Source: Candidatus Nitrosocosmicus sp.
Lineage (GTDB): Archaea; Thermoproteota; Nitrososphaeria; Nitrososphaerales; Nitrososphaeraceae
NCBI GenBank assembly: GCA_025934495.1
Contig: JAICXY010000008.1
Coordinates: 1 to 60,954 of the forward strand
Length of the DNA stretch: 60,954 bases
Direction of reading: 5' to 3'
Shown: piece after piece, positions 1 to 60,954 of the stretch
Position numbering within the stretch: the stretch's first letter is position 1
How the letters are laid out: each line of letters begins with the position of its first letter
Translations under genes and position numbers: made by a program
The notes under the pieces: model-generated
Seen by the model: the letters and a program-made list of their open reading frames with translations, nothing else
The model's database searches: none
Told to the model about the DNA's origin: nothing

Positions 1-180
1 AGATTTCTAAGGATGTCTCCTTTTTCCATCTGACTCTAGTGTTCTTTCTTACTTTGATGCAAGGCAAGATCCCATTGTCCGCTAGACATCTAAAAATATT
101 GTTCCCCTCAGAAGCACCATCAGCAAATAGTCTGCCTATTGTTGTGTTTCTATCTGAATTCATTTGGCTGTGAATAGTTA
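1..180 (-). pseudogene. IS5-like transposase remnant (internal part)
   Basis: On the minus strand, codons read LFADGASEGNNIFRCLADNG and continue into KVRKNTRVRWKK before running off the window edge. This is the second-aspartate region (ADGAY-type) of a DDE transposase that recurs, equally decayed, at 3660-4580 and 37364-37718. No start and no continuous frame are present. It is truncated by the window at one side and by another transposase remnant at about 185. I am confident it is transposase debris, less so of the exact IS family. Confidence 0.65.
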
Positions 181-184
181 TCGA

Positions 185-545
185 ACAAATAGATAAAGAA
201 ATTCTATCTTTTCATATATCAAAAGAACGAAATATGTTTGTGGTAGCCGAAAGATTTCTATCCAATGTTTTAAAAGAATGTGGCGATCATCCCGTTTCAA
301 CAGATGGTGTACATAGTATCACAAGCATGTAAGTTCTTGAACCTTTCAGCATCATATTCATTCTTTTTTTGAAAAAAATATTATTGAAATAATAATACAA
401 TATGCCAAAGATAGAACCGAAGGGTTTGATGCCCATTTTCCTTGTGGAAAGAAAAATTGCAAACTGAAACATATTAAGCAATGGTTGAACTTATTTGCAT
501 ATTATTATAATCGGGCAATAATATCTTAACTTTACAAAGCCTCCA
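185..545 (+). pseudogene. IS6/IS240-like transposase remnant (C-terminal half)
   Basis: Plus-strand fragments read KEILSFHISKERNMFV, AERFLSNVLKECGDHPVSTD and, after frameshifts, YAKDRTEGFDAHFPCGKKN and KHIKQWLNLFAYYYNRAI. They match, in order, the C-terminal half of the transposase at 58746-59340. The frame shifts several times, so it cannot make protein. A degraded copy of the IS end (cttaactttacaaagcc, 528-544) follows the coding remnant, compared with TTAAGTTAACAGAGCC in the better-preserved copy. The N-terminal half is missing. Confidence 0.75.
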
Positions 546-599
546 GCCTGTTCACTTATTATTAATATCTCATTGATATATTAATAAAAAATATTAAGA

Positions 600-616
600 A
601 TATGCTTATATAGTAA
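600..616 (+). promoter_or_regulatory. TATA box of the Zn/Mn importer operon
   Basis: The stretch atgcttatatagtaat lies 20-35 bases before the GTG at 636. This is the spacing expected for an archaeal TATA box driving a leaderless or nearly leaderless transcript. No metalloregulator operator was identified with confidence. Confidence 0.45.
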
Positions 617-635
617 TAATAATATTATCAATACT

Positions 636-1688
636 GTGAAACAAATTATGAAGGTATCTGTAGCTCTGTTGACTGTCGTTCTATTGTTCGCAATAACAAT
701 ATCATCTATAACATTAATGCCTTCAAAGACAGTGGCTGAAAATTCCTCTTCTATCAACAAATTATCACCAAATCAGTCTAATAATAACAATTATAACAAT
801 CCCCATATTATCTCAAAAAATATTACAAATATATCCAATATAGGTTCACAGTCTGTGCAATCTAAAATTAGCGTAGTTGCATCATTCTATCCAATTTATG
901 AATTTGTGAAGGCAGTTGGAGGAGATAGAATTGATGCTTCAGTACTAATCCCAATTGGTGCAGAACCACACGATTTTAATCCTACAATACAGCAGATCCA
1001 AAAAGCAAATTCCGCAGACCTATTGGTATATAATGGTGTTTCAATGGAAGAACCTTGGATACACGATCTGACGCCACATAATATAGTTGATACAAGTAAA
1101 GGAGTAAATCTATTAACAAATCCAAATGATCCTGATATTAAAGGACCAAACGATCCACATATTTGGCTAGACCCGGTATTAGCAATTCAACAAGTTAAAA
1201 ACATTCAAAATGGTTTAGATAAGGTAGATCCTAAGAATTCTGCCTATTATAATCAGAATGCTCAAAATTTCATAAAACAATTAAATAAATTGGATACTGC
1301 ATTTAGAGGCAACCTTACAAGTTCCAAATGTGCAAAAAAAGATTTTATACCATTTCATCTAGCGTTTGCATATCTTGCTAAGCAATATGGATTAACTATA
1401 CATCCTATACATAAAGGACTTACGCCAAATGGAGAAGTACTACCACAAAAATTGGTAGAAGTAGTTAACCTGGCAAAGAATTTAGGGTTAAAAGTAATTT
1501 ATTCTGAAGATTTGATTGATCCTAGATCGTCTCAAGCTATAGCAGACCAGATTCCAGGAGCAAAGGTAATGGTACTGAGTCCGATAGAAGGCATAAATGC
1601 AACAGAACAAAAGGCAGGTATTGGATATTTGGACAAAATGTATCAAGACCTTGATGCTTTAAAGGAGGGGTTGCAATGCAAGAGGTAA
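636..1688 (+). CDS. znuA: Zinc/manganese ABC transporter, substrate-binding lipoprotein-like subunit
   Basis: This is the cluster A-I metal-binding protein of an ABC importer, catching Zn2+ (or Mn2+) outside the membrane. Residues 6-28 are a hydrophobic signal/anchor. An Asn/Ser-rich linker runs to about residue 75, then the two-lobed ZnuA/TroA domain follows. Likely metal ligands are H112 (AEPHDF), H175 (NDPHIW), H241 (PFHLAF) and E291/D292 (YSEDL). There is no long His-rich loop of the kind seen in many zinc-specific ZnuA proteins, so Zn versus Mn stays open. The start is GTG at 636; the ATG at 648 is an alternative. The 3' end overlaps the ATPase gene by 13 bases, so the three genes are likely one operon. 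Confidence 0.92.
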   Translation: MKQIMKVSVALLTVVLLFAITISSITLMPSKTVAENSSSINKLSPNQSNNNNYNNPHIISKNITNISNIGSQSVQSKISVVASFYPIYEFVKAVGGDRIDASVLIPIGAEPHDFNPTIQQIQKANSADLLVYNGVSMEEPWIHDLTPHNIVDTSKGVNLLTNPNDPDIKGPNDPHIWLDPVLAIQQVKNIQNGLDKVDPKNSAYYNQNAQNFIKQLNKLDTAFRGNLTSSKCAKKDFIPFHLAFAYLAKQYGLTIHPIHKGLTPNGEVLPQKLVEVVNLAKNLGLKVIYSEDLIDPRSSQAIADQIPGAKVMVLSPIEGINATEQKAGIGYLDKMYQDLDALKEGLQCKR

Positions 1689-2440
1689 CTGTGGCTGCAT
1701 CTGTCAAGAATCTGACTTACACCTACGATATAACCACTAACTCGTCTTTTTCTTCTAATACATTAGATCGCATTTCATTTAGTATTAATAAAGGCGATTT
1801 GTTAGGAGTTATCGGTCCTAACGGTGCTGGAAAAACTACTCTTTTTTACTGTTTGCTCGGATTAATTAAGGATTACCGAGGAGAAGTAAGAATATTCGGA
1901 AAGGACATTAGAAATGACAAGTCTATTCTTCAGAATATAGGATACATTCCACAGCAAAAATCAATCGAACAAGGATTTCCTGCCACAGTAAAAGAAATTG
2001 TATCTCTAGGAATGATTGGAAAAAAAAATGTTTCAAAGGAGAAAGTATCTTCGGCTCTTAAAATAGTCGACCTTTCTGATCAGAGCCACAAGAGAATAGG
2101 TGAACTTTCAGGAGGACAACAACAACGGGTGCTCATTGCCAAAGCTCTAGTCCACGAACCAAAGTTGTTAATCTTGGACGAACCCACAACAAGTATTGAT
2201 GTCGAGAGCCAGAAGAAATTCTATACATTGATAAAGAATCTACATCAAAAAAACAATATATCTATTATATGGGCATCGCACGATCTAGATGCGGTAAGTA
2301 AAATAGCCACAAAGGTGTTGTGTCTTAATAGAAATGTATTTTTTCATGGCGAAACTAGCGAATTCTTTAGCAATGATGAATTCATTCGAATGTATTCTGA
2401 AGCTAGCATGCAATTACATATGCGTTCGCATTTAAATTAA
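1676..2440 (+). CDS. znuC: Zinc/manganese ABC transporter, ATP-binding subunit
   Basis: This is the ATPase that powers metal import with the permease encoded downstream. At 254 residues it has the usual length. Walker A is GPNGAGKT (47-54), the Q-loop is around Q94 (YIPQQK), the ABC signature is LSGGQQQR (145-152) and Walker B with the catalytic glutamate is LLILDEPT (165-172). The switch histidine is in WASHDLD near residue 202. The gene starts inside the end of znuA, pointing to translational coupling. All motifs are intact. Confidence 0.95.
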   Translation: MQEVTVAASVKNLTYTYDITTNSSFSSNTLDRISFSINKGDLLGVIGPNGAGKTTLFYCLLGLIKDYRGEVRIFGKDIRNDKSILQNIGYIPQQKSIEQGFPATVKEIVSLGMIGKKNVSKEKVSSALKIVDLSDQSHKRIGELSGGQQQRVLIAKALVHEPKLLILDEPTTSIDVESQKKFYTLIKNLHQKNNISIIWASHDLDAVSKIATKVLCLNRNVFFHGETSEFFSNDEFIRMYSEASMQLHMRSHLN

Positions 2441-2518
2441 AATGAATTCTGATTTCATGTATAGACAATTACATGTGGATGCAAGTCAATACTATATGAA
2501 GACGGACTAAAGATAAAA

Positions 2519-3361
2519 ATGGTTTTTGAAATCCTTCAATACAGTTTTATGCAACGTGCCATACTTTCAGGCGTAGTTGTAGCAGTAGTCTGTTCAGTAA
2601 TAGGATTATTTCTTGTATTGAGAAGACAATCCTTATTTGGTGACGCTCTTTCCCATGCAGCTTTCGGGGGACTAGCCGTGGGTTTTTTTACTAATACATA
2701 TCCAATATGGACTGCTTTAATAGTCTCGGTTCTTGCATCTTTTGGAATTACTAAGTTACGACAATCTACAAAAATTCTTCCTGATGCGGCTGTTGCGGTA
2801 ATGATGTCATCTGGACTTGCAGTTGGAATTATTCTAATAGGTTTGTCAGGAGGCTTTTCTCTTGACTTGGAGAGCTTTCTCTTTGGAAGTATTCTACTAA
2901 TAAGTATGCAAGACCAATTAATGATTTTAATGTTAAGTGCTATTGCACTTGTAATAATATTCAAATTCTATGATCAACTTATATATATCACATTTAATGA
3001 AGATCAGGCAAGAATTAGTGGAATAAATGTAACAATGCTTAACTATCTGTTTATAGGTGTAGCTAGTTTAGCTGTGATTGCATCGCTTCGCCTGGTAGGC
3101 GTTTTATTAATTTCTTCATTAATTGTAATTCCAAACATTACTGCTATAATGTTTGGCAAAGGATTCAAAAAAACAGCATTTATATCTATCATAATTGCTG
3201 TTTTGTCTGTACTATTAGGAATAGTAATTTCGTACATTACAAATTTACCGCCAGGAGGAACTATAGTCCTTTTAACTATCCTTATACTTCTTGGTAGTAT
3301 GGGAACAAAATCTATAATAAAAAGAATTAAGATACAAGGTATTGAGAATAATAGAACTTGA
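2519..3361 (+). CDS. znuB: Zinc/manganese ABC transporter, permease
   Basis: ABC-3 family permease of 280 residues with about eight hydrophobic segments. It forms the membrane channel for the metal delivered by the binding protein. The family motif near the N-terminus is visible (LRRQSLFGDALSHAAFGGLA, about residues 38-57). The gene follows znuC after 78 bases on the same strand, completing the importer. After the gene the sequence is AT-rich with no further member of the operon, and the next recognizable feature is transposase debris from 3660. Confidence 0.93.
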   Translation: MVFEILQYSFMQRAILSGVVVAVVCSVIGLFLVLRRQSLFGDALSHAAFGGLAVGFFTNTYPIWTALIVSVLASFGITKLRQSTKILPDAAVAVMMSSGLAVGIILIGLSGGFSLDLESFLFGSILLISMQDQLMILMLSAIALVIIFKFYDQLIYITFNEDQARISGINVTMLNYLFIGVASLAVIASLRLVGVLLISSLIVIPNITAIMFGKGFKKTAFISIIIAVLSVLLGIVISYITNLPPGGTIVLLTILILLGSMGTKSIIKRIKIQGIENNRT

Positions 3362-3659
3362 TACTAGAGCATCATAATTTCCTAATACTTGGTATCACAG
3401 GATAATACCCTTGATTTTTGATTCCATCTGATAGCTGTGGTATTTGATTAGAATCTAGATGACAAACTCTACTTGACCGTTTATTGATTCATTAATAATC
3501 TGGTAGTTTAAACAGATTAAACCTGCTATTAAATATGTATAGTTATTAAATCTTCAACATGTTAATTATTTTACAAAATTAAAAATATTATTAAAAGAAA
3601 ATGCTCTGTTGTATGATTCCTCTTTTCCAAATATATTTAGCTAACATAAATCAACAAAT

Positions 3660-4580
3660 TCTGTGAATTGGTCCAACTACAATCAATCTCTAGTCAGGCG
3701 TGGTGAAATACTCTTAGGATTTGATGTTATTGATAACTGGGATATCGAATTAAAAGAGATGAACTAAGAAAAGGTAGGTGAACCATTTCTTTATCCTAAT
3801 ACATTCTTTCTCTTCTTATTTGGATACACCAAGGCATATTTCCATTTACCATACAGGCAAGCCAAAGAGGGCAATAACGCAAGGACACGCTAAAGGAAAA
3901 GTACCTTCTATCCCTGATTTTACAACAATAAATAGAAGAATAAACAAATTAGATATTCCAATAGATAATAACAAAGATAGAACACCTAAAGATGAATATA
4001 TTATCATCGCAATAGATATTACTGATATCAAGGTTACCAATAGAGGTCAATGGATACAAGATAAATGGAATGCGAAAATAGTATTAGAAAATATTCAAAA
4101 ATACATGTGGCAGTTAATGTGAATATCAAGAAAATTCGTTAATGATAAAGGTAGCTGACGATAGACATGTGCATGATGATAGTAAAGCATTACCTACTTT
4201 GGTCAACGGTTTTATGGAATTAGATAGAAAAAATAATGATTGGCAAACTGATTGCCGATGATGGTGCTTATGAGGGTAATAATATATTCAGATATCTTGG
4301 AGATAATGAATCTAATCCTGTATCAAAGTTAGAAAGAATGCAAGGATTAAACTGAAGCCTGGACACATTCTTGGAAACCTGCCTGTCGGTATTGACACAA
4401 ATAAATGAATTACAAAAGTGGAAGGATAGTACAAACTATGGATAAAGATGAATTGTTTGTTGAAACAGTATTCTCATCGATAAAGCGAATGTTTGATGGT
4501 GAATATGTTTATTCCGTTAGATTAAAGAACATGATGCAAGAAATGACGCTGAAAGCTATTTGTATAACAAAATGATATCT
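3660..4580 (+). pseudogene. IS5-like transposase, full-length but decayed
   Basis: Pieces of one DDE transposase appear in order in changing frames. They include NWSNYNQSLVRRGEILLGFD (from 3667), YLDTPRHISIYHTGKPKR, GKVPSIPDFTTINRRINKLD, then YIIIAIDITDIKVTNRGQW (first Asp region, about 4000-4050). DDGAYEGNNIFRYLGDN (second Asp region, about 4258-4308) and a C-terminal part ending VYSVRLKNMMQEMTLKA (about 4560) follow. At least four frameshifts or stops interrupt it. The same family is represented at 1-180, 12690-12930 and 37364-37718. No terminal repeats could be defined. Confidence 0.75.
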
Positions 4581-4599
4581 ATTTTGTCAAAATAGATAG

Positions 4600-4978
4600 T
4601 AAAATGAGATTTTAAGAATCATGAAACAAAGCAACTTTTACCTGTCTGCTGCTGTCGCCACCACCATTATTTTTGATTTAATGATCCGGAGACTCTAATC
4701 AAGCATGACTTTATAGATGGTATGTGACTTGGATCAGCTTTTCCATATTTAAAGAATTTCTCAGCAATTCTTAAAAATTCAGTTGTAAGGTCTCTATTAT
4801 CAACTCAAGACAGAAAATCATAGAATAATCTTTTGTAAAACTTTACGAAATAGGTGATTAAGATGAGTATTCCATGGCTCTAGCGGCGTAGAATGTGGTA
4901 GTGGTAGTGGTGGCGGCTGTAATACCTCCTACTAGGTTGAAAGATGAAAGATAAATAGATAAAAGGACATAATAGCAT
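4600..4978. other. Intergenic stretch, no gene seen
   Basis: AT-rich sequence between transposase debris and the alcohol dehydrogenase. There is no conserved reading frame. Near 4890-4920 there is a GT/GGTGGC-rich patch of low complexity. An A/T-rich element at about 4938-4975 could hold the promoter of the downstream gene, but no clear TATA box stands out. Confidence 0.4.
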
Positions 4979-6004
4979 ATGCGTTCAGTACAGATATCCA
5001 AACCAAGAGGACCTTTTGAAATAGTAGAACGGGACATTCCAGAACCTGGTCCTATGCAAGTACGTATCAAGGTACAAGCTTGTGGTATATGCCATGGTGA
5101 TTCCATTACAAAGGAAGGTTTATTTCCAGGTATTCAATATCCTCGGGTTCCAGGGCATGAGATTGCAGGGGTTATTGATACCGTAGGTAAAGGCCTTACA
5201 ACTAATACTACTACAGAATGGAAAACAGGGCAGAGAGTAGCTGTTGGCTGGCATGGAGGTCATTGTGGCCATTGTGAATCCTGCCTACGTGGTGATTTTC
5301 TTGCTTGTCGCTATGCACAAGTGCCAGGTATTTCATATGATGGTGGCTATTCTGATTATGTGATAGTTCCAACTGAAGCACTTGCACATGTGCCTGATGA
5401 GCTGTCAGCAACAGACGCTGCACCTCTTATGTGTGCCGGTATTACAACTTTTAATGCTCTTAGAAACAGCGGAGCACGTGCAGGTGATGTAGTTGCCATT
5501 TTAGGAATAGGAGGACTTGGACATTTAGGTGTTCAATTTGCTTCTAAAATGGGTTTTAAAACCATCGCTATTGCAAGAGGAAAGGAGGAAGAAGAACTGG
5601 TAATGAAATTGGGTGCAAAGCAATACATTGATAACCGTTCGCAGAATGCAGTAGAAGAACTTAACAAATTGGGCGGAGCCAAAGTCATACTTGCAACAGT
5701 ACCAAGTGCAAAAGCCATGAGTGAAATCCTTGGTGGTCTTACAGTCAATGGAAAGCTTGTAATAATCGGAGCATCGGAAGAGTCAATTGAAGTGAATCCA
5801 CTTTTATTTATCCAAGGACGTCGATCGTTGGTAGGTTGGGCATCTGGTACTTCAATTGATTCACAAGATACTTTATCATTTAGTGTTCTCTCTGGTGTAA
5901 GGTCTATGAATGAAATCTTTCCACTGGAGTGCGCTGCAGAAGCTTTTGATGCAATGATGAGTGGTAAAGCTAGATTTAGATGTGTACTTACAACAGGTAA
6001 CTAG
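4979..6004 (+). CDS. Zinc-dependent alcohol dehydrogenase (MDR family)
   Basis: Medium-chain dehydrogenase/reductase oxidizing alcohols or reducing aldehydes with NAD(P). Catalytic zinc ligands are visible: C38 in CGICHGD, H60-E61 in PGHE and C152 in MCAG. All four structural-zinc cysteines are present (C96, C99, C102, C110 in HCGHCESCLRGDFLAC). The Rossmann glycine motif is GIGGLGH (176-182). At 341 residues it is full length, and the start is ATG. The substrate cannot be told from sequence. It stands alone between transposase remnants and a convergent small gene, so context gives no pathway. Confidence 0.9.
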   Translation: MRSVQISKPRGPFEIVERDIPEPGPMQVRIKVQACGICHGDSITKEGLFPGIQYPRVPGHEIAGVIDTVGKGLTTNTTTEWKTGQRVAVGWHGGHCGHCESCLRGDFLACRYAQVPGISYDGGYSDYVIVPTEALAHVPDELSATDAAPLMCAGITTFNALRNSGARAGDVVAILGIGGLGHLGVQFASKMGFKTIAIARGKEEEELVMKLGAKQYIDNRSQNAVEELNKLGGAKVILATVPSAKAMSEILGGLTVNGKLVIIGASEESIEVNPLLFIQGRRSLVGWASGTSIDSQDTLSFSVLSGVRSMNEIFPLECAAEAFDAMMSGKARFRCVLTTGN

Positions 6005-6103
6005 AGAACACTGTTGCTCATTATCGAAATTGTTTTAATTTATATTTTTATCTATCAAACGTTTTCTATCTGTTAAAAATGATAATATGCTATAAATTAG
6101 TTG

Positions 6104-6313
6104 TTAGTATCGTTTGATTTTCTCTTCTCTATACTTTTTTCTTCTAACTCCAGACCCACGAAATGATCTGGTTCGAAGTTTGAATTTACAACAAGGACAG
6201 TAACTTTCAATCCAATTAATAAAAATTTCACAGACACTGCATCTTTTTTGTCCTTCCGTATATCTTGACGGGATGTTATGATTTCTCTTTGCCTTAAATC
6301 TTACATATTCCAT
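6104..6313 (-). CDS. Small zinc-ribbon protein
   Basis: Sixty-nine residues with two CxxC pairs (C25/C28 in KRCSVCE and C39/C42 in YCPCC) followed by a basic tail rich in Lys/Arg. This pattern is a zinc ribbon likely to contact nucleic acid or protein. Small proteins of this type, with an RYTxGQKRCSVC-like core, are common in ammonia-oxidizing archaea, but their role is unknown to me. A TATA-like tract (attatttatag, 6341-6351 on the plus strand) sits 28-38 bases before the start, supporting expression. Confidence 0.8.
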   Translation of the reverse strand: MEYVRFKAKRNHNIPSRYTEGQKRCSVCEIFINWIESYCPCCKFKLRTRSFRGSGVRRKKYREEKIKRY

Positions 6314-6359
6314 TGCAGCTCATAAAATATCGGTTTGAAAATTATTTATAGAGAAATAA

Positions 6360-6829
6360 AAATTTAATTTTTAATATAATTTTAGAGTCAATTAATATCA
6401 AACAAAATAATAAAAAAATGAGAAAAATAATGAATTTAATAAAATAGTAATATATTATTAAAAAATATTGTTTGACTTTTTAGGTTAAAATCGATTATAA
6501 TTTTTTTGTTATTTTTCATACAAAAAAGTTGTTGTTATTTTCGTTTTCCGATAAAAAAAGATTTGCAATTCAGGAAATCTTGATGAAAGGCCGCCTATTG
6601 GATAAGGAAGGTCACCGAGTCATTATCCCAAAGGATTCTAGGCGTGTGGTTTTTGCCTGTACATCTTGACTTGAATAAATAAAGACAGAACAGCGCAAAA
6701 TACGATTATGCTCATTACGATGTACCAAAAGATATCCAGAACCATTGTTATCAACTATTATGACTAATGACGATATAAAGACATGGTGATTTGCTTCTTC
6801 CCTTTTTGATTGATTAGGTTGACATCTGA
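6360..6829. other. Intergenic stretch, no supported gene
   Basis: Strongly AT-rich to about 6560, then a more mixed stretch. A 28-codon plus-strand frame (MKGRLLDKEGHRVIIPKDS..., from 6583) resembles nothing I recognize. The stretch borders the recombinase remnant, and part of it may be the unrecognizable end of that pseudogene. Confidence 0.4.
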
Positions 6830-7319
6830 TATATATATGAGTTCAAGCAGTCAAGTGATTGGTTTCCCTATCTCCTCAAAGATCAAAGCAGTGCGACAGC
6901 AGCAAGTTAGAACACACGGAAATACTATGGCTTTGATTCTCCTATCAGGATATTCCAGTAATCTCTGGATTTCTTCTATGGTTGGAATCCTATCATCTGA
7001 ATAGCTTTTTGCTCTGGGTAAACCTCTCGTAATCTTTTTTCAAGGTATTGTAAAGTCTGCCATCTTACAAAATAACTTTATACTTTATACTTTAACGTAA
7101 TTTCTTATGGTCGAACCAGTTATCTCTTTTTTATTGGCTCTGTCAAGGTGATACTGCATAAATTTCAATATATTGTTAAATATCCATGTATCTCCTTCTT
7201 CTCTTCCTTTATTAACAAAGACTACTTTTTTCTTCTACTGTAGAACCTTCCAAACCTATGGAATCAAAGAATTTCTCTAATCTTTTCTGATATTTCTCTC
7301 GGGTCACTGGCGATTTCAT
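6830..7319 (-). pseudogene. Tyrosine recombinase (integrase) remnant next to tRNA-Arg
   Basis: Minus-strand codons from an ATG at 7319 read MKSPVTREKYQKRLEKFFDS, a SAM-like N-terminal domain. NILKFMQYHLDRANKKEITG, STIRNYVKV, SIKLFCKMAD and DDRIPTIEEIQRLLEYPDRR then follow in order. The frame breaks several times and the catalytic C-terminal part is lost after about 6835. This is the usual N-terminal order of thaumarchaeal site-specific integrases. It lies 112 bases from the 3' end of tRNA-Arg, as expected for the remains of an element integrated at the tRNA. Confidence 0.72.
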
Positions 7320-7431
7320 CGCGTATAAATATAATGACCATATGTATCTGTCTCTAGATTAATATTATATTCCACTATTTTACTTGCACCTTATTATTAT
7401 TGGAATCCATTTATAAGGGATGATAAAATCA

Positions 7432-7506
7432 CGGGCCCGATGGGCTTCGATCCCACGGTTTGCGGTTCCGAAGACCGCCGCGATGTCCTGACTACGCTAC
7501 GGGCCC
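7432..7506 (-). tRNA. tRNA-Arg (anticodon TCG)
   Basis: The minus strand folds into a complete cloverleaf. The acceptor is GGGCCCG/CGGGCCC, the D arm is GCG...CGC and the anticodon arm is GCGGT-CTTCGGA-ACCGC, which places TCG at 34-36. The T arm is GTGGG-ATCGAAG-CCCAT. The discriminator would be G at 7432. CCA is not encoded and there is no intron. TCG reads CGA-type arginine codons. A decayed integrase lies just beyond the 3' end. Confidence 0.95.
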
Positions 7507-7536
7507 TTTTTCTTCTAGTCTGTTATTTTCTAGACG

Positions 7537-7548
7537 CTTATATAATTT
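7537..7548 (-). promoter_or_regulatory. TATA box of tRNA-Arg
   Basis: On the minus strand, aattatataagc ends about 31 bases before the tRNA 5' end at 7506. This fits an archaeal TATA box with a transcription start a few bases ahead of the mature tRNA. Confidence 0.5.
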
Positions 7549-7654
7549 ATGAGTGTTTAAAAGAATCTGTAAAGTTAAGTTATCTTTTTCTTGTTATAAT
7601 GATGATCAAATAGGTAAGGCATTTTTATATATGTTTTAACTTGCAATTTTTCTT

Positions 7655-7935
7655 TTAACATGGGAAATAGTCATCAAATCCTTCTGTAGTTCTATCCTTG
7701 ATGTATTGCATATTGTTCTTTCAATGAATACTTTTTTCATTCTTATATACAAAAGAATGGATATGATGTTTTAGTTTTAAATACGTATTGACATGCTTGC
7801 GATGGATACCATATACCTCTACCATCTCTGTTGAAACTGGATGGGTCCCATACTCTTATACAACATCTAACAGAAAACGTTCTGCTATTACAAACATATG
7901 TCTTTCCATGGATATTCCACCTAAGTTGACAGCGT
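7655..7935 (-). pseudogene. IS6/IS240-like transposase remnant
   Basis: The minus strand reads, with frame changes, MERHMFVIAERFLLDVV, EYGTHPVSTE, LKHHIHSF and YIKDRTTEGFDDYFPC. These are the C-terminal blocks of the same transposase family as at 58746. Stops and frameshifts show it is dead. The N-terminal half is missing. The rest of 7507-8211 is AT-rich with no other recognizable feature. Confidence 0.7.
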
Positions 7936-8211
7936 CACACCGAAAAATCTGCTCATATAATTAATTTAATCAAATATGATTAAAATCTCTGACTTTTCAT
8001 TTTATAATACCTTTGTTTGATTTATATTTGGATCTGTGGGAAAAAATGATTTAGGCCATCAAAATCATTAAAAAAAGAATATACCAAGAGACATATACTT
8101 TATTTTCAATAAATCGGATATAATAAAATATATTATTTATGGTCAAGTAAAATATAAAAAATATATTTTACTTTTCCCATGTTTTATTCATTGTTGTTAT
8201 TGTTGTTTGTT

Positions 8212-8766
8212 TTAAGCTGTTTTACCCTTGATCGGTGTATTTCCAAAGTGATTGCTTGTTAACTTGGGATCGAGTGTTATACTCAAATCACCTTTAGGGG
8301 AAATAACTATGGTGGTTGGAACGTTGTTAACTGGCCCTTCTTTCATAGTTACTGTAGTAGTACCCTTATATGCTGTACCTGTTGCATTTGTTACAGGATT
8401 TCCTGCAATCTTAAAGTTAGATATTGTATGACTATGTTTGGATGAACCGTCTAATTTTGCCATACTAAAATGAGCATTAAATGTAGGAGTTTTAGAATTT
8501 AGGCCTGTTGAATTCCAATTGCCTGCAAGATTCCATGCTGCTTTGCCATCTGGGCCATTTTGTACACTTGTAATAGTTCCTTGCTTATTTGATGCACTTG
8601 ATTGAGTAGAATTTGTTTGTGCATAGATAACATTGACAGATGCTAAACCTATAGTCAACAAAAGGAACAATCCTATTGGAATAATGAGTAGGTATTTATT
8701 TTTTGAAAATGCTTTTGATTTTATCTCAGAATGAGAGTTTGTTTTACTATTAATCATCAATAACAT
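8212..8766 (-). CDS. Secreted or membrane-anchored protein of unknown function
   Basis: Residues 26-50 form a hydrophobic signal/anchor (LLIIPIGLFLLLTIGLASVN) ending near YAQ, a typical cleavage site. The mature part is a Ser/Thr/Asn-rich, beta-strand-like domain with WNLAGNW, FNAHFSMAKLDGSSKHSH and VTMKEGP. Proteins with this layout form a paralogous secreted family in soil ammonia oxidizers, as I recall it. No catalytic motif is visible. The gene is intact and stands alone. Its upstream side (8767-8830) is very AT-rich, with TATA-like tracts. Confidence 0.75.
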   Translation of the reverse strand: MLLMINSKTNSHSEIKSKAFSKNKYLLIIPIGLFLLLTIGLASVNVIYAQTNSTQSSASNKQGTITSVQNGPDGKAAWNLAGNWNSTGLNSKTPTFNAHFSMAKLDGSSKHSHTISNFKIAGNPVTNATGTAYKGTTTVTMKEGPVNNVPTTIVISPKGDLSITLDPKLTSNHFGNTPIKGKTA

Positions 8767-9224
8767 TATTATATCATAATATATAAGTATACTTTTAAAT
8801 AATTAAGGTATTTATAATTATTATATATTATTATATTTTTATTCAAAATTAATTGTGGGAATTAATTAATACTTTTGTTTCCTTTCTTTTTCTCTGGGGG
8901 TTTTGGTTACAAAATTTAGTAATAGTTTTGCAGTAATAATTGGTAAGAGGGTTTTTTTAGTTCTCTATGTATTTTATTTTAATTTATTTACCTTATATAT
9001 TGATGAAAGTTACTCGTTTTGAATAGCTCTATTGCATTGATTCTTAAAATCTTGGTATTATGATTTGCATTGTCTAAATATATATTATCTTATTGTACAA
9101 TGATGCTTTCAACATCATTTCCTGTATCATAATTTTTCAGTCTAACCTTGGAATATACTAGATCTCTTGCAATTAAAAACAATCTATATTATTCCTCCTC
9201 CTGAATACATATGGATTTTTAGTT
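8767..9224. other. Intergenic stretch, nothing recognized
   Basis: Very AT-rich for the first 100 bases (promoter side of the secreted-protein gene), then mixed sequence with no conserved reading frame on either strand. It ends at the 3' fragment of a split transposase. Confidence 0.4.
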
Positions 9225-9309
9225 CTGCTGAACTAACATTCTATAGTTTATCAGGTCTGTAATTATATCAGATACTTTATTGTATTTCTTGAACCAGTTT
9301 CTAAATACA
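9225..9309 (-). pseudogene. 3' fragment of a split DDE_Tnp_4-type transposase
   Basis: The minus strand reads HVFRNWFKKYNKVSDIITDL and then INYRML, the C-terminal tail of an IS5-group DDE_Tnp_4 transposase. The matching upstream part, ending LKKYKILAGVF, lies at 11658-12100 in the same orientation. The break falls at the same VF codons in both pieces. The two are therefore probably halves of one gene separated by the 2.3-kb insert between them. Confidence 0.6.
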
Positions 9310-9380
9310 TGAGGCATGGTCATAATTCGAAACCACTCGTCTTTATCCAATTACCATGTTACCAAGTTCCAAGCATATAT

Positions 9381-10216
9381 TTATTGATTTTGGATTAGAT
9401 ACATCTTCTTACAGTTATAGTATACCATTAGCTGATAAAGTAATACCGATAAGAGTACAATTGCAGATACAATATGAAATCTATGTATTGGCAACGGGCC
9501 TATCCTAAAAGCGGATTTTATGTGTTCTATTAATGATGGTTCTATCGATAACCTTCTAAGGCTGTAGATTGCCTGACCTAATACCGATTGATAAAAGCAT
9601 ACAATCTCAAGCCTCTTTTTGGAAGTACTTTTGTATCTTTCAACAGGGCAAACCAAATCTATTCCCAATACACTCTTGCTATATTCATACAGTTTCTTAG
9701 CATCATAGCCTGGATCAGCTATCATGTACAATACATATGGTAAAGAGTATGCAGAAGAAGAAGAAGAAGATGTTAAAGTAACATGTATCTTGTTGTCTGG
9801 TACATTTGCAGTAGTTACATCGGTTGTTAGAGGTACCACAAGATCGCCTGTTGTAGATATTAGACGTATTTTATATCTGAAAACCCATCCCTCTTTGGTA
9901 TGACTATAACCCCACCCTCTTGCATCTGTGTCAATACCTGAATTAGGCACTTCTCCTTTCTCTATATGGCTGATTTATGCCATACGACACAACCCTTTGC
10001 TTTCATCAGACTACTATCTTCTGTTGCTGTTATAGAAGTATCAACCACCAAACGCTCTGCAACAACAAACAGATATCCCGTTGTAGATATCCTTTCTTTT
10101 ATATCTGTAGCAAAAATGGTCTTTAGTATTCTATCGAATATACGTCTACTGCTAGGTAATGTTACAAGACCACAAGAGGCTATTGCTAGTTTACGGTTAT
10201 ACTGACAGCAGTCCAT
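9381..10216 (-). pseudogene. IS4-type DDE transposase, frameshifted
   Basis: The N-terminal piece (9962-10216) contains LPSSRRIFDRILKTI, then TTGYLFVVAERLVVDTS and MKAKGCVVWHKSAI. After a one-base frameshift near 9957 the frame continues in 9381-9950 as EKGEVPNSGIDTDARGWGYS. VTTANVPDN, YMIADPGYDAKKLYEYSK and SIEPSLIEHIKSAFRI follow. The order (VDTS, DTDARGW, TANVPDN, ADPGYD, SIEP) is that of an IS4-superfamily transposase with the catalytic Asp in ADPGYD. Doubled residues along the sequence suggest further small insertions. An in-frame GAA run (9750-9770) encodes a serine repeat. Confidence 0.75.
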
Positions 10217-10489
10217 AATAAGAAAAGTATGTAATGTATCCTTGAAATCGATTCTAAACCATATCCTTACGATAAAACATCTTAGAATTACTGTGGGAGA
10301 TATACATATGGTCTACCACGTTTCCTCATTGGTGGTGCAATAGGCCATGGTATACCAACCTATCATATACAGAATGTTAAAAAGGATGGATTCATGTATT
10401 TTATCAAGAGATAATCTTTGAGACAGTGTTTCTCAAAATCATATCTCAAGGATTAGATTTAAGCTATATGACATGTATTGAAAACAGAT

Positions 10490-10725
10490 ATGAATTATGA
10501 CCCAGCTTCAGGTTATCTATAACCGAAGAAGAATATCTATTGAACCGTCATTGATAGAGCATATCAAATCCGTATTGAGGATAGATCCATTGCCAGCATG
10601 AGGATTTCATACAGAATATGCAATTGTACTGTTATCTGTTTTGCTCTATCAGATATGGTATGCTATAACTGTAAAACGGAAAATACAACTCCAAAATCAA
10701 TAAAATATATGCTTGGTATATCGTG
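10490..10725 (+). pseudogene. IS4-type transposase remnant, inverted copy
   Basis: The plus strand reads RRRISIEPSLIEHIKSVLRI, DPLPA, AIVLLSVLLYQ and LQNQ, matching the C-terminal end of the minus-strand copy at 9381-9600. Only about 75 codons are recognizable, with at least one stop. Together the two copies form a large imperfect inverted pair. Confidence 0.65.
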
Positions 10726-11657
10726 ATGTGAATATTCTAGAAGGACGAAGATCTCAAATTATAACCCCTTGAGCATCTACATGCCGTATATCGCGCCATA
10801 ATCGTATTCCTGCTCAGACTTTGATAACGACCACTTTCTATTGATATCGCAGTTGCACTGATGGATAGTATCGAAAATACTGTCGTGGATGGATATTAAG
10901 AAATACAAGATGCTTTGAAAAGGAAGGAAGGTGGTGGATGTAAAGGAATGTTCCTGAATTTATGGATTAGGACCATCTATCGCAAAATCTTTCGATGAGT
11001 AACTTATATTTAAACTTTTAGAAAAAGATACAGAAGATACAACGCTATACCTATTTTTCCATAATATACTATATGCATGCAAGAATTTAAACACTACAAC
11101 ATATTCAACGTAACGCGAACGTTTCTCACAACAAAATAGATAGTTCTACTGAAAAATATCTCATATTCCTTCTTGGGTCTAGAAGTAAGGCTTGAATTGC
11201 CTTGACTTGCCCTTGAATCGAATTATCCTCTTGATAGATTTCCTGGAAGAAGGGACCTCTGAAATGATTTTGAAAGTTCAATTATCTAGATACTGAACGT
11301 CTATTCATATACATCTTGGATGGATAGAAAAACTCGTCCTTTTTAACATTTTGTACATGATATGTTGTGTAATATTACTATTTACTGTTGCACCATGGAA
11401 ACATATAACCGAGTATATGTCTACCTCTAATAGGAGCGTATAAGACGATTGATTGTAAAGATGGTCTAAAATCGATTCAAACAAACAGGGCAGGGCATAA
11501 CATACTTTCTCCAACTTAAAACAGCATTCTGTCAATATAACAACATACAGGCTAGAATAGCAAGTAGTCGTAACAATACTTGTGTCTAGAAGAAATACTG
11601 ACTGGAATATCATAGATATTGCATAATTACTGGCAAACAGCTTTATGATCAATCGTA
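10726..11657. other. Unrecognized part of the 2.3-kb insert
   Basis: No continuous or recognizable coding sequence. The 115-codon minus-strand frame at 11305-11652 has a composition unlike a real protein (many Cys/Tyr/Ser) and no motif, so I treat it as chance. This is probably decayed element sequence. Confidence 0.35.
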
Positions 11658-12100
11658 AAATACACCTGCTAGTATTTTGTACTTTTTCAATCGACAGATA
11701 TAGTATGCTCTGTGATTATCCTTTTTCTAGAATGATTTTTGTTATACTCTTTTTCTTCTGCAGATAGTTCCAAATTTCTCTGATTTCTAATAGGTATGGA
11801 TGTAGCTGTTCTACAGGAAAATCCTTTTCTACGCCAAGAAAGGTATCCAAGGTCAAATACATTAATAACCTCTTTGGGAGTGATGGGACGACTCTTTTTA
11901 TATATGTGAATATAGTCTGACCTACCATTGGGCTACTATACCATCGTTGCATACCTGATAACAACGGTATTCTGCTGGTAGATTCATTACTCTCTTGATG
12001 AAAGATATCGCTGCCACTTCTTATACCTAGCAAGCGTTCCTTGGTCAAGACAGGAGTTGCGAGATAGATGATTTCAATGGTTTGAGTTATTGATGATAAG
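11658..12100 (-). pseudogene. 5' part of a split DDE_Tnp_4-type transposase
   Basis: Minus-strand codons in shifting frames read RPITPKEVINVFDLGYL, GVEKDFP, RNQRNLELSAEEKEYNKNHS and finally CRLKKYKILAGVF at 11658-11700. These blocks are the catalytic and C-terminal regions of an IS5-group DDE_Tnp_4 transposase (VFDLGYLGVEKDFP carries an Asp of the triad). Several frameshifts separate them. The tail of the protein is found at 9225-9309, on the far side of the insert. Confidence 0.65.
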
Positions 12101-12689
12101 ATGATGATCTGTTATATCTGATATGAGGAAACAACGGTAGTATGATGGTAGATAGTGGTAGTGATCTGCATGATGATAGTCCTAAAATTATCACCGCGGT
12201 CTTAAATCCGGTTACAAAATCTAAGTCATCGGATCAAGATCACGCTATATCCTTGCTGAGGAATAGGAATGAATGTCACGTCTTTACATGAAATGCAACG
12301 TGCGCTAGCATCGAATAAATGAAGTGTAAAGTTTGCTAGCTATCGGTAGAATAGCATCTGCACGGCCGCCAGAGAATACACTTATACAAAGTTACTTGTA
12401 GGCAAGGCGTCCGTTAATCATCATATCGTCAGGTTTGGTTTGGAGCCTTTCTGCGTCTCAGATATATTTCCACATCAAACATACGTGGTCAATCTGGATG
12501 ATGATTGCTTGATTGAGTACTCTCACAAAAGCCAATTTCCGCTGCACCAATTTTAAGTATGGCAGAACAGCTGGCAATACGATGAGATCAAGGATTATGG
12601 GCAACCTTCTGTGATAGGCATTCGTGTGCCGGCACTATGAATTGTTGTTTGATTCGAATAAATAGTACTTTTACATGAAATATTCTCAT
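12101..12689. other. Mixed intergenic stretch, decayed sequence
   Basis: Less AT-rich than the window average. A plus-strand frame of about 45 codons (MVDSGSDLHDDSPKIITAVL..., about 12148-12290) ends in stops and is not recognized. This is probably further decayed mobile DNA; nothing functional could be supported. Confidence 0.35.
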
Positions 12690-12930
12690 CTAATGCCTTC
12701 TATCGTCTATTGTATACCAAATGAACGCATGCCTTGGCATATCTAAACAAAAGAAGAATAAGAAAGGTATTGGGATAATGATTGGTTCTACTCCAACCTT
12801 ATCTTTATGCATTTCTTTTCTATATCTTAGTTGTTGATGACGCCAAAGTCTGACGTATTTCGCCGTTCTAACTAGGGATTGATTGCAGACTTTTACAGAC
12901 CATTTCATATGATTTCTCGAGAGATGTTAT
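12690..12930 (-). pseudogene. IS5-like transposase remnant (N-terminal part)
   Basis: A 72-codon minus-strand frame contains CNQSLVRTAKYVRLW, EMHKDKVGVEP and DMPRHAFIWYT. It parallels the N-terminus of the transposase remnant at 3660 (YNQSLVRRGEILLGFD, EMNKEKVGEP, DTPRHISIYHT). The rest of the gene is absent. It marks the right edge of the transposase graveyard. Confidence 0.5.
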
Positions 12931-13043
12931 CTAAATGTATTTAGGATGTAGAATTGTGTAAAAAAGGAACTTTGAATAGAAAACAATTTAAAATAAAGAT
13001 AGCATTTTAATATATTGTCATATTTCAAAATAAACTCTAATTT

Positions 13044-13334
13044 TTAATTAAAACTACACCCTCTTAGTTTTGAATTTCGATTCACCAAGTGAATTCGATC
13101 GGGCAAGCTAAACGATTTATGGAAATGGATGTCCTTACATCCTCTCTCCTTTTGTAAAAATGTCTCAATTTTACCTGAATACGTAATCAAATTATCAATT
13201 GATTCTGGTTTTATTACTTCGCTTACCTCCAACCCCATTTTTCTATTATAATCTATTTCCCACAATTCGTTTCCATTATCTTTAACAAAAACATATTCTA
13301 AATTAGTATCGTGCTTTCCTTCTTTTAAATTCAA
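13044..13334 (-). CDS. Hypothetical protein, 96 residues
   Basis: An uninterrupted frame with ordinary composition, no membrane segment and no motif I recognize. It contains LEYVFVKDNGNELWEIDYNR and a cysteine pair near the C-terminus. It stands alone in an AT-rich area, followed downstream by transposase debris. It could be a real small gene or a leftover of an element. Confidence 0.4.
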   Translation of the reverse strand: MNLKEGKHDTNLEYVFVKDNGNELWEIDYNRKMGLEVSEVIKPESIDNLITYSGKIETFLQKERGCKDIHFHKSFSLPDRIHLVNRNSKLRGCSFN

Positions 13335-13722
13335 TTCACAAAATAAATAAAAATTGTCATTCTTATATTTTGTCTATGGTAAATTAAATTTTGATTTGAT
13401 ATTGGAATGCCTTTTTTTATTTTTATTTTTTATATTTATTAATTGTGACTTTGCATATAATTTTATATCTGGTACTATTATCGACTGCAAATTGTTATAA
13501 ATATTTAAGATATGTAATTGTACACTCTATTTGATATTAATTGTTCAATATATTTATTTTTAATGAGATGTAGTGGTACCTTTTAAGAAAATTATGGAAA
13601 CTGTTGTTAAATATCATAAAAGTTAATCTGGTAAGAGATCTGATGTTGTATTTATTAGAATATTACCTTTTTGTACAAAATTATTGTTTTATTAAAATAA
13701 ATGATAAAAATTTTAATCTTGG
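13335..13722. other. Intergenic stretch, very AT-rich
   Basis: Over 75 percent A+T by eye, with long T runs. No reading frame or repeat worth reporting. It may contain the promoter of the 96-residue gene, read on the minus strand. Confidence 0.4.
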
Positions 13723-13956
13723 TTATCTGTTATTTTTTTTTATTTGTTCTGATACTTTTTTTATCGATTGAATTTCCTCTAATTTATACAATACCTTGTT
13801 AATATAATCATTTGTGATAAATGATGGTGTATGTATTTTTGATTCTTTGGGGAGTAGCGAATTTATTTTAAAAAATAATTTTATCTTAATGTTGGTGTTT
13901 TCCTCGTATATGCATTTTTTGATCATGTTTTTTATATTTGCAGTATCATAAATCAT
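13723..13956 (-). CDS. Hypothetical small protein, 77 residues
   Basis: An intact frame rich in Lys, Ile and Asn, predicted mostly helical (LYKLEEIQSIKKVSEQIKKN at the end). No motif was recognized. It is divergent from the chorismate mutase gene across 278 AT-rich bases. Its composition matches the local low GC, so chance is possible, but the start and length are reasonable. Confidence 0.4.
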   Translation of the reverse strand: MIYDTANIKNMIKKCIYEENTNIKIKLFFKINSLLPKESKIHTPSFITNDYINKVLYKLEEIQSIKKVSEQIKKNNR

Positions 13957-14234
13957 ATACTATGTTATATAACAAAGTATATATTCGTATTTCACCTAAC
14001 CCTTTTTTAATTATTTGTGGATGTAGTTTTCGTTCTCAATTTAGTATTACTTTAAAATTATACCTATATAAAATTTTTAATTTGTAATTATGAATATTTA
14101 ATATATGATTTTATTAAACAATGTAAGAATAAGATGATGCATAAACACTTTGATTATATTAATAGATGAAATTTATTAGTGTATTTCCTTGAAAATTAAA
14201 ATATTTGGTAATTAGTTATTATTTCTATTGTAAA

Positions 14235-14543
14235 ATGAACGAATCTAATTTTTCTTCACTAGATGAAATTCGAACAAATATTGATAAAATAGATAAAGAA
14301 ATTGTTGTTTTGCTGTCTAAACGTGGCGAATTTGTAAAACAAGCTGCACGGTTTAAAGCAACTGCTGCCAATGTTAAAGATTCTAAAAGATTAGAGCAGA
14401 TTATTGAAAAAGTAACCTCATATGCTAGAGAGATTGGTTTTGATCCATTTACAATAGAAATAATTTATAGGAATATGATAGAAGCTTTTATCCAATTAGA
14501 AATGAAAACATTTACTGATCTAAAAGAATCTAATATTTTATAA
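14235..14543 (+). CDS. Chorismate mutase (AroQ type)
   Basis: Converts chorismate to prephenate, the branch point to phenylalanine and tyrosine. The helical AroQ fold is recognizable in LDEIRTNIDKIDKEIVVLLS, with the active-site Arg of the first helix. KRGEFVKQAARFK and the C-terminal EIIYRNMIEAFIQLE carry further conserved positions. About 102 residues is the usual single-domain length. I chose the ATG at 14235 over the upstream TTG at 14205, since the family begins near MNESNFSSLDEI. The aminotransferase gene 250 bases downstream may act in the same pathway. Confidence 0.88.
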   Translation: MNESNFSSLDEIRTNIDKIDKEIVVLLSKRGEFVKQAARFKATAANVKDSKRLEQIIEKVTSYAREIGFDPFTIEIIYRNMIEAFIQLEMKTFTDLKESNIL

Positions 14544-14796
14544 TTATTTACTAAAACTGGTTTTATTTATTCGGAAAAACCTAAATGATATTTATGTTTA
14601 TTTTCTTGTGGTAGAATTCAAGTAAAACATTTTTTTCTTATGATGATGATTCTGATGATGATGAACTAGGCTATGAAATAAGTGACATTTTATATTTGCA
14701 TATTCTTATTTTGTGATTTTAATATTTAAAAATTAATTATGTATTTGATAAAATACAAATATTATCTGTTTATTATATTTAGTTAGAACTAAATAA

Positions 14797-15990
14797 TTGA
14801 TTAAAATATCTGAGAGGCTTGGCAGAGTAGAATATGCGATAAGGGATATCATTTTACATGCTAGAGAATATGAAAAGACTGGCAAGAAAATAATTTATTT
14901 AAACATTGGTGATCCAGTGGCCTTTGATTTTAAAACTCCATTACATATAAAAAATGCTTTAATTGATGCTCTAATCCATGATAATGATTATTATACTGAT
15001 TCTGAAGGCTGGTCTGAATTACGACAATCTATAGTTGAAAAGGAATGTGGAAAAAAAGGATTAGATCTTACTCCTTCGGATGTTTTAGTAACAAATGGTG
15101 TTTCTGAGGGATTGGATATGGTAATGGGTTCTATAATTGAAGAAAACGATGAAATATTACTACCAGGTCCCTATTATCCTCCATATTCTTCTTATGCTAA
15201 ATTTTATGGAGCCACTATCAACGAGTTTAAAATATTCAATGATGGAACACCTGATATCGATGATATACAGAAAAAGATAACAGGTAAATCGCGGGCAATC
15301 TGTTTGATAAATCCAAGTAATCCTACGGGAGAAGCTTTTGATTTAAAAAGTTTACAATCTATGGTAGATATTGCTTCAGAACATAATCTTTACCTTATCT
15401 GTGATGAAATATATGATGAAATAGTTTTTGATGGTGCTTTTTATGGGATTGGAAAAGTTGCCAAGGATGCTCCTGTGATTCTATTAAACGGTTTCTCTAA
15501 AACTTATTCTATGACTGGCCTGCGGTGTGGATATTTATGTATGAATAATCGTTCTCGACAACTTGATTCTTTAAGGCAAAATATTTTTAAACTAGCTAGA
15601 GTCCGAATTGCTTCAAACTTTCCGGTACAAATAGCTGCAAATGCTGCATTAAATGGTCCTCAAGATCACATTTCTGAGATGGTACAAAAACTACAAAAAA
15701 GAAGGGACCTTGTATTCAAAAGACTCAATGAGCTTGATGGGGTATATTGCAAAAAACCAAAAGGTGCATTTTATGTATTTCCTGAAATCGACCTTCAAAA
15801 TAAATGGAAAAGCGACCTAGAATTTGTAATTGATATGTTAAATTCTACTGGTGTTTTAACTGTTCATGGATCTGGATTTGGAACTAGTGGCTCAAATCAT
15901 TTTAGGATTGTATATTTACCACATGAAAATTTATTGGAAGAAGCGATGGATAAAATCGATCTTTTTCTGAAAAATAAAATTTTAGCCTAG
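14797..15990 (+). CDS. Class I/II PLP aminotransferase (aspartate/aromatic or alanine type)
   Basis: PLP-dependent aminotransferase of 397 residues, full length. Visible features are NIGDP (36-40), the NPSNPTG loop (172-178), D203 in CDEIYDE and the PLP lysine K235 in GFSKTYSMTGLRCGY. A C-terminal Arg in HFRIVYLP would bind the substrate carboxylate. The start codon is TTG. Its place behind chorismate mutase suggests transamination of prephenate or an aromatic keto acid. Alanine or aspartate aminotransferase is equally possible on sequence alone. Confidence 0.88.
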   Translation: MIKISERLGRVEYAIRDIILHAREYEKTGKKIIYLNIGDPVAFDFKTPLHIKNALIDALIHDNDYYTDSEGWSELRQSIVEKECGKKGLDLTPSDVLVTNGVSEGLDMVMGSIIEENDEILLPGPYYPPYSSYAKFYGATINEFKIFNDGTPDIDDIQKKITGKSRAICLINPSNPTGEAFDLKSLQSMVDIASEHNLYLICDEIYDEIVFDGAFYGIGKVAKDAPVILLNGFSKTYSMTGLRCGYLCMNNRSRQLDSLRQNIFKLARVRIASNFPVQIAANAALNGPQDHISEMVQKLQKRRDLVFKRLNELDGVYCKKPKGAFYVFPEIDLQNKWKSDLEFVIDMLNSTGVLTVHGSGFGTSGSNHFRIVYLPHENLLEEAMDKIDLFLKNKILA

Positions 15991-16003
15991 GTGTACCTTT
16001 AGA

Positions 16004-16273
16004 TTAAATATCGTCAGGGTGATTTTTTCTTTTTACTTTTCCAAAATAAATAAGAACAATACCTATGACTATCATCACTATTACAAATTTTTCATTTGTT
16101 ATTGCTGAATTAGTGAAATTATCAATAAAAAATTCCATTCCAAGTTCTGTAGTTATAACTATTAGATTTCTGAAAAAAATGATAAGTGCCATCACAATGA
16201 ATAGAATTCCGAGTGGAAACATCCACTCCTTTCGTCTATTTCTTATTTTTCTGTCTATTTTATCAAAATCCAT
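16004..16273 (-). CDS. Small membrane protein, two transmembrane segments
   Basis: Eighty-nine residues: a charged N-terminus (DKIDRKIRNRRKEW), a membrane helix at about 18-38, a loop, a second helix at about 62-80 and a basic tail. No known motif. It lies 33 bases downstream of the F420:NADP reductase gene on the same strand, so the two are probably cotranscribed. Confidence 0.65.
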   Translation of the reverse strand: MDFDKIDRKIRNRRKEWMFPLGILFIVMALIIFFRNLIVITTELGMEFFIDNFTNSAITNEKFVIVMIVIGIVLIYFGKVKRKNHPDDI

Positions 16274-16306
16274 TAGGAGATTATTTTTTTGTAATTATTA
16301 AGCATG

Positions 16307-16981
16307 TTATACCAGTTTTATCCCTGGATGTTTAAGCTTATTATGTTTTGAAGCATTAAGTATCATGGGTGTCATTACTTCTGCCTGATATGATAGGGAT
16401 AAAGCGCCAAGGAAAATAGGTCTTAGTCCCTCGATTTCATTTACAAGGCTAGTGACTAAAGATAAGGATTCTTTATTATCTGTACAAACAAAAGTGTCTG
16501 CATCTAAGGATATTTTTAGATTCTTTAATTTTACTTCTGAAATAGTATGAAATGCTGATACAATCTTAGAACAGTTTGGAAGATTTTCTGCAACTACCAT
16601 TGCAGCGGATTTTTTTCTATCTTCAATCGGTATATAATAAAATCCTTTTTCATTTCTTCCCATCGGTACTATTGGTGAAATTACTGTGCAATTATCGCTA
16701 ATGACATTTGAAATGTCTTTACACGTGCTGGTTATATTTTCATAAGGAATTGAGAGAATCAACACATCACTCTCTTTGGATATTGATATATTATCATCTC
16801 CTGAAATAGTTCCCCTGATTTTTTCTGCAAAAATGTTTTTGATATTATTAAAGTTCTCTTTAGCGGATGCTTCTGCCTTTTGTTTATCCCTTGATCCTAT
16901 CAAGATATCGTGATTAAAACACCATCTTTGGGCAAATCCTTCTCCCATACCGCCGGTTCCACCAATAATTCCAATTTTCAT
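16307..16981 (-). CDS. npdG: F420-dependent NADP reductase
   Basis: Transfers hydride between reduced coenzyme F420 and NADP+, linking the F420 pool to biosynthesis. The N-terminal dinucleotide motif is MKIGIIGGTGGMGEGFAQRW, with LIGSRD as the usual NADP-phosphate-binding segment. The conserved stretches SIPYEN, VISPIVPMGR and the C-terminal APLSLS-like GALSLSYQAE fit NpdG. At 224 residues it is full length. It is divergent from the histidine phosphatase gene. Confidence 0.9.
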   Translation of the reverse strand: MKIGIIGGTGGMGEGFAQRWCFNHDILIGSRDKQKAEASAKENFNNIKNIFAEKIRGTISGDDNISISKESDVLILSIPYENITSTCKDISNVISDNCTVISPIVPMGRNEKGFYYIPIEDRKKSAAMVVAENLPNCSKIVSAFHTISEVKLKNLKISLDADTFVCTDNKESLSLVTSLVNEIEGLRPIFLGALSLSYQAEVMTPMILNASKHNKLKHPGIKLV

Positions 16982-17095
16982 ATTAACTGTGTCATTAATG
17001 CGTAGGTTTTAAATATATTTAAACGACAAACATCCAGTCATCAATTATTCGATCGTTTAATATTAATATAATTTTTAATATATTTTTGTAAATCT

Positions 17096-17725
17096 ATGTC
17101 GCTTATTATATTTATGAGACATGGTCAAGCCTACAATAATGTTAAAAAACTTTTAGTGGGTAGAAACCTTGAATCTCATTTAACTGATTTAGGAAGAGAG
17201 CAAGTCAAAAATACAAGTCAAATCCTGACGACCATTGATATCCATAAAATTTATTCCAGCCCTGTAATTAGAACTGTCGAAACTGCAGAAATTGTTTCTC
17301 GTAATATAGGTGTTCCTTTTGAAGAGGATGAAAGGTTGTTTGAAATAGAATTAGGGAAACTAGTAGGTATGTATTATGAAGATTTGATTAGTAAACATGG
17401 TAATCTTTTTGTAAAATTTTATTGTGATAATGATGATGAAAATTCTTTGTTAGAATTTGAAGTTGAATCATTTGGAGCCGTGAAAAAAAGAATATCTGAA
17501 TTATTACAAGAAGTAGTAAAAAAACATAAAAATGAAAATGTTCTTCTTGTTTCTCATCTCGATCCTATCAAAGCTGCCATTTCGCTTATAATGAATATAA
17601 AACCATCTTCGGTATACGATATTCAAATACCAAATGCATCTTTGAGCATTTTTAAGAATTATGATAATATAATTTCATTAGGTTGTATTAATATGATGGA
17701 TATTGGTAGGTTTTTATCTGATTAA
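17096..17725 (+). CDS. Histidine phosphatase family protein
   Basis: Phosphoglycerate-mutase-like phosphatase. The catalytic histidine H9 is in FMRHGQAYNN, SSPVIRTVETAEI holds the phosphate-binding Arg, E105 or nearby acts as acid, and the second histidine is in VLLVSHLDPIKAAI. At 209 residues it is normal for a general histidine phosphatase. The substrate is unknown; candidates include sugar phosphates or cofactor phosphate esters. Start is ATG. Confidence 0.85.
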   Translation: MSLIIFMRHGQAYNNVKKLLVGRNLESHLTDLGREQVKNTSQILTTIDIHKIYSSPVIRTVETAEIVSRNIGVPFEEDERLFEIELGKLVGMYYEDLISKHGNLFVKFYCDNDDENSLLEFEVESFGAVKKRISELLQEVVKKHKNENVLLVSHLDPIKAAISLIMNIKPSSVYDIQIPNASLSIFKNYDNIISLGCINMMDIGRFLSD

Positions 17726-17819
17726 CAAAATGCTTATAATTTGAAAATATCGATCTTCTTTTACTGATCATTGGCTAACAAAAACCTTAAATTAGATATG
17801 AATATATTAACCCCAGAGA

Positions 17820-18131
17820 GTGAAAATACAGTATATGGCTTTTTCCAATCATAAGATATTGATGATTTTTATTTTTGTTTCAATGGCTGCAATTGGTATT
17901 CAAAGCGTTATTCAAATAGTATATGCTCAGGATACCGGAATATCTGTTATTAGAAGAGTGGAAATTTGGGCTTTATTTTATAGATTAATGATTGCTGCTT
18001 TTATGGTGGGTGCAGCTGTTCATGGAGTTTGGATGTACGTCGCCTGGAGATTTAGAGAATCTAATAAAAGGTTTAATGTATCTGATCATACTACTTCTAA
18101 TCCCACTACCAAAAGTGGAGGTAATAGGTAA
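17820..18131 (+). CDS. Terminal oxidase small membrane subunit (first helix of subunit II, split)
   Basis: A signal-like hydrophobic helix (about 15-33) is followed by VYAQDTG. A second helix (FYRLMIAAFMVGAAVHGVWM, about 53-72) is followed by a charged tail. The stop codon overlaps the ATG of the CuA subunit by one base (TAATG). That subunit carries only one N-terminal helix instead of the usual two. This gene therefore probably supplies the missing first helix of CoxB as a separate protein. Start GTG at 17820; ATG at 17835 is possible. Confidence 0.72.
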   Translation: MKIQYMAFSNHKILMIFIFVSMAAIGIQSVIQIVYAQDTGISVIRRVEIWALFYRLMIAAFMVGAAVHGVWMYVAWRFRESNKRFNVSDHTTSNPTTKSGGNR

Positions 18132-19105
18132 TGGGTCATAGTACGTCTGAATGGGCCTTTGTACTTGTGGTAATTGCCTTGTTGATATGGGTCGGTGCAG
18201 AATCATGGCGTGTTGAACATACATTGGAGTTTGCTCCTCCGAATTCAGAAACTGTGCGAGTTATAGGGCAACAGTGGTTTTGGTCTTTTCAACATGCAGA
18301 TGGTACACAGGAAGTAAATGAGTTACATTTGAAGGCAAATGTGCCATATCGATTTGAAATAGTGTCTAATGATGTTATCCATGATTTTGCTGTTCCAGAT
18401 TTTGCAATTCTTATGGATGCAGTACCGGGAAGAGTCAATTCGCTTTGGAATGTATTTGATAAACCTGGTGAATATCTTATAGAATGTAGAGAGTACTGTG
18501 GTCAGGGACATCAACAAATGAGGGCAAAGTTATTCATAGAACCTAATAACAATGCCACTGCTGCGACGGGTGCAGGCGGTAGTAGTGCCGCAAGTACTAC
18601 TGGTACACAGCCATCTTCTGCTATATCCCAGGGTACAGGATTGATTTCCGTAGTTAAACCGGGATCTAATGCCACAGTTACCCAAGGTACAGGATTAGAG
18701 AGGGTAGTTAAACCTCCAACTATAACACAAAACGCATCATCTGGGTCGTCAAATACAACTAGCGCTGCTTCAACTAAGACCTCTGCTCCAGCTCCTAGTG
18801 GCCCTTCGGTTGCACTATCAATACCCTCTGGTGCATCGACTCAAGGAAATCCCTCCTATGATCCAGCAACACTATCTATTAAAAAGGGAGATATAGTTAC
18901 AGTAACAAATAATGATAATGCTCCGCATACAGTAACAAGCGGTTCCAGTGCTACAGATCCCAAAAATGGTAAATTATTTGATTCAGGCCTTATAATGCCT
19001 GGAAAATCTGTCAAAGTAAATACTGCAAGTCTGGCCCCTGGGACCTATCCTTTCCATTGTACTGTACATACATTTATGAGTGGAACACTTACCGTTAAAG
19101 CCTAA
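18131..19105 (+). CDS. coxB: Cytochrome c oxidase subunit II with a C-terminal plastocyanin-like domain
   Basis: One membrane helix (8-23) precedes a CuA domain with all ligands: H84 (VIHDF), C119, E121, C123, H127 and M130 (CREYCGQGHQQM). This site accepts electrons for the oxidase. A Ser/Thr-rich linker (140-225) contains a twofold repeat built on QGTGL..VVKP. A second cupredoxin domain (226-324) has type-1 copper ligands H266, C310, H313 and M316. Its closest match in the window is the separate cupredoxin at 20896. The tail may bind copper and relay electrons to CuA, replacing cytochrome c. The fusion is intact. Confidence 0.93.
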   Translation: MGHSTSEWAFVLVVIALLIWVGAESWRVEHTLEFAPPNSETVRVIGQQWFWSFQHADGTQEVNELHLKANVPYRFEIVSNDVIHDFAVPDFAILMDAVPGRVNSLWNVFDKPGEYLIECREYCGQGHQQMRAKLFIEPNNNATAATGAGGSSAASTTGTQPSSAISQGTGLISVVKPGSNATVTQGTGLERVVKPPTITQNASSGSSNTTSAASTKTSAPAPSGPSVALSIPSGASTQGNPSYDPATLSIKKGDIVTVTNNDNAPHTVTSGSSATDPKNGKLFDSGLIMPGKSVKVNTASLAPGTYPFHCTVHTFMSGTLTVKA

Positions 19106-19130
19106 TTTTTTTTCTTTTCTTTTCTTTTTA
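19103..19130 (+). terminator. Poly-T terminator after coxB
   Basis: The tract taattttttttcttttctttt directly follows the coxB stop. Runs of U are sufficient for archaeal termination. The next gene has its own 200-base upstream region, so coxB and coxA may be separate transcripts. Confidence 0.5.
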
Positions 19131-19330
19131 ATTCTAATACTATTTTTTTAATTATTAGTTTTTATACAAATTAATGATGTGCATCTCTATAGATTTTTAC
19201 AGAAAAGAATATTTTCATTTTAAAAATTTTCAATGTTTTAAAAATTTGTTATTTTCATATTAAAAAAAACCAAATACTTTTATAGACTTTACGGGAAAAT
19301 AGGGATTATAGGGGTTGTTATACTAAAAAA

Positions 19331-20863
19331 ATGGTATTAGAATTAAAAAAGCCTAGACCACTATGGGAGATTATTTTTTCAACTCATCATACTGATATAG
19401 GCTTGTTATATATGATAACTTCACTTACAGCTTTTGCTGCAGGTGGAGCTTTAGCCATGGCAATAAGAACAGAGTTGTTTTTACCTGGTCTTCAAGAATT
19501 TTCAGGTCAATCGGATTTTGCTCGATTTTTTACCGTTCACGGAACTACCATGTTATTTTTATGGGCGGTACCTTTTGCAGCAGGAGTTGGTAATTATCTA
19601 GTCCCGATTATGGTTAGGTATAAAGATATGGCATGGCCAAAGCTAAATGCTATAGCATATTGGATGATACCTCCATGTTTTGTTCTAATTTGGGTAGGTT
19701 TCTCTGATATGTCATGGAATGCATATCCTCCATACTCTATATTAAAAGCCGCTGGACCCGCTGCCGATATGTGGATATTTGCACTAAAGATTCTTGGAAT
19801 ATCCTCAATACTTGGTTCAGTAAACTTTATGGTTACTATATTAAAAATGAGGCATCCTGATTTGCCTTTGATGAAAATGCCTCTTTTCTGCTGGGCTGTA
19901 ATAGCTACATCGGCTATGATAATTACATCTATGCCAACGTTTGATGCTGCTTTAATAATGATGTATACTGATAGGTTGGGAGTAACTGGATTCTTTAACC
20001 CTGATATGGGTGGAGACCCTATTGCATATCAGCATTTATTCTGGTTTACGTTCCATCCAGAGGTGTATATATTCTTCTTGCCGTCTATAGGTATGTTGTA
20101 TGAAATAATTCCAACGTTTTCCCGGAAACCCATATTCAGCTACTATTCGGGAGTCATAGCACTCGTGGTAGTTGCGATCATTGGATTTGGATCGTGGGCG
20201 CATCACATGTTTGCTACGGGTATGACGTTTACCGAAAAGACTGTGTTTATGGTCGGAACGCTAGCAGCGGTCCCGCCTTCGGCTATGCATGTCTTTAACT
20301 TTATGGCTACAATGTGGGGAGGCAGGATAAAATTTGCTGCACCGATGTTGTTTGGTGTAGGTGGTATAGCTTTATTCTATGCTTCCGGTGCTGGTGGAGT
20401 TGTCAATACAGCTATCCCGTTGGACTTTGTAACCCATGATAGCTATTGGGTAGTTGGTCATTTCCATCTTATATTAATGGGTACTATATCATTGACATTT
20501 ACTGGAATGGTCTACTACCTATTTCCTTTGATTACGGGAAGAATGTACAATACATCACTAGCAAAGCTCCACTTCTGCTTGGCAATGGTGGGAATAATAT
20601 TGGTGTTTGGAGTTATGCACCTTGAAGGATTATATGGTATGCCCAGGCGAGTTTCGGATTATTTGCCTATAGCACAATTGATAATAATGAATCAGATAGC
20701 TACTACTGGTGCATGGATAATCGGCTCATCGTATGTACTATTTGCAATCAACATGATAAAATCCGCAATGTTTGGAAAGCTTGCAGATCCAAAAGACCCA
20801 TTCGAAATGAAAACAGGAAAAGAATACTATTATGACTACGCACGTAAAAACCCACATCACTAG
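19331..20863 (+). CDS. coxA: Heme-copper oxidase subunit I
   Basis: Catalytic subunit reducing O2 to water and pumping protons, with about twelve membrane helices in 510 residues. Heme a ligand H70 (TVHGTTM) and the CuB/crosslink motif HPEVY (242-246, H242 and Y246) are present. H291/H292 bind CuB. H377 (heme a3) and H379 (heme a) are in WVVGHFHL. All metal ligands are present, so the enzyme is an A-type oxidase. A TATA-like tract (cttttatag, 19277-19285) lies about 50 bases upstream. It is followed by a cupredoxin, heme A synthase and a membrane protein, the usual oxidase cluster of ammonia-oxidizing archaea. Confidence 0.96.
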   Translation: MVLELKKPRPLWEIIFSTHHTDIGLLYMITSLTAFAAGGALAMAIRTELFLPGLQEFSGQSDFARFFTVHGTTMLFLWAVPFAAGVGNYLVPIMVRYKDMAWPKLNAIAYWMIPPCFVLIWVGFSDMSWNAYPPYSILKAAGPAADMWIFALKILGISSILGSVNFMVTILKMRHPDLPLMKMPLFCWAVIATSAMIITSMPTFDAALIMMYTDRLGVTGFFNPDMGGDPIAYQHLFWFTFHPEVYIFFLPSIGMLYEIIPTFSRKPIFSYYSGVIALVVVAIIGFGSWAHHMFATGMTFTEKTVFMVGTLAAVPPSAMHVFNFMATMWGGRIKFAAPMLFGVGGIALFYASGAGGVVNTAIPLDFVTHDSYWVVGHFHLILMGTISLTFTGMVYYLFPLITGRMYNTSLAKLHFCLAMVGIILVFGVMHLEGLYGMPRRVSDYLPIAQLIIMNQIATTGAWIIGSSYVLFAINMIKSAMFGKLADPKDPFEMKTGKEYYYDYARKNPHH

Positions 20864-20895
20864 AACATTGAATAAAAAAGGAAAGGGATTGTAAT

Positions 20896-21408
20896 ATGAC
20901 TTCTCATGATAGTTCTGATATAGTGAGAACATCGCCTGCACGTATGGCAAAGGGATTGCTTTTTGTTTTTATCCCAATGATCATTACCTTGTATCTTACA
21001 ATAACCTTATGGCACTTTACATCAAGTTTCCCTCCAATGGTATCTGTACCAAAACCCACACCAGCTGGCGCACCCGGTAGCCCCTCAGGTGCATCAACTG
21101 CAGCAAAGCCTAATACCATAACGATACCAGCTGGCGCATCAGTTCAGGGCAACCCCTCGTTTACTCCGGCAACATTAACTGTCAAAAAAGGAGCTGTAAT
21201 CACAGTTACAAATACTGATACTGCACCTCATACTTCAACGAGTGGTAGTGATCCAAGTGCACCAAACAATGGCAAATCATGGGATACAAGTCTTATAATG
21301 CCTGGAAAATCTGCAAAAATAAATACTGCCAATCTTGCACCAGGCAACTATCCTTATCACTGTACTGTACATCCGTACATGAAAGGAACCCTCACTGTTA
21401 CTGCGTAA
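20896..21408 (+). CDS. Membrane-anchored plastocyanin-like cupredoxin
   Basis: A membrane helix at 21-40 and a Pro/Ala/Ser linker precede a single type-1 copper domain with H112 (APHTSTS), C156, H159 and M162 (YHCTVHPYM). It probably shuttles electrons on the outer face, in place of soluble cytochrome c, to the neighbouring oxidase. The copper domain is closely similar to the tail of CoxB (GNPSxxPATLxxKKG, SLIMPGKSxKxNTA), so one probably arose from the other by duplication. It lies 33 bases behind coxA. Confidence 0.9.
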   Translation: MTSHDSSDIVRTSPARMAKGLLFVFIPMIITLYLTITLWHFTSSFPPMVSVPKPTPAGAPGSPSGASTAAKPNTITIPAGASVQGNPSFTPATLTVKKGAVITVTNTDTAPHTSTSGSDPSAPNNGKSWDTSLIMPGKSAKINTANLAPGNYPYHCTVHPYMKGTLTVTA

Positions 21409-21428
21409 CTTTTTTCTTTTTTTATTTT
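21409..21428 (+). terminator. Poly-T tract after the cupredoxin gene
   Basis: cttttttctttttttatttt follows the stop codon immediately. It is a likely archaeal terminator before the heme A synthase gene, which begins 60 bases later. Confidence 0.45.
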
Positions 21429-21484
21429 GATCTTAAATTTATATTTGAATCATTAGTTATAATAGTTAATTAAACGATAATAAC

Positions 21485-22045
21485 ATGAATTACGATAAAT
21501 TTCTTCAAGTATTCTCATTAATTACTTTGGGTGTTTTATTTGGATTGATGTTTATGGGTGGATATGTTAGTTCAAGTGGCGTTGGTTTATCTTGTCCAAA
21601 GTGGCCATTGTGTCCCCATGGTTTAGTTCCTTCGCCTGAATTTTTAATTGAATATACTCATAGAACAATTGCTGCATCTACAGGACTTTTAGTGCTGCTT
21701 ACCATGGTATTTGTATTAAGAGGTAAAAATTCTGTGAAATCTACCAAGATCTTTTCTATAATAGCTACATGTGCAGTCCTTGGTCAAATATTTTTAGGAG
21801 GTGTGGTAATTAACGAAAAATTACGTGCTCTTTTAGTAACTGCACACTTAGGATTAGGGTTGATATTATATAGCAGTATTATTTTTGTTGTCATGAACAT
21901 ATATTATACTAATTTACGATCGAAATTGTCATCATCCTCTACTTTAAACTCTGCAACTTCGATAACTTCTACAGCACCACCACCTACACGCTCAAACGAT
22001 GATAAATCTTCAGTAAAATTTTTCTCTAATAAATCTGGTTTATGA
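21485..22045 (+). CDS. ctaA: Half-size heme A synthase (CtaA/Cox15 family)
   Basis: Oxidizes the methyl group of heme O to make heme A for the oxidase. Four hydrophobic segments lie in about 145 residues, half the length of bacterial CtaA, as in the four-helix enzyme known from Aeropyrum. Conserved elements are GGYVSSSGVGLSCPKWPLCP, the heme histidine of EYTHR and a second histidine in TAHLGLG. A disordered Ser/Thr tail (about 147-186) is extra. Short archaeal forms are thought to dimerize. Its location in the oxidase cluster supports the call. Confidence 0.88.
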   Translation: MNYDKFLQVFSLITLGVLFGLMFMGGYVSSSGVGLSCPKWPLCPHGLVPSPEFLIEYTHRTIAASTGLLVLLTMVFVLRGKNSVKSTKIFSIIATCAVLGQIFLGGVVINEKLRALLVTAHLGLGLILYSSIIFVVMNIYYTNLRSKLSSSSTLNSATSITSTAPPPTRSNDDKSSVKFFSNKSGL

Positions 22046-22067
22046 AAACAGAGGGCCGTAGATTTTT

Positions 22068-23243
22068 ATGGTATTTCATTTAAATTTTTTGAAAATACAA
22101 ATAGAATGTAATAAAATCAATACTGTGTTATTAATTGTATTCTTTTTCATCATTTTTTCATCTCTTTTTCTTTTTATGAATTTTTCCTCTATTTCTAGCG
22201 TTCAAATTGCAGAAGCTCATTTCAGTCATTTGGCACACATTAATGCTGGAGGCTTTGGTATTAGTGAAAAATATTATGTGAATGAACAAACTGACCCTGA
22301 AGAACCGATACCCAATCAACTAGCACAGATTATGTTCAGTGTACAGGATAGAAATGGTCAGGATGTACATAATATTACTGCAATGGTGGAAGTATATGCT
22401 TCAAATGGTACAAGAATTTCTGTTTTTCCTTGGACTAAACTCGATATAGGGGATTTTAATGTTCCTTTTGTATTTCCAAAAGTTGGAATGTATCAAGTTG
22501 TAATTAGTGTATTAAACGATGGTGCCAATACAAGTCAAATACTTAATACAATTCCACCACCACGCGTTCTTTTAAACGATGATACCGGTTGTAACTGTGA
22601 AAGGGGTGTTACCAATGTATCCGTATCCAGTACTTTTGGTTCTATTTTTATTATAATGCTTTATGTTGCGCTTTTTGGTACTGTTTTTGTTTTAGGTGTT
22701 ATTTTGTTTTGGATGTATTGGAGCAGACGAAAAAATCCATTGTTCAGTGAAATTTCAAAATATGATTCATTAAAATATTTTGTATTGTTGTTTGCTTTGG
22801 GTGCATCGGTAGTTCATCTTGCAGTATATCCTGAACATGGTGGCTTGAGAGTAGAATATAGTATTTTTTTACTCTCTGCTTCTGGCATTCAATTAGCCTA
22901 TGGAATTAGTTATATATTGTTAATTTTTTCAGATGATACTACTGTTGATAATCGACTTAAAAAATCAGATAAATTGCTTGTAACCAAGCAATACTATAAA
23001 AAGTCGCTGATTCTTAATTTATTTGGACTGATAGGATCTCTTTTTTTAATTTTGTTATACTTGTATGCAATAACTTTCCCACCGCCTCTTTCTCCAAACT
23101 CCCGTCCTGAAGATGTAGATCTATCTGGAATAGTGGATAAATCTCTGGAAGTAATTTTAGTTATAGGAATTTTGATTTTAATGAGATATGAAAGGAGACG
23201 GTATTTGTATACCTTTAGAACTTCTAAATTAAAGAAATTTTGA
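22068..23243 (+). CDS. Conserved membrane protein of the terminal oxidase cluster
   Basis: A hydrophobic segment at about 17-40 is followed by an extracellular beta-rich domain (to about 180) with AHFSHLAHINAGGFGISEKYY. About five membrane helices follow, with a conserved-looking HLAVYPEHGG turn. It follows heme A synthase after 22 bases. Similar proteins occur beside oxidase genes in ammonia-oxidizing archaea. A role in oxidase assembly or copper/heme delivery is inferred only from position. The His-rich AHFSHLAHI stretch could bind metal. Confidence 0.7.
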   Translation: MVFHLNFLKIQIECNKINTVLLIVFFFIIFSSLFLFMNFSSISSVQIAEAHFSHLAHINAGGFGISEKYYVNEQTDPEEPIPNQLAQIMFSVQDRNGQDVHNITAMVEVYASNGTRISVFPWTKLDIGDFNVPFVFPKVGMYQVVISVLNDGANTSQILNTIPPPRVLLNDDTGCNCERGVTNVSVSSTFGSIFIIMLYVALFGTVFVLGVILFWMYWSRRKNPLFSEISKYDSLKYFVLLFALGASVVHLAVYPEHGGLRVEYSIFLLSASGIQLAYGISYILLIFSDDTTVDNRLKKSDKLLVTKQYYKKSLILNLFGLIGSLFLILLYLYAITFPPPLSPNSRPEDVDLSGIVDKSLEVILVIGILILMRYERRRYLYTFRTSKLKKF

Positions 23244-23729
23244 TAAAGATATGAGGAGAAGAACATAAAAATTATTTTTTTTTATAAATAATTATAATTG
23301 GATTATAATATATATATGAATACAATTTAACTATTAACAAATAATTTTAAATTTTATTATGATGCTATTTCTTTGAAATTCAGATTCAAATTCAAATTCT
23401 GTTTTTAAATGTGTAAAGTTCGACATCTTTACTTTTGAATTCTCTCTCTCTCTCTCTCTCTCTCTTTTCTATATCTAACTTCTTTTAATAATTTTTAAAC
23501 AAATACCATTGGTTTGGATGTATTTTTTAATAAAGATCACTGAAATATGGTTGTAGATATTTATTATATTTTCAGTTTCGTTCTTTCTCTTGCTTAACTT
23601 TATATATAGATTATTTTAAGTGGGCCAGAACCAACTAGAACTATATTTATCCATGACTTTTCCAAAAGAAAAAATATTATCATGTTATTTGTTTTTTATT
23701 CGAAATTTTAATAGATCTGTATTTATATC
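23244..23729. other. Intergenic stretch with a CT microsatellite
   Basis: AT-rich spacer between the oxidase cluster and a small membrane protein. Apart from the (TC)12 run at 23441-23464 it shows no gene. The part nearest 23730 is AT-rich and may hold that gene's promoter. Confidence 0.4.
23441..23464. repeat. Dinucleotide repeat (TC)12
   Basis: Twenty-four bases of perfect TC repeat outside any gene. Such perfect runs are uncommon in archaeal genomes and could vary in length. Confidence 0.9.
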
Positions 23730-23750
23730 ATGTTCTCTATAGTTTTAATC

Positions 23751-23957
23751 ATGAACAAATTAAAGAAATTGTCTTTAATTTCCATACTGATAACTTTTAT
23801 CATGTCTGTACTATCAATTTTAACATTAAAAATTGTAACCTTAAATGGTTTTTTTATTTTTGGTGGAATAACCAGCTTTGCTTTGGCATTATTTTATGTA
23901 TATTTAAATAGAGCCAGACAAACATTCAAAAAAGATTTATTGGAAAATCTAAAGTAG
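23751..23957 (+). CDS. Small membrane protein, two transmembrane segments
   Basis: From the ATG at 23751 (MNKLKKLSLI) it is 68 residues with helices at about 8-28 and 33-52 and a charged tail ending KKDLLENLK. An upstream ATG at 23730 adds seven residues and is less likely given the basic MNKLKK start. No motif and unknown function. It converges with the phosphoribosyltransferase gene. Confidence 0.55.
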   Translation: MNKLKKLSLISILITFIMSVLSILTLKIVTLNGFFIFGGITSFALALFYVYLNRARQTFKKDLLENLK

Positions 23958-23991
23958 TTTAAAAGTATTTTTTATTCTATAATTTTTTTTA

Positions 23992-24438
23992 TTATGGTTT
24001 TTCCCATGGGAATACTACCCACCTGCAATCCTTCAGTATCTTGCCATAAATATGATTACTAGAACTAGATGAATTGTATCTTTTTAACAAGAAAATATCT
24101 AGATGGTTGACAAAGGTTAAATAGGTGGATGTTTTATGAAACGTTTTTCCAGTGTCATAAATTTCATCTATTAAGAGATAGAACTTGGAGGTATCAAAAA
24201 AGGGGATTTTATTATAAAGTATTTTTTTATTTATCATTGGAAATAAATTTATGTTTTTGATACCTGTCTTATATGAAATTATAGTTGCAGGGATAATGCC
24301 TCCATTTGTTATAGCTATTATTTCATAATTTTCTAAATGATCCTTTTTTAGGTTGAAATTAATTTTTTTACAAACATTTTTTATTAGCGTGTCAATATCT
24401 TTCCAACTTAACAAAATTTCTTTATCTGTGTATTCCAA
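23992..24438 (-). CDS. Phosphoribosyltransferase (xanthine-guanine type)
   Basis: Type I phosphoribosyltransferase of 148 residues. The PRPP-binding motif is FYLLIDEIYDTGKT (about 86-99), with the two acidic residues and the TGKT loop. The pyrophosphate loop is in ITNGGIIPATII. The short length and the C-terminal WVVFPWEKP resemble archaeal Gpt/HPRT-like enzymes salvaging purine bases. The exact base is unknown. Confidence 0.82.
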   Translation of the reverse strand: MEYTDKEILLSWKDIDTLIKNVCKKINFNLKKDHLENYEIIAITNGGIIPATIISYKTGIKNINLFPMINKKILYNKIPFFDTSKFYLLIDEIYDTGKTFHKTSTYLTFVNHLDIFLLKRYNSSSSSNHIYGKILKDCRWVVFPWEKP

Positions 24439-24499
24439 AATCCTTTTAAATATTGTTCTATTTGAATATCAAATTAAATTTTACTGTATTAGTTGATTC

Positions 24500-24682
24500 A
24501 TGCATGCTGTTAGAATAAAATTTGATTCTTTTGATACATTTGTTTTGGATAATTTAAATAAAGAGATTGAACTTTCTATCCAGCTTGTTCCTGGTGTAGT
24601 AAAAGCAAATAATGAAACAATACAAAAAATTTCACGGTATTTTACCGTGAAAAGGAGAACTGTTTATTGCACAATTCAATAA
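24500..24682 (+). CDS. Small protein, possible DUF167-like
   Basis: Sixty residues, divergent from the phosphoribosyltransferase gene with 61 bases between. The segment IQLVPGVVKANNETIQKISR and the following YFTVKRRTVY resemble the core of DUF167/YggU proteins (PP..GKAN..li..la..l.v....v). If so, it is shorter than usual. The function of the family is unknown. I give this as a weak resemblance. Confidence 0.45.
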   Translation: MHAVRIKFDSFDTFVLDNLNKEIELSIQLVPGVVKANNETIQKISRYFTVKRRTVYCTIQ

Positions 24683-24884
24683 TGCAATAACTTGTATTTT
24701 ATTTAAAGGCATTATAATCAGGAAAGTTCTCAAAATGAGATCTAAAAACACATAGTGAAAAATAGCATTTTGATTGTTGTTACAACTTTAACTATTTGTT
24801 TTAAATTACCTATAGATAAAATTGATATAAAGAAAATGGTTGTTAGTTAAGGATTGTTTATGGAAAAATCTTTTTTTAGTTTCG

Positions 24885-25154
24885 CTATTGCCTATAACTT
24901 TTTGCAGATGATCTGAGTTCTTTTTTTGGATCATTAACAATACCATGGAACATTATTGCTAATCCTATTATCGCAACACCAATAAATCCTATTTCTACTA
25001 ATGGCATTATACCTTGAAAACCTGATTCTGTTGCAGGTTGAAAATCTGTTGATTGTGTGAAAAGTTTTACCACAATATTGCCTGTATATAATGCACCAGC
25101 TATTCCAATTATCATCACTATTATACCACCTATGGCAAGCATTCTGTAATTCAT
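24885..25154 (-). CDS. Small membrane protein, two transmembrane segments
   Basis: Helices at about 5-25 (MLAIGGIIVMIIGIAGALY) and 50-70 (MPLVEIGFIGVAIIGLAIMF) flank a short outside loop, with a basic cytoplasmic tail. Start is ATG. No motif. It stands alone; small two-helix proteins of this kind are frequent in these archaea. Confidence 0.65.
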   Translation of the reverse strand: MNYRMLAIGGIIVMIIGIAGALYTGNIVVKLFTQSTDFQPATESGFQGIMPLVEIGFIGVAIIGLAIMFHGIVNDPKKELRSSAKSYRQ

Positions 25155-25355
25155 TTTATATTTTATCTTCTATCAATGTGCATATATATATATATTTTAT
25201 TTGTGAATTCCTAATTCATTAATTAGATATATCAATATTTTATTTGATCATATAGTTTGTTAAAATGATATTTTGTATTAAATTTTTGATGTAACTTTTT
25301 ACCTTGTGTGTTTTGTTAAGATGATGAGATGCAGAATATGGATAAATAATAATGA

Positions 25356-26300
25356 TTATGCATTTGTATTTTCATTAGTTATTATTTTTTGTATTATTTT
25401 TTCTGCTATCACTGTAGAAGCTAATTCTTGACCTTCTTTTGTTTGCGCGCCTATATGTGGTGAACATATCAGATTAGAAAGATCCAATAATTCTCTATTT
25501 GAAGGGGGTTCTTTTTCAAAAACGTCTAATGCAGCACCAGCTATTTTATTATTCTTTAATGCTTCAACCAAATCTTTTTCTTCTATGATCTCTCCACGAG
25601 AGGTATTGATTATGAATGCACTGCTTTTCATATTTGAAATCGTTTGTTTGTTTATTAGATGTTTTGTTTGTTCTGTAAGGGGGACGTGACATGTTATAAA
25701 ATCTGAACTTTCCATTAGAGTTTTTAAATCAGTTGTAATTAGTGATACTTCTTGAACAAAATTTTTCTCAATTGGGGCAATATCGTATCCTATTAAATTC
25801 ATTCTTAATCCTCTTGCTAATCGTGCTACGTTTCTTCCAATTTTTCCTAATCCAATTATTCCTAAATACTTTCCTTTTAATTCTGTGCCTACTAGGTTTT
25901 TTTTAATCCAATTGCCTTTTTTAGTCTCATAATTGGCAATGGGTATATTCCTACATAACGAAAACATGAATCCCATAACTAATTCAGAAACAGCGGTAAT
26001 TGATGCTTCTCCAGCGTTTATAACATCCATATTCTGTTTTTCTGCTTCTTGGGTATCAATATTATCAAGGCCAACTCCAACTCTAGCTATTATTTTTGCT
26101 TTTTTGGCATTTTGAATAACTTCTTTGGTAATTTTGGTTCTACTTCTTACGACAATCACATCATACTCACTGACTTTTGATAAAAGATCTTCGGCAGAAA
26201 TTTCAGGAAAATAATCTACAGTTAAACCTGCATTTTTTAAGCTTTTTATTCCTATTTCGTCTATAGTGTCACAGATTATTACTTTTCCTTTGATATTCAT
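25356..26300 (-). CDS. serA: D-3-phosphoglycerate dehydrogenase, short form without ACT domain
   Basis: First step of serine synthesis, oxidizing 3-phosphoglycerate with NAD. The Rossmann motif is GIIGLGKIGRNVARLARGLR (147-166). Catalytic residues are R235 (NTSRGE), E264 (DVFEKEP) and H282 (SPHIGA). Substrate-domain RVGVGLDNID (73-82) is present. It has 314 residues and lacks the C-terminal regulatory domains, so serine feedback is not expected. Another 2-hydroxyacid dehydrogenase function cannot be fully excluded. Confidence 0.88.
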   Translation of the reverse strand: MNIKGKVIICDTIDEIGIKSLKNAGLTVDYFPEISAEDLLSKVSEYDVIVVRSRTKITKEVIQNAKKAKIIARVGVGLDNIDTQEAEKQNMDVINAGEASITAVSELVMGFMFSLCRNIPIANYETKKGNWIKKNLVGTELKGKYLGIIGLGKIGRNVARLARGLRMNLIGYDIAPIEKNFVQEVSLITTDLKTLMESSDFITCHVPLTEQTKHLINKQTISNMKSSAFIINTSRGEIIEEKDLVEALKNNKIAGAALDVFEKEPPSNRELLDLSNLICSPHIGAQTKEGQELASTVIAEKIIQKIITNENTNA

Positions 26301-26738
26301 ATTTGCAATTTTTCCTATCGGAATATATTGATTACTTTTTAAATATTTTTATAATTCAACTTTTGAGTTATTCAATGATAAATAATTGGTACTCCCAAAC
26401 TGTGGTCGCCCTTTTTATTCTTTAAATGAATCTTAAGTTCATCGTATAAATGGCTCTTTATTACCTTTGGATTTTAAAATTGAAAATCTTTTGTGAATTA
26501 AATTTATTTCATATATAATCAACTACATTAGATTATGAATTTCATATTTATATAATAAAATAAAGCAATAATCTTTATATTCAATCGAGCAATTTTTAAT
26601 AATTTAAATACTATCTACCAAACGAACGTTTACATTACCTTTCGGATATATCTGTGGTAATAGGCTTTGACTATCCTGTAAATGATAAATCGAATGTATA
26701 AATCTAAATATTGAAATAATATTAATTTATAGCAATAT
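26301..26738. other. Intergenic stretch between divergent genes
   Basis: AT-rich spacer between serA (minus) and the DUF5678-like gene (plus), holding promoters for both. A tract attaatttatagc (26721-26733) just before the ATG at 26739 is TATA-like but very close to it. No gene or repeat seen. Confidence 0.4.
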
Positions 26739-26984
26739 ATGAGTATAGCAGGTTATTCGCTACCAGATCTGTTCGCCTTAAATTCTAAAACCGATATAAA
26801 TCTCAAATGGTTGTTAAAGAATCGTGGAAATTTAATTCGAGATTATAATAATAAATTTATCGCTATAGAAAATGGTAAAGTTATAGAACATCATTCTGAG
26901 ATGGAAGAATTTTTTAAACGTTTAAAAAGAAATAAGAATTATTCCAATTCTACATTAATACAATTTATTACCGATAAATATTAA
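26739..26984 (+). CDS. DUF5678-like small protein
   Basis: Eighty-one residues. The centre (LIRDYNNKFIAIENGKVIEH, then EMEEFFKRLKRN) matches the DUF5678 pattern of a short beta-alpha domain with a 'KFIAI.nG.Vi' core. In thaumarchaeal genomes such proteins are often encoded directly ahead of a retropepsin-like protein, as seems to be the case here. Function unknown. Confidence 0.6.
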   Translation: MSIAGYSLPDLFALNSKTDINLKWLLKNRGNLIRDYNNKFIAIENGKVIEHHSEMEEFFKRLKRNKNYSNSTLIQFITDKY

Positions 26985-27010
26985 ATTGGATAAAGACTAA
27001 TTTACATTTA

Positions 27011-27436
27011 TTGCCACTTTTTTCTCAGAAGGATGAAATAACAGGCTTTCATTATATTCAAGGATATTTAATATCTCGGTTAAATAATTACAAGATAAAA
27101 GCAATAACTTTTATAATTCGTCCGGGAACTAGATTTTCATCAATTTCTTTTACTGATATACGGAATTGTGAAATAAAATTTGAACAATTATCAAAGGGTA
27201 GTATAGTACAAGGAATTCCAACTAAAATTATATCTAATTGTGATATTTTATTTATATTAGAAAACCAAAAATCCGTAATTATCGAGCATTTTGATCAAAT
27301 ACTTGTTCAAGGTACTGGTCCTGAAAATCCTAAATGGGATTCATCAGCATTATTATTTTCCTCTATTTTGGGTGATGATTTTCTTTCTCGTTTTATAAAT
27401 AATTCCACACTCGATCATATAATACTTGACAAATAA
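27011..27436 (+). CDS. Retropepsin-like protein lacking the catalytic aspartate
   Basis: One hundred and forty-one residues, TTG start, 26 bases behind the DUF5678-like gene. The layout resembles archaeal retropepsin-like aspartic proteases. A strand leads into ITFIIRPGTRFSSIS, where active members have a DTGA-type motif. The C-terminal ILGDDFLSRF corresponds to their conserved LLGxDxLxxF. The aspartate position is occupied by Arg-Pro, so proteolysis seems unlikely. The assignment rests on pattern resemblance; it could be an unrelated beta protein. Confidence 0.45.
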   Translation: MPLFSQKDEITGFHYIQGYLISRLNNYKIKAITFIIRPGTRFSSISFTDIRNCEIKFEQLSKGSIVQGIPTKIISNCDILFILENQKSVIIEHFDQILVQGTGPENPKWDSSALLFSSILGDDFLSRFINNSTLDHIILDK

Positions 27437-27539
27437 CTTTCATCCCTATTTCAATCATGCCATGAATAACTAAAATCTGTCAATTTTTATTAATCTATCC
27501 ATGATATTTCAATGGTTAAATCCAAGTAAACTATACGAC

Positions 27540-27860
27540 AACTTGACATAACCTGTTCTAGGGTAAATTCATTTGAAGAATTTCTTTGTTAGTTGGCTCA
27601 TTCACTACTCCGAGCCTGATGTATTCACAGCTAACTTTGATGGATTTATCTATTGCATACTCGTTGATCTTCATTTTCTTGTTTGCGGCTTTTTAGGTTG
27701 TATTTTTTAATCCAATCCAAATAGAAATGGGATTTCTTTCCACAAATCTCTTAATGCTTTTGCAGTATTTCTATAGGAAAGACCAAGAAAATAGATCTAT
27801 AATCCATAAGCAATATCTTTTGGATTGATTCTTTGCATTTAATATTTCAATAGGGTTTAT
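27540..27860 (-). pseudogene. IS6/IS240-like transposase remnant (N-terminal half)
   Basis: The minus strand reads YFLGLSYRNTAKALRD, then, with stops and frameshifts, KINEYAIDKSIKV and LGVVNEPTNKEILQMNLP. These blocks match the N-terminal half and first Asp region (ETIIRVGSELI in the copy at 58746). Many stops, so not functional. Confidence 0.7.
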
Positions 27861-28212
27861 AATTGATTTTCATTCATGCATTTTCTTAAGTTAACAGTTG
27901 TGAATAATGTTAATGTTTTTCTGTAAACTAGTGATAGTGCTTGTTTTCATCTGCAAAAATATTGTTATATTTTTTTTATATTCTCAATTTTTTAAAAACT
28001 AAACAAATCTATACATGCATATTCTCTATATATGAACGAATATCCAAGTATTTACATGACTGTTACCAGCGCTCTCTAAAATGCCACAAATAGCCATAAA
28101 CAAGGCGACCATAACATAACATATAAACGAGGAAAAGTGCCGCGAAATAAATTGCACTTCTAAAGCAGTTCTTCAAATATCTTTTCATAAGGATGTATTG
28201 AAGGTCTGAGTT
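27861..28212. other. Intergenic stretch, nothing firm
   Basis: AT-rich to about 28040, then mixed. Around 28080-28130 a short stretch might be another transposase scrap, but I could not align it convincingly. Confidence 0.35.
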
Positions 28213-28545
28213 ATGTCTTTCAGAACATTAAGTTTTAATTCTGCCAAACGAAGAGTTGACAGATCTATATCGATTTACTTATTTAAGAGCAGTATTTATA
28301 ATGCTATTATGAGTATTGATAAAATTACTGAAAAAGATAGTAGTAATAATCCGTTTAATCTTTATATGCAATATCTAAATGTCCATCGTGATATGTTTAT
28401 TTCAACCATGAATAATATGAAATTAATGTGGGATGAATTTTGGAGGATATGGAATGCAGATCAAAAGAAAAACCCATTCTATAATAATCCATATTTGAAT
28501 TATTATGATATTTTTTTTCGTTCTATGAATAAAAAGCCGGACTAA
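28213..28545 (+). CDS. Hypothetical protein, 110 residues
   Basis: An intact frame rich in Asn, Tyr, Met and Trp. The C-terminal two-thirds (from MSIDKITEKD, an alternative ATG at 28309) look helical: YMQYLNVHRDMFISTMNNMK and LMWDEFWRIW. The composition suggests a coiled or granule-associated helix, but no family was recognized and no PHA genes are nearby. The codon use looks like that of a real gene. Confidence 0.5.
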   Translation: MSFRTLSFNSAKRRVDRSISIYLFKSSIYNAIMSIDKITEKDSSNNPFNLYMQYLNVHRDMFISTMNNMKLMWDEFWRIWNADQKKNPFYNNPYLNYYDIFFRSMNKKPD

Positions 28546-28979
28546 TGTTTTTTATTAATTTATGTTCCTTTCACCAAACGATTTTTTTAACAGGTTCGTA
28601 AAAATAGGTATAACATTATAACAATAGTTGTAAAAATCATTTGTTGATCTATTCGTCTAGAATTGTAAATAGCCGTTTGTGAATTATCTACTTTATTTAA
28701 TGGGATTTTATTGATCAATGCATAAAGTGATGATTACAGACAATAATAAACTACTTTATAATTCATACTTTTAATTGACATGTATTTATGTATATGAATC
28801 AGGAGAAACAGGTTTTTCACCCAACTCAAGCTGTAATTATACATTAGGATTTGTTTATTGTGGGTCTTGAGAACCGCTTCTAATCTATCAAAATATCTAA
28901 CTATGTTATATAAAAATAAAATATATCCAAGCTGTTTGAATGAATTAAATTTGATCTCCCAACATCTAATTAAAAAAAA
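28546..28979. other. Intergenic stretch, AT-rich
   Basis: No gene recognized. At 28628-28650, agttgtaaaaatcatttgtt loosely resembles the inner terminal repeat of the element at 31063 and may be a decayed end. Otherwise unremarkable. Confidence 0.3.
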
Positions 28980-29221
28980 ATCACTCTAATAAAGAACTGA
29001 AACATTTTAAAAATTCTATTTTCTGTATCCGAGAGATAGTATTAGAAATTATCAACAGTTATTCAGATGGGGTTTTTATTACAGTAATAGATAAATCACC
29101 GGTTAATTTATCAAATTGGATATCCATGCGATTATGTGGACATGTCTTTGCCACTGCTATTTCTGAAAATATCATTAATATGATAAATTCAGGTTCTGTA
29201 AAGTCTCTGTCGGATAAGTAA
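28980..29221 (+). pseudogene. Protein-coding fragment of unknown family, cut at an element end
   Basis: An open frame of about 80 codons without ATG at its head contains SYSDGVFITVIDKSPVNLSN, MRLCGHVFATAISENIINMI and SGSVKSLSDK. It ends where an insertion-element end begins (29222). The composition looks like genuine protein rather than chance. It may be the remains of a gene disrupted by the element. I do not recognize the family. Confidence 0.35.
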
Positions 29222-29252
29222 ATAAATAGAACTGCAAACTTTCGTCGGTAGT
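29222..29252 (+). repeat. Solo end of the SWIM-transposase element
   Basis: ataaatagaactgcaaactt followed by tcgtcggta matches the inner left end of the element at 31063-33833 (ttatttagaactgtaaaaaa then tcgtcgga, 31101-31128). It is in left-end orientation. No matching element body follows directly. Confidence 0.6.
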
Positions 29253-29387
29253 ATTACATTAGTCGAATGTATTAGAAATCTTATATCTTTATTTTATAAA
29301 TAGTATTTACTTCAGACGCACCAAAACTTCATTACTAGGTCTTGTTTATAACCCATTCAAGACCTAGAATTATAATACAAAGCTCTA

Positions 29388-29511
29388 TTAACATTAATAC
29401 ACCTATCCTGAAAGGTTGTCAGATATCTCATAACTATATTAGAGAACACCGCGCCTTGGGTAAGACACCGCGGAGAAGTGTGGTACAGAAATACCGAGAG
29501 AGAATATTTGA
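29388..29511 (+). pseudogene. 3' end of a SWIM-type transposase, decayed
   Basis: The plus strand reads NTPILKGCQISHNYIREHRA then LGKTP. After a frameshift at the CCGCGG it continues EKCGTEIPREN. This is the C-terminus of the transposase intact at 31796-32908 (TPILKGYKIFHNYIREHQAL, KCGIEVQGEN). The open frame running on to 29656 (ending YCEKYINSS) joins this scrap to about 45 codons of unknown origin and is probably not a gene. The orientation is opposite to that of the intact copy. Confidence 0.7.
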
Positions 29512-29768
29512 GAATATTAAAGAAGAATATAAAGAAATAGTAAACGATGGAGAAAATCTTTCTGAAATGATAGGTAAAAAGATTATTAGATATATAGAAA
29601 ATGGTGAATATGATAAGACCTGTAAATATTGTGAAAAATATATCAATAGTTCTTAATACTTTTTACTTTTATACCCCATAAGCGAATAGAACCTTTCTTT
29701 ATAGCTAATTATATTATTTTTGAGGTTTACAACATCTTTATATAGTTTGTTGCTGTTTTAGATGGCAC

Positions 29769-29963
29769 ATGTCAATTAAAAACAAGATCATGAATATGAT
29801 GACAGCTCGTCCTAAACTTGTAACATTGGGAATAGGTTTGACTATGACTTTTGGGTTAGGTATTATATCAGGAATTTTGGAAGCTCAACAAGCACATGCT
29901 GTGATAGGCATATATGCAGGATCTGTTACTCATGATGTATTCGCTCGCTCAGGTAGCCCCTGA
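29769..29963 (+). CDS. Small secreted protein, truncated by transposase debris
   Basis: The N-terminus MSIKNKIMNMMTARPKLVTL leads into a hydrophobic segment (GIGLTMTFGLGIISGILEA) and an AHA-type cleavage site at about residue 43, a good signal peptide. After VIGIYAGSVTHDVFARS the frame ends just as a transposase remnant begins (about 29960). The mature domain may therefore be cut short. A TATA-like tract (ctttatatagt, 29733-29743) lies about 27 bases upstream, so the gene could still be expressed. Confidence 0.5.
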   Translation: MSIKNKIMNMMTARPKLVTLGIGLTMTFGLGIISGILEAQQAHAVIGIYAGSVTHDVFARSGSP

Positions 29964-30080
29964 TGTATATTAGAGAGCACCAAGCCCTAGGGAAGACTCC
30001 AGCAGAAGTTTCAGGTATAACAATTCAAGGAGAGAATAAGTAGTTAACGATAATACAGAATGCTAGTAAGAATGACTGAA
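29960..30080 (+). pseudogene. Second 3'-end remnant of a SWIM-type transposase
   Basis: The plus strand reads MYIREHQALGKTPAEVSGIT, then IQGENK, a stop, LTIIQNASKN. It matches the last 40 residues of the intact transposase (NYIREHQALGKTPVEKCGIE ... WLTIIQNASKDGKI). In place of Trp (TGG) there is a TAG stop. It lies 450 bases from a like scrap at 29388, in the same orientation. Confidence 0.75.
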
Positions 30081-30117
30081 ATTAATAAAAATTACAATGA
30101 TAATTCAAAAGATATAA

Positions 30118-30895
30118 CTATCCTATTTGACCAACTGACAATAATTTTTTAGTTATTTCTCTTATATTAGGTATATTACTATCAAGTAAATTGTATAGTC
30201 TATCAATCATTACGTTATAACAAGATGATTTTTCTTTTTTTTCAATTTTTCTATAACTATTTTCATCAATTACTGAAATCTGAGTAGATTTCCCACATTC
30301 TGGGTCAATCTTTTTTACTTCCTTAATTATGTATAATGCAATACTTATAACAACATCCAATTCTAAATTAGAAATTTTTTCATCCAATGCTGAAAGTAAT
30401 CTATTTAATTGATTGAAAACAAGATATGCATATTTGGACCCCGAGCCTATTGCTTTATACTCTTTTGTTATAATGGTTATCTCAGAAGTCCTAACTTGTT
30501 CTTTTCCACTTATACCAAATCCTGCCTCATAAAAACAAAAATTTTCCTTTGATTTTGCCCCTATCAATACACCAGGACTAAAACGTATTGCTGGAGATAA
30601 ATATCCTTCTTCTATTACATGGTGAACATTTTCTTGTTTATGTATTTCTCCAAGGGATTTACGAATAGAATTCTTTAAAATTTTCGCTGAATCCAATTTA
30701 TATGTTCTTGATTTTCTTTTTAGTTCTTTTGCAAGCAGTTCAACGTGAATATAATCGTCTGCACCGCCTAGTCCAATAAAATCATGAATTTTATATACTT
30801 TTTTTAACTGATACTTTATATCCATTTCCAGTACCTTGACTATCCGAAGCTATTACAATACCGTCTTTAGATTTTATTGCGATTACAATAGTCAT
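30118..30895 (-). pseudogene. Proteasome beta-subunit-like Ntn hydrolase, frameshifted
   Basis: From an ATG at 30895 the minus strand reads MTIVIAIKSKDGIVIASDSQ, the N-terminal strand of proteasome beta/HslV-like proteases. Thr2 is exposed as nucleophile once Met is removed, and the Asp of the ASDSQ segment is present. A one-base frameshift near 30815-30825 moves the frame into the 235-codon ORF starting at 30825. That ORF continues KKVYKIHDFIGLGGADDYIH and, later, EYKAIGSGSKYAYLVFNQLN (the GSGS..A motif). Total about 260 residues. Either a fresh pseudogene or a sequencing error; everything but the frameshift looks intact. It is an unusual extra to the housekeeping proteasome. Confidence 0.7.
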
Positions 30896-31002
30896 AGATT
30901 TCAATGTTTGACATGAGTCTGGTTCTATATGTTTTGATTTTAAGGTCAAAGCTTTATAATATCTGAACTGAATCAGATATAACCAATTATAGTATTTTTC
31001 AT

Positions 31003-31062
31003 ATCCGACGAAAGTTTACACTATTCTAATAGATGGGCATCCGACGACAACTTTACAGAGCC
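31003..31062 (+). repeat. Solo right end of a second copy of the element, abutting the intact copy
   Basis: Contains an inner repeat (atccgacgaaagtttacac, 31003-31021) and an outer repeat (catccgacgacaactttaca, 31038-31057, then gagcc). Both are in the orientation of the right end of the element at 33763-33833. It joins directly to the left end of the intact element at 31063, making a right-end/left-end junction. The body of this second copy is missing. Confidence 0.65.
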
Positions 31063-31133
31063 TTATTTATGGTACTGTCAAGTTGTCGTCGGATATAGGT
31101 TTATTTAGAACTGTAAAAAATCGTCGGACGGAT
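31063..31133 (+). repeat. Left terminal repeats of the element (outer and inner)
   Basis: Outer repeat 31063-31095 (starts TTATTTATGGTACTGTCAAG, ends GTCGTCGGATA) and inner repeat 31101-31133 (starts TTATTTAGAACTGTAAAAAA, ends TCGTCGGACGGAT). They are spaced about 38 bases, so they look like tandem transposase-binding sites. Confidence 0.7.
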
Positions 31134-31193
31134 ATATTTGAATTACTATAAGATAGAAGAAAACTTATTTTACGTATATAATAAGACTATCAA

Positions 31194-31631
31194 ATGTCTA
31201 ATTTTTCCACTACGAATGAATTTCTAATATGGTTCAAAGAAAATTATCCAAGAGACCATCAATTATTAGATGATATATTAGAAAGAGTGGGCAACATTTT
31301 AAAACATATTAAAATACGTGATGGTGAAATTATTGAACAACCTATTAGAATAGTAGTAGGCAATTCTCCTTCTGACCCAACACAACTAACAATAGGTATG
31401 GATACTTATGGTACAATGTTTATAGGAATAATGGCGAAGGTAATTCTTGATTCATTATCTTCAGAATTTGAAGGTCTTTTAGACGGAGAAATAGGAAATA
31501 GAGTTATAGAGAAAAAAGTGAAAGAAATTTTATCTAAAAATGATTTATTGAATCAAAAAATATGTTCGGGGTGTAATACAAAGAATAGCTCGACTGCTAA
31601 ATATTGTAATGGTTGTGGAAATTTATTATAG
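31194..31631 (+). CDS. Hypothetical protein with C-terminal zinc ribbon (element passenger)
   Basis: One hundred and forty-five residues. The N-terminal 110 residues are an unrecognized mixed fold (FLIWFKENYPRDHQLLDDIL, LTIGMDTYGTMFIGIMAKVI). The last 25 form a two-CxxC zinc ribbon (KICSGCNTKNSSTAKYCNGC). It sits between the left end of the element and the transposase, so it travels with it. A tract gtatataataag (31173-31184) is a TATA-like promoter about 20 bases before the ATG. Function unknown. Confidence 0.65.
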   Translation: MSNFSTTNEFLIWFKENYPRDHQLLDDILERVGNILKHIKIRDGEIIEQPIRIVVGNSPSDPTQLTIGMDTYGTMFIGIMAKVILDSLSSEFEGLLDGEIGNRVIEKKVKEILSKNDLLNQKICSGCNTKNSSTAKYCNGCGNLL

Positions 31632-31662
31632 TTACTTATAAATAAATTTTTATATTATACTA

Positions 31663-31791
31663 ATGATGTATCTTAAGTTACTCTATAAACAAGAATATGA
31701 TTTAGATGGCAAACGATGTCATATATGTGGAACAAAGCCATGGAAATCTACTGCAAGATATTGTGAACAATGTGGTTATAGATTAAAATGA
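31663..31791 (+). CDS. Forty-two-residue zinc-ribbon protein
   Basis: ATG at 31663 encodes MMYLKLLYKQEYDLDGKRCH, then ICGTKPWKSTARYCEQCGYR and LK. It has a CxxC...CxxC zinc ribbon very like the C-terminal domain of the 145-residue protein just upstream (STAKYCNGCG versus STARYCEQCG). It may be a stand-alone copy of that domain, split off or duplicated. It ends five bases from the convergent transposase stop. Below usual ORF size cut-offs. Confidence 0.55.
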   Translation: MMYLKLLYKQEYDLDGKRCHICGTKPWKSTARYCEQCGYRLK

Positions 31792-31795
31792 CTAT

Positions 31796-32908
31796 TTAGA
31801 TTTTTCCATCTTTGCTAGCATTCTGTATAATCGTCAACCATTTATTCTCACCCTGTACTTCTATCCCACACTTCTCCACTGGAGTTTTACCTAACGCTTG
31901 ATGTTCTCTTATGTAGTTATGAAATATTTTATAGCCTTTCAAGATAGGTGTATCCACTTTCTTTAAACCCCTCATAGTCTTCTCTCTGTCCCGGATTTCA
32001 CCGTTCATCCTTTCCATTTTGTTATTGTTATGGTCGCCTTGTAGCCTGATATGGTTGATGTGTCTACTTCGTGGCCACTTGTTAGTATATAACTCTCGGT
32101 TAAATGCTGTATGGAAATTGGGTGCGCCATCGCTTATGAGAGTATTCGGTCTAGTTCCAGCCACTTCCTTACCTTTACTAAAAAGTGGTGTAATATCAGC
32201 AGTGTTCTTGGTATCGGCTACCTGCTGTGCAATCCAGAAACGAGTTTCATCATCCATTAGGGCATACAAGTATTTCGTATTACCCTTGACCTTTAAATAC
32301 AACTCATCAGTTCTCCATGAAGTAGAAATCTTGGGAGTAATCTTGTCAAGGTATCGTTCCATTAATGATGTATACTTATCAATCCAATTATAGATTGTTT
32401 GATGACTTACATCCATTCCTATCAACTTGAGAGAATGAGCAACGTTCCTGAGAGACTCACCACTGAAATAAAGCTGCATTGCTGTTGTCACGCCTTGTGG
32501 GTTGTGCTTCATCTTCTCAAATCCAATGTTTATGGTAAAGTATCGTTTACAATCCCTACACTCAAACTTTTGGATATCTCCATGCTTATTTCGTCTCAAG
32601 CCATCCTTGACAAGGTTGTCTGACTTACAATATTTACAACCATTAATTGATACTTGTTCTATCTTCCTTACTTCAACAGTCTTACGTAATTCAAGGCTAA
32701 ACTCAACAGCATAGATATGTTTACACTTTACACCTCTAAACATGTGGTCGGCACATGAGCAAACCCAACCAATAGAGGTTATGAGTATTCGATAAACTTC
32801 ATCATGAGTAAGAGATTTGACTTGGTAATTTCTTTCATTTAATCTCTTTACATTGGCTTGTAAAAGTCTTCCTGACTCTTCTCTGTTTACTGATTGGTAT
32901 TTACTCAT
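31796..32908 (-). CDS. IS6/IS240-group transposase with N-terminal SWIM zinc finger
   Basis: Three-hundred-and-seventy-residue DDE transposase, intact. A SWIM-type CxC...CxH finger (C50, C52, C62, H64) is followed by a zinc ribbon (C91, C94, C117, C120). A helix-turn-helix-like segment follows (ESLRNVAHSLKLIGMDVSHQ). The DDE core has D201 (WRTDELYLKV), D260 (LISDGAPNF) and E299 (NNKMERMNGEIRDREK). It catalyses movement of the surrounding element. A SWIM finger fused ahead of an IS240-like core is unusual. The gene diverges from the AbrB-like gene across a repeat-rich 85-base gap. Confidence 0.9.
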   Translation of the reverse strand: MSKYQSVNREESGRLLQANVKRLNERNYQVKSLTHDEVYRILITSIGWVCSCADHMFRGVKCKHIYAVEFSLELRKTVEVRKIEQVSINGCKYCKSDNLVKDGLRRNKHGDIQKFECRDCKRYFTINIGFEKMKHNPQGVTTAMQLYFSGESLRNVAHSLKLIGMDVSHQTIYNWIDKYTSLMERYLDKITPKISTSWRTDELYLKVKGNTKYLYALMDDETRFWIAQQVADTKNTADITPLFSKGKEVAGTRPNTLISDGAPNFHTAFNRELYTNKWPRSRHINHIRLQGDHNNNKMERMNGEIRDREKTMRGLKKVDTPILKGYKIFHNYIREHQALGKTPVEKCGIEVQGENKWLTIIQNASKDGKI

Positions 32909-32909
32909 G

Positions 32910-32962
32910 ATACCTATATTGATACCTACGAATATAAATGTATAGGTATTGGTTTAGGTATC
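32910..32962. promoter_or_regulatory. Four-half-site operator between transposase and AbrB-like gene
   Basis: ATACCTA occurs at 32910 and 32922 and its complement TAGGTAT-type at 32942 (ATAGGTAT) and 32955 (TAGGTATC). The spacing is 12-13 bases, symmetric about the centre of the divergent intergenic region. The sites overlap the likely promoter of the transposase and lie just ahead of a TATA box (ccttatatac, 32962-32971) of the AbrB-like gene. This layout fits autoregulation and transposase repression. Confidence 0.55.
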
Positions 32963-32993
32963 CTTATATACTAAATTTTGATTAATAATAATA

Positions 32994-33176
32994 GTGAGTA
33001 GTCATCAAGGCGACATTACATTTATTGCAAAAGCCAATAGTAAAAGTAAATCATTAAGAACTACAATACCAGCCTCGGTAGCTAGGCAATTTGGATTTAA
33101 AGAAGGAGATAGGTTATTATGGAAGATAGAAGCCGAAGACAACACACTGACAATTAAGATAAAGCCTTTAGAATAA
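32994..33176 (+). CDS. AbrB/SpoVT-type DNA-binding protein
   Basis: Sixty residues spanning one swapped-hairpin AbrB domain: SKSLRTTIPASVARQFGFKE, GDRLLWKIEAEDNTLTIKI. Such proteins dimerize and bind palindromic operators, often as antitoxins or repressors of their own locus. Start GTG at 32994 with a TATA box about 24 bases upstream. Its location opposite the transposase and beside four operator half-sites suggests it controls the element. No toxin of a known family is adjacent. Confidence 0.85.
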   Translation: MSSHQGDITFIAKANSKSKSLRTTIPASVARQFGFKEGDRLLWKIEAEDNTLTIKIKPLE

Positions 33177-33216
33177 GATTTATTAATATATAAACGTAAC
33201 AAATATTACGAAAAAT

Positions 33217-33414
33217 ATGTCATTATCATTAGCACCAAGAAATAAAATAATAAAATTCAAAACCAGAGAAGATGAAGTAAATGGCTTTTATGAGATGTTA
33301 GTTGCTAAAACTCCTATAAGAGGTGCAGGAGAACATAAGTTCATTATTGATGATGAACAATGTAAACTGCTTCAATCAAAAAACATAAATTATAATGTAA
33401 TGTCAGAAATTTAA
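33217..33414 (+). CDS. Small passenger protein of unknown function, 65 residues
   Basis: An intact frame, ATG start, 40 bases behind the AbrB-like gene: IIKFKTREDEVNGFYEMLVA then KTPIRGAGEHKFIIDDEQCK. Single domain, no membrane segment, not recognized. Separated from the next gene by only five bases, so the three are likely one transcript. Confidence 0.6.
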   Translation: MSLSLAPRNKIIKFKTREDEVNGFYEMLVAKTPIRGAGEHKFIIDDEQCKLLQSKNINYNVMSEI

Positions 33415-33419
33415 TTTTA

Positions 33420-33746
33420 TTGCCAACATCCATAAGATGTGATATCTATATACCATTGCAATATAATGACAAAAGAGATATAGAGAAAGAAAAATTTATT
33501 CTTGTTTATGAGGAGTTAAGTAATCATTTTGGTGGGTGTTCAGTTGATGAAAACAGTCTTATAAATGGCAGATGGATTAACCCCGAAACAAACGAAGCAA
33601 TGGATGATAAATTACGACCATATCAAATAATATGTGAAAAAAATTTAGGTAATGTCCAACTCCTTGCAAATTATAAAGAAAAATTAAAAGACATGTTTGA
33701 ACAATTTGATATATTTATGTATTATATACATGTTCATCGTTTTTAA
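33420..33746 (+). CDS. Passenger protein of unknown function, 108 residues
   Basis: Starts with TTG (MPTSIRCDIYIPLQYNDKRD). A central FILVYEELSNHFGGCSVDEN, then GRWINPETNEAMDDKLRPYQ, and the end LKDMFEQFDIFMYYIHVHRF give an alpha/beta, ferredoxin-like impression. Bacterial proteins with a similar 'FGG...G.W.dp' pattern occur near mobile elements, as I recall it, but I cannot name the family or assign activity. It is the last gene before the right end of the element. Confidence 0.6.
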   Translation: MPTSIRCDIYIPLQYNDKRDIEKEKFILVYEELSNHFGGCSVDENSLINGRWINPETNEAMDDKLRPYQIICEKNLGNVQLLANYKEKLKDMFEQFDIFMYYIHVHRF

Positions 33747-33762
33747 ATAATTTCTAATCATT

Positions 33763-33833
33763 TCCATCCGACGAATTTTTACAACTTTAATTTAGGTCTT
33801 TGTCCGACGGAGACTTGACAGAACCATAAATAA
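33763..33833 (-). repeat. Right terminal repeats of the element (inner and outer)
   Basis: Inner repeat catccgacgaatttttacaa (33764-33783) and outer repeat tgtccgacggagacttgaca (33801-33820) then gaaccataaataa to 33833. They mirror the left end. The outer repeat ends one base before the TATA region of sufB. Confidence 0.7.
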
Positions 33834-33846
33834 AAATATTTATAAT
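33834..33846 (+). promoter_or_regulatory. sufB TATA box at the edge of the element
   Basis: aaatatttataat lies 23-35 bases before the ATG at 33869, the right distance for a leaderless transcript starting there. It begins exactly where the terminal repeat ends, so upstream promoter sequence (BRE, operators) is now element-derived. Confidence 0.45.
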
Positions 33847-33868
33847 GTATAACAGCGTTATGGAAGTT

Positions 33869-35269
33869 ATGGCAACAAAAGAATTGGATATGGATTATAG
33901 TAAGTATGATTTCAAAGATTCTACAGAAGTTTATGCCTATTTGAGTAAAAAGGGGCTTTCCAGAGGTACCATAGAAGAGATAAGCAAAATGAAAGGTGAA
34001 CCAGATTGGATGCTCGACTTTAGATTGAGATCTTATGAAGTATTTATGAGTAAACCTATGCCAAATTGGGGTGGAGATCTTGGCCATATTGATTTTCAAA
34101 ATATATATTATTATGCTAAAGCTGCAGGCAAACAGAGCCAAAGTTGGGACGACGTTCCAGAATCTGTGAGGAATACATTTGAAAAATTAGGTATTCCTGA
34201 AGCCGAGCGCAAATTCTTAGCAGGAGTTGGTGCACAATACGAATCTGAAACTGTTTATCATCATTTAAATGAAGAATTAGAAAAACAAGGTGTGATTTTT
34301 GTTGATACCGATACTGCAGTAAAAAAATATCCTGATATTCTCAGGAAACATTTTGGAAAAATCATTCCTCCAGAAGATAATAAGTTTGCTGCACTAAATA
34401 GTGCTGTTTGGTCAGGAGGTTCATTTATTTATATACCACCTAATGTAAAAGTCGAACTACCTTTACAAGCTTATTTTAGAATAAATGCTGAAAATATTGG
34501 CCAGTTTGAAAGAACTTTGATTATTGCAGATGAAGGTGCTGATGTTCATTATATCGAAGGTTGTACGGCTCCTGTATATTCATCTGAATCATTGCATTCT
34601 GCAGTCGTAGAATTAGTTGCAAAGAAAGGTGCAAAAATCCGATATACTACTATTCAAAATTGGAGTAAAGATGTCTATAATTTGGTAACTAAAAGAGCAT
34701 ATGCATATGAAAATGCTACAGTTGAATGGGTTGATGGTAATCTTGGAAGTAAATTGACAATGAAGTATCCTGGAGTTTATATGTTGGGGAAAAATGCTCG
34801 TGCTGAAATTATTTCTATTGCATTTGCTGGTAAAAACCAACACCAAGATGCTGGTGCTAAAGCTGTTCACTTGGCACCTCATACTACGTCTCGAGTAGTC
34901 AGTAAATCCGTGAGCAAAGATGGTGGTAGGACTACATATAGGGGATTACTTCATGTTGCAAAAGGGGCAAGTGAAGTAAAGTCTAACGTTCGATGCGATG
35001 CATTATTGCTTGATGAATTTTCAAGAACTGATACATATCCATATGTAGAAGTTAACCAGGATGATGCTACAATTACTCATGAAGCAACAGTAGGAAAGAT
35101 TGGTGATGAGCAAATATTTTATTTAATGAGTAGAGGATTTTCCGAATCTGATGCATTGAGCCTTATAGTTGGTGGATTTATGGAACCATTTACAAAAGAA
35201 CTGCCAATGGAATATGCTGTAGAATTAAATAGAATGGTAAAGATGGAAATGGAAGGTTCAGTAGGTTAA
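33869..35269 (+). CDS. sufB: Fe-S cluster assembly scaffold SufB
   Basis: Scaffold of the SUF system, building Fe-S clusters with SufC and SufD in the cytoplasm. It is typical in length (466 residues from this start). Conserved SufB stretches are [44 protein letters not shown]-like [44 protein letters not shown] and the C-terminal [14 protein letters not shown]...IVGGFMEPF. The frame is open from 33845. I prefer ATG 33869 ([10 protein letters not shown]) because a TATA box lies about 26 bases before it; ATG 33860 is possible. SufC is not encoded in this window. Confidence 0.93.
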
Positions 35270-35270
35270 T

Positions 35271-35301
35271 GGCTTTTTTTCATTCCTTTTTTTCATTCCT
35301 A
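35271..35301 (+). terminator. Tandem poly-T terminator after sufB
   Basis: Two direct copies of tttttttcattcct follow the sufB stop (about 35273-35301). T runs of this kind end archaeal transcripts, though readthrough into sufD 65 bases on is possible. Confidence 0.45.
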
Positions 35302-35334
35302 CAATCAAATTCAATACATAAAGGTTAAATTTTT

Positions 35335-36852
35335 ATGCTTTCTTTATCTTTAATTTCAAAAGACAATTTTAATGAAATCTTGTCAAATCAATATGGTGAA
35401 CCTGACTGGATATTAAACAAAAGAAAAAAAGCGATTTCTCTATTTTCTGAATTGCCATTTGAAATATCTCCTTTATATTCAAAATATAGTGGATTGACAT
35501 TATTAGAGCCTGATAAAATATTTTTCTCAAATGCCGAATCGCCTACTTTATCAGATGATTTGAAGATACGATTGGAGGAAATAAAATCCTCTCCGAGCTT
35601 GATTATGTCTGGCTCATCTGTTGTACATATTTACATTCCAGAGCATTTATCTAAACAAGGCTTAATTATTTCAAATATTCAAGATGCTTTTAACAATCAC
35701 ACCGACTTATTAAAGAAATATTTTGAAAGCAATGAAAGTAATTATGGCGAAGATCGCTTCCTTGCGCTAGGTTTATCATCATTTCAATCGGGTTTTTTTA
35801 TTTATATTCCAAAAAATTTGATAGTCCCAGAACCTATTAGAATAGTCTATTCTTTAAAAGACGATGGTCTATCTTCGATTTGTAGAAATATTGTAATTTC
35901 TGACGTTGGATCTAAAGCAACAATAGTACAAGAGTTGTACTCTTCTTCTCTTTCCACCACTACTTCTACTACTGATAACAATGATATCTATTCGGCATCA
36001 TCCACTACTTTAAATGATGGTAGTAGCAAAGGTATCGAAGAAAAAACTACTACTACAAAAAATAAAAATCAACAATGCTATTTTGAGGTTTTAGAATGTG
36101 GTGTAAGATCTACATCTGAACTAGAGTTTATCACATTACAGGCAATGGATTTATCAACCGTTAATATTTCTAGTAGGAAGGCATTTGTCGAGCAAGATGG
36201 AAAAATGTCCTGGTATTCGGGTATGTTTGGAACAAATTTGTGTAGATATAAGGTAGATAGTGTTATGAAGGGACCTGGTGCTTCTTCTGAAGATATTGAA
36301 ATAGTTTTTGGAACCGAAAAACAATTATTTGATATATCTTCTAACTTGGACCATGTTGGATTCAGTACTCGCGGTAGGGTAATGGTTAAATCCGTAATGA
36401 AGGATGAATCTAAATCCCTTTTCAAGGGTATGATCAAAATACGAAAAGATGCAAAAGCTTCTGAATCTTTTTTAGCTGGGCATGCAATTTTATTAAATAA
36501 AGGATCACACTCTGATGCTATACCTGGATTGGAAATAGAAACCAATGAAGTCAGGGCTACCCATTCTGCATCTGTTTCTCAAATTGATGAAGAGCAAATA
36601 TTTTATTTGATGTGCAGAGGACTTGATAGAGAAAGTGCTAAAAGAGAAATAGTTCATGGTTTCGTTGAACCTTTATCAAGAAAAATGGATCCTTTTGTAC
36701 GTGCATGGATAAGTTATTTATTTGAAAACAAATGGACTGGCAAGCCCCTTCTATTGAAAACTGATGAAGTTATGGAAGGCATCTTGGAAGTTGAAAAATC
36801 TCGTTACAAGGAAACTGCGGATATTTTCGAGAAACACTACAAGTATAGATAG
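35335..36852 (+). CDS. sufD: SufB/SufD family protein (SufD)
   Basis: Partner of SufB in Fe-S cluster assembly. The N-terminus repeats the GEPDWILNKRKKAISLF motif. The core has SSFQSGFFIYIPKNLIVPEP, GMFGTNLCRYKVDSVMKGPG, FKGMIKIRKDAKASESFLAG and EEQIFYLMCRGLDRESAKRE. At 505 residues it is longer than usual because of a Ser/Thr/Asn-rich insertion at about 203-245, which is probably a disordered loop. Start ATG. It belongs with the adjacent sufB and the Rieske ferredoxin that follows. Confidence 0.9.
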   Translation: MLSLSLISKDNFNEILSNQYGEPDWILNKRKKAISLFSELPFEISPLYSKYSGLTLLEPDKIFFSNAESPTLSDDLKIRLEEIKSSPSLIMSGSSVVHIYIPEHLSKQGLIISNIQDAFNNHTDLLKKYFESNESNYGEDRFLALGLSSFQSGFFIYIPKNLIVPEPIRIVYSLKDDGLSSICRNIVISDVGSKATIVQELYSSSLSTTTSTTDNNDIYSASSTTLNDGSSKGIEEKTTTTKNKNQQCYFEVLECGVRSTSELEFITLQAMDLSTVNISSRKAFVEQDGKMSWYSGMFGTNLCRYKVDSVMKGPGASSEDIEIVFGTEKQLFDISSNLDHVGFSTRGRVMVKSVMKDESKSLFKGMIKIRKDAKASESFLAGHAILLNKGSHSDAIPGLEIETNEVRATHSASVSQIDEEQIFYLMCRGLDRESAKREIVHGFVEPLSRKMDPFVRAWISYLFENKWTGKPLLLKTDEVMEGILEVEKSRYKETADIFEKHYKYR

Positions 36853-36933
36853 ATTATATATATGAGTACATTATTTCTATTTTTTTTGTTTTGAATAAAT
36901 AATTAATAAATGAGAATAGCCCGATAATTATAT

Positions 36934-37254
36934 ATGTCTTCTAAAAATTGGGTAGATATATCGAATTTCCTTGGTCTCAAAAAAGGTGAAATGATGGATT
37001 TTGATTATGGTAATGAAAAAATAATGATAATGAATATAAATGGAACATTTTATGCTTCTGATCGAATCTGCACACATGCATTTGTTGATTTAACCGGAGG
37101 AGTTTTAAACGAGTCTAAAAAAACTGTTACCTGCCCATTACATCATTCTTCTTTTGATATGAAAAATGGTGATGCTCTTAATCTTCCTGCTGAAGAACCA
37201 TTAAAGGTTTATAATATTAAAAAAGAGAAAAATAAATTATTTATTTTAATTTAA
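36934..37254 (+). CDS. Rieske-type ferredoxin
   Basis: One hundred and six residues binding a [2Fe-2S] cluster with C46/H48 (CTHA) and C67/H70 (CPLHHSSFD). There is no membrane anchor, so it is a soluble electron carrier like those of dioxygenases. It follows sufD after 81 bases. A paralogue lies at 38564-38890 on the other strand; the two share ICTHxxxDL, LNExxKTxTCPLH and PAEEPLK. Confidence 0.9.
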   Translation: MSSKNWVDISNFLGLKKGEMMDFDYGNEKIMIMNINGTFYASDRICTHAFVDLTGGVLNESKKTVTCPLHHSSFDMKNGDALNLPAEEPLKVYNIKKEKNKLFILI

Positions 37255-37363
37255 TAAAATGAAAAAGGTTGAAATCTTAATCATTTGTATTTAAATCTGT
37301 CTATAAATGTCCATACAAAATCTTATTTTACTTGTATATGATATGTTAAATTGATATCTTTAT

Positions 37364-37718
37364 TTGAGTGTTTTTTATATTCTTCTTGGTATTTATTTGC
37401 TCATCCTATCATATCCCATCCCAATGTTCAATCAACAGAAGAATACGGGTTATATAAAAATAAAATATGATAAAACCAAAGAATTCAAAGACGATTGCTT
37501 TGTAATTGCAATAGGCAGTTCCAATATCAAAGTTGTAAACATGGACTAGTGATAAAAGATAAATGGAATATAAAAATGAAAGTCTGTTTGAAAATTCCTG
37601 TCTGTAGGAGTAAAATGCAAGCAAATCCTTTTTATGATTAAGGTTGCTGCAAATGGCTACGTTCCTGATTATAAATCTGTTCTAGAATTGATTGACGATA
37701 ATATAAAATTAAAATGTT
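37364..37718 (+). pseudogene. IS5-like transposase remnant
   Basis: The plus strand reads DKTKEFKDDCFVIAIGSSNI then KVVNMD. After a stop come IKDKWNIKMKV and LKIPVCRSKM, and after a frameshift IKVAANGYVPDYKSVLELID. These follow the order of the first Asp region of the transposase at 3660 (YIIIAIDITDIKVTNRGQW, QDKWN). The first catalytic Asp is already lost (IAIG for IAID). Confidence 0.65.
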
Positions 37719-38066
37719 AAAATATTTTCCAAATATAGTTGATCTCATATTTTTATTATTTGATATCGATATATGGCATCTTTAAATCAAAGACGTGGAG
37801 AAAATATAGAATCCCTGATAAAATATATAAAATTTGTAAGCGTATTGATTGTCTATATGTAGATTGTATCGTTTATTCAATAGTACTGATATTTATTTGA
37901 ATACCATAATGTGATGTACTATAATTATACAATGAATTATCCAAATCTCAAAAAATAAAATAAAATCCTATGCTGAGATTTTTTCAAATTACAATTTCTT
38001 TTAAAAATAAAAATTAATTATGTGATGATTGTTAAAATATATCTAGAGTAAAATAAATATTTAAAA
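37719..38066. other. Intergenic stretch, AT-rich
   Basis: No gene recognized between the transposase remnant and the zinc-finger gene. Very high A+T with no repeats of note. Confidence 0.4.
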
Positions 38067-38372
38067 TTAAAAGTTGTCCCCAAAATTTCTGGTATGCGCA
38101 TCAACTTCCTCTTGAGGGGTTCCTGTTCCTTTATGATTTCCTTCTTTTTTATGTTGATGTTCATTCTTGTGAACTCGTGCATCCATTTCTTTTTCATGCT
38201 CTTCACGAACATGATGTAGCCTATCTTTTTCATGAATGAATTGTTTGCCACATCTTTCGCATTTTAAAATCATACGATGGTGAATTTTCTTGGCATGTTC
38301 TATCAGTTCTTCATATGTATCAAATTTTTCACCATCTTCTTCACATTTGTATTTTTTATGGAAAAGGTCCAC
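38067..38372 (-). CDS. C2H2 zinc-finger protein
   Basis: One hundred and one residues. A canonical C2H2 finger (C38, C41, H54, H59: LKCERCGKQFIHEKDRLHHV then REEH) is preceded by a finger-like unit with C10, H26 and H31 in which the second cysteine is replaced by Asp (KCEEDGEKF). The C-terminal 40 residues are His/Lys/Glu-rich and probably disordered. A small nucleic-acid-binding protein of a type common in these archaea; target unknown. Confidence 0.78.
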   Translation of the reverse strand: MDLFHKKYKCEEDGEKFDTYEELIEHAKKIHHRMILKCERCGKQFIHEKDRLHHVREEHEKEMDARVHKNEHQHKKEGNHKGTGTPQEEVDAHTRNFGDNF

Positions 38373-38563
38373 AAATGTATTAACAAAAAGAAGTCTTTAA
38401 AATCTTTTATTAAATGAATAAATATTTTTCTATGATTTAGTTCCTTCTTAATAAAAATAAACATGAACTAGAGAAGAAAAATGAAAAGAAAAAAGTAATT
38501 CACAAATTTAATGGACCACCTTTTAACTTGTTATTTACTTGTATATTTTTTCATTATATGGTG

Positions 38564-38890
38564 TTACGATTCTTCTATCAATACATAAACTCCATCTTCT
38601 TTAGATATTACTTTAAACGTCTTTAGTGGTTCTTCGGCAGGAGGATTTAATGCAATTCCATTATCTAAATTAAAAGCAGACATATGTAGTGGACAGGTAA
38701 TCGTTTTTTCTTCTTCGTTCAAAAAACCATTTGATAAATCTGCGTATTGATGTGTACAAATCCCATCTGTTGCGAATAATTTGTCTTTTATTTTAGCTAT
38801 TAGTAATCTGTTTTTGTTATCGTTATAATCATAACCGATAATGTCTCCATCTTTTAATGAGCTGTTTTCGCAAACTTTTATCCATCCCAT
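38564..38890 (-). CDS. Second Rieske-type ferredoxin
   Basis: One hundred and eight residues; cluster ligands C45/H47 (CTHQ) and C66/H69 (CPLHMSAFN). Soluble, with no anchor. It is a paralogue of the ferredoxin at 36934, separated by a transposase remnant and the C2H2 gene and inverted. A duplication with later rearrangement is likely. The electron-transfer partner is not evident. Confidence 0.88.
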   Translation of the reverse strand: MGWIKVCENSSLKDGDIIGYDYNDNKNRLLIAKIKDKLFATDGICTHQYADLSNGFLNEEEKTITCPLHMSAFNLDNGIALNPPAEEPLKTFKVISKEDGVYVLIEES

Positions 38891-39079
38891 AGATTTAGCA
38901 ACCAGCGGGTATTCATAAACTCTACTACTCCTTTTATCTAATATTATAATGCCAATTATATCATAAAAACGATATCTTGGAAGTTATGATAGTTTTTCTT
39001 TTTGTAATAATCTACAAAAGATCAAACCATTGCTGAACATGATTTAGTTTGCATTTCTTTTTATATTACGTAAAGTATT

Positions 39080-39480
39080 CGTCAAATCTTTAGGCTCTAT
39101 CTTTGATGTATTTGTCGTTCTTTCTATATTGCTTCTCCATTAAGAAGAATGGATATGATATGGTAGTTTTAGAAACTAACAGGCTGGTGAGATACCAATT
39201 ACTCTATCTATGTTAAAACAGAATACATTTCGTATTCTTATGCAACTCTAAACAAAAAAAGTTCGGCTACCAACAAACGCGTTTCGCTATTTTGATATAC
39301 TATTTTTAAGAATTTCTTTATTTTCAGATTCATTTGCAATACGTACCTACACTCAAATGTATTCTAGCCTGACTTTGTTAATTGTCTTTCTATTTTGTAT
39401 AAAGATATTCTAAATCTTCTTTTTCCTATTTATGAAACTTTTTTTACGATTATATTTTTCTGTCAATTTCCAAATATGGA
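39080..39480 (-). pseudogene. IS6/IS240-like transposase remnant
   Basis: The minus strand reads NESENKEILKNSIS, then ETRLLVAERTFF, FLKLPYHIHSS and NIERTT..SKIEPK. These correspond in order to ENKQILALNIS, ERNMFVAERFLS, HHIHSPFEK and ERTMQY..DRTE of the copy at 58746. Several stops interrupt it. The sequence gaccctgtaaataaagttta at 39548-39567 could be a decayed terminal repeat. Confidence 0.6.
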
Positions 39481-39597
39481 TGTGATTTGTTTCATAAAAC
39501 CGCAAGGTTTAATCGTTTTTAGATTATTACACAAGTAATACTATATCTTTACTTCAGACCCTGTAAATAAAGTTTAAATGCTTTTAATTTTGGTGAT

Positions 39598-40212
39598 TTA
39601 ATCATATACATTATGAATCAAATCTGTTAGTTTTCTCTTAGGTTTTGGCATGAGCATTTTTTTTGGATATCCTACACATAATATTGATGAAGGTTGAAGA
39701 TCTGTATTAATTATATTTTTAACTGATTGTTCATCAAACATGCCTATCCAGATTGAACTTAAGCCTAATGCATGAGATGCTAGCTGCGCATAACTTGCAG
39801 CTAACGTTGCATCTTGTACTGAAAATTTTTGCAAAATATCTTTAGAAAAATTCATTTTTATCCTATTATGGTTTGCACAAAAAACTAGTACCATAGGAGC
39901 ATTTACATATGGCTGATTATTTGCAGCCGTTACTAATTTCCTTTTTATTTCTTCTTTTATGATATGAAAAATTTCAAAACCTTGAAAACCTCCTGCAGTA
40001 GGAGCTGTATCTGCAGCTGCAAAAATTATTTCGATCTTCCATGTTTCAATCTCTTTATCTTCAAACTTTCTTTGAGAACGTCTATTTAACATTACATTAA
40101 AAATGTTACTATTTAATATTTCATCAATATCGTCATAGTCTGTTTCTTTTGGATATATATTTGGAAGAATGTCAGATGGAAACATCCTCTCTAATATTTT
40201 TTCTTCATCCAC
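39598..40212 (-). CDS. Nitroreductase family flavoprotein
   Basis: Two hundred and four residues with the FMN-binding start NRRSQRKFEDKEIETWKIEI. AADTAPTAGGFQGFEIFHI and the C-terminal dimer segment LGLSSIWIGMF...ILCVGYPKK are also recognizable. It would reduce a quinone, nitro compound or related substrate using NAD(P)H. The substrate is unknown. It stands alone; the 5' side is a 520-base AT-rich spacer. Confidence 0.85.
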   Translation of the reverse strand: MDEEKILERMFPSDILPNIYPKETDYDDIDEILNSNIFNVMLNRRSQRKFEDKEIETWKIEIIFAAADTAPTAGGFQGFEIFHIIKEEIKRKLVTAANNQPYVNAPMVLVFCANHNRIKMNFSKDILQKFSVQDATLAASYAQLASHALGLSSIWIGMFDEQSVKNIINTDLQPSSILCVGYPKKMLMPKPKRKLTDLIHNVYD

Positions 40213-40731
40213 TACTTTATTTAAACAACTGAGAAATAGAAAAAGGTATATGAAAATAATTTTTATTTATATACATGTTTAAAATTTTATGATAACAAAA
40301 GTTCGACAGGGGTTTATGATCTATCTTTGATACAAGGGTTTTGTTCGTTTGGGAAAATTTACTTTCACTTTTTAATTAGTGGCTTTATATATGAATGTAT
40401 AATTTTTTCGAACTTCTTTTATTATTATATGTGTATTGTGAAAGGATTTGTTATTTGATAAAATTCCTTATTATATTGGTCAATGAATAAATTAAGAAAA
40501 TTATTAATATTTTGATTTTATTTTTTGCATTGGTATTTCAGTTTGATAAATTATTTTCAATTGGTATTGTAAATCGAGATCTTTCTGCAATAAGAAAAGG
40601 ATGCATAAATGCATATTATTTTAACAATATTCTTATCATATTTGTAATTTTCTTTATATATATTTTAAATATTGAAATAATTTCAAATATTAATACTTAT
40701 ATATGTTATTTGAACAGATAAAATAAGCTAG
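40213..40731. other. Intergenic stretch, AT-rich
   Basis: Contains the promoter side of both divergent neighbours. A 69-codon plus-strand frame (40512-40721) is hydrophobic and biased to Ile/Phe/Asn, as expected by chance in such AT-rich DNA. I do not call it a gene. Confidence 0.4.
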
Positions 40732-42423
40732 TTGATCAGATTACGGTCATCATTTATCCATAAACTTGAAAACAGATTGAATATTGGTATTCATGATGGC
40801 CAAACCACTAATACGATTGAAAATCCTCTTGCGAAGCCATTTCCTTGGTGGTATGAATTGTATCAACGAATTAAATTATTTCCTTGGTGGATAAAGTATA
40901 ATTTAGGATCTAATGAAGAATCTGAACTCAAGAATAAGATAATACAATTGGCCTCAGCAATGAATTTAGAAAAAAAGTGGGTAAAAAAGATAGTTAGACA
41001 TGCTGTCTCTGAATTCTCAAAGAAGGGGCTTGGATCAGATTATTACGGATATCATACTATAGATCACGAACTTGAAGCAACATATCTTACCCTAATTTCG
41101 ATTTATGGCCACATTAAGCAAAGTGATGGAAATACCTCAATTTTTACTAACGAAGATATAAAATACCTTTTTTTTTCAGCTCTTTTTCATGATTATGATC
41201 CCGCAAAACAGTTTGATAAACCAAATGAGGAATCTGTAGAATGGTTTTTGAGAAATGATCCAGAAATAAGGAAATTTATTGATATTTTGGGAATAGATAT
41301 AAATATTGTAATTGCAATAATCTATAGAACTGCTTATCCTTTTAATGGAAAAATAGCTGATATTGCTACAAAACGAATTCTGGAATTGCTGTCAATCAAA
41401 GATCATTCAAAGGATTTTAATGATGATAATAATATAAAAAGTGCTAATGATAACTCCGCTAGAATAGAACATTATCAGCGACTTGGTTGGTTTTTATCTG
41501 TATGTGAACGCATGGCTGGATATACTTTGGGTGACTTTGAACATGCAAATAAGTTAGCTAGAAGTAATGCGCATTCATTAGGATGGCATCCTTCTATAAT
41601 AACTAGTGAAAGTGTAAAGTATTTTGAGATACTTAAACATGAAAATGAGATGCTGCAATTTGTATTGGATGGATTGCCTGATAATTTAAAAAAGAATTTT
41701 TTTAATAATATAAATTCTTTTCGTGATCTCTATAAAGAAGAAAAGGAAATAAGGAAATTGGCAAGAAATGGGGAAATTATCTTCGAGTGTAAACTAGAAC
41801 AAATTGGAAATAGTCGTAATAATAATATAAATTCCTTTATCGATCCTGAAATAAGAAATCGTGTTCTTAATATCTATAACAAGCTGCCAATTCCTTTAAA
41901 ACGTGGGGAGCGCGATTTTATATCTTCTCTTTCTAATCCCGATACAATTCTTATTACACTTAGAATTAAAAGAGAAAAAAGGTTATATCCCAACAATAGT
42001 TCTCCCAATAAAGAAAAGGATACAATAAGGGATATAGATATTAAAAAAGAAGATGGTGCTTATGAAAATGAAGCCATTGTTGGATACGTAAAAGGAGGAC
42101 CATTAGAAAAGTATAATCTTAGACGTGGAACATTTGATGAAAATTACGGTAAGAAAAATACTGTATATATGGAATGGATATGTATAAAACCTGGTTACTG
42201 GGGTTCAACCGGAGGTCATCTTCTTAGAATGAATTTTCTTCGAGAATCAAAAAAAAGAGGATATAATTTCATAACCGGATATGTACATCGTAATGTAATA
42301 ATGAAAAGGATGAGCAAGGGTGAAATTATCGAGGTAGTACAAAAATATGATCCAGATAAATTAGATTATTATAGAATTGATCTGACTAGAATGTCGGAAG
42401 ATGATCGAAAAGACGAGAATTAA
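40732..42423 (+). CDS. HD-domain phosphohydrolase fused to a GNAT acetyltransferase domain
   Basis: Five hundred and sixty-three residues. The N-terminal half is an HD/PDE-type domain with metal ligands H108 and H112 (YHTIDHELEA), HD at 153-154 (LFHDYDP) and a further helical part (GWFLSVCERMAGYTLGDFEH). This points to a phosphodiesterase for a cyclic nucleotide or related phosphoester. The C-terminal region (about 455-555: EWICIKPGYWGSTGGHLLRM, ITGYVHRNVIMKRM) looks like a GNAT N-acetyltransferase. Residues 30-55 hold a duplicated FPWW motif. Start TTG, uncertain. Substrates unknown; the domain pairing suggests nucleotide-controlled acetylation or simple fusion of two steps. Confidence 0.7.
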   Translation: MIRLRSSFIHKLENRLNIGIHDGQTTNTIENPLAKPFPWWYELYQRIKLFPWWIKYNLGSNEESELKNKIIQLASAMNLEKKWVKKIVRHAVSEFSKKGLGSDYYGYHTIDHELEATYLTLISIYGHIKQSDGNTSIFTNEDIKYLFFSALFHDYDPAKQFDKPNEESVEWFLRNDPEIRKFIDILGIDINIVIAIIYRTAYPFNGKIADIATKRILELLSIKDHSKDFNDDNNIKSANDNSARIEHYQRLGWFLSVCERMAGYTLGDFEHANKLARSNAHSLGWHPSIITSESVKYFEILKHENEMLQFVLDGLPDNLKKNFFNNINSFRDLYKEEKEIRKLARNGEIIFECKLEQIGNSRNNNINSFIDPEIRNRVLNIYNKLPIPLKRGERDFISSLSNPDTILITLRIKREKRLYPNNSSPNKEKDTIRDIDIKKEDGAYENEAIVGYVKGGPLEKYNLRRGTFDENYGKKNTVYMEWICIKPGYWGSTGGHLLRMNFLRESKKRGYNFITGYVHRNVIMKRMSKGEIIEVVQKYDPDKLDYYRIDLTRMSEDDRKDEN

Positions 42424-42508
42424 GATTAGAATCCATTTATTTATGACTGTGTATTACTATTTTTTAGTAAAAAAATTGATTATAATATTTAAAATATTTT
42501 ATATTATA

Positions 42509-42706
42509 TTGAGTCTTAATATTGAATGGAATGATACTATAAAGAAGGAAGCAAGAAGGATTAACAATGAAGATCTAGGTGGAGGACAAGAGGTAACAGA
42601 TGGTTATATTCTGGTTCAAAGAGGCGTAATAAAGAAAAGTTTTACATTCCAAGACCAAGCAGAAAGTTACGATGGTTCGGTTCTCCGATTGAGTTTCAGA
42701 GGATGA
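42509..42706 (+). pseudogene. PRC-barrel-like small protein, C-terminus frameshifted
   Basis: From a TTG at 42509: MSLNIEWNDTIKKEARRINN, then EDLGGGQEVTDGYILVQRGV and QAESYDGSVLRL. This resembles the short PRC-barrel-like proteins abundant in ammonia-oxidizing archaea. Near 42690 the frame ends in SFRG-stop, while the +1 frame continues VSEDEILNK, the usual acidic end. A single-base shift has therefore probably clipped the C-terminus. It may still be made as a shortened protein. The frame is also open upstream to 42401 but without protein-like sequence. Confidence 0.5.
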
Positions 42707-42834
42707 AATTTTAAATAAATAAAGGGATTCTGCACCTTCTTCTTCATCGTCTTCCTTTTTACAATGTAAATAATGATATGAAAAAGGTGTGTTATCCGGT
42801 AAGGAATAGTATAGTTATGAATGATGTAATTTGT

Positions 42835-43806
42835 TTATATGCTTTCTAATAAACATTTTAAAGCACCATTAATTGTGTGTTCTGCTGATTCTAAATATAC
42901 TATGTCTCTTTTTTTTAGCTCTTCGGATGTTTTTGGTCCAATGGAAATTATTACTTTAATTCCTATGAAATTTATCAATTCCTGTTCATTTTTGTTTGTC
43001 GGCAAAAGAAGACTTGATTTATTTTCTTCTTCCTTTTCTCTAAGATAAACATTATTTGCAATTATTTTAAAAAATGCTCTTACTGTTGAGGGGCTAGTAA
43101 ATATAATATACTTTAATTCTTTTTTTTCCACTAGATTTTTAAATTTTTTCCATTCATTTGATTCTTTTATTTTATTGAATTCGATAGTTTGGTAAAAAAA
43201 AACTTGATCTAAAATCAAATTTGCATATTTTTTTGTTATAAGATTATTTGATTTTTGTGATTCTGTACTTCTTGGGATTAAAATTTTGATTTTTTCAATT
43301 GCGTTACTTTTATCTAGGTTATCTAAAAATTCTACAATGCTGTTTAAAGAATAATCTGTTATTTTGGTGTCTGAATCTAAAATATTATTATTATTATTGT
43401 TACCATAATTAGGTGAAGCAGCAATAGATGCTGTACTATATAAATAAGCTTTCAGGTTGTATTTTTCTATTTCTTTTTTAGTTTTAGGTCCTATGGCAAT
43501 TATATTATTGGATTTATTTTTATTACTTTTGTATAACGCTTTTATGATGTTATCATGGTCTTTTTCTTTTTTTATGATTTTAAAAAAAATATTCACTGAA
43601 TTTGCGCTCAAAAATATGTAATAATCATAGAACCCACTTTCTATTTTTTTTATTGAATCTGATATATCTTTTGAATATAATGGAATAGTGGTGATGGTAG
43701 GCAGTGCAATTATGTTTAATTTTATATTAAAATTGTGTATATCCGGTAGAGGGATATCATTTTCTTCTATATTCTCTCTGGTAATGGCAATGTTTAAATT
43801 TATCAA
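42835..43806 (-). CDS. hemD: Uroporphyrinogen-III synthase
   Basis: Closes and inverts ring D of hydroxymethylbilane. The sequence is poorly conserved as usual. The two-domain layout is visible: YIFLSANSVNIFFKII and AIGPKTKKEIEKY in one domain, YIIFTSPSTVRAFFKII and IISIGPKTSEELKKR in the other. At 323 residues it is longer than average because of Asn-rich loops (a run of six Asn near residue 137). Last gene of the seven-gene tetrapyrrole operon, 23 bases behind the SUMT gene. Confidence 0.85.
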   Translation of the reverse strand: MINLNIAITRENIEENDIPLPDIHNFNIKLNIIALPTITTIPLYSKDISDSIKKIESGFYDYYIFLSANSVNIFFKIIKKEKDHDNIIKALYKSNKNKSNNIIAIGPKTKKEIEKYNLKAYLYSTASIAASPNYGNNNNNNILDSDTKITDYSLNSIVEFLDNLDKSNAIEKIKILIPRSTESQKSNNLITKKYANLILDQVFFYQTIEFNKIKESNEWKKFKNLVEKKELKYIIFTSPSTVRAFFKIIANNVYLREKEEENKSSLLLPTNKNEQELINFIGIKVIISIGPKTSEELKKRDIVYLESAEHTINGALKCLLESI

Positions 43807-43829
43807 TTTTTCAAATGTGGTAATACTTT

Positions 43830-44642
43830 TTATAATGAATCCCTTTGTAGATACCAGTTGATATTCTCATTTAAACTTACTGTATCACCCATTATAACAA
43901 TCGCTGGAGGTTTAACGTTTTCATGTTTTGCTTTTTTTACTATGTTGTCTATTTCTCCAGTTATAATTCTCTGATTTTCCAAAGTGCTGTTCTCGATTAT
44001 TGCAACTTTTGTATTTCCACTAATGTTCCCTTTTCTAATTTTTTCTATTATTATTTCCAATTTTTCAGTACCCATATATATTACCACTGTATCTACAACA
44101 TCAAATAATTTTTCCCAATTTACAATTGGTGTCTTTTTTTCCGGATCTTCGTGTCCCGTTACAAATGCCACTGATGAGCTATATTTTCTATGAGTTAGGG
44201 GAATGCCTGAATATATTGCTGCACCTATTCCTGAAGTGATTCCTGGAACTATTTCAAACGATATATTATTGGATTTTAAAAATTCTGCTTCTTCGCCTCC
44301 TCTGCCAAAAATAAATGGATCGCCTCCCTTTAACCTTAATACCTTTTTTCCTTTTTTTGAATACTCTAGCATTAGTTCGTTTGTTTTATTTTGATGAGTA
44401 GTCGGATCTCCAATGCCTCTACCTACATAGACTTTTTCAGTTCTCTCTGGAAATAATTTGATGATATTTTCGCCTACCAGCCTGTCGTATAAAATTACGT
44501 CAGACTCATTTATTAGTTCAAGGGCTCTAATTGTCAATAATTTTGGATTTCCTGGTCCAGCGCCACAGATAAATATTTTTCCCAAATTGCCACTGTTGCT
44601 TGTTTCTCTGTTACTATCATTGTCGTTATTTGTTTTACTCAT
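43830..44642 (-). CDS. cobA: Uroporphyrinogen-III C-methyltransferase (SUMT)
   Basis: Methylates uroporphyrinogen III twice with SAM to precorrin-2, leading to siroheme, heme (alternative pathway) and cobalamin. Signatures: IFICGAGPGNPKLLTIRALE, DVILYDRLVG, LRLKGGDPFIFGRGGEEAEF, VPGITSGIGAAIYSGIPLTH and AIVIMGDTVSL. It has 270 residues. Its ATG overlaps the hemC stop by four bases (ATGA), so translation is coupled. Together with the dehydrogenase at the head of the operon it gives sirohydrochlorin. Confidence 0.93.
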   Translation of the reverse strand: MSKTNNDNDSNRETSNSGNLGKIFICGAGPGNPKLLTIRALELINESDVILYDRLVGENIIKLFPERTEKVYVGRGIGDPTTHQNKTNELMLEYSKKGKKVLRLKGGDPFIFGRGGEEAEFLKSNNISFEIVPGITSGIGAAIYSGIPLTHRKYSSSVAFVTGHEDPEKKTPIVNWEKLFDVVDTVVIYMGTEKLEIIIEKIRKGNISGNTKVAIIENSTLENQRIITGEIDNIVKKAKHENVKPPAIVIMGDTVSLNENINWYLQRDSL

Positions 44643-45604
44643 TCAATAATCATTCCTTTTATAATATTATTATCTTTATTGTTAACATTTTTAATCCATT
44701 CATCTGCCATCTCTTTTGCTCCTTTGGAAATAAGATATTTCGCTACATCTGTTCCTAATTTGATAGGATATTTTGCATTTCCTTCTTCTTTGTATTTTAT
44801 AGATTTTTTACCATCTAAAGAATAAATAGAGGTAATCAATGATAATTTATTACCATTTTTATTAATTATTGCTAGCGCCCCTAGGGGTACAGTACATCCT
44901 GCTCCTATGTTGTCAATCAAGGCTCTTTCTGCTTCTATTTCTTTTCTTGAAGAAATATGCTCAATCTTTTTCAAAATCTTTACGAGATCACTGTCATCTT
45001 TTCTGCAAACAATAGCTAAAGATCCTTGACCGGGTGCAGGTGTGAAGCTTTGGATATTTAACCTTTGAGTTATCTTTCTTTCAAGTCCGAGCCTTTTTAA
45101 TCCTGCTTCTGCTAATACTATGCCAGCATAATTGTTTTCTTTTGATTTTGTAATTCTAGTTTCAATATTTCCTCTTATTGATTTGATTATTATTGATGGA
45201 TATTTGGTTTTAATTTGAATGGCTCTTCTAATGCTACTTGTTCCTATTACGGATTCAGATTTTAGTTGGTTTATTTTATTGTTATTAATATTATTGATAA
45301 ACACATCATGAGGTTTTTCTCTTTTTGGTATACTGGCAATTATCAATTTATTTGAAAACCCTGCATGTAGATCTTTGAGGCTATGCACTGCAAAGTCTGC
45401 TTTGTACTGCAACAATGAATCATTTACTTCCTTTTCAAAAACTCCATTCTGATCTATTGCAAAAAATGGACGTTTATCTTTGTCTCCTTTTGTTGCAAAC
45501 GTTTCGATTCTGTAATTTACTTCTGTATTTTCTTTTTTTAATAATTTTATAATTGAATTTGTTTGATTAATAGCTAATTTACTGGCCCTTGTTGCTATTA
45601 CTAT
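44639..45604 (-). CDS. hemC: Porphobilinogen deaminase, non-canonical start
   Basis: Joins four porphobilinogens into hydroxymethylbilane. The frame is open from 45619, and conserved N-terminal residues IVIATRASKLAINQTNSIIK begin about 45604. DFAVHSLKDL, GTSSIRRAIQ, APGQGSLAIV and the dipyrromethane cysteine in GAGCTVPLGA follow. Between the upstream in-frame stop (45620-45622) and the conserved core there is no ATG, GTG or TTG; the first is a TTG at 45415, which would remove about 63 essential residues. I place the start at the ATA at 45602-45604, giving about 321 residues. The hemL stop (45609) is five bases ahead, so reinitiation could help. Confidence 0.85.
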   Translation of the reverse strand: MVIATRASKLAINQTNSIIKLLKKENTEVNYRIETFATKGDKDKRPFFAIDQNGVFEKEVNDSLLQYKADFAVHSLKDLHAGFSNKLIIASIPKREKPHDVFINNINNNKINQLKSESVIGTSSIRRAIQIKTKYPSIIIKSIRGNIETRITKSKENNYAGIVLAEAGLKRLGLERKITQRLNIQSFTPAPGQGSLAIVCRKDDSDLVKILKKIEHISSRKEIEAERALIDNIGAGCTVPLGALAIINKNGNKLSLITSIYSLDGKKSIKYKEEGNAKYPIKLGTDVAKYLISKGAKEMADEWIKNVNNKDNNIIKGMIIE

Positions 45605-45608
45605 CTCT

Positions 45609-46910
45609 TTAAAGGTTTTTCACCTTTGTTAGTGCTTTATCATATGACTCAAGTGTTTTTTCGATATCTTCTTCTTCATGATTGTTCGAAATGAAGCATG
45701 TTTCATATTGTGAAGGTGGGATAAATATGCCTCCATTATAAAGTAACGCTTTAAATAATTCATTAAATTTGTTTATATTGGACATTTTTGCATCTTGATA
45801 GTTTTTAACTAATTTTTTTGTAAAGAATACTTGAAACATCGAACTTATCGAATTTACTGCTATTTCTATTTTTTTATCCTGTGCAATATCTTTTATTCCA
45901 TTTACTATCCTATCACATGTTTTGCTTACTTTTGGATAAATAATATTTTTATTCTTGCTTAAAATCTCTAATGTTTTTAACGATGCTGTAACGGATAATG
46001 GATTGCCTGCATATGTGCTAGCCTGGTATACTTTTCCAATTGGTGCTAACTGAGACATTATCTCTTTTTTTCCTGTTATTAAAGAAATAGGATAACCGTT
46101 TCCTAAAGCTTTTGCAAATGTTGTTATATCTGCTTTTATTCCAAAAAATTCACTTGCACCTCCAAGTGAAAGTCTAAAACCTGTTACTACTTCGTCAAAA
46201 ATCAAAACTATGTTATTATCTTTAGTAATTTTTCTGATCTTATTCAAGTAGTCTTTTTCTGGAAGTATTAGACCAGAATTAGCTAAGATGGGTTCTATTA
46301 TTATACAAGCAATGCTGTCCTCATTACTTTTGTCTTTTTCTATGGTCGCTTCTAATATTTCAATATCGTTAAAAGGAATTGTCAAGGTCTTTTTTATGCT
46401 CTCATCTAGTAGTATTCCATCTTCTACATTTTCTATTTCTATTGCACCCGATCCTGCCTTGTCTATAACATCATCAAAAGCACCATGATATCCTCCATCA
46501 AATTTAATAATTTTTTTTTTTTTTGTAAATGCTCTTGCTAGTCTTATTGCATGCATAGTAGCTTCTGCCCCTGTAGTTGTAATTCTTACCATTTCTGCTC
46601 CCGGAATTATTTTAGTACACTGTTCTGCCAACTCGATTTCTTTTTCAGTGGGAATGCAAAATAAATTTCCTTTATCTATTTGATTTTTAACTTCTAGTGC
46701 GATATCTTTATTGTTATGGCCTAAAAAAACCGCTCCATAACCCATACAATAATCGATTAATGTATTGCCATCTTGAGTGAATATTTTACTTCCATTTCCT
46801 GATTCAACAAAAAATGGGTGTGGTTTAAAATATCTAACAGGGCTATTAACTCCACCAGGAATTATTTTACAAGCTTTTTCAAATAATACCTTGGATTTGT
46901 CAAACATCAA
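45609..46910 (-). CDS. hemL: Glutamate-1-semialdehyde 2,1-aminomutase
   Basis: PLP enzyme turning glutamate-1-semialdehyde into 5-aminolevulinate. Full length at 433 residues with PGGVNSPVRYFKPHPFFVES, TTGAEATMHAIRLARAFT, the PLP-phosphate region FDGGYHGAFDD and FDEVVTGFRLSLGGA. The catalytic lysine is in TFAKALGNGYPISLITG. ATG start at 46910. It lies 52 bases behind hemB in the operon and nearly abuts hemC. Confidence 0.95.
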   Translation of the reverse strand: MMFDKSKVLFEKACKIIPGGVNSPVRYFKPHPFFVESGNGSKIFTQDGNTLIDYCMGYGAVFLGHNNKDIALEVKNQIDKGNLFCIPTEKEIELAEQCTKIIPGAEMVRITTTGAEATMHAIRLARAFTKKKKIIKFDGGYHGAFDDVIDKAGSGAIEIENVEDGILLDESIKKTLTIPFNDIEILEATIEKDKSNEDSIACIIIEPILANSGLILPEKDYLNKIRKITKDNNIVLIFDEVVTGFRLSLGGASEFFGIKADITTFAKALGNGYPISLITGKKEIMSQLAPIGKVYQASTYAGNPLSVTASLKTLEILSKNKNIIYPKVSKTCDRIVNGIKDIAQDKKIEIAVNSISSMFQVFFTKKLVKNYQDAKMSNINKFNELFKALLYNGGIFIPPSQYETCFISNNHEEEDIEKTLESYDKALTKVKNL

Positions 46911-46962
46911 ATAAATATATATTCTATAAAAAAGTTATAATTGTATCGGATTTTCATTTTTG

Positions 46963-48042
46963 TTATTTACTATTTGAAAGAATTTCTGCCATTTTTTTTG
47001 CATGATAGGAAATTATTATATCTGCCCCTGCTCTTTTAATGGATGTTAGTAATTCTGTTATTGCAGATACCTCATCAATCCAGTTATTTAATGATGCTGC
47101 CTTTATCATTGAATATTCTCCTGAAACGCTGTATGCTGCAATAGGGTGAAAAGAGTTTTGTTTTGCTGAATAAATTAAATCTAAATTTGGAATAGCTGGT
47201 TTTATCATTAAAATGTCTGCTCCTTCTTCCATATCTGATATTATTTCCCTATGGGCTTCCCTTAAATTTGTAAAAGGCATCTGATATGAATGCCTATTTC
47301 CAAAACTAGGTAATGAATGAGCGGCATCTCTAAATGGGGAAAAAAACGATGATGCTTGTTTTGCTGAATAACCTAAAATCAATGTATCTTGGTAATTATT
47401 TTCATCTAAAATATCTCTTAATATTTTTACTTGACCATCCATCATAGCCGAAGGTGCTACTATGTCTGCACCAGATTTGGCATGACTTAGAGCGGTTTTT
47501 GCTAGAATACTTAAAGTACGATCGTTATCAATTCTATTATCTTTGATTATTCCACAATGACCATGAGATGTATATTGACAAAGACAAACATCTGAAATAA
47601 CTGCTAATTTATCGCCAAATGTATCTTTAATAATTTTTATCGCTTGTTGTACTATTCCTTTCTGATCGAATGAACTATTACCAAAATTATCTTTTTTTAA
47701 TGGGATACCAAAGAGTATTATTGCCTTTATTCCAAGAGTGACAATTTCTTTTACTTCTTGTAGTATTGAATCTATTGGAAATCTGAAAATTCCTGGCATC
47801 GATTCAATTTCTACTTCTTTGTCGATTCCTTCTTGAACAAATAACGGGACTACCAAGTCGTTTATTGACAAATGTGTTTCTTGTAAGAGATCTCTTATTG
47901 CTTCGCTTTTCCTTAATCTTCTTAACCTCATTTTTGGAAAAATATTGTAGTTTGTATTAGACTTATTTAATAAAAATTTAAACTCATCTCTATAATTTGA
48001 GTTAGATGGGGTGTTTTTTTTTATTGTTTTATAGTCTTTCAT
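46963..48042 (-). CDS. hemB: Delta-aminolevulinic acid dehydratase
   Basis: Condenses two 5-aminolevulinates to porphobilinogen. The zinc-cysteine motif DVCLCQYTSHGHCGI is intact. The Schiff-base lysines are in YSAKQASSFFSPFRDA and MIKPAIPNLDLI, and SAMMDGQV is present. At 359 residues it has an N-terminal extension of about 35 residues before MRLRRLRKSEAIRDLL, the usual family start. An internal ATG there (near 47930) might be used, but the frame overlaps hemA by 14 bases, consistent with the longer form. Confidence 0.95.
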   Translation of the reverse strand: MKDYKTIKKNTPSNSNYRDEFKFLLNKSNTNYNIFPKMRLRRLRKSEAIRDLLQETHLSINDLVVPLFVQEGIDKEVEIESMPGIFRFPIDSILQEVKEIVTLGIKAIILFGIPLKKDNFGNSSFDQKGIVQQAIKIIKDTFGDKLAVISDVCLCQYTSHGHCGIIKDNRIDNDRTLSILAKTALSHAKSGADIVAPSAMMDGQVKILRDILDENNYQDTLILGYSAKQASSFFSPFRDAAHSLPSFGNRHSYQMPFTNLREAHREIISDMEEGADILMIKPAIPNLDLIYSAKQNSFHPIAAYSVSGEYSMIKAASLNNWIDEVSAITELLTSIKRAGADIIISYHAKKMAEILSNSK

Positions 48043-49318
48043 AATTAAACAGTTTTAATGCCAGATTTATTAATTCGCTATTGTTTTTGTTATTTTTTGA
48101 AAATTCTTTTCTTAAGGTATTCATTGGTGCGGCCAGTATTCCCTCTACTAGGGCATATGAAAACTGCTCTAGAATTTTCAAATCTTTTTCATCTATTTTG
48201 GCTCCGATCAATGACAAAGCCTTTTTAAATTCTTTTTCTCTGATGGAATCTGCATCTTTAAAAATCGTAATAATTGCTGGCTCTGAACTTTTTCTTTTTA
48301 TTGTTTCTTTAATTAGGGTGATTTCTTCCTCTATTATTCCTTCTGCAAATTGTATCTCTTTTTTTCTTTTTTTTACATTTTTTTCTACAATTTCTGAAAT
48401 TTGATCTATATTTACTAATTTGATTTTGTTTAGTTCGGCAATTTTATCTTCTACTGTTCGAGGATTAGATAAATCAAAAATCATTAATCCCTTTTTTCTA
48501 TTTTGCATTATGTCTGCCATTCTTTCGTATGTTAGCAAATAATATGGTGCAATGGTTGAAATAAATACCATATCTATATTTTCATTTAGTTTTTGTAAAG
48601 CCTCTTCAAATGGTATAGGTACGCCACCAACTGTATCGGAAAAAGATTTTGCTCTATCAAAAGTCCTACTACTAATAAAAAATTTGATATTTCTTTGCTT
48701 TAATGATTTGGCTATCAAGCTTGCACCTTCTCCTGAGCCTATCAGTAGAATTCCTTTTTCATTAATATCGTCAAAATATTCTGATGCTAAGTTTACTGCC
48801 ATAGAACCTACGGATACGCTTCCTTTGTTTATTCCGGTAGCTGTTCTTACCTTACTTCCTATTTTTATAGTTCTATCAAAAAGAACATTTAAATTGGGAC
48901 CGGAAAACCCATTTTTTCTAGCAAATTCTAATGATCTTTTGACTTGTCCAAGTATTTGATCTTCTCCTATTACTAATGAATCTAAACCAGAGGTTAGATT
49001 AGCAAGGTGTTTTATTGCGTCTTCTCCAACCTCGATTATAATATTTGATCTAACTTCATCCGCAGGGACATTTATTAGGGATGCCCATAATTCAGTAATT
49101 TTATCTGGGTGTGGATTGTTCCCTACACCGTAAATCTCTACTCTGTTGCAAGTTTGCAATATCAAACACTCTTCTATTTCTGTGGAATCTATCAAATTTT
49201 TATATGCATTATTAATATCTTTAAATGTGAATTTTTCTAAAATATGTATTGGTGAATTTTTGAAGGTAACTCTTAAATTTACAAATTGTGATGATTGTAA
49301 AGTTAAATGCGCTGTCAT
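48029..49318 (-). CDS. hemA: Glutamyl-tRNA reductase
   Basis: Reduces glutamyl-tRNA with NADPH to glutamate-1-semialdehyde, the committed step of tetrapyrrole synthesis. The catalytic cysteine is in LILQTCNRVEIYG. GLDSLVIGEDQILGQVKRSL, the NADPH motif GSGEGASLIAKSLKQRN and the C-terminal dimer helices are all recognizable. At 429 residues it is full length. Its ATG overlaps the stop of the preceding dehydrogenase gene by four bases. Confidence 0.95.
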   Translation of the reverse strand: MTAHLTLQSSQFVNLRVTFKNSPIHILEKFTFKDINNAYKNLIDSTEIEECLILQTCNRVEIYGVGNNPHPDKITELWASLINVPADEVRSNIIIEVGEDAIKHLANLTSGLDSLVIGEDQILGQVKRSLEFARKNGFSGPNLNVLFDRTIKIGSKVRTATGINKGSVSVGSMAVNLASEYFDDINEKGILLIGSGEGASLIAKSLKQRNIKFFISSRTFDRAKSFSDTVGGVPIPFEEALQKLNENIDMVFISTIAPYYLLTYERMADIMQNRKKGLMIFDLSNPRTVEDKIAELNKIKLVNIDQISEIVEKNVKKRKKEIQFAEGIIEEEITLIKETIKRKSSEPAIITIFKDADSIREKEFKKALSLIGAKIDEKDLKILEQFSYALVEGILAAPMNTLRKEFSKNNKNNSELINLALKLFNYERL

Positions 49319-49986
49319 CTGCCTTTGTTATCCTCCAATTTATCTAATATCTTAATAATCCTTTCTTTAACCTTTTCAATGTTATCTTTATTTATTAAAT
49401 CTTGTATTTCCGAATTATTTATTAAACTATATAAAAAATCTTTCCTTTCATTTGGGTTTTCTATATGTTTTTTAGCATGTGCTCTAGCAAATTCTTGAAT
49501 TTTTATATTTTCAATATCGTTATTCCCTATTATATTTTTTATAGTGCCTTCTATTTTGTTCTTTATTATTTTATTCATTATGGGACTCTTTCCTGATGTA
49601 GAAATTGCTATTTGAATTAGTTCATCTATGCTTATTACTGACAAGAGACTAAAGTCGCTTTTTTCATGTTCATTGGTAGAATATGCAAGTATTTTTGCAT
49701 TTTTTGCCCAATTTATTATTTTTTGGTTAAGGTATTTATCATTTGTTGTGGCAAAAATTATGAATACCTCTTTAAATCTGTCTAAAATGTCTATCTCTTC
49801 AATATTTTTTCGAACTAATTTTAAATTGTATTTCTTTTCATAATTTATAATGTCTTTATCAAATTCTTTGCTTATTATTGTTATGTTGCATTTGTAGTTA
49901 GCAAGCAATTTGACCTTTTTAGTACCTTCGATACCTCCACCTATTACTAAAATATTTTTATTTTTTATATTTAAATCAATAATCAA
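49315..49986 (-). CDS. Precorrin-2 dehydrogenase (siroheme synthase N-terminal type)
   Basis: Oxidizes precorrin-2 with NAD to sirohydrochlorin. The N-terminal Rossmann motif is ILVIGGGIEGTKKVKLLANY, followed by FIIFATTNDKYLNQKI with the conserved Asn-Asp. SDFSLLSVISIDELIQIAIS and the later STSGKSPIMNKIIK are typical of the Met8/CysG-N family. It has 223 residues and a TTG start. First gene of the operon. An AT-rich tract (50030-50052) upstream probably holds its promoter, shared divergently with radA. Confidence 0.9.
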   Translation of the reverse strand: MIIDLNIKNKNILVIGGGIEGTKKVKLLANYKCNITIISKEFDKDIINYEKKYNLKLVRKNIEEIDILDRFKEVFIIFATTNDKYLNQKIINWAKNAKILAYSTNEHEKSDFSLLSVISIDELIQIAISTSGKSPIMNKIIKNKIEGTIKNIIGNNDIENIKIQEFARAHAKKHIENPNERKDFLYSLINNSEIQDLINKDNIEKVKERIIKILDKLEDNKGR

Positions 49987-50182
49987 TTAATTATCACGTC
50001 AAATGATGATTGTTTTATGCTGGTGATTAAATTATTTATATTTTATATTAGATTTAAACATTCTATAATTATCTTGTTTTATGATTTTGTTCTAAATCTT
50101 TTAATCAGTTTACGATGCATATTGCCAAATTAATTGTTATATATAAAAGTAAAATATTAAATTATTTAGTATTATTGAAATA

Positions 50183-51190
50183 TTGGGTTTTACTAATCTA
50201 TTGTATAATTTGGCTTTTAATTCTGATAAATCTTTTTCTATAGATAATTTGAAAGACGTATCTATTAATACACTTGCTCTTTTAAAAAAGTCAGGATTTT
50301 CTTCATTAAAAGATTTGATAGTTAGTGGACCGTTTGAGTTATCAACACAAGCTGGAATTGATATTGACGAATCTTTTTTAATATGTGCTCAAGCTTTAAC
50401 AACTTTAGAAGACATTGGGATAATTGACAAACCATTTATTCCTGCAACCTCTCTTTATTATAAACGCAAAAATATTGGCAAGATAACAACAGGCTCGAAA
50501 AACTTCGATTATCTTTTAGGAGGTGGCATAGAAACAAAATCAATCACTGAGATTTGTGGAGAATATGGAACGGGTAAAACACAGTTGTGTCATACTGCTT
50601 GTGTTATGGTACAACAAGATTATTCTGATGGGGGCTTAAAAGGAAACGCATTATATGTTGATACGGAAAATACTTTTCGGCCCGAAAGAATCGAATCCAT
50701 TTCAATGCACAGAAATCTAAATTCGATTAAAATATTGGATAATATTCTTGTTGCAAAAGCATATAGTAGTTCACACCATGAATTGATCTTATCAGAAGCT
50801 GGTAAGGTTATAGATTCGCATAATATTAAGCTGATGATTATTGATTCTATTATTTCCCTTTATCGATCTGAATTTATAGGTCTAGCTGCTCTTTCTGAAA
50901 GACAACAGCGATTAAACAGGTTAATCCATATTGTTATGCGATTAGCTGAAACATTTGAAATTGCTGTTTTGTTAACAAATCAAGTACAATCAACCCCTGA
51001 CTCAATTTTTAGTGGGAATTCATTTAAGGCAGCAGGAGGTAATATTATTGCTCATTCTAGTACTTATAGAATTTTTTTGCGTAAATCAGGCAGAAATAGA
51101 ATAGCTAGAATGGTTGATTCTCCATATCATCCTGAAAGTGAAATAGTTTTTACCATTGGTGATGATGGTATTTCCGATCCAAAAAAATAA
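50183..51190 (+). CDS. radA: RadA-type DNA recombinase
   Basis: RecA/Rad51-family ATPase for strand exchange in recombinational repair. The N-terminal helix-hairpin-helix part (about 25-80) is followed by GSKNFDYLLGGGIETKSITE, Walker A GEYGTGKTQL, YVDTENTFRPERIESI, Walker B LMIIDSI and the L1/L2 region LLTNQVQSTPDSIFSG. At 335 residues it is full length for archaeal RadA. The annotated start is TTG and not certain. It is divergent from the heme operon. Confidence 0.92.
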   Translation: MGFTNLLYNLAFNSDKSFSIDNLKDVSINTLALLKKSGFSSLKDLIVSGPFELSTQAGIDIDESFLICAQALTTLEDIGIIDKPFIPATSLYYKRKNIGKITTGSKNFDYLLGGGIETKSITEICGEYGTGKTQLCHTACVMVQQDYSDGGLKGNALYVDTENTFRPERIESISMHRNLNSIKILDNILVAKAYSSSHHELILSEAGKVIDSHNIKLMIIDSIISLYRSEFIGLAALSERQQRLNRLIHIVMRLAETFEIAVLLTNQVQSTPDSIFSGNSFKAAGGNIIAHSSTYRIFLRKSGRNRIARMVDSPYHPESEIVFTIGDDGISDPKK

Positions 51191-51375
51191 AATAGTCTAT
51201 ATATTTAATTTTGTTTTTGTAGATATTGTCATTTGAAATATTGTCTATATTTTCATAAAATCTTTTTTTGCTCAATATATTTACCTATCTAAAAATAAAT
51301 CAATAAGTTTACTGTAATGAATAATATGTATATTATGTAAATAATTTTTATTAGGGTTAATATGAAAATTATTTC

Positions 51376-51666
51376 ATGCCTTCATCACACGGAACTAGAA
51401 GAAAATCCAGATCGGTCTTGACAAAATCAAATAAAGTTACAGGTGTATCATATTTACTTATTAATTATAAACAAGGGGATAAAGTTGTGGTAAATATAGA
51501 TCCAAGTGAACATACCACCATGCCTCATAGACGTTTTCAGGGTCGTGTGGGTACAATTGAATCTATAGGAAGACGAACTATGAAAGTGATGGTGATGTTT
51601 GGGAATAAACCAAAATATTTGCAAACCAAATTTAACCATATCCGTCAATTAACTAAAACCGAATAA
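51376..51666 (+). CDS. rpl21e: Large-subunit ribosomal protein L21e
   Basis: Ninety-six residues matching archaeal/eukaryotic L21e: MPSSHGTRRKSRSVLTKSNK, YKQGDKVVVNIDPSEHTTMP and HRRFQGRVGTIESIGRRTMK. First gene of the conserved archaeal string rpl21e-rpoF-DUF655-ksgA. The next start is eight bases away. Confidence 0.95.
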   Translation: MPSSHGTRRKSRSVLTKSNKVTGVSYLLINYKQGDKVVVNIDPSEHTTMPHRRFQGRVGTIESIGRRTMKVMVMFGNKPKYLQTKFNHIRQLTKTE

Positions 51667-51673
51667 CAAGAGT

Positions 51674-52051
51674 GTGTACTCGAAATTGACGGAAGTAATA
51701 AAACGAGAAATCATTTCCTTATCTGAAGTAAAAAAAATCCTAGAATCTGTCTCGTTGGATGAAATGGATCAAATTCAGCGGTGGACTTATGATTATTCTA
51801 AAAAATTTGCAAAAACTGATTATGATAATGCAAAAGTGATGATTGACAATCTTGTTAACGAAGGTGACCTTTCTATGGAAGAAGCTGTAGAATTAGTAAA
51901 TGTAATGCCTAAATCTTTGGAAGAATTGCGGGCATTTACATTTGGATGGAAAAAATTAATAGTAACTGAAAAATTAGAAAAAATAAAATCGATCCTTTTA
52001 TCTAATCACGATATAGCGACTCATAAAGATGAACCTGGTATTGAAAGTTAA
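51674..52051 (+). CDS. rpoF: DNA-directed RNA polymerase subunit F (Rpo4)
   Basis: One hundred and twenty-five residues, GTG start. The HRDC-like fold is recognizable in LSEVKKILESVSLDEMDQIQ, RWTYDYSKKFAKTDYDNAKV and VNVMPKSLEELRAFTFGWKK. It forms the stalk of archaeal RNA polymerase with Rpo7, which is not in this window. Position between L21e and DUF655 is the standard archaeal arrangement. Confidence 0.93.
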   Translation: MYSKLTEVIKREIISLSEVKKILESVSLDEMDQIQRWTYDYSKKFAKTDYDNAKVMIDNLVNEGDLSMEEAVELVNVMPKSLEELRAFTFGWKKLIVTEKLEKIKSILLSNHDIATHKDEPGIES

Positions 52052-52086
52052 ATGAAAATCATATAGTGGATTAAAAAAGAATCAAT

Positions 52087-52689
52087 TTGTCAAAATTTTT
52101 ATCGAATAGGGATAATTATAATAGAAACAAAGTAACATATCCACCTAGAAAATTTGAGGAGTATGCCTATGTATTAGATTATATTCAAAATGGAAAATCC
52201 TCGATTGTAAGGATGAGGGAGGGAATAATAGTTCAGGCAATAGGCGAAGAGCATTTGACTATTCTTGAGTTGTTAGGAATAAGGAATGAAAAATTCGGTA
52301 TAGGTGAACGGGTATATATTGGAAAAGAGGGAAGAGCAAAAATATTAAGTGTTTTGGGGAGAATCGATTATAATCATCTTACTCCAACTGCAAAAAATGA
52401 ATTACAGAGCGTTGTTGAAAAAATCGTTAATGAAAACGAAGCCCGTTTTGTTGATTATTTTAATTCTGCACAACCCATGACACCTAGGGTTCATTCCCTT
52501 GAGCTTATTCCTGGTATAGGAAAGACATATATGAAATCTATATTGGATGAACGAGATAAAAAAAAATTTGCTTCATTTATGGATCTTCATGATAGGACCG
52601 GTTTGAGAGATGCATCAAAACATATTGCAAAAAGGATATGCGATGAAATTTCTGGAGATACCCGTATGAATATTTTTGTAAGAAAGTGA
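52087..52689 (+). CDS. DUF655 nucleic-acid-binding protein
   Basis: Two hundred residues, TTG start. An OB-like N-terminal part (EEYAYVLDYIQNGKSSIVRM) and a helix-hairpin-helix (LELIPGIGKTYMKSILDERD) are typical of DUF655. The family is always found between rpoF and ksgA in many archaea and is suspected to bind RNA or DNA. Exact role unknown. Confidence 0.9.
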   Translation: MSKFLSNRDNYNRNKVTYPPRKFEEYAYVLDYIQNGKSSIVRMREGIIVQAIGEEHLTILELLGIRNEKFGIGERVYIGKEGRAKILSVLGRIDYNHLTPTAKNELQSVVEKIVNENEARFVDYFNSAQPMTPRVHSLELIPGIGKTYMKSILDERDKKKFASFMDLHDRTGLRDASKHIAKRICDEISGDTRMNIFVRK

Positions 52690-52763
52690 TAATGTTCTCT
52701 TTAAATCTGAGACTATTCGTTGATTTGTTCTAATTGTGAAAATATGTATTTATTTGAATTAGA

Positions 52764-53537
52764 ATGTTGGAAAACAATCTTAAAAAACAAAAAAAATCAC
52801 TTGGTCAACATTTTCTAGTAGATAAAACTATTGTTAAAAAAATTATCCAATTATCTAAAATTAATAAAAATGATATTGTATATGAAGTTGGAACTGGAAA
52901 TGGTATTTTAACAACTGAACTTTGTAAAATTTCTAAAATGGTTTATTCATTTGAAATTGACCCTTTTTATTATTTTCATTGTAAAGAAAAAATGTCTTAT
53001 GATAATCTGAACTTATTTAATCTGAATGGTTTTGATAACGATATTATGGTCAATTTTGATGTTTTTTTTTCTAGCTTGCCGTATTATGAAAGCCGTAATG
53101 CCTTTTCATGGTTATGTCAAAAAGATTTCAAAAAAGGTATTCTTTTATTACAGCGAGAATTCGTTGAAAAGCTTTTATCATCTCCTGGAGATAAAAACTA
53201 TAGGGCCATTTCGGTATTGTCTCAATATCGGTTTTCTATAAATATATTATTAGACATCCCTTTTTCTTCTTTTGTTCCTCAACCTATGGTTGATTCGGTT
53301 TTGATTGAAATTTTTCCAAAGACCCCTCCTTTATCAAAAAAAACTCTAGATGATATACAGTTTTTATTTTCTTTTAGAAAAAAAAATGTCTCCTTTTTGA
53401 TCAAATTTTTTAAGAAAACACAAAATTGTTGTGGATCTTTCGATATTGGTAAAATTAAAGATAAAAAACTTGGACAGTTGCCTGGCGAACAAATATATCT
53501 TTTATCCCATATTTTAAATAATAATTATTATGATTGA
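52764..53537 (+). CDS. ksgA: 16S rRNA dimethyladenosine transferase (KsgA/Dim1)
   Basis: Uses SAM to dimethylate two adjacent adenines near the 3' end of 16S rRNA. SLGQHFLVDKTIVKKIIQLS, SAM motif I YEVGTGNGILTTEL and the acidic EIDP are intact. Motif IV reads SSLPY (about 104-108), with Ser where most KsgA proteins have Asn of NLPY; Ser is tolerated in related adenine methyltransferases. It has 257 residues with the basic C-terminal domain present. Last gene of the conserved string. Confidence 0.92.
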   Translation: MLENNLKKQKKSLGQHFLVDKTIVKKIIQLSKINKNDIVYEVGTGNGILTTELCKISKMVYSFEIDPFYYFHCKEKMSYDNLNLFNLNGFDNDIMVNFDVFFSSLPYYESRNAFSWLCQKDFKKGILLLQREFVEKLLSSPGDKNYRAISVLSQYRFSINILLDIPFSSFVPQPMVDSVLIEIFPKTPPLSKKTLDDIQFLFSFRKKNVSFLIKFFKKTQNCCGSFDIGKIKDKKLGQLPGEQIYLLSHILNNNYYD

Positions 53538-53586
53538 TTAACTTAAAAAAGTAATATATTTTGATACTGACATCCTTTAAAAAAAA

Positions 53587-54021
53587 TTAATATTTAATAT
53601 TGATTGATTGTATCGATCCTGTATCAACTATTACGTTATTTAAAACTCTGTTTTGTCCATCCGGAAATGCTACCATTAATATATATTGCCCTGGAGGTAG
53701 ATTGCTAAACACATATTTTCCATCGATTGAAATAACTGCATTTTCTGTCACACCTTTGCCTCCTTGTTGTGCTGCAATTATTGTTGCACCAACGGCAGGC
53801 AAACCTAATGGCCCACTTATATACCCATTAATTGCACCCATACCTGTTTTGTAGACTGGTAGGGTTTTGTATCCTATATTGCTATTTGGTATTGTTCCAC
53901 CGCTTAATAGAAATCCCACTATTAAAATAGCTGCTACAATTAATCCCAATATAATTTTATTTTTATGTCTTTGAGCAAAGCTAGTTGATCTTCCATTTGA
54001 AACTTTAGAAAAGGAACTCAT
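53587..54021 (-). CDS. Membrane-anchored carboxypeptidase-regulatory-like domain protein
   Basis: A cytoplasmic basic stretch is followed by one membrane helix (about 23-41, ILGLIVAAILIVGFLLSGG). The external beta-sandwich of about 90 residues contains INGYISGPLGLPAVGATIIA, GKYVFSNLPPGQYILMVAFP and LNNVIVDTG. That is the CarboxypepD_reg/DUF4198-like pattern used as a stalk or binding module on archaeal surface proteins. No enzyme domain. Converges with ksgA. Confidence 0.75.
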   Translation of the reverse strand: MSSFSKVSNGRSTSFAQRHKNKIILGLIVAAILIVGFLLSGGTIPNSNIGYKTLPVYKTGMGAINGYISGPLGLPAVGATIIAAQQGGKGVTENAVISIDGKYVFSNLPPGQYILMVAFPDGQNRVLNNVIVDTGSIQSINIKY

Positions 54022-54522
54022 TTCACTACATTATATATATGTTACAAGTATTATTTATGTATTGTTATTAATTTTTTAAATAATTTTTTTAACTTTATTA
54101 GAAATATGATAGAATAATCTCAATAAAATTTATAATTGTTTAATTAATTATTTATTGTCTTTTTAAATGTGTTTCTCATTCTTAATAACAAATCATAAAA
54201 ATTTGGATGATAAATCTTTGGATAACTTCAATTACCGTAAGTGATATGGATAACTGGAGAATTTTTTTTTAGGTTTAGATTTTCTATCAATTTCTCTATT
54301 GTGGTATGAATGTAAATTCTTATTTTGATGTATGATAAAATTGATAATTTTTATGTTAATTATACTTCTGTATCGAATCAATAGACCGAGTTTTCCTGAT
54401 ATTGAAAAAGATATCACTTAATTAGTAAACCAGTATATAAACTTCATAATAAATGAATATGTGATATATCTTTATATGAATATTATAAAAAATTTAAGTA
54501 TTTATTTTCCAACGTTATTATT
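54022..54522. other. Intergenic stretch between divergent genes
   Basis: Very AT-rich. A 61-codon minus-strand frame (54232-54417) has no protein-like features. A TATA-like tract (gatatatctttatatgaat, 54463-54481) lies about 45 bases before the next gene. Confidence 0.4.
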
Positions 54523-54783
54523 ATGAATTTAAAAATAATCGGCATGGCCTTCATTGCATCATTGATATTTTTCGTTATATCTACTGCACCTACAATTTTA
54601 ATGTTAAACAAAGTATTTGCAAAAGGTATTTTCAATAAGAATAATAATGTCAATATCCAAGGAGGAAAGAACATTGGTAATATTTTAGGTCTACTTTTTG
54701 GTAATCCTGCTACTACTAGTAGTAACACACCAACACCAACTAGTGAAAGTACTGAAAATTATGGCTCGCATCATCATAAGTAG
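54523..54783 (+). CDS. Small secreted or membrane-anchored protein
   Basis: Eighty-six residues: an N-terminal hydrophobic helix (about 5-28) ending near VFAKG, a Gly/Asn-rich middle (FNKNNNVNIQGGKNIGNILG) and a Ser/Thr tail ending HHHK. Signal-peptide proteins of this size are common here. Function unknown; the terminal His cluster might bind metal. Confidence 0.6.
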   Translation: MNLKIIGMAFIASLIFFVISTAPTILMLNKVFAKGIFNKNNNVNIQGGKNIGNILGLLFGNPATTSSNTPTPTSESTENYGSHHHK

Positions 54784-55359
54784 AAATGAATTAACATTGT
54801 TTTAAATACATCCAAACTGTACCTTCAATGAGAATAGATGATAATAATTAAGATCTACAAAAATATTGTGTCAATTCCATTTTTTAGTTTTATTCAAATT
54901 TTTTAATATGTAATATATTTATTGATAGGTGTTTCCTGAAATAAACTAACACTTGGTCAAGAAATATCTGATTAATTTACATATCATGCTTTTGGATACT
55001 TGAATTCTTTTGTATATATTCTACCTAATTATAGTTCTTGAATGGAATGTGACGTTGTTCATGGTACATTCCTAAATCTCGATTCTTTATCATATGAGCA
55101 TAGTACTATATTATAAAATATTCTTATGGATTGCTAGTAGTTTTGGCGGTCCATTTGTTATTATACCTGTCGTACATGAATGAACTTTATGATTTTTATA
55201 ATTATTATGTATATCATTCTTATGATCATTCCATTAAATATGCCTCTACAATGAATTAAATTAAACGGGAATGATTATTCCAATTTTGACTAATAACTTG
55301 ATCAATGGTTATTCTCATCTTCTTTATTTTTATTATATTTTACTTAAATAAAATAATAA
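54784..55359. other. Intergenic stretch, one possible protein scrap
   Basis: AT-rich with no intact gene. At about 55080-55180 the plus strand gives YKIFLWIASSFGGPFVIIPV, a membrane-protein-like scrap too short to assign. Confidence 0.35.
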
Positions 55360-55863
55360 TTGTATTGCCATTTTTATAAAATTGGAATTTATATTCGATA
55401 TGATTTCTTGTTTGTATTGATATATGAATTACAAATATTTATCAATATCATTCATTTGATATCTTCTTTTATGTGGTGGAATATTATGTTTGTAGTTGTA
55501 TTAATCATAAGACCATTAAATAAAAATGGTAGTTTATCGGTAATTTTGCCAAAATTCCAAAAAATAATTTTATATTCTTCGATAGTTTCTATTATCTCTG
55601 GATTAATTTTTTTTGGTATCAATACTGGATATCAATATTATAAATTATTTTTTACACTTTGGGGTAACATAATTCTAATATCTGGAATATTTTCATTACT
55701 TGTTTTTTATAATATTTTATCTGGAGGGAGGCTCAGGTTGATTTTAATTAGATTAAACATGCCTCAGAAATTTTACAATCAAGTTCCGATAATGTTATTT
55801 TGTATGATTACAATATCTTTATTCTTGATGATCTTAGTTTCAAAATTGTCTATTAGTAAATGA
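55360..55863 (+). CDS. Four-helix membrane protein, CopD-like
   Basis: Hydrophobic helices at about 25-50, 68-88, 98-118 and 142-162. NIIHLISSFMWWNIMFVVVL followed by an RP turn resembles the first helices of CopD/DUF2269-type membrane proteins, where His and Trp are conserved. The first 22 codons look unlike protein and the true start may lie inside, for example near ELQIFI. A role in copper or heme handling is only a guess. Confidence 0.55.
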   Translation: MYCHFYKIGIYIRYDFLFVLIYELQIFINIIHLISSFMWWNIMFVVVLIIRPLNKNGSLSVILPKFQKIILYSSIVSIISGLIFFGINTGYQYYKLFFTLWGNIILISGIFSLLVFYNILSGGRLRLILIRLNMPQKFYNQVPIMLFCMITISLFLMILVSKLSISK

Positions 55864-56159
55864 TTTCTTTAAGAAATTCTAAAGGTTAAAAAATTACTTT
55901 TATCCTATAACTTTTTTATAAATGTATGTTGGAGTTTGTGTAATCAGGATTGCACAAAAATCGCTCTACTGCAAAAAACAAAGAATGCTGTAGAACGTCC
56001 ATATCCTTAATTCTTGGATTATAAATTTCAACTCTATTGATAATGTTAAAGAAACGAATCCATTTTATGTTGATAACGTTATATATAATAAAAATATTAT
56101 TAAAAATTAATACTTGTTATATCGTGCTGAAACCAAAATTTTATTACTGCATCGTACTT

Positions 56160-56675
56160 TCATTTGGTTATCATTACTGGACAATGGGCATAAGTCATAA
56201 TTCCCGATGCGGTGCTCCCTAGAATAAGTTTTTTAAATGCCGATCGGCCTCTTGAACCTGTAACTATGAGATCAATGTTTTCTTTTTCTGAGTAACTAAT
56301 TATTGCTTCTACTATTGAAATGGCCGTGATAACTGCTTCTGTTTTAATTTGTAGATTTACATTCTTGCATTTTTCGCGAATCTCATCAAACCATTTTTCA
56401 GCTTCCTTTTTAGCCTGATCTATCAATTCATTTATCGAACTTGGTGTAATCATTCCGGTCACAGTCTCGGTATAAAATGCAAAGCCAATCTTCGAGTATA
56501 AAACATATAAAGCAATAAGTTCAGAATCATATTTTTGAGCAATTTTAATTGCATAATCTGCAGCTCTCATGGATTGAGGAGACCCATCAATAGTAGCTAG
56601 TATTTTTTTGAACTTATTCAATTTATTTAAATGAATGGAATCCAAGATAAACTTTTTTAAATTTATTAATGTCAC
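56160..56675 (-). CDS. Universal stress protein (UspA family)
   Basis: ATP-binding type: KILATIDGSPQSMRAADYAI at the start and the nucleotide loop GSRGRSAFKKLILGSTASGI near the end, followed by HCPVMI. The N-terminal 20 residues precede the usual start; an internal start is possible, but only one Met is near. At 171 residues it is slightly long. Expected role: stress adaptation; partner unknown. Confidence 0.88.
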   Translation of the reverse strand: MTLINLKKFILDSIHLNKLNKFKKILATIDGSPQSMRAADYAIKIAQKYDSELIALYVLYSKIGFAFYTETVTGMITPSSINELIDQAKKEAEKWFDEIREKCKNVNLQIKTEAVITAISIVEAIISYSEKENIDLIVTGSRGRSAFKKLILGSTASGIMTYAHCPVMITK

Positions 56676-56891
56676 TCATTAGCCTACGATAAAGTTAAAA
56701 TATGCTTATATTGTTTTAGAAAAAATGTTTAATTTTAATTGGACTATTTTACAAGTACAAACTATTGTCGTTATAAATCTCATCTAAATATCCTATTGAT
56801 AACCATCTAGTAACGTAGATCTAGTAAAAACAAAGAATGAAATAAAAAAATTGGCAACTATTGTATTGTAATCGAATATATCAAGTCTATT

Positions 56892-57113
56892 TTATTGCTG
56901 AAATCTATGATGACCGTTATATAGAACTCGACCCGTATTATTTGGGTGGCATTTTCCATTGACACCTGTTCGTAGCAAATAGATAATTCCATCAACCACT
57001 TTTCTGTATGGATTAATTGGTTGACCAACTGTCTTGAGTGGTTTCTCCCTTGGAAGAATAGTCTTGATCTTATCCCATAATTCATCTGGAACCTTGAGTG
57101 TGGAGGTTGTTTA
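56892..57113 (-). pseudogene. DUF4096-type transposase fragment (N-terminal)
   Basis: The minus strand reads VPDELWDKIKTILPREKPLK, TVGQPINPYRKVVDGIIYLL and RTGVNGKCHPNN. That is the N-terminal DUF4096 domain of an IS5-group transposase (usual pattern: EEW..I.P.LP...GRP....R.V.dGI.Y.LRTG..W). The remainder is absent. This frame differs from the longest ORF in the interval, which is a shadow. Confidence 0.7.
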
Positions 57114-57205
57114 ATTTTTCTCCTTCTTCTAGATGAAGACCACAGTTTATCAAAAAAAGATCTATAATTCTATCGACTTTTAGGATGTGCTCTAGGTAAT
57201 CTAGG

Positions 57206-58237
57206 CTAGCTATTAATTCCATGTATACTTATTTCATGTTTGCCTTGGGGTATAAGTAAATCAATCTTTGATTTTTCTTTGTTATCTATAGTTTTTGAAT
57301 TATCTTCATGACCGTCTATTTTAATAGATATTGGATTTTTTTGTAAAGGTATTATTTGTAACGATAATGCTGCAGAGATTGGATAGATATTGTTTACATT
57401 TAATCTGAATTGATCAGTTTCTTTATCGTAATTTATTGAATCGATTTCCATAAATCCTGAAAACTTGTAACCTATTGTTTTATTTGAATTTATTTTGATT
57501 ATTTGATAAGCGTTAATATCCTGCAAATTCCCACCAACGCAACTATATGTAGAAACAAGATCTTTTACAATTCTATTTGGTATAAGACTAAACTTTACAG
57601 TTTCGTATGGTTTTATAAATGGGATTGTTGTTTTGACAGAATCAATTTGGGTGCCGTTTTTTCCATGAACTATTGCATATAGTGTTAAATTTTTTATTAT
57701 ATTAGGTGCAGTATTTGTAACAGTACCATACAGTTCCTTGGATGGACCCAAAAGTGCCTCATTATATTTTAAAGCAAATGTATTGATATTGGTTGATTGC
57801 CCATTTGCTTTTTTAATACTGTAAATATAGGGAACAGAACTTGAATTTATGTAAAATTTGCTTGGATTTATTATAAATTTAAAAGGAATTGGTTCGTCGA
57901 CATTGTAAATTGGATTTTTAAATGGCTGCTCCTTAATTATTTCATATTTTTTAGAAAAATTGTTATAAATATTTAACCCTAGTGTTACTTCTACGGGTGA
58001 GGTTAAAGTTAAATTATGAGGTGCTGCAATAGAACCAATTATAATTACCTTTTTATCTAAATCATGGATTATGGAATAATTCTGAATATAGATATTTTTA
58101 TGGTTATTATTCTTTATGACTACATGTGTCTGAGCATATGTGAAGAATGAGTTAAAACTGATTGAAAAAGCTATTATAAATAAAGTTAATGTTAAAATTT
58201 TAATTGGAATAAAGATGTAATCTTTTTTATAAGACAA
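57206..58237 (-). CDS. Secreted multi-domain surface protein of unknown function
   Basis: A signal peptide (hydrophobic 10-32, ending TYAQT) is followed by about 305 residues of beta-rich sequence. One repeat-like domain pattern (VIIIGSIAAPHNLTLTSPVE; LYGTVTNTAPNIIKNLTLYA; FIKPYETVKFSLIPNRIVKD) matches the FxLYD/CARDB style of extracellular immunoglobulin-like domains. No catalytic motif. Typical envelope protein of these archaea. The 5' flank (58238-58376) is AT-rich. Confidence 0.7.
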   Translation of the reverse strand: MSYKKDYIFIPIKILTLTLFIIAFSISFNSFFTYAQTHVVIKNNNHKNIYIQNYSIIHDLDKKVIIIGSIAAPHNLTLTSPVEVTLGLNIYNNFSKKYEIIKEQPFKNPIYNVDEPIPFKFIINPSKFYINSSSVPYIYSIKKANGQSTNINTFALKYNEALLGPSKELYGTVTNTAPNIIKNLTLYAIVHGKNGTQIDSVKTTIPFIKPYETVKFSLIPNRIVKDLVSTYSCVGGNLQDINAYQIIKINSNKTIGYKFSGFMEIDSINYDKETDQFRLNVNNIYPISAALSLQIIPLQKNPISIKIDGHEDNSKTIDNKEKSKIDLLIPQGKHEISIHGINS

Positions 58238-58376
58238 CTGTGGGTGATACTAGTTTTTTTTTATATTTATATCTTTTTTATAATCTTTTATTAAGTTAAT
58301 ACTTTCTATAAAAAATTGTTTGCTTTATGTCCCATAAAATTAATATGGTATATATCAAATTAAATTTAGATCTAAT

Positions 58377-58673
58377 GTGAAAATAATTAAATTATCCCCT
58401 ATACGATGGTGTGGATGAAAAAACTGATTGTTATATTTATTTTGGAGATGATATTATTTCATATGCTGGCAAAGAGAAACCATCTCAAAGTGAAATTGAA
58501 ATTATTGCTGAGGATGTTGTTGTAATTCCTGCTTTTATTGACGCTCATAGCCATATTGGGATGGCTAGGGCTGGTCAACCTGAAGATGACGATGAATCTA
58601 ATGAACATATGGAATCTGTTTTTCTTCTGGTTAATTCTTTACATAGTATTTATATGGAAATATTTCATTTACT
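58377..58673 (+). pseudogene. Amidohydrolase N-terminus, cut off by an IS
   Basis: A GTG at 58377 starts MKIIKLSPIRW, which then shifts frame into LYDGVDEKTDCYIYFGDD and IPAFIDAHSHIGMARAGQPE. The latter carries the metal-binding HSH-type motif at the first strand of an amidohydrolase barrel. After NSLHSIYMEIFH the gene runs into the IS6-like element at 58674 and ends in its terminal repeat. The other 300 or so residues are not found beyond the element. Imidazolonepropionase-like amidohydrolases are the nearest fit. Confidence 0.72.
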
Positions 58674-59358
58674 GGCTCTGTTAACTTAACAAAAAGCCTA
58701 TAGCTTGATGATGTTCTGTTTCCTGTATGACCTTCAGAAAACAGAATGTCTTTATATGGTATTGGTTGTGCTTTGTATTTGTATTTTTTGGGTTTGTCAA
58801 CTAGAAGTGTTGCCAAAGCACTGTCTTTTTTAAATATTGTCAAGAGGAGTAACGTTACAATCTGGAAATGGATTCAAAAACATCAACCAAGAATTATGAC
58901 TCTAAAACGAAAGCGAATCTATGCATTCATCGTTGATGAGACTATAATCAGAGTTGGGTCAGAACTCATATGGCTCTGGGTTGCAATAATTGAGCCAGCA
59001 GAAAACAAGCAAATTCTCGCACTAAATATATCCAAAGAGCGAAACATGTTTGTTGCTGAAAGATTTCTGTCAAAACTAGTTCATGCATATAGAAACCATT
59101 CAGCAGCAGTAGCAATATCAACAGATGGAGGCACTTGGTATCCCTAGGCATGCAGATTCGAGTTTATCACATCACATCCATTCTCCTTTTGAGAAAAGCC
59201 GGATTAAAAGAACGATGCAATATAAAGGATAGAACCGATAATTTGATGATTATTTTCCATGTAAAAGAAAGAAATGTAAATTAAGTCATGTAAAGAAATG
59301 GCTGAACCTGTTTGCTTACCACTACAATAAAGTAAAAAGCGCTTAAGTTAACAGAGCC
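58674..59358 (+). mobile_element. IS6/IS240-like insertion sequence, 685 bp
   Basis: Bounded by perfect 16-bp inverted repeats GGCTCTGTTAACTTAA (58674-58689) and TTAAGTTAACAGAGCC (59343-59358). It carries one transposase gene, now broken. The flanks (atttcatttact left, aattcgatatat right) do not match, so no target duplication remains. Four remnants of the same family occur at 185, 7655, 27540 and 39080. Confidence 0.85.
58746..59340 (+). pseudogene. IS6/IS240-like transposase, recently broken
   Basis: The first 133 codons are intact: LYFLGLSTRSVAKALSFLNI, VTIWKWIQKHQPRI, the first Asp in FIVDETIIRVGSELIWLWV, then RNMFVAERFLSKLVHAYRNH and the second Asp in ISTDGGTWYP. A stop follows (59147). 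The rest is readable only in shifted frames (SLSHHIHSPFEKSRIKRTMQ, FDDYFPCKRKKCK, HVKKWLNLFAYHYNKVKSA). The Glu of the triad is in the shifted part. Best-preserved copy of this family in the window. Confidence 0.8.
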
Positions 59359-59581
59359 AATTCGATATATATTCAAATAACTACAATAAATTACCATTTT
59401 ACTCAATACCTCGTTTAATAATTCTAAATCATTAGTAGATAATCTCTTAAAGTATTTAATTATAAAATAATGTTCTATAAACTTTTCAGGATTAAATTAT
59501 AGTATAAATAAAAAGGATAATATTCTGCTAGAAAGTGTAATACTACAAATATACGCTATATTTTGTAAAAACAATCACTAT

Positions 59582-59899
59582 ATGAAAACTATAACTAAAA
59601 AACAAGCATCAATAGCTTTAGTAGTAGTAGCACTTTCAGCAATAATGATAGCAGGTACAATCGTATCTAGCGCAGACAATGCCTTTGCACATAGACACCA
59701 CCACCACTTCTTCTCACATCACCACCACCATGGCAAACACTCTAGCATACACCAAAGTATTCATCAAGGATGTAACCAACATCAACATTCAACAGTTCTA
59801 ACAGCCGGTGCAAATTCCCCAATTTCTACTTCAGGTAATAATGCAGCAGCATGTGCAAACTTCAACGTAGGCGGTAATGCAGCTGCATCCCATCAATAA
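59582..59899 (+). CDS. Histidine-rich secreted protein
   Basis: A signal peptide (10-36, ending NAFAH) is followed by a strongly His-rich segment (37-70: RHHHHFFSHHHHHGKHSSIH, more His to 69). A Gly/Ala/Asn/Ser-rich tail with cysteines at 64 and 91 completes it (105 residues). The layout suggests extracellular binding of Cu, Zn or Ni, perhaps as metal buffer. No enzyme motif. Start ATG. It lies 220 bases behind the IS, whose insertion may have shortened the upstream region. Confidence 0.75.
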   Translation: MKTITKKQASIALVVVALSAIMIAGTIVSSADNAFAHRHHHHFFSHHHHHGKHSSIHQSIHQGCNQHQHSTVLTAGANSPISTSGNNAAACANFNVGGNAAASHQ

Positions 59900-59912
59900 T
59901 AAAAATACATAA

Positions 59913-59956
59913 AAAAAAGTATTCTGAGTATAATCAAATACTCTTTTTTATTTTAT
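59913..59956 (+). terminator. Hairpin/poly-T terminator after the histidine-rich gene
   Basis: aaaaaaaagtattctgagta is followed by taatcaaatactctttttta, an imperfect inverted repeat (AAAAAGTATT/AATACTCTTTTT) with a T run. It lies 14 bases after the stop. Confidence 0.5.
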
Positions 59957-59988
59957 TTTTTTATAATAATATTAAATCAAATCTGGAT

Positions 59989-60126
59989 ATGTTAGAGGAT
60001 AAAAATAATTCTGAACAGAAGGAATATGTTATAGCTTTAAAAAGAAAAAATAACGATACCGATAATAATTTTTATAGACGTACAATTATTTTGAAAAAAT
60101 TAATTAAAATGAGATTTAATTATTAA
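59989..60126 (+). CDS. Possible small basic protein, 45 residues
   Basis: ATG at 59989: MLEDKNNSEQKEYVIALKRK, then NNDTDNNFYRRTIILKKLIK and MRFNY. Highly charged, no motif. No other copy is seen in the window. It could be chance in AT-rich DNA; kept because composition is polar rather than Ile/Phe-biased. Confidence 0.25.
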   Translation: MLEDKNNSEQKEYVIALKRKNNDTDNNFYRRTIILKKLIKMRFNY

Positions 60127-60259
60127 AAGATAATTATGAAATAGAGATACAATATATTTTATTTAATCAGTTTGATTCATATAAAATATCTTATTTTACG
60201 ATATCTTCTTGTATCCATTTTATAATGTATATGATATTTAACATTGCTTCTCTAGCCTT

Positions 60260-60781
60260 TTACTCATTTAGCGTAGTAATATGAGATGTACTGCATTTTT
60301 TTCTCACAGTTCTAATAAGATTAAATTTTTCCCATAAATCATGATTATCTTTAAAAGACCTTCCGTCTATATCTTGAAAATCCTTTCCAATAACTTTGTG
60401 TAAACCTCCCTTTTCACCGCTAGACTTTCTAAGAGAAAAAATATCTGAAATTGTGTTAAATGCTTTTTCATGAGTATTACCAATTTTTATTAGTTTTGTA
60501 TTTAGATGATTTGCAACAATCGCTTCTAGTGCTACATTGCATATTATAATAGCAGTATTGAATTGATATCTAGAAAAATAATGGTAAGAATCAAGTAAAA
60601 GATTTTCATAGAAAGAAATCTTATCTTCATTTTTGAGCATCTGTGAAATATTTTCAAAAACATCTACTTCAGATATCGTAGTAATAGGAAAAAAAGGCCC
60701 GCCAAATCCAAAACTAGAACCTACTCTTTGTATCCCATGCTTATTGATAAATAAAATCGTGCAATTATGTATTTCTTCCAA
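60260..60781 (-). CDS. HEPN-like helical protein
   Basis: One hundred and seventy-three residues. From about 55 on it is helical: YHYFSRYQFNTAIIICNVAL, EAIVANHLN and, near the end, LWEKFNLIRTVRKKCSTSHI. The layout resembles HEPN/DUF4145-type proteins, in which a C-terminal R-x(4-6)-H motif forms an RNase site; here R..R-K-K-C-S-T-S-H fits loosely. Such proteins act in RNA cleavage, toxin systems or as helical adaptors. No partner nucleotidyltransferase is visible before the window ends. Confidence 0.5.
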   Translation of the reverse strand: MEEIHNCTILFINKHGIQRVGSSFGFGGPFFPITTISEVDVFENISQMLKNEDKISFYENLLLDSYHYFSRYQFNTAIIICNVALEAIVANHLNTKLIKIGNTHEKAFNTISDIFSLRKSSGEKGGLHKVIGKDFQDIDGRSFKDNHDLWEKFNLIRTVRKKCSTSHITTLNE

Positions 60782-60954
60782 TGTAAATTCTATTCACTTA
60801 AAATGAATCGACAATTGGATGAAATTTCTAATCTACAAATGAAATTTGAATATAATTTGTGTTTATATGATAAATAACATCATATTTTAGATATAATACT
60901 TTGGTAAATAAAGGTCATGTAAATTCTAATGCAAAAGGAGAAGAGCAGAAAAAC

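Follow-up and report, generated by a model that had tools for sequence, protein, structure and literature searches.

In a contig of Candidatus Nitrosocosmicus sp. we analysed a stretch of 60,954 nucleotides (the window), and within it a 2755-bp unit, element A, that we consider to be quite probably a unit transposon with cargo genes, an IS6-related SWIM-finger transposase and an exchangeable repressor-operator cassette. This reading is built on features seen directly in the sequences, namely the ends, the 8-bp duplications of the relatives, one uninterrupted target, the universal cargo and a regulator slot with subclass-specific dyads. Among the points against it, the flanks of element A itself are inverted, not direct, and the regulator could be an antitoxin. 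In the proposed mechanism the transposase would read the two-tier ends and move everything between them, the AbrB-like protein would bind four half-sites around a TATA element and, once bound, would repress its own operon as well as the transposase gene, recombination would swap the promoter-regulator segment between elements, and cargo arms would change separately from that segment. The features, in window coordinates, are as follows.

29192–31062, no strand: element B, a decayed neighbour of the same family that abuts element A via an 8-bp spacer (both ends family-like; transposase fragments)
31063–31070, no strand: left 8-bp flank TTATTTAT, which also spaces element A from element B (the right flank is its reverse complement)
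31071–33825, no strand: whole transposon, element A, 2755 bp (inverted repeats aligned with sister elements bearing perfect direct 8-bp duplications)
31071–31094, plus strand: left outer inverted repeat (19/24 match to the right end)
31107–31130, plus strand: left inner end motif, CTGTAAAAAATCGTCGGAC (end-motif comparison)
31194–31631, plus strand: passenger of 145 aa with a C-terminal zinc ribbon (relatives in other genomes of the order)
31663–31791, plus strand: passenger, 42-aa zinc-ribbon protein (weak similarity to the end of the 145-aa protein)
31796–32908, minus strand: transposase of 370 aa with SWIM finger, zinc ribbon and IS240/IS6-like DDE core (profiles, invariant residues)
32909–32993, no strand: divergent promoter and putative operator (four half-sites around a TATA-like sequence)
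32994–33176, plus strand: AbrB/MazE-fold regulator of 60 aa, a putative repressor (profile match; GTG start at 32994)
33217–33414, plus strand: passenger of 65 aa, ferredoxin-like by fold prediction (partner of the 108-aa gene)
33420–33746, plus strand: passenger, 108-aa DUF3574-like protein with a predicted PII/CutA-like fold and a TTG start (profile, structure model)
33766–33786, minus strand: right inner end motif, TTGTAAAAATTCGTCGGAT (end-motif comparison)
33802–33825, minus strand: right outer inverted repeat (end search of element A)
33826–33833, no strand: right 8-bp flank ATAAATAA, directly upstream of sufB

Ends, target duplications and genomic setting

A preliminary description had recognised a 2.77-kb unit at 31063–33833. 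The unit is real, as sister elements with perfect duplications and control scans without comparable pairs attest, but the outermost 8 bp on each side are flank, and the true span is 31071–33825. The outer 24-bp repeats, GGTACTGTCAAGTTGTCGTCGGAT (from 31071) and GGTTCTGTCAAGTCTCCGTCGGAC (to 33825), start with GGTACTGTCAAG at one end and GGTTCTGTCAAG at the other, and the 8-bp flanks outside them stand in inverted orientation. The inner tier of the ends, also part of that description, is present at about +36 on the left and +37 on the right as a shorter motif ending in CGTCGGA(T/C). Over 88 family ends the inner 8-mer agrees with the outer 8-mer of its own element at a mean of 6.6/8 positions, compared to 5.3/8 for the outer 8-mers of other elements, a likeness within the same end that was reached by 0/2000 permutations; two-tier ends are a general trait of the family, beyond element A. 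Ungapped matching of outer to inner motifs had given little signal (7/88 ends at p<=0.02), and it was the 8-mer test that succeeded.

Relatives were delimited by seeking GG...CC ends around each transposase, which yielded 44 usable elements. Most of the delimited ends are GG-tipped inverted repeats with CTGT, and 39 of the 44 elements are bounded by a perfect direct 8-bp target duplication. A perfect duplication together with an end match of at least 15/24 was found at 38/47 loci versus 0/47 in the control scan, for which the right ends were reversed, and the delimited ends and duplications are beyond chance. Palindromic extensions account for the apparent inverted flanks of L067 and L090, which were left out, as was L025, in which the duplication reads 9 bp. 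One sister element of the same genome, C29, is inserted within another repeat, an uninterrupted paralogue of which, situated elsewhere in the genome (L186), aligns without a gap across the join and has a single target copy, with CTGAAGTA for CTGAATTG; a second paralogue (L185) shows a 3-base gap by the join.

The right end of element A lies 20 bp ahead of the called start codon of sufB, by the AT-rich promoter of that gene (33826–33860), and the element may affect sufB expression. On the other side, element B harbours a proteasome-like gene that is broken between 30791–30949 and 30118–30825. Inverted 8-bp flanks were seen in three elements (window 31063–31070/33826–33833; L014:501–508/5365–5372; L029:3798–3805/6841–6848), each of which abuts another family end over an 8-bp spacer. 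Insertion beside a resident end and then inversion of the spacer within the near-palindromic junction could have produced such flanks.

The transposase family and its cargo

The element A transposase scores 65.5 bits (cut-off 27) with the Pfam profile DDE_Tnp_IS240 (PF13610), which also matches 30/30 of its relatives, and across these 30 the triad D201/D260/E299, the zinc-ribbon cysteines C91, C94, C117 and C120 and the SWIM ligands C50, C52, C62 and H64 are invariant. The DDE profile and the invariant ligands thus bear out the earlier proposal that a SWIM finger and a zinc ribbon precede an IS240-like DDE core, except that the SWIM profile itself scores 16, below its cut-off of 19.6. The NCBIfam IS6 equivalog NF033587 also fell below its cut-off (111 versus 125 bits), and a search of solved structures with the transposase profile gave no match. 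Despite the missed NCBI IS6 cut-off, the transposase core and the 8-bp duplications put the family with or beside IS6. A scan across 84,980 species genomes returned 76 transposase loci across archaea. Elements of the family occur in Nitrososphaerota, Bathyarchaeota and Thermoplasmata, transposase relatives are also found in Methanoperedens and Asgard assemblies, and many relatives of the transposase lie within the genome of element A itself. Contigs that IMG/VR classes as viral carry near full-length transposase relatives (L191–L194) and may be a way for the family to pass from one replicon to another.

All 44 delimited elements carry cargo, the content of which varies between them, and they measure 2.36–5.32 kb, where the transposase gene alone needs about 1.1 kb; elements with transposases merely 31–37% identical (e.g. 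L157, L158 and L168) are still cargo-sized. Ends enclosing the transposase alone, which the preliminary description had named as the observation that would speak against it, were looked for and seen in 0/44 delimited relatives, so that this attempt at refutation failed; the count holds for delimited elements, because decayed copies defeat the boundary finder, and 70 transposase places were left undelimited. Profile searches identified a Tsp45I restriction enzyme accompanied by a methylase (L043), type I-like fusions of methylase and specificity parts (L017 and L030), a HaeIII restriction enzyme (L058), GmrSD with HNH (L027) and a methylase with an Mrr-like domain (L044), as well as four proteasome-like proteins and CBS, cyclase and ArsR-like proteins; many of the remaining cargo genes are membrane-protein-like by reading or are without family assignment. 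The proteasome-like (Ntn-hydrolase) genes recur in otherwise unlike elements (L028:3721–4530, L030:6263–6982, L060:3788–4717, L078:3811–4737 and window 30118–30949). With non-transposition genes inside the ends and no transposase-only copy among the 44 delimited relatives, the suggestion of a cargo-bearing archaeal element is supported. That the same five passengers always sit inside the ends did not hold, since the cargo differs and the 65+108 and 145-aa genes recur elsewhere.

In element A all five small open reading frames described around the transposase are present (the AbrB-like one from the GTG at 32994), and the gene order from left to right is 145 (+), 42 (+), transposase (-), AbrB-like (+), 65 (+), 108 (+). 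Relatives of the 145-aa protein were found in nine other genomes of the order, seven of them in the same genus. The 65- and 108-aa genes are neighbours, as a conserved pair, in about a dozen other genomes, mostly not accompanied by the AbrB gene of element A, and at L125 the pair comes after a different (winged-helix-like) regulator beside a family-type end; the two genes are a separate, independent mobile pair. Structure prediction, which had been proposed earlier for both proteins, gave ferredoxin-like folds at good confidence (pLDDT 85 and 91, respectively). A fold search with the 65-aa model found no match at E<=0.001, and the best match of the 108-aa model was the phage SAM lyase 6zm9 (E 2.7e-4, TM 0.69), followed by CutA/PII proteins; we treat the predicted likeness to the lyase as a shared superfold. 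The passengers, zinc-ribbon genes on one side and 65+108 on the other, are putatively hitchhiking genes.

The regulator slot and its exchange

The AbrB-like protein matches MazE_antitoxin (33.7 bits, cut-off 24.7), and the AbrB profile matches AbrB and MazE structures, pointing to an antitoxin-type DNA-binding fold. Its gene is no ordinary passenger, as had first been supposed, but occupies a slot, divergent from and shortly upstream of the transposase gene, that holds a recognisable DNA-binding-type gene in 38/44 elements. By class, called from profile hits and sequence reading (the ribbon-helix-helix profile hits being weak, E 0.01–0.03), the slots hold 16 AbrB/MazE-like, 17 ribbon-helix-helix, four zinc-ribbon, one winged-helix-like and two unassigned genes, and four hold none. 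In nine elements (L020, L021, L024, L029, L051, L053, L082, L109 and L112) the regulator and the following gene share a few bases, and the latter has, by reading, a coiled-coil-like stretch at its end; it is possibly a second core component.

The divergent promoter of element A has half-sites at 32910 and 32922 (ATACCTA) and at 32943 and 32955 (TAGGTAT), two pairs with 12-bp spacing within the pair that are symmetric about the TATA-like ATATAAAT at 32932, and these four sites compare with 0.026 expected from the half-site frequency in the window. Dyads were detected in 20/39 divergent promoters at p<=0.05, the other 19 having no significant dyad by the same measure, and AT-rich promoters can yield palindromes by chance. 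The half-site TAGGNNCCTA / TTAGGNNCCTAA is present in 4/4 elements with a 'KLQKR' AbrB versus 0/35 others (p=1e-5), TACCTW is enriched in the 'SLR' AbrB subclass to which element A belongs (p=1e-4), and CGTACGG occurs in 2/2 'WKK' elements and in no other element; the p-values are optimistic, because the patterns were picked after viewing the same promoters. Sister elements of the same regulator subclass as element A have the same half-site, and in the C114 promoter TACCTA half-sites lie in a long palindrome (by inspection) around an AT-rich centre. In our interpretation the slot is an exchangeable repressor-operator cassette that would control transposition, and the AbrB-like protein is probably the off-switch of the transposase.

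On the transposase tree the regulator class is distributed near randomly (17 changes versus 14.7 when shuffled for four groups; 16 versus 17.8 for eight subclasses). The over-dispersion apparent with four groups is gone with eight subclasses, and near-randomness alone is claimed. The nearest transposase pairs (92%, 84% and 83% identity) bear different regulators. Within the genome of element A, homology with C29 covers just the transposase, from one base before the start codon (position 917), and a terminal stretch of 60 bp; with C60 it covers regulator, transposase and both ends; and with C114 it covers the right arm (end-108-65-AbrB) and the transposase. In all three comparisons homology stops at about 2010, near the transposase 3' end, and the breaks between sister elements fall at that 3' end, at the start codon of the transposase and behind the regulator. 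Therefore, the end, the cargo arm, the regulator-operator segment and the transposase each act as a module, and the simplest route for the shuffling of arms would be recombination within the conserved transposase. Tentatively, and with less confidence than we attach to the cassette itself, we suggest that the slot is a heteroimmunity locus, in which a cassette would silence its own transposase and incoming elements of the same type, and its exchange would let elements coexist.

A different reading, which we regard as unlikely, is that the element is retained by a toxin-antitoxin (addiction) module made up of the regulator and the following gene, with the dyads serving autoregulation of the module and transposase control incidental. 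It is kept because the folds (AbrB/MazE and ribbon-helix-helix) are shared with antitoxins and because some partner genes, of 120–220 aa in the nine elements above, overlap the regulator; moreover, Tn3 transposons bear toxin-antitoxin pairs within the transposition module (PMC7157771). However, no PIN, MazF, RelE or other toxin family is found among the 25 commonest of the 48 cargo families, the 65+108 pair behind the AbrB gene in element A, two proteins unassigned to any toxin family, recurs elsewhere without that AbrB, and the slot is followed by the GmrSD gene in L027 or by an oppositely pointing gene (L060, L078), which leaves no obvious toxin partner. The promoter evidence also favours regulation of the transposase first. 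It is more improbable still that all small genes, the regulator included, are not cargo but accessory transposition factors that bind the ends or choose the target: the near-universal regulator slot and the two-tiered ends would fit, yet the end motifs track the outer repeat of the element itself, and the Tsp45I, HaeIII, type I-like methylase and GmrSD cargo have clear other functions. Scarcely credible is a simple IS among five chromosomal neighbours, with outer repeats that arose by chance or belong to neighbouring elements. In favour of this reading, element A lacks directly repeated flanks and lies up against element B; against it, cargo is enclosed by sister elements that have perfect duplications, C114 has the same end-108-65-AbrB-transposase block, and four related genomes have no such insert upstream of sufB but a different, divergent dehydrogenase-like gene.

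Comparison with known systems

The cargo-bearing transposon with its repressor-operator cassette, as we read element A, resembles the IS6/IS26/IS240 group in its IS240-type DDE core, GG-tipped ends with CTGT and 8-bp target duplications, but its family has a longer transposase with an N-terminal SWIM finger and zinc ribbon, two-tier ends, lengths of 2.4–5.3 kb and cargo, unlike the short, transposase-only form expected of an IS6 element. According to a 2021 review of IS6, one member, ISDsp3, carries a passenger, the archaeal members have short transposases, and a zinc-finger extension, without SWIM, is found in clades h and i (PMC7986276). The element A family is a cargo-carrying IS, a kind already known: genes other than those for transposition, such as restriction-modification and proteasome-like genes, lie inside the ends of a single-transposase element, as do the passengers of a tIS (transporter IS), the differences being that cargo is universal in our sample and the regulator slot conserved. 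Tn3-family transposons with toxin-antitoxin pairs likewise have an antitoxin-fold gene beside the transposition genes, of interchangeable types (PMC7157771), but the element A family has no recognised toxin, no resolvase was seen in it and its transposase is unrelated.

The IS-like transposons of thaumarchaea, which share their hosts with the element A family, are described as having one or two genes in a 2019 survey of thaumarchaeal mobile elements, which also counted composite, passenger-carrying transposons with the classes undetected in archaea (PMC6563490). We found no description of the element A family in the open-access literature searched (subscription journals being outside its scope). 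The family provides passenger-gene transposons in archaea, with restriction-modification genes within units of 3–5 kb, and with at least three unrelated regulator folds in one slot it is a small, naturally occurring model in which to study the control of transposition and the means by which elements sharing a genome escape silencing one another. The immunity regions of lambdoid phages are swappable repressor-operator sets. The likeness to them lies in a probable swappable repressor with matching operators on a mobile element, and immunity between elements would, if the heteroimmunity suggestion is right, extend that likeness.
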